A DNA stretch of 12,243 bases from Thermococcaceae archaeon (GTDB lineage Archaea; Methanobacteriota_B; Thermococci; Thermococcales; Thermococcaceae). Position numbers and translations under genes: made by a program. How positions within the stretch are numbered: position 1 is the first letter of the stretch; every line of letters begins with the position of its first letter. The notes beneath the pieces were generated by a model that saw nothing but the letters and a program-made list of their open reading frames with translations, ran no database searches and had not been told where the DNA came from. The stretch is from assembly GCA_027064745.1 (NCBI GenBank), contig JAMOPD010000206.1:1-12243 (forward strand), given 5' to 3'. This document shows, piece after piece, positions 1-12,243 of the stretch.

Positions 1-7
1 TTAAAAT

Positions 8-319
8 ATGCCAACATTGAGAGCGCTGGTTAGGCATTTTAAAATCGCAAAGGGAAAGGATCGAAAGAGGCTTGCATGGAAGGTTGTTAAGGAAGCTGCC
101 CGATATTCTCGTACTGAACCCTATTGGGATTTTTTAAAGAAAAACTTTGATATTAAGGCTAAGGATATAAAAGATGCTATGCTCTTTCTGGAGGAAAATG
201 GAGAACTTGAAATCATGCGGTCAGTAGATGGAAAAAGACTCTATGTTTCGACCCTAAAGGATATAAGGGAAAATCCTATAAAGCTTGACCGATGGTTGAA
301 ATCGACTTACAGAAAATAA
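8..319 (+). CDS. Hypothetical small basic protein, possible winged-helix fold
   Basis: I do not recognise this 103-residue protein. It is rich in Lys and Arg. Residues 20-65 look helical, and about residues 50-82 show a helix, a turn and two short strands around ENGELEIMRSVDGKRLYVS, which resembles a helix plus wing of a winged-helix DNA-binding domain; that is inference only. An in-frame TAA lies at 2-4, so the reading frame is complete, and the ATG at 8 is the first usable start. The promoter and any ribosome-binding site lie outside the window. Its 3' end overlaps the start of the DNA glycosylase gene by 28 bp, so the two are probably co-transcribed and translationally coupled, and it may work with DNA repair. 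There is no signal peptide or membrane segment. Confidence 0.72.
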   Translation: MPTLRALVRHFKIAKGKDRKRLAWKVVKEAARYSRTEPYWDFLKKNFDIKAKDIKDAMLFLEENGELEIMRSVDGKRLYVSTLKDIRENPIKLDRWLKSTYRK

Positions 320-1110
320 CATACGAAATGATTCCAAATGGAACTTGGAGATATGACGAAATCTTCTGGCAGGCATTAGACTATGGTATAGTGGGCTTTG
401 ATGGTGAAAATTTTTATTTCCCTGAGACATTTTCCCGTAAAGAAAAGAAAATGGCAAGAGACAAGATTAGGTTTATTCTTGGCTTAGACACTGACCTCGA
501 TGCATTCTACAGCCAAATTAGAGATTCAAAATTTGCATTTTTAGCTGAAGAGTTTTGGGGTTTAACTGTTCCTGCTTCGCCGTATAAATATCAGGCTCTC
601 GTTGAAGTAATTGCCCAACAGCAGGTTTCCTTTGAATTTGCCAAAAGAACAATTGCAGAGCTGGTAAAATTAACCGGTAAGAGGAGAGGAGACCTCTACA
701 TCTTCCCGAAACCCCGGGATATAGCCAGACTGTCCATTGAAGAGCTGAAAAAAGCAAAACTCGGATACCGGGCGGAGTACATAATGCATCTCACCAAGAT
801 GATAGTTAGGGGAGAGTTAAAACTGGATCTGGATGAGATGAGCGAAGAGGAGGGAACAAGATACCTGACAAAATTCAGAGGCATCGGAAAATGGACGGCA
901 GAGCTTTTCTTAGCATACGGCCTGAGAAAAAACATCTATCCCGCGGGGGATCTAGGACTGAGACGGGGAATAGCAAAGATTTTTAACAGAAGGGTTAAAG
1001 AGAAAGATGTCAGAGAAATTCTTGAGCCTTATGGAAAATGGAAAAGCCTACTTGCATTTTATATCACATGCTATGATAGAAAAACTGAGATTGAAAAAAA
1101 GAGAAGGTGA
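292..1110 (+). CDS. AlkA-like HhH-GPD DNA glycosylase
   Basis: A 272-residue base-excision-repair glycosylase of the HhH-GPD superfamily, most like 3-methyladenine DNA glycosylase II (AlkA). It would cut the N-glycosidic bond of alkylated or otherwise damaged bases. Visible evidence: the helix-hairpin-helix at about 192-210 with RGIGKWTAELF, followed by YPAGDLGLRRG, whose Asp220 aligns with catalytic Asp238 of E. coli AlkA. The helical segment VEVIAQQQVSFEFAKRT (about 104-120) is typical of the first half of the domain. The N-terminal ~90 residues fit the AlkA-type beta domain. There is no C-terminal Cys cluster (one Cys, near residue 270), so it is not an Fe-S EndoIII/MutY type. No strong ribosome-binding site precedes ATG 292; coupling to the overlapping upstream gene is likely. 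ATG 328 is an alternative start. The family call is firm; the exact lesion specificity is not. Confidence 0.88.
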   Translation: MVEIDLQKITYEMIPNGTWRYDEIFWQALDYGIVGFDGENFYFPETFSRKEKKMARDKIRFILGLDTDLDAFYSQIRDSKFAFLAEEFWGLTVPASPYKYQALVEVIAQQQVSFEFAKRTIAELVKLTGKRRGDLYIFPKPRDIARLSIEELKKAKLGYRAEYIMHLTKMIVRGELKLDLDEMSEEEGTRYLTKFRGIGKWTAELFLAYGLRKNIYPAGDLGLRRGIAKIFNRRVKEKDVREILEPYGKWKSLLAFYITCYDRKTEIEKKRR

Positions 1111-1445
1111 AATTCTTGGAGATTAGGGTCCCCAAAGAGATTTTCAGAGAGCTGAAAAATAAGGATATTGAAGCACTTATCAGAAAATCCCTCCAGAAAG
1201 CCGAACTAACCCTGCAGGCTGAAGAGGAGGGGTTTTTAAAGGAGAAAAAGAAAAAACTGAAAGAGCAGCTCAAAAATATGGAGGAGGAATATGAGGAGCT
1301 TATGGAATTCTACTATAAAGCCCTGAAAGACAGGGATTTTATGATGAAAAAGAGAGATGAACTCAAAAGAGAGAACCAGGAACTCAGGAAGGAGTTGGAG
1401 GCGAAGAGACGTGAGATTGAGAATGAAAATAAAAATAAAGCCTGA
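1107..1445 (+). CDS. Hypothetical charged coiled-coil protein
   Basis: An unrecognised 112-residue protein that starts at GTG 1107 and overlaps the stop codon of the glycosylase gene (GTGA), indicating translational coupling. The N-terminal segment (MKFLEIRVPKEIFRELKNKD) has a strand followed by a helix. From about residue 30 to the end it is almost entirely Lys/Glu/Arg with heptad-spaced Leu/Met, a long coiled coil that probably oligomerises. It has no signal peptide, no membrane segment and no catalytic motif. Its layout, a short strand and helix then a coiled coil, resembles the next gene, so the two may be diverged relatives that pair. A ribbon-helix-helix-like N-terminus is possible but only inferred. 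Position after AlkA suggests, without proving, a link to DNA transactions. Confidence 0.75.
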   Translation: MKFLEIRVPKEIFRELKNKDIEALIRKSLQKAELTLQAEEEGFLKEKKKKLKEQLKNMEEEYEELMEFYYKALKDRDFMMKKRDELKRENQELRKELEAKRREIENENKNKA

Positions 1446-1818
1446 AAAAGGCTTTGGAAAGATTGAAGTCGAAATTAGTGAGGAGCTCTGGAAGGCGATT
1501 GAAAGGATAAGCGAGAAATACAACAAGCCTCCTGAAAAGATTCTTCAGATTATCTTTAGAGGAGAGTTTAAGGAACCAAGTGAGGAATATAACTCCCTGA
1601 AAGAGGAGATAAATGTCCTAGAGAAAAAGGTCTGGGAACTGGAAAAGAGATGGGCTCCGCTCAGATATAAGGCGTATGGCCTTAGTGAAGACAACAAGAT
1701 TCTGGCGATTGAGCTTTCTGGTTTGATGGCAGAGAATTTTCAGCTTAAAAGGTTTTTAAGGAAAAAGGTCAAACCAGATTTTGAGCTGAGAAAGCTTATC
1801 TCATATTACATTCAGTGA
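1423..1818 (+). CDS. Hypothetical coiled-coil protein, possible RHH-like N-terminus
   Basis: An unrecognised protein of about 131 residues. Start choice: ATG 1423 gives MKIKIKPEKGFGKIEVEIS; the in-frame GTG 1411, with GGAGG at 1397-1401 nine bases upstream, adds four residues and is a real alternative. An in-frame ATG at 1357 gives an unlikely Arg-rich leader. The gene overlaps the previous one by 23 bp. Residues about 12-45 read as a beta strand and two helices (KIEVEISEELWKAIERISEKY then PPEKILQIIF), the arrangement of ribbon-helix-helix DNA-binding or dimerisation domains. A coiled coil follows (about 55-75), then a helical tail. There is no membrane or secretion signal. With its neighbour it may form a hetero-oligomer; this is inference. 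The box C/D RNA gene begins 3 bp after its stop codon. Confidence 0.7.
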   Translation: MKIKIKPEKGFGKIEVEISEELWKAIERISEKYNKPPEKILQIIFRGEFKEPSEEYNSLKEEINVLEKKVWELEKRWAPLRYKAYGLSEDNKILAIELSGLMAENFQLKRFLRKKVKPDFELRKLISYYIQ

Positions 1819-1820
1819 AA

Positions 1821-1885
1821 CTCTGGCGGATGATGAATAAATTCAAGCGGAGCGATGAAGAGCCCTATGAGCGCTGACGCCAGAG
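1821..1885 (+). ncRNA. Box C/D sRNA (2'-O-methylation guide)
   Basis: An archaeal box C/D guide RNA, seen directly in the sequence. CTCTGGCG (1821-1828) pairs perfectly with CGCCAGAG (1878-1885), forming an 8-bp terminal stem that abuts box C (ATGATGA, 1830-1836) and box D (CTGA, 1874-1877), the kink-turn arrangement bound by L7Ae. Internally there is a degenerate D' box (CGGA, 1848-1851) and a C' box (CGATGA, 1853-1858). Guides are 1837-1847 (upstream of D') and 1859-1873 (upstream of D). By the N+5 rule the D guide would methylate the C in CGCUCAUAG of its target, matching C32-U33-C34-A35-U36-A37 of a CAU-anticodon tRNA. The D' target would be the A in CUUGAAUU, not identified. The D'-C' spacer is unusually short. 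The gene fills the gap between two protein genes and has no clear promoter of its own, so processing from read-through RNA is likely. Confidence 0.86.
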
Positions 1886-1907
1886 GATAGGAGTGTGATG
1901 AGCTGTG

Positions 1908-4900
1908 ATGGGTTTAGCCGAAATTGAGAGAAAGGCGTTTGATTTAATGGCTACTTCTATTAGGAAATATAAACTCCTGAATGTGTGGAAATCAGAAGGA
2001 AAAACCATAAAGCTACCATTTCGGAGAGAAGCTGAGCCAAATACATTGGTAGTCTTTTCAAGGGAGGTTGAAGTTCCTAACGATGGCCTTAAATGGTTTT
2101 TGAAAGTTTCTATGGAAGGGAATGCTTTAGTAAAACTTGACGGGAAAGCTTATGGCACAATAGATGACATCCACACTTACATTCCAATCCGTCCCGGAAA
2201 GCATAAACTTGAGCTCATAGTATCTCCTCTAACAATGTTTGGATACCACAAATGGCGTATTAAAATCGATTATGCAATGCTTGTTGGGATTATGTGGGAA
2301 CCCTATGTTCTGGCTCAAAGACTGCTTGACATAGTGAGCTTCATTGAAGTAGTACAAGAGGATGACTTGAAAGAAGCTTTAATGAAGGGACTATCAGACA
2401 TCCTCATCAGGGTTAAGAGCGTTCCAAGTATTAAGCAAATTACTCTTCTGAGAATGCTTCTCTACGATGGAGGTTTAGGAATTAAAGAGCTTAAAATTGG
2501 ACGCTTTGATGTAAGAGAGATCAGACCTGATTATATGTTCCTCTCTGCAGTGTATGGCGTTGGAATTATGAAAGGGAAAGTTGAAGACATTGCCCAGCCG
2601 AAGAGAGAACATTACCTAAAAGAAATCGACAGGACTCTTGAGGAACTTGAAGATGCACTAACCAGACTGAGAAGGGCATTCCCAAAAATTGGCAAAGCTT
2701 ATGCTTTCGCACATTCTCACATAGATGCCGCTTGGTTATGGAGGTATGCCGAAACAAAACAGAAGATTCTGAGAACTTTTTCGACAATTGAGAGGCTCAT
2801 GAGGAGGTATGGAGTAACATACATCCAAAGCTCAGCTCAGTATTATGAATGGCTTGAAGAGCTTGACAAAGAACTTTTTGAGAAAGTTAAAAAGTATATC
2901 AGAGAAGGAAAATGGATATTGGCCGGAGGAATGTGGGTTGAAAGTGATGTTCAGCTTATAGATGGTGAATCCCTCGTGAGGCAGTTCTTGTACGGCCAAA
3001 GATACTTCCTTGAAAAATTCGGGAGAATAGCGAAGATGGGATGGCTCCCTGATACATTCGGTTTCTCTGCTTCTCTGCCGCAAATAATGAAGAAGAGCGG
3101 GATTGAAGTCTTTGCTACATATAAGCTCCTATGGAATGAAAGGAACGAGTTTCCCTATCATGCATTCATATGGAAGGGAATTGATGGAACAGAGATTCCC
3201 GTTCATCTCATGATGAGCTATAAATCTTCAATGACTGCCAAAAGCCTCTACAAGCAGTGGAAGCGCTATAAGAACAAATATGAAGTTCCCTTCTTGCTCT
3301 ATGCTTACGGATATGGTGACGGTGGTGGAGGAATCACATGGGAAATGGTTGAGATGATGAAGCACATGAACAAAGTACCTCACATTCCAAAGATAGTCAA
3401 AGGGTACGAGGACGAGTATATAGCAGAGCTTAAATCGTGCATTGATAAGACGCCTACATGGGAAGGCGAACTTTACGTTGAGGTGCACAGAGGAACTTAT
3501 ACAACGAACCTCAAGATGAAGAAGTATATGGCTGATGCTGAATCAGTTTTGAGGAGTGCTGAAATCTGGAGCACAATAGCTGAGATGCTTGGGCTAAGTA
3601 GGTATCCAAAAGAGAAGCTTGAAAAACTCTGGAAGAGGGTTCTGCTGCATCAGTTCCATGATGTTTTACCTGGTTCTTCAATAAAGGAAGTTTATGATGA
3701 GGCTATTGAGGACTTAAAGAAAGTAATCAGAGAAGCAGAGGAAATAATTCACAGTGTATTGGAGAGAATTGCTGAGAATGCCCTAGTCTTCAATGACCTG
3801 CCTTGGGAGAGGAGAGAGGTAGTTGAGGTTAATGGAGAATATTACCTCCTTGAGGCTCCACCTCTGGGCTGGAAAGCCTTTGAGCCTATTGAGGTCAAAG
3901 AAGGCATTAAAGTCAAGGCTAAAGGAGATAAAATAGTACTTGAGAATGAGTATCTAAGGGCAGTTATAAATAAGGATGGAGAGTTGATTTCCCTTTATGA
4001 CAAAGAGAATAAGAGAGAGGCATTAAGAAGCACCAGCAACATCTTGATGGCCCATATAGATACGCCGGGCATGTGGGATGCCTGGGATATAAATGAGGAC
4101 TTTCTGATTCAGGGTGAAAAGCTCAAAACACTTGGAGAAGCTAGGGTGGTTTACCAGAGTCCATTAATTGCGGTCATCAAAGTGGTTAAAGGCTATGGCA
4201 GTTCAAGGGTGACCCAGTTCATAAAGCTCCGCAAGGAATCAAAATTATTGGAATTTGAGACTGAAGTCGACTGGAAGGACAAGGAAATTCTGCTTAAGGC
4301 ATGGTTCAACTTCAATACACACAACTGGAGTTCCTTTTATGATATTCCTTATGGTGTAATAGAAAGACCGGCAGTGAGGAACACTCCTTGGGAGCAGGCC
4401 AAATTTGAGGTTCCAGCTTTGAGGTGGGCAGATGTCTGCGATGGTGATTATGGAGTTGCTATAATTTGTACGTCAAGGCATGGCTACACAAATTGGGACT
4501 CAAAGATTGGACTCAGTCTGCTCAAGTCGCCAATTTATCCAAATCCATGGAGCGACTTAGGAGAAGGTGAATTTTCATATTACATCTATCCCCACAAGGG
4601 AGATTGGTTTGAGGGAGAAGTTTACAAGAGAGCACGGGAAGTTTGGTCAAGGCTTAGGGTTGTCAAGGCCAGAAGAGTTGAAGGAAAAGCTGACGGCGAG
4701 GAGAGAATCTACGTTGAGACCGAAAAAGCTGAAAAGAAAGCTGAAGAGTTTAAATTTGGGGGAGAACTCTCCAAAAAAGTCCCAGAAGTTTGGATTACCG
4801 AGAGGGAAAAAGCTGAAAGGAAAGTTAAGGATTTCAGTTTTATGAGGACAGATGCAGTAGTTGGAGCATTAAAGAAGGCAGAAGATGGGAATGGGTACAT

Positions 4901-5054
4901 ATTAAGGCTGTACAATCCATCAAAAGAAGAGCTTGAGGTTGAACTGCCAAGGGAAGGCATTGAGATGGATATGATTGAACTCAAGGAACTTGGAAAGGTT
5001 GGTAGAGAAGTCAAGCTAAAGCCCTTTGAGATTAAAACAATTAGGATTTCTTAG
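1908..5054 (+). CDS. GH38 alpha-mannosidase
   Basis: A zinc-dependent retaining alpha-mannosidase of glycoside hydrolase family 38, 1048 residues, similar in length and layout to other GH38 enzymes. It hydrolyses alpha-linked mannose from oligosaccharides, probably in the cytoplasm since there is no signal peptide. Zinc ligands and catalytic residues visible: H271 and D273 in [12 protein letters not shown]; the nucleophile D382 in [17 protein letters not shown]584-D585 in [11 protein letters not shown]. The order is an N-terminal beta domain, catalytic (beta/alpha) domain (about 265-500), three-helix bundle (about 540-625) and a long C-terminal beta region. ATG 1908 is preferred over the adjacent GTG 1905 because GTGATG (1895-1900) then sits seven bases upstream. 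The start lies 22 bp after the guide RNA, so they may share a transcript. The 3' end overlaps the opposing Nob1 gene by 14 bp. Confidence 0.93.
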
Positions 5055-5526
5055 TCTTTCTTTTCCGCTTTCTTGGGAGCAACCTAACAGGGCTCCCACA
5101 ATCAGGGCAGATGCCTCCTGGCGGCTCACGCTCAAATTTTTTGTTGCACCCGATGCACACGTATCTCCAGCGGATTACCTTCCTTATGCCCCTTTTAAGC
5201 GTTTTAAACTTTATCCCAAGAGTTTTGGCAATATTCTGGAGATTGTAATCATCAGTAAAAAGGACAGCTTTTAGCTCATAGGCGAGTGCAAGAACTTCAA
5301 TATCTGCCTCGCTCAGCTCATCTAATTCTCCTGTTCTTTTTGCAGCTTCCTTAACGATTCCAATGCTTTCCTCTGAAGGCATCAAAACTTTTACTTTGCC
5401 AGCACTGATTAAGCTCTCCAGAAAGAGCTTCGACTCAGGGCCTTTAACTTCTTCAATCACCTTAGGGGTTGTGTATCCTTCAACATCAATCCCCTGAATG
5501 AATATTGCAGCATCTATCACGAACAT
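5041..5526 (-). CDS. nob1: rRNA maturation endonuclease Nob1
   Basis: A 161-residue PIN-domain endonuclease with a zinc ribbon, matching archaeal Nob1, which makes the final 3' cut on pre-16S rRNA in late small-subunit assembly. PIN acidic residues are visible: D5 (VIDAAIF), E25/E26 (VIEEVK), D75 (LSEADIE) and D92/D93 (FTDDYN). The zinc ribbon uses C124-x2-C127 and C140-x2-C143. A very basic tail ([11 protein letters not shown]) suits rRNA binding. Length equals known archaeal Nob1. No ribosome-binding site precedes ATG 5526 and a TATA-like element lies about 25 bp upstream, so the mRNA may be leaderless. The 3' end overlaps the alpha-mannosidase stop codon tail-to-tail. It is not a VapC toxin: there is no antitoxin gene beside it and the zinc ribbon is diagnostic. 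Confidence 0.94.
5055..5064 (+). terminator. T-rich terminator of alpha-mannosidase gene
   Basis: TCTTTCTTTT begins directly after the mannosidase stop codon. Archaeal RNA polymerase terminates on such T tracts without needing a hairpin. The tract is the antisense of the Lys/Arg tail codons of nob1, so one stretch may serve both purposes. Confidence 0.4.
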
Positions 5527-5548
5527 AATGTAAAGTTTAGCGTTAGGG

Positions 5549-5560
5549 TTAAAGCTTTAT
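5549..5560 (-). promoter_or_regulatory. TATA-like promoter element of nob1
   Basis: On the minus strand ATAAAGCTTTAA lies about 25 bp before ATG 5526, the distance at which archaeal RNA polymerase starts relative to a TATA box. Transcription would begin at or next to the start codon, agreeing with the lack of a ribosome-binding site. The match to the TATA consensus is only moderate. Confidence 0.4.
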
Positions 5561-5577
5561 CTCTTTGAAGAGAATGG

Positions 5578-5587
5578 AAAAATAAAA
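5578..5587 (-). terminator. T-rich terminator of the hydantoin-type operon
   Basis: On the minus strand TTTTATTTTT starts five bases after the stop codon of the racemase gene, a typical archaeal T-tract terminator. It separates the operon from nob1, which is read on the same strand. A short inverted repeat (TCTCTT/AAGAGA, 5560-5573) lies just beyond it. Confidence 0.6.
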
Positions 5588-5592
5588 GAGAA

Positions 5593-6348
5593 TTAGATAT
5601 CAAAATCGATCTTTCTGAATTTATCCCGCGGGGTCATGTAAGCGGCTTTGCTGTGGCTTAGACCTGATAAAACAAGTGTAACTGCCGTATATATTGCAGC
5701 CCTAAGCGGCTCTATTATTGGTACATTCACTCCAATCTCATTAAAGTGCTCCTTTATGGCATCTACCAGTGGTGACATTCCAGTACAGCCTAGGACTATT
5801 GAATATGCTCCATCTTCAAGAACTGCTTTTTCTGCAGCTTCAACAGCTTTTTTCACCGTCAGCTCTGGGTTATTTTCCAACTCCAGGACAGGCACATGAA
5901 TCGTTCGTATGGATGCTAAGTTCTGCATCAATCCATATTTCATTATCAATGACCTAATCAGATATTCTGTCTCAGGGAGTATGTTTATAATCGAGAATCT
6001 GCCTGCGAGTTGTGAGGCCATATGGATTGCGGCTTGATTTGCTCCAATTACAGGTATCTCCACTATTTCCCTAGCAGCATCAAGACCGGGGTCACCAAAG
6101 CAGTCCAAGACAACGGCATCATAACCATTCCTTTCGGCCCACCTGACTTTCTTGAGGATGTATGGAACATTCAGAGCCTCGTCATAACTACCTTCAATGG
6201 AAGCTGTCCCTTTGTCTATGGAGAGGACATCAAGTTTTATCAGCCCCCCAGTTTCTTCGTCAAGCAATTTTCCAAGTTTTCTCCTGTCTTCAACAGCCTC
6301 TGCTATGCCTTCAGTTTCGATAACTGGAATCAAATCGAGTATCCTCAT
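5593..6348 (-). CDS. Asp/Glu/hydantoin racemase family protein
   Basis: A 251-residue cofactor-independent racemase of the Asp/Glu/hydantoin racemase superfamily, closest in style to hydantoin racemases (HyuE type). Two catalytic cysteines act as opposing acid/base pair: C83 in LDCFGDPG and C188 in LGCTGMSPL, both in family positions. It would interconvert the D and L forms of a 5-substituted hydantoin or a related carbonyl-activated carbon; the exact substrate cannot be read from sequence. It is cytoplasmic, with no signal peptide. Translation is coupled to the permease gene by an ATGA overlap (6345-6348), with GGTGA six bases upstream of the ATG. It is the last gene of the DUF917-HyuA-NCS1 operon, so its substrate is probably what the permease imports or what HyuA/DUF917 act on. 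Confidence 0.85.
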   Translation of the reverse strand: MRILDLIPVIETEGIAEAVEDRRKLGKLLDEETGGLIKLDVLSIDKGTASIEGSYDEALNVPYILKKVRWAERNGYDAVVLDCFGDPGLDAAREIVEIPVIGANQAAIHMASQLAGRFSIINILPETEYLIRSLIMKYGLMQNLASIRTIHVPVLELENNPELTVKKAVEAAEKAVLEDGAYSIVLGCTGMSPLVDAIKEHFNEIGVNVPIIEPLRAAIYTAVTLVLSGLSHSKAAYMTPRDKFRKIDFDI

Positions 6349-7607
6349 GTCCTTTCACCTATCACCCTGTAGAGGATATAATAAATCACCATCGCCGTGA
6401 TTATGCCGTTTATTGGTGCAATTCCCCATGGTATCTTTATTGCAGCTAAAGAACCCAGAATCCATGCTCCAATTCCTGCCCAGTTTATACCTGGATATTC
6501 CTTCCAGTTCTCTGCCTTTGCTCTTCTCATTATCCAGTAGTCTGCTATGAGAACGCCCGCAACTGGGGGTATTGTCGCTGTTAGTATTGTAAGCCATTTA
6601 ATAAAATAGTTCAATATGCCTGCAACTGCCAAAATCGTCCCAAGGAGACCAGCAACAGCTGTTGCCAGTGCTCTCTTTTCTCCGGAAAGGTTAAACATGT
6701 TTGTGATTGCTAAGCCTCCTGAATATGCGTTTATTGTGTTTGTGGTCCACGTTGCAAGGATTAGGATTATCAGGGCTATAGCAGACAGCCCCAGCTTTGA
6801 TAGAACCTGGGTTATGTCGTATGTACCCGCTACGACAGACATCACGGCTCCCATTGAGAGCATCAATATTCCGGCAGGCCATACTCCAAAGACTGAGGAA
6901 AGAACTGCATCCTTTCTGCTTCTAGCATATCTTGAATAGTCAGCTGCAATTGTGGCTCCAACGGCAAATGTTCCTACCGTTAATGCAATTCCCTGCAACA
7001 GGGAGAAGGGGTTGGGAGGCTGATACTTTGACAAGTTCTCAAGTCCGAATTTAGTGAGCGATACATATGTTCCGTAGAGCGCCAAGACTAAAAGGGATGG
7101 AACAGCGACGTAGTTAAGGTATTCAAGAGCTTTATATCCGACAATGGCGGTGGTAAGCATTATTATTCCCCACACAAGAGATGAGATGCCCACTGAGACA
7201 TTTGCTCCCAACCAACTCTTAAGGATGCTTGAAAATGCTGCACCTGCAATATTCGCCTGGACTCCAAACCAGCCTATTAGAGACACCGCGATTATCAGTG
7301 AGATAACTATTCTCGCTCCAGTGACTCCAAACGACGCTCTCGCTAAAACTGCCGTAGGTCTGCCCAGATCAGCACCCTGCATTCCAATGAAAACCATATA
7401 CGCCACAACGATTGTATATCCGATTATGCCTGCAAGTATTGCATTTCCCAAAGGTAATCCTGTAACAAGAGCACCACCTATCATCAAAGCTGGGATACAT
7501 ATCATCACTCCAGTCCATATCAGTGCAATGCTGTACCAAGGGCTTCTCTCTTCTTTAGGTATCTCATCCAAAGCATGTTTTTCAACAAATCCTTCATCTG
7601 TTCCCAT
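6345..7607 (-). CDS. NCS1 family nucleobase/hydantoin permease (CodB-like)
   Basis: A 420-residue membrane protein with about 12 hydrophobic segments, of the nucleobase:cation symporter-1 family. It resembles cytosine permease CodB in length and motifs: SPWYSIALIWTGVMICIPA in the first helix, GWFGVQANIAG (111-122) in the third, ATIAADYSRYARS (218-230) and TWTTNTINAYSGGLA (286-300). NCS1 proteins import purines, pyrimidines, allantoin or hydantoins with Na+ or H+; here the hydantoin-type neighbours favour a cyclic ureide or related ring, which is inference. The ATG has a strong GGAGGT site (7614-7619) six bases upstream, so it is translated independently of HyuA, 35 bp away. Its stop overlaps the racemase start. 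The short hydrophilic N-terminus (about 22 residues) is cytoplasmic by family analogy. Confidence 0.9.
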   Translation of the reverse strand: MGTDEGFVEKHALDEIPKEERSPWYSIALIWTGVMICIPALMIGGALVTGLPLGNAILAGIIGYTIVVAYMVFIGMQGADLGRPTAVLARASFGVTGARIVISLIIAVSLIGWFGVQANIAGAAFSSILKSWLGANVSVGISSLVWGIIMLTTAIVGYKALEYLNYVAVPSLLVLALYGTYVSLTKFGLENLSKYQPPNPFSLLQGIALTVGTFAVGATIAADYSRYARSRKDAVLSSVFGVWPAGILMLSMGAVMSVVAGTYDITQVLSKLGLSAIALIILILATWTTNTINAYSGGLAITNMFNLSGEKRALATAVAGLLGTILAVAGILNYFIKWLTILTATIPPVAGVLIADYWIMRRAKAENWKEYPGINWAGIGAWILGSLAAIKIPWGIAPINGIITAMVIYYILYRVIGERT

Positions 7608-7630
7608 AATATAACCTCCAAAAATTTATC

Positions 7631-7642
7631 AAAAAATAAAAA
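7631..7642 (-). terminator. T tract between hyuA-like and permease genes
   Basis: On the minus strand TTTTTATTTTTT follows the HyuA-like stop codon immediately. Archaeal RNA polymerase often pauses or terminates on such tracts. Because the permease gene lies on the same strand 35 bp further on, this may be a partial terminator that lowers its expression relative to the two enzyme genes, or it may have no effect. Confidence 0.4.
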
Positions 7643-9199
7643 TCATGCCTTAAGATAACCTGCCGCCTTTACCCTTATTCTCGTTGCATTGCCCGGTAGA
7701 TAAGCGAGAGGAATTTCCTCAAAATTGACGATTTCGACTGTCTCTGGGTCGGCGCCTGCTTTAATGGCTTCTTCAATGGCTTTTTTCTTTGCATCTTCAA
7801 TGGCCTTCTCTCTTCCCAACTGTTCAAGAGAATAAACCCTGTCGACTTCTCCACTAACCTGAGCTATCGCCGCACCTATCGCATTTGCAACATCGAAGTT
7901 CTGCGGTCTGATAACCTTTGAAGCACCTTTTATTTTGTTCGAGAGCAAAATACTCCCTCCTCCAACCAGAATAACGGGAGTTGGCTCTGGGCTTGTTTTT
8001 ATCCTGTCAATGGCATCCTCAACTATAGCATCAATCTTGGCGATGGCCTTCTCAACGAGGGATTTATCAAGATGCTGGACTCTGCTGACATCTCCAAGCT
8101 TATACCTTCCAGCAGCGACTGCAATATCAGTTGCCGTCAGCGTATTCCCGCCGAAAACAAGGGCTTCCTCAACTATTCTGTAACCAACGCTCTCCGGACC
8201 TACCCTCGCTCCATCTCCTACAATCCGGACTATGCTGCCTCCTCCGAGGCCTATGGAGATTAAATCGGGCATTCTGAAGTTTGTTCTTACCCCTCCAATT
8301 TCTACTGCAACCGCTGATTCCCTGGGGAATCCATTGACTAAAATCCCAATATCCGATGTTGTCCCGCCAACATCAACTACAATAGCGTTCTTTTCGTTGG
8401 AGAGAAAAGCTGCCCCCCTTAAACTGTTAGTTGGGCCGGATGCAATTGTTAAAACGGGATATTTCACTGCATAATCCGCGGACATCAGTGTTCCATCGTT
8501 CTGGGTTATGTAGAGCTTTGCATACACTCCCTTCTCTTCCAGAGCGTTTTCAAATCCGCGAACTGCGTTTTTCATAACCTTTGTAACTGCTGCATTCAGT
8601 ATCGCCGCATTTTCTCTTTCCAGCAATCCAATACTGCCAATTTCGTGGGAAAGTGTTATTGCCACAGAATCCCCAAGAGCTTCCCTGAGTATCTCGGCAG
8701 CTTTCTCTTCATGTTCAGAATTAACCGGAGAGAACACTGAGGAGATGGCAATTGCTTCTATGTTTGTGTCCTTGAGTTCATCCGCAATTTTCTTCAGCTC
8801 TCCTTCATCAAGGGGAGCAATTTCTCTTCCATCGTATTCATGACCTCCCTGAACAATGTAGACATGCTTCCCGAGTTTTTCCCTCAAGTCCTCTGGCCAT
8901 CCTGTTAGCGGGGTAATTGCCAAAGTTGCAGGCTTTCCTATTCTGATGATGGCAATCTCTGCGAGATTCTTTCTCTCAACTATGGCGTTGGTAGCGTGAG
9001 TTGTTCCGAGCATTGCGTATTTAATCTCCCCGGGGTCAACTCCACTTTCATTCAGAACCTTTTCTAAGGAGTTCAGAATACCCGTCATTACATCGGGAGT
9101 TGTTGGGGATTTTGCCTTTGCCAGGACGTTGTTTTTCTCATCCAGAATGACTGCGTCGGTGTTTGTTCCTCCAACATCTATACCCAGTCTGAGCGTCAT
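7643..9199 (-). CDS. Short HyuA-like hydantoinase/oxoprolinase A family protein
   Basis: A 518-residue protein of the hydantoinase/oxoprolinase A family, an ASKHA (actin-like) ATPase fold. Motifs: phosphate 1 loop DVGGTNTD (8-15), ITQNDGT (231-237), phosphate 2 VVDVGGTTSDIG (274-285), and adenosine-site LVGGGSILL (411-419). Known relatives (HyuA, 5-oxoprolinase, acetone carboxylase beta subunit) phosphorylate an amide or carbonyl oxygen with ATP before ring opening or carboxylation. Full HyuA proteins are near 700 residues; this one lacks the C-terminal domain, as do relatives paired with DUF917. No HyuB subunit gene is present. ATG 9199 overlaps the DUF917 stop (ATGA), with GGAGG seven bases upstream, so the two products are probably made in equal amounts and form a complex. 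The substrate is unknown. Confidence 0.9.
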   Translation of the reverse strand: MTLRLGIDVGGTNTDAVILDEKNNVLAKAKSPTTPDVMTGILNSLEKVLNESGVDPGEIKYAMLGTTHATNAIVERKNLAEIAIIRIGKPATLAITPLTGWPEDLREKLGKHVYIVQGGHEYDGREIAPLDEGELKKIADELKDTNIEAIAISSVFSPVNSEHEEKAAEILREALGDSVAITLSHEIGSIGLLERENAAILNAAVTKVMKNAVRGFENALEEKGVYAKLYITQNDGTLMSADYAVKYPVLTIASGPTNSLRGAAFLSNEKNAIVVDVGGTTSDIGILVNGFPRESAVAVEIGGVRTNFRMPDLISIGLGGGSIVRIVGDGARVGPESVGYRIVEEALVFGGNTLTATDIAVAAGRYKLGDVSRVQHLDKSLVEKAIAKIDAIVEDAIDRIKTSPEPTPVILVGGGSILLSNKIKGASKVIRPQNFDVANAIGAAIAQVSGEVDRVYSLEQLGREKAIEDAKKKAIEEAIKAGADPETVEIVNFEEIPLAYLPGNATRIRVKAAGYLKA

Positions 9200-10293
9200 T
9201 TACCTCCCTCCATGCGCTTTTCAATTGGGATGTAGTCAATATCATAGCCGAAGTACCGCGGTCCAGCAACTTCTAGTCCCTTAGCTGTTCTCCACTTTTC
9301 ACTGCAGGGTATTCCAATCACGACTCCCCTGTACCCATACCTAAGGCTCTCCGTGGTAATCGGCTTGCCTGTTGTCATGTCGAGAACAGTTATCAGGTCT
9401 GGAACGCTCGCCACTATTCTGCCATCCAATATCGCGACGAGGTTTTCATTCTGGAACTGTATTTTCAATGTGTGCCCCTTGTACTCATCCAAACCCTCAA
9501 AAACGGCTTCTCCTCTGGCAAATCCTCCAGTGGTTCTCCTTGAAACGTCAATTATCTTCCCCTTGAATATTCTGAATCCTCCAGAAACCTCTAAAATAGC
9601 ATCAATTGGGTCTTCTTTTGATTCCTTGCTTTCTCTTATAGCTTCCCCAAGCTTCTGGGCCAATGTTAATGTTCCGGGAATAGCCGCCTCTTTCAGTTGT
9701 TTTCCTGTCATTGCATACAGTGCAATCCACGCCGTCCCTCCGAATTTTATGGTAATAGTTCTCGCTAGCCATTCAGCCCAGTAATTATTAGCCGCTCTAA
9801 GAAGGACTGCGTTATCTCTCTCATCCGCCAATGCCATAGGAGTTGCAGGCACACCATATAGATGAAACGTCGTCATCTGAAGCTCAGGGAATGCTCTACC
9901 CATTCCATCGGCATCTACAACCGGAATGCCTGTCCTAGCACCTACAGCTAAGGGAATTGTGGAGTTAAGACCCCCGGCCTCTATAGGAAGGGTGGCATAA
10001 ACCTCACGCCCAAGATAATCACTAAGAACTTTAAATGCATTCATGACCTCTGTCCCTCGCGGAATCTTCTCAACTATGACAGTAGGTGCTCCCATGCCTG
10101 CGGATGGTATTACAAGTGCATCATCAGGAATCTCTTTGGGATCGAGGAGAGTTATTTCATAACCTTCCTTCAATGCAGAAAGAGCCATCAGCTTTCCTAT
10201 ATACGGATCTCCACCTCCTCCTGTCCCAAGGACAGTTGCACCCAAAGCAAGATCTTCAATTGCCTGTTCATCTAAGGTTTTAATTTCTACCAC
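9196..10293 (-). CDS. DUF917 family protein (S-methyl-thiohydantoin desulfurase-like)
   Basis: A protein of about 365 residues of the DUF917 family, recognised by LGTGGGGDPYIGK near the N-terminus, PIEAGGLNS, and DADGMGRAFPELQM in the middle. As I recall, the family has lately been named S-methyl thiohydantoin desulfurase; whether this archaeal member has that activity is unknown. DUF917 proteins commonly sit beside, or are fused to, HyuA-like proteins, as here (4-bp overlap). The start is uncertain. GTG 10293 is the nearest ordinary start codon, but GGAGGTG at 10291-10297 overlaps it and is instead correctly placed for an ATT at 10284, giving (M)KTLDEQAIEDLALGA, the usual family N-terminus. 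TTG 10323 extends the frame but lies about at the predicted transcription start. First gene of the operon, under control of the divergent AsnC-type regulator by position. Confidence 0.88.
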   Translation of the reverse strand: MVEIKTLDEQAIEDLALGATVLGTGGGGDPYIGKLMALSALKEGYEITLLDPKEIPDDALVIPSAGMGAPTVIVEKIPRGTEVMNAFKVLSDYLGREVYATLPIEAGGLNSTIPLAVGARTGIPVVDADGMGRAFPELQMTTFHLYGVPATPMALADERDNAVLLRAANNYWAEWLARTITIKFGGTAWIALYAMTGKQLKEAAIPGTLTLAQKLGEAIRESKESKEDPIDAILEVSGGFRIFKGKIIDVSRRTTGGFARGEAVFEGLDEYKGHTLKIQFQNENLVAILDGRIVASVPDLITVLDMTTGKPITTESLRYGYRGVVIGIPCSEKWRTAKGLEVAGPRYFGYDIDYIPIEKRMEGGK

Positions 10294-10297
10294 CTCC
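10291..10297 (-). promoter_or_regulatory. Ribosome-binding site that points to an ATT start
   Basis: On the minus strand GGAGGTG is a perfect match to the archaeal anti-Shine-Dalgarno sequence. Six bases downstream is ATT (10284-10282), in the DUF917 frame. No ATG, GTG or TTG stands at a suitable distance, so the site supports initiation at ATT. Confidence 0.6.
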
Positions 10298-10334
10298 TCG
10301 TTGAAAGTTATCGAATATAACAAATAACGAATTT

Positions 10335-10407
10335 AGTTCAATATTTTTATAAATTTTGTTCAAAAATCGTCATTATTCCTGTACATTAATATTTAAATGT
10401 TCAAAAA
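10335..10407. promoter_or_regulatory. Helically spaced TGTTCA repeats, candidate operator
   Basis: TGTTCAAAAA occurs twice, exactly, at 10357-10366 and 10398-10407, with a shorter copy AGTTCAATAT at 10335-10344. Starts are 22 and 41 bp apart, about two and four helical turns, so all three lie on nearly the same face of the DNA. They surround the TATA box of the operon. Such arrays suit AsnC/Lrp octamers that wrap DNA. The likely ligand is the regulator encoded by the divergent gene. Confidence 0.5.
10346..10353 (-). promoter_or_regulatory. TATA box of the DUF917-HyuA-NCS1 operon
   Basis: TTTATAAA, preceded on the minus strand by an A-rich stretch suitable as BRE (AACAAAA). With the usual spacing of about 25 bp, transcription would start near 10325, leaving a leader of about 40 bases that contains the ribosome-binding site. 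TTCA-type repeats flank the box on both sides, so a bound regulator could block or assist TBP/TFB. Confidence 0.65.
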
Positions 10408-10432
10408 ATATGTTGATTCTCTAAATACGTTG

Positions 10433-10446
10433 ACGATTTAAGTCGT
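10433..10446. promoter_or_regulatory. 14-bp near-palindrome, candidate Lrp-type operator
   Basis: ACGATTTAAGTCGT is self-complementary at 12 of 14 positions, similar in size and A/T-rich centre to archaeal Lrp family sites. It lies about 35-50 bp upstream of the regulator gene's TATA box. Its left arm extends into TGACGATTT (10431-10439), the exact reverse complement of AAATCGTCA at 10364-10372 near the operon promoter, so the two promoters share a half-site. Confidence 0.45.
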
Positions 10447-10480
10447 GCATTACAGAGTCTTTATGTGGATTGGTGCAAGA

Positions 10481-10488
10481 TTTTTAAA
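10481..10488 (+). promoter_or_regulatory. TATA box of the AsnC/Lrp-type regulator gene
   Basis: TTTTTAAA preceded by GCAAGA, a fair BRE. Transcription would start near 10508-10511, downstream of the ATG at 10503 but just before the GGAGATGA at 10509-10516 and the ATG at 10521. This spacing is one reason to prefer the later start codon. Confidence 0.6.
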
Positions 10489-10520
10489 GGAAAACTCAAA
10501 TAATGTTTGGAGATGACACT

Positions 10521-11042
10521 ATGACTGCAGGATTTAAACATAACATGGATATAGAAGAACTGAATTTTTGGAAAAGTGTCTTTAGAGGAATTTTGAGCGA
10601 TATTGACATCAGAATATATTTTTTGCTAAGGGAAAATGGAAGGATGACTGATACAGAAATAGCTAAGAGGCTTGGGGTTTCAGCGACAACAATTAGGCGG
10701 AGGAGGCTTGCCTTACAAGAAAAGGGTTATCTTCAGATTCTGGGTATTCTAATCCTCCAAGAACTTCACATGGCATATATGGATGTTCTGGTTAAATTTA
10801 ACCAAAATGCATCAAACGATGAAATTGAGAAATTCATCAGCGATGCTAAGAGGAACTACAGAATATTTGAGATTGCAGAGTATGCAGGTAAATACGATGC
10901 ACTCCTGAGATTTTTTGAGAGGGACATGCACACCCTAACAAGAAGCATACATGAATTCATGTCAAGACATCCATGTGTTGCTGAATATGAAATCCTGCCT
11001 GTGACGAGAAGTCCAAAGGCTTTCGCCAAAAAATTAAAGTAA
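10521..11042 (+). CDS. AsnC/Lrp family transcriptional regulator
   Basis: A 173-residue regulator of the AsnC/Lrp family. A winged helix-turn-helix covers about residues 28-72 (DTEIAKRLGVSATTIRRRRLALQEKGYLQ), with Arg-rich recognition helix; a C-terminal RAM-like alpha/beta ligand and oligomerisation domain covers about 80-165 (MDVLVKFNQN, EYAGKYDALLRFFER). ATG 10521 is chosen because GGAGATGA (10509-10516) precedes it and the predicted transcript begins after ATG 10503; the longer form would add six residues. The N-terminal ~25 residues before the HTH are unusual for short Lrp proteins. It is divergent from the DUF917 operon and convergent with the isomerase gene, three bases away. By position it probably senses the imported compound or its product and controls both its own gene and the flanking operon. 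Confidence 0.87.
   Translation: MTAGFKHNMDIEELNFWKSVFRGILSDIDIRIYFLLRENGRMTDTEIAKRLGVSATTIRRRRLALQEKGYLQILGILILQELHMAYMDVLVKFNQNASNDEIEKFISDAKRNYRIFEIAEYAGKYDALLRFFERDMHTLTRSIHEFMSRHPCVAEYEILPVTRSPKAFAKKLK
11028..11033 (-). terminator. T tract ending the isomerase transcript
   Basis: On the minus strand TTTTTT lies about 13 bases past the isomerase stop codon, inside the last codons of the convergent regulator gene. It is a short archaeal-type terminator. Confidence 0.4.
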
Positions 11043-11045
11043 CAG

Positions 11046-11762
11046 CTATAGGCGTTCCTTCATCAAAGCTCCATATTCTTTGTATTTTTCTTTTATCCCC
11101 AGATTTCTAAGAGCGAACCACATTGAAGCCTGATTGCTCGTGATGACTGGAACTCCCAGATCCATCTCCAGCAAGTCTATGACCTCAATGGTTCTAAAGT
11201 TTGTGCAACTTATAAAAATCCCATCGGCATTTGGTGTATAAATTCTCTTAGCAAGGTTATAGGCAGTTTGTGGTTCTTGTTTTCCAATTTCGATATTCTT
11301 TATCAATCCCAAGCCCTCCATTCTGACGATCTCTATGCCATTCTCCTCTAAAAACTGCTTCTCTTTTGCGTTCACATCATCAATATACGGCGTTGCAACA
11401 GCAAGTTTGGAAATTTCAAGCTCTTTTAAAGCTTCTAATACTGCGGTGGAGGTTGTTACTGTCTTAATCCCGGAGTGTCTCTCAAGTTCCTGAGATATCT
11501 GTCTGTCATAACCTTTGCCTTTAAGCAGACTACCACTTGTGCAGCCGTACATTATGATATCCACCGCGGCATCGGCTAATCTCATTGCAGCAGCCTTTGC
11601 ATAGCTCTCCATCTTTATCAGAGCTTCCTCAGTAACATCGGTTAGATTCATTCTTGCTGTGTGCACCGAAACCCCTTTTGGAGCCATTTTCCAGAACTCT
11701 GACTCCATAGTCGTATTGGAAGAAGGAACTATCAACCCTATCCTCGATCTCCAGCCGTACAT
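11046..11762 (-). CDS. Maleate isomerase / arylmalonate decarboxylase-like enzyme
   Basis: A 238-residue member of the Asp/Glu racemase superfamily, nearest to maleate cis-trans isomerase and arylmalonate decarboxylase. Visible: the N-terminal IGLIVPSSNTTMESEF with Asn16, a carboxylate-binding position in this group; C74 in YGCTSGSLL and C186 in ISCTNFRT. Both cysteines are present, as in maleate isomerases and racemases; arylmalonate decarboxylase keeps only the second. It would act on a small dicarboxylate or an alpha-substituted carboxylate in the cytoplasm. A strong GGAGGTG (11768-11774) lies five bases before the ATG. It follows the Nramp-like gene by 24 bp on the same strand and is probably co-transcribed. 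A second racemase-superfamily gene lies 5 kb away in the other operon, so the two may act in one pathway. Confidence 0.85.
   Translation of the reverse strand: MYGWRSRIGLIVPSSNTTMESEFWKMAPKGVSVHTARMNLTDVTEEALIKMESYAKAAAMRLADAAVDIIMYGCTSGSLLKGKGYDRQISQELERHSGIKTVTTSTAVLEALKELEISKLAVATPYIDDVNAKEKQFLEENGIEIVRMEGLGLIKNIEIGKQEPQTAYNLAKRIYTPNADGIFISCTNFRTIEVIDLLEMDLGVPVITSNQASMWFALRNLGIKEKYKEYGALMKERL
11085..11094 (+). terminator. T-rich terminator of the regulator gene
   Basis: TTTTTCTTTT lies about 43 bases after the regulator stop codon, inside the 3' end of the convergent isomerase gene. It fits an archaeal T-tract terminator; together with the tract at 11028-11033 it would limit overlapping antisense transcripts. 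Confidence 0.4.
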
Positions 11763-11786
11763 TAGAACACCTCCTAAAAATTAAAA

Positions 11787-12243
11787 TCACATCAAGCCCA
11801 GAGCCTTTAAAATTAGCCTAATTCCCAAAACTGTTGCCGTAATAACTGCAATGCTGCCGAGGATATTGCTTACTGGACCGTTGGTGTATTCTCCCAAATA
11901 TTCCTTCTTGTTTGCAGCGTACAGGAGCATCCAAGCAACTATCGGTAGGAGAACACCATTTACAGCTTGAGCAAAGATTATTGCCTCTATTGGAGACCTG
12001 CCTGTCGCAAATACCATGGTACCAAAGCCAAGACCTGAGAGCATTATGAGCATAAGCCAAAGCCTGAAGTACTTGTCCTTCATGTCCCTCGGAAGGCCTA
12101 ATGATTGTTGGATTGCATACGCCCCAGCCAGAGGAGCTGTAACTGCGGAGGTCATGCCTGCCGCAAACAGACCAAGAGCAAAAAACACCGCGGCGCCTTT
12201 ACCCAACAAAGGCTCTAGTTGAACCGCCATATCTCCGGCAGAC
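11787..12243 (-). CDS. Nramp family divalent metal transporter-like protein, partial
   Basis: The C-terminal 151 residues of an Nramp-family transporter; the frame stays open to the end of the window (SAGD precedes the Met at 12230), so the start lies beyond 12243. Evidence: EPLLGKGAAVFFALGLFAAGMTSAVTAPLAGAYAIQ is the characteristic Nramp helix with a Gly-x-x-Ser break, followed by three further hydrophobic segments (about 57-78, 83-105 and 122-142 from the first Met). The family co-transports divalent metals with protons, using DPGN in helix 1 and an MPH motif in helix 6; both would be outside the window, so metal specificity cannot be checked. Some Nramp-related proteins lack these motifs. 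The isomerase gene follows after 24 bp, suggesting a shared transcript and possibly a metal or organic substrate needed by the pathway. Confidence 0.82.
   Translation of the reverse strand, partial: SAGDMAVQLEPLLGKGAAVFFALGLFAAGMTSAVTAPLAGAYAIQQSLGLPRDMKDKYFRLWLMLIMLSGLGFGTMVFATGRSPIEAIIFAQAVNGVLLPIVAWMLLYAANKKEYLGEYTNGPVSNILGSIAVITATVLGIRLILKALGLM

Follow-up and report, generated by a model that had tools for sequence, protein, structure and literature searches.

A widespread HyuA/DUF917 gene cassette in a Thermococcaceae archaeon and its possible role in the ATP-driven opening of peptide-derived rings

The core of the locus described here is a widespread, self-contained gene cassette that is common to many unrelated microbes. 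Our best explanation, held with about even confidence, is that it serves the import and ATP-driven opening of a ring that arises as a dead-end product of peptides. The window analysed, 12,243 nucleotides in length, is one entire contig (G000:C206) of a draft genome (G000) in 424 contigs. Between positions 5593 and 12243, every gene named in an earlier note on this DNA is an open frame with a strong family match in Pfam and profile searches (Table 1).

Table 1. Features of the window.
Feature	Position	Strand	Remark
GH38 alpha-mannosidase-family backbone gene	1905..5054	+	Left flank, common to G086 and G087
PIN-domain flank	5041..5526	-	Left edge of variable slot
Racemase, Asp/Glu/hydantoin racemase family	5593-6348	-	E 5e-40
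NCS1 permease	6345-7607	-	PF02133 E 7e-47
Short HyuA-like ATPase, 518 aa	7643-9199	-	Hydant_A_N E 2e-46, Hydantoinase_A E 4e-37
DUF917 protein	9196-10323	-	S-Me-THD_N E 9e-63, S-Me-THD_C E 4e-77
Divergent regulatory region	10324..10502	.	Between DUF917 and Lrp/AsnC genes
Lrp/AsnC regulator	10503-11042	+	Family match
Arylmalonate decarboxylase (Amdase)/maleate isomerase superfamily enzyme	11046-11762	-	E 4e-40
NRAMP-family transporter, C-terminal 151 aa only	11787-12242	-	E 5e-27; 5' end lost at contig end

The core operon consists of the genes for DUF917, the short HyuA, the NCS1 permease and a two-cysteine racemase, all on the minus strand. Two of the junctions are 4 bp overlaps, one of them between the DUF917 stop and the HyuA start, and the third is a gap of 35 bp. 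Such tight packing fits an operon and, with the open frames and family matches, bears out the suggestion that the four genes form a single one. The local AsnC/Lrp regulator that had also been claimed is present beside the core and divergent from it, followed by a second unit that encodes the maleate-isomerase-like enzyme and the NRAMP fragment truncated at the end of the contig. A TATA-like stretch was read by eye at about 10345-10358 in the divergent region, which is largely kept in a relative (G047). Since Lrp homologues start about six residues after the annotated 10503, this position is probably too far upstream and the true start is likely to be the ATG at 10521.

When the gene-neighbourhood comparison proposed in the earlier note was run, the HyuA/DUF917 pair was found to be widely conserved. 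DUF917 directly adjoins a short HyuA at 67 of 81 loci, some of which are near-copies; both gene orders occur, mostly with the genes overlapping or separated by no more than 20 bp. These counts are probably low because the DUF917 ORF was not called at six loci (L074, L092, L096, L100, L117 and L121), at several of which a longer antisense ORF won. The trio NCS1-DUF917-HyuA recurs in archaea, in Bacillota and on plasmids of Lactiplantibacillus and Pediococcus. For the Lactobacillales, wider stretches were taken from 21 genomes (23 loci) among the 31 genomes with a match. The trio is present at all 23 loci examined and PucR at 21, in varying surroundings. Beyond PucR, no neighbour (the neighbours were not annotated) is common to all of these loci, which suggests that no dedicated downstream enzyme travels with the Lactobacillales cassettes.

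The short HyuA retains the residues expected of its family. Asp8, Lys30 and Asp276 are invariant in 23 of 23 aligned sequences and, by motif reading, appear to be the counterparts of Asp11, Lys40 and Asp295 of the caprolactamase subunit CapA, the roles of which are treated in a part of PMC8453981. The structure model matches N-methylhydantoinase, caprolactamase and carboxylases, and we propose that the protein is a lactim kinase. HyuB, said to be absent, is indeed absent among the window genes scanned; the genome as a whole has one HyuB match, elsewhere, adjoining another HyuA, one of the long type. PxpA and HyuB were also sought in the hosts of 45 of 80 loci, a non-random sample picked mostly for NCS1 or HyuA neighbours, for which 43 genomes were searched (L114 is absent, and L102 and L107 share one genome). 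HyuB was not found in 20 of these 43 genomes, the completeness of which is not given. Since 18 of the 20 loci from genomes without a HyuB match carry a full short HyuA, this ATPase can presumably work without HyuB. Natural HyuA-DUF917 fusions were considered as proof of pairing and set aside: the labelled ORFs at the loci include none, and one candidate (L124_4) is, by eye, an N-terminal over-extension.

DUF917 is proposed as the hydrolytic subunit in HyuB's stead. Its annotated start at 10323 is a TTG. Homologues start about 11-14 residues later in the alignment and residues 1-12 are modelled with confidence below 50 (pLDDT 89.6 overall), so that this start is probably too far upstream and the true one probably near 10293-10284. 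The only significant fold match of the model in the PDB is 2o3i (E 1.5e-24; next match 0.14), a solved relative from Chromobacterium violaceum of the same S-Me-THD family. No histidine is conserved in the DUF917 alignment, although an Asp-His-Asp-His metal tetrad would require one. With no significant match beyond 2o3i and no such histidine, DUF917 was rejected as a homologue of HyuB. Residues that are conserved in DUF917 include Glu115, Asn120, Asp137, Asp139 and Glu147.

The family name raises the prospect of sulfur-ring chemistry, with DUF917 acting as a thiohydantoin or S-methyl-thiohydantoin desulfurase, and a thiohydantoin substrate had been suggested for this locus. Both the S-Me-THD_N and S-Me-THD_C domains are found; against the two desulfurase models, however, the protein scores 95 and 87 bits where the equivalog cut-offs are 450 and 440. 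At about one-fifth of the cut-offs this identity was rejected, and the thiohydantoin suggestion is not supported. Desulfuration as named requires no ATPase partner. We regard sulfur-ring chemistry as highly improbable.

From the genes, their order, their conservation and the locus context, all directly observed, and from the predicted folds, we infer that HyuA and DUF917 act as one enzyme, and likewise its reaction, substrate and regulation. The NCS1 permease would import a small neutral cyclic amide and the racemase would epimerize the alpha carbon of the imported ring. HyuA would spend ATP on phosphorylation of the ring amide in its lactim form, and DUF917 would add water to the activated carbon, opening the ring and filling the role of HyuB with an unrelated fold that lacks the conserved histidine metal site. 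A cyclic dipeptide (diketopiperazine) is our first choice of ring and 5-oxoproline our second; the product, a dipeptide or glutamate, would need no dedicated downstream enzymes. Import by NCS1 followed by ATP-dependent ring chemistry of the HyuA/DUF917 pair, as originally suggested, is supported by the frequent adjacency of the two genes as the likeliest reading. A literature search found no published activity for the pair.

In support of a peptide-derived ring, we note the neighbours of related cassettes; a census of 51 proteins (a hand selection from 82 plus further neighbours) is descriptive and no test of enrichment. A fused cyclodipeptide oxidase (CDO) adjoins DUF917 at three loci representing two lineages at most (L070 and L071, which are near-identical, and L074). 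An M24 peptidase occurs at four loci (L118, L119, L120 and L126); PepQ is the closest match for the two that were scanned, at 274 and 243 of 630 bits, under the NCBIfam cut-off. At L118 and L126 the peptidase is joined by a proline-racemase-family gene, and the oxidoreductases there are retained as support. A trio downstream at L120 was considered as hydroxyproline dehydrogenase subunits and rejected, the proteins appearing hydrogenase-like/PAS, SpoIIE-like and NuoE-like. In Enterococcus raffinosus two tandem cassettes adjoin D-proline reductase genes, and Dpp-type importers are encoded in some related operons. Amongst 94 Thermococcales genomes, CDOB is found in 13, DUF917 in 19 and both in 12 (Fisher p 1.3e-9, uncorrected for relatedness).

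The remaining core genes bear on a different substrate, a ureide such as hydantoin or allantoin, which NCS1 would import, the racemase would interconvert between enantiomers and HyuA/DUF917 would open to a carbamoyl product. The racemase is closest to solved hydantoin and allantoin racemases (138 and 92 bits), and its Cys83 and Cys188, which we take to be catalytic, align with cysteines of 3qvj. The permease is of the NCS1 family, PucR regulators accompany bacterial cassettes and in Binatia the pair lies close to genes for a molybdopterin dehydrogenase and for HyuAB. On the basis of the sequences and structures compared in PMC11055893, DUF917 proteins have been suggested to act as hydantoinases that yield N-carbamoyl products, which fits. 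The closest solved relative of the permease, however, is the cytosine permease 7qoa (170 bits), the hydantoin permease Mhp1 scoring 70 bits. Neither D-hydantoinase (TIGR02033 only; best 112 of 393 bits) nor carbamoylase (TIGR01879, one type only; best 31 of 204 bits) was found above cut-off in G000 or G047, and the Lactobacillales cassettes, in their unannotated surroundings, lack a constant downstream enzyme. The earlier idea of a hydantoin-type ring thus keeps the racemase likeness and the published proposal in its favour and is weakened by the permease and the missing enzymes; we consider a ureide unlikely.

The second unit leads to 5-oxoproline. Its isomerase-like enzyme has two cysteines (Cys74 and Cys186), and the missing part of the NRAMP gene, which matches residues 4-265 of a relative in G021, lies at the end of contig G000:C5, beside pxpABC. 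As the NRAMP gene is split over both contigs, C206 and C5 would join and pxpABC would adjoin the cluster in this genome. One relative has NRAMP, isomerase and pxpABC in a single run, and in G047 pxpA, pxpB and pxpC are contiguous with the cluster on one contig. The two genes are therefore as the earlier note named them, but they are part of the adjacent 5-oxoprolinase (pxpABC) locus and not of the core's catabolic unit. The Lrp regulator is 84% identical to the copy in G047 and 73% to that in G087, which is located at pxpABC in a stretch without DUF917.

HyuA and DUF917 might accordingly form a second 5-oxoprolinase that acts on the same substrate as the adjacent pxpABC, perhaps on the D form that racemization would give, a reading that overlaps the second choice of our own. 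Besides the proximity of cassette and pxpABC in G000 and G047 and the related Lrp in G087, it is favoured by a pyroglutamyl peptidase gene that follows the cassette in Liquorilactobacillus, a link resting on one lineage, and by 15 of 43 hosts that lack both PxpA and HyuB matches. The pxpABC link also rests on one lineage: none was seen at the remaining DUF917 loci of the set apart from L054, another entry for the locus L036. Thirteen of the 43 host genomes already have PxpA, so that a second 5-oxoprolinase would be redundant there, and this reading does not account for the neighbouring genes for M24 peptidase, proline racemase and CDO. Moreover, 5-oxoproline is an anion and an unusual NCS1 substrate. 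A second 5-oxoprolinase seems to us rather improbable.

A bolder form of the cyclic dipeptide proposal, which we advance tentatively and rate below an even chance, takes HyuA/DUF917 to be a mobile and widespread hydrolase that uses ATP to open cyclic dipeptides. The pair would then represent a new class of two-subunit amidase, with DUF917 substituted for HyuB, and would supply the missing path from diketopiperazines back to amino acids in anaerobes, thermophiles and lactic acid bacteria. The enzymes that open diketopiperazines were stated to be unclear in a 2013 passage (PMC3852281), and HyuA/DUF917 offers a concrete pair for this question. In an excerpt of PMC6061476, the discoverers of caprolactamase remarked that many '5-oxoprolinase' genes might encode a lactamase or cyclic dipeptide hydrolase. 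Part of PMC12915319 lists a permease, DUF917 and hydantoinase of Clostridioides difficile, consecutively numbered, that rise together in one mutant. If the proposal is true, ATP-dependent cyclic amidases have solved their second half-reaction with two unrelated folds, HyuB and DUF917, and a function would follow for a gene set on plasmids of food lactobacilli and for the three C. difficile genes.

Several known systems invite comparison. CDO gene clusters, for which PMC11055893 describes an enrichment of hydantoin-racemase homologues, DUF917 and AroM, share the first two with the present cassette. They differ in that no CDO adjoins it: neither CDOA nor CDOB is among the genes of the contig, which ends 6 kb from the core (right only), and the single CDOB match of G000 is on contig C416. 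In a quick-mode DUF917 tree, from which five repeat loci and ORFs outside 330-420 aa were dropped, the CDO-linked Thermococcales proteins fall in deep branches other than that of this cassette. Both observations count against a cyclic dipeptide as the substrate here. The NRAMP and isomerase genes of the window belong to a PxpABC locus with an NRAMP-type PxpT/YcsG, whereas neither HyuA nor DUF917 is a component of Pxp; PxpT is required for growth of C. glutamicum on 5-oxoproline (PMC13274462), and PMC10448178 argues that YcsG instead imports Mn. The permease shares the NCS1 family with Mhp1 but is nearer to 7qoa, and the racemase has the two cysteines of hydantoin and allantoin racemases. With the S-methyl thiohydantoin desulfurase family (S-Me-THD, formerly DUF917) the DUF917 protein shares both Pfam domains and the solved relative 2o3i; it differs in its low score and in a gene that overlaps that of an ATPase. 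The HyuA/HyuB ATP-dependent cyclic amidases (N-methylhydantoinase, CapAB and the 5-oxoprolinase OplAB) share the HyuA ATPase domains, conserved residues and fold and, as proposed for the short HyuA, the lactim phosphate chemistry. Here, in contrast, HyuA has 518 residues rather than the approximately 690-730 of solved stand-alone HyuA-type subunits, and its partner is DUF917 instead of HyuB.

All the genes named in the earlier note are found in the window, which is an entire contig (C206, 12,243 bases) of a draft genome in 424 contigs, 85% complete. DUF917, short HyuA, an NCS1 permease and a racemase form a minus-strand series with two 4 bp overlaps and one 35 bp gap. A divergent Lrp/AsnC gene follows and, beyond it on the minus strand, a relative of maleate isomerase and arylmalonate decarboxylase and an NRAMP transporter that the contig end truncates to its last 151 residues. 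The closest named relative found among the best 80 of 101 loci is Thermococcus sp. MAG WAPO01000006, with a DUF917 protein 96% identical over the best segment.

Location of the genes discussed, in the window (C206), elsewhere in the source genome (G000) and in family genome G006
Feature	Contig or locus	Position	Strand	Remark
Racemase	C206	5593-6348	-	
NCS1 permease	C206	6345-7607	-	
Short HyuA	C206	7643-9199	-	
DUF917	C206	9196-10323	-	start likely mis-set, probably about 11-14 codons downstream of longest-ORF start
Lrp/AsnC	C206	10503-11042	+	start likely mis-set, probably 6 codons downstream of longest-ORF start
Maleate-isomerase-like	C206	11046-11762	-	
NRAMP fragment	C206	11787-12242	-	residues 269-419
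Second DUF917 start	G000:C59 (L028)	1-3926		position covers the whole stretch: ABC permease/ATPase genes and a racemase, then the DUF917 start, truncated at contig end
CDOB (cyclodipeptide oxidase subunit)	G000:C416	826-1077		
NRAMP remnant	G006 (L170)	upstream of 9299		28 residues, 79% identical

The NRAMP and maleate-isomerase-like genes, counted by the earlier note as part of a catabolic island, are reassigned to a 5-oxoprolinase (pxpABC) locus. In family genome G021 a full-length NRAMP protein, 90% identical to the window fragment, begins a single run of NRAMP, isomerase, pxpA, pxpB and pxpC. The missing N-terminus lies at the end of another G000 contig, C5 (262 amino acids, 87% identical to G021 residues 4-265), and is followed by a divergent pxpABC. 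Since the NRAMP residues are split between two contig ends, C206 and C5 are very probably adjacent in the genome; no sequence overlap between them was found. In family genome G047 a single contig carries NCS1, HyuA, DUF917, Lrp, a 159-residue gene, a PutP-like symporter and pxpABC. An NRAMP-type transporter, PxpT, is essential for growth of Corynebacterium glutamicum on 5-oxoproline (PMC13274462); for its B. subtilis homologue a role in manganese has been argued instead (PMC10448178). Two cysteines are retained in the window isomerase, and the G021 and G006 relatives that are linked to pxp have them too, making a 5-oxoproline racemase a reasonable guess from sequence. In G006 only the NRAMP remnant precedes isomerase and pxpABC, which suggests that the transporter was lost there. 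PxpA is present in 85 of 94 family genomes. Among 13 pxp loci read from family genomes other than G000 and G047, a PIN gene immediately adjoins pxpA in four (L172, L177, L179, L180) and is separated from it by other genes in two (L178, L182), the intervening Lrp of L178 being 73% identical to that of the window. For G021 (L169) nothing more than a short PIN-like ORF was seen, located beyond NRAMP; in six loci PIN was not seen next to pxpA.

The core is a widespread cassette. A gene-neighbourhood comparison finds the pair of DUF917 and short HyuA conserved: the window and the best 80 of 101 loci from a scan of one-per-species genomes make a set of 81, a few of them near-copies, and in 67 the two genes are directly adjacent on the same strand. 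Both gene orders occur among these pairs (47 and 20). Within this set, 75 loci have a DUF917 ORF, and 28 of those have NCS1 within four genes; HyuB, the classical partner of HyuA, occurs in 10 of the 81. On a quick tree the window pair falls within the HyuA-linked branch, and the NCS1 label changes 12 times against 27.6 in shuffles. Among the DUF917 places read in family genomes, HyuA is a neighbour only in G000 and G047. Matches occur in 31 of 295 Lactobacillales genomes sampled, and all 23 DUF917 loci read (L223-L245, 21 genomes) have NCS1-DUF917-HyuA on a single strand, 21 with a PucR-like regulator at most two genes away, in widely differing surroundings. Cassette genes are listed among strain differences of L. 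rhamnosus (PMC7513527), DUF917 appears in tables of PMC9503626 and PMC12915319, and the consecutively numbered permease, DUF917 and hydantoinase of C. difficile change jointly (PMC12915319).

Plasmids also carry the cassette, 141 of 72,556 records matching the DUF917 protein. In seven of the eight plasmids read, short HyuA adjoins DUF917 together with NCS1 or an ABC importer: Lactiplantibacillus and Pediococcus (65-74 kb, IS30 elements near), Bacillus caldolyticus, Parageobacillus, Planococcus (NCS1 annotated as two pieces), Haloferax (ABC importer) and Enterococcus raffinosus (two tandem cassettes flanked by D-proline reductase and selenium genes). The eighth, from Rhizobium, has HyuA-DUF917-DUF917 downstream of another ABC importer.

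Two further associations were observed. A protein of 131-155 residues (cluster c20) accompanies NCS1 in archaeal cassettes (L055, L056, L057, L063, L067, L072, L077, L122); it looks membrane-like on inspection, and the one member scanned had no Pfam match. Five loci (L104, L108, L109, L110, L111), four from Binatia MAGs and one from a MAG labelled Desulfurellaceae, have the HyuA-DUF917 pair oriented divergently from molybdopterin dehydrogenase genes; four of them also contain HyuB. This arrangement hints that these pairs act on a different heterocycle.

We consider the substrate probably to be a peptide-derived ring, instead of a hydantoin. DUF917, described as experimentally uncharacterised, is enriched in cyclodipeptide oxidase clusters, and PF19585 is named there as CDOB (PMC11055893). 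Fused oxidases (PF00881 and PF19585) adjoin DUF917 in L070, L071 and L074, the DUF917 of L074 coming from the genome scan where the ORF caller gave none; L070 and L071 are near-identical, so these are two lineages at most. L070 further holds short HyuA, a racemase and a Dpp importer. In L118, L119, L120 and L126 HyuA-DUF917 is joined to an M24 peptidase; two of these peptidases were scanned, and both came nearest to PepQ while scoring under its cut-off. A proline-racemase-family protein and amine oxidoreductases are also present in L118 and L126. In all four loci a conserved protein of 83-93 residues (cluster c46; no Pfam match in the L118 member, the only one scanned) lies between DUF917 and the peptidase. 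Among 94 Thermococcales genomes CDOB occurs in 13, DUF917 in 19 and both in 12, including both cassette hosts (Fisher p 1.3e-9, relatedness ignored). The second DUF917 start and the CDOB gene, on different contigs, indicate that G000 probably also carries a cluster of the cyclodipeptide oxidase type. 5-Oxoproline is another candidate ring, given the pxp context and, in Liquorilactobacillus and one close relative, a pyroglutamyl peptidase downstream of the cassette.

Hydantoin, allantoin or another ureide, imported by NCS1, interconverted by the racemase and opened by HyuA/DUF917 to a carbamoyl product, would suit the racemase type, the permease family, the PucR regulators and the suggestion that DUF917 proteins are hydantoinases (PMC11055893), but appears less likely, as in G000 and G047 neither the D-hydantoinase model (TIGR02033) nor the carbamoylase model TIGR01879 gave a hit above its cut-off. 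A cassette travelling on its own would require a product that general metabolism can use, and a dipeptide or glutamate would suit this better than a carbamoyl amino acid. The open-licence literature searched gave no match for cytosine permease together with hydantoinase and PucR, none for thiohydantoin desulfurase and, for diketopiperazine hydrolase under several names, only a passing mention (PMC6061476).

With a peptide-derived ring in place of the hydantoin, the mechanistic core of the earlier note is plausible and is strengthened. For caprolactamase it is proposed that the lactim is activated in CapA and hydrolysed at a metal site, tentatively Zn, in CapB (PMC8453981). Asp8, Lys30 and Asp276 of the window HyuA are invariant among 23 sequences and, on our reading of the motifs, may be counterparts of CapA Asp11, Lys40 and Asp295. 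A search of 43 host genomes gave no HyuB in 20 of them; G000 and G047 each have a single HyuB, which adjoins its own long-type HyuA. The DUF917 model (pLDDT 89.6) has 2o3i as its only significant fold match; histidine is in none of the 35 columns invariant over 26 sequences. The reaction named for DUF917 is the hydrolysis of an S-methyl thiohydantoin, in which a C(=N)-S carbon would come under attack. As the phospholactim carbon, C(=N)-O-P, can be likened to this, DUF917 would by analogy perform the hydrolytic half-reaction. Structures that resemble the HyuA model (pLDDT 90.1) are caprolactamase, N-methylhydantoinase and the carboxylases (query TM 0.66-0.78), the window protein being some 170-215 residues shorter than separate HyuA-type subunits.
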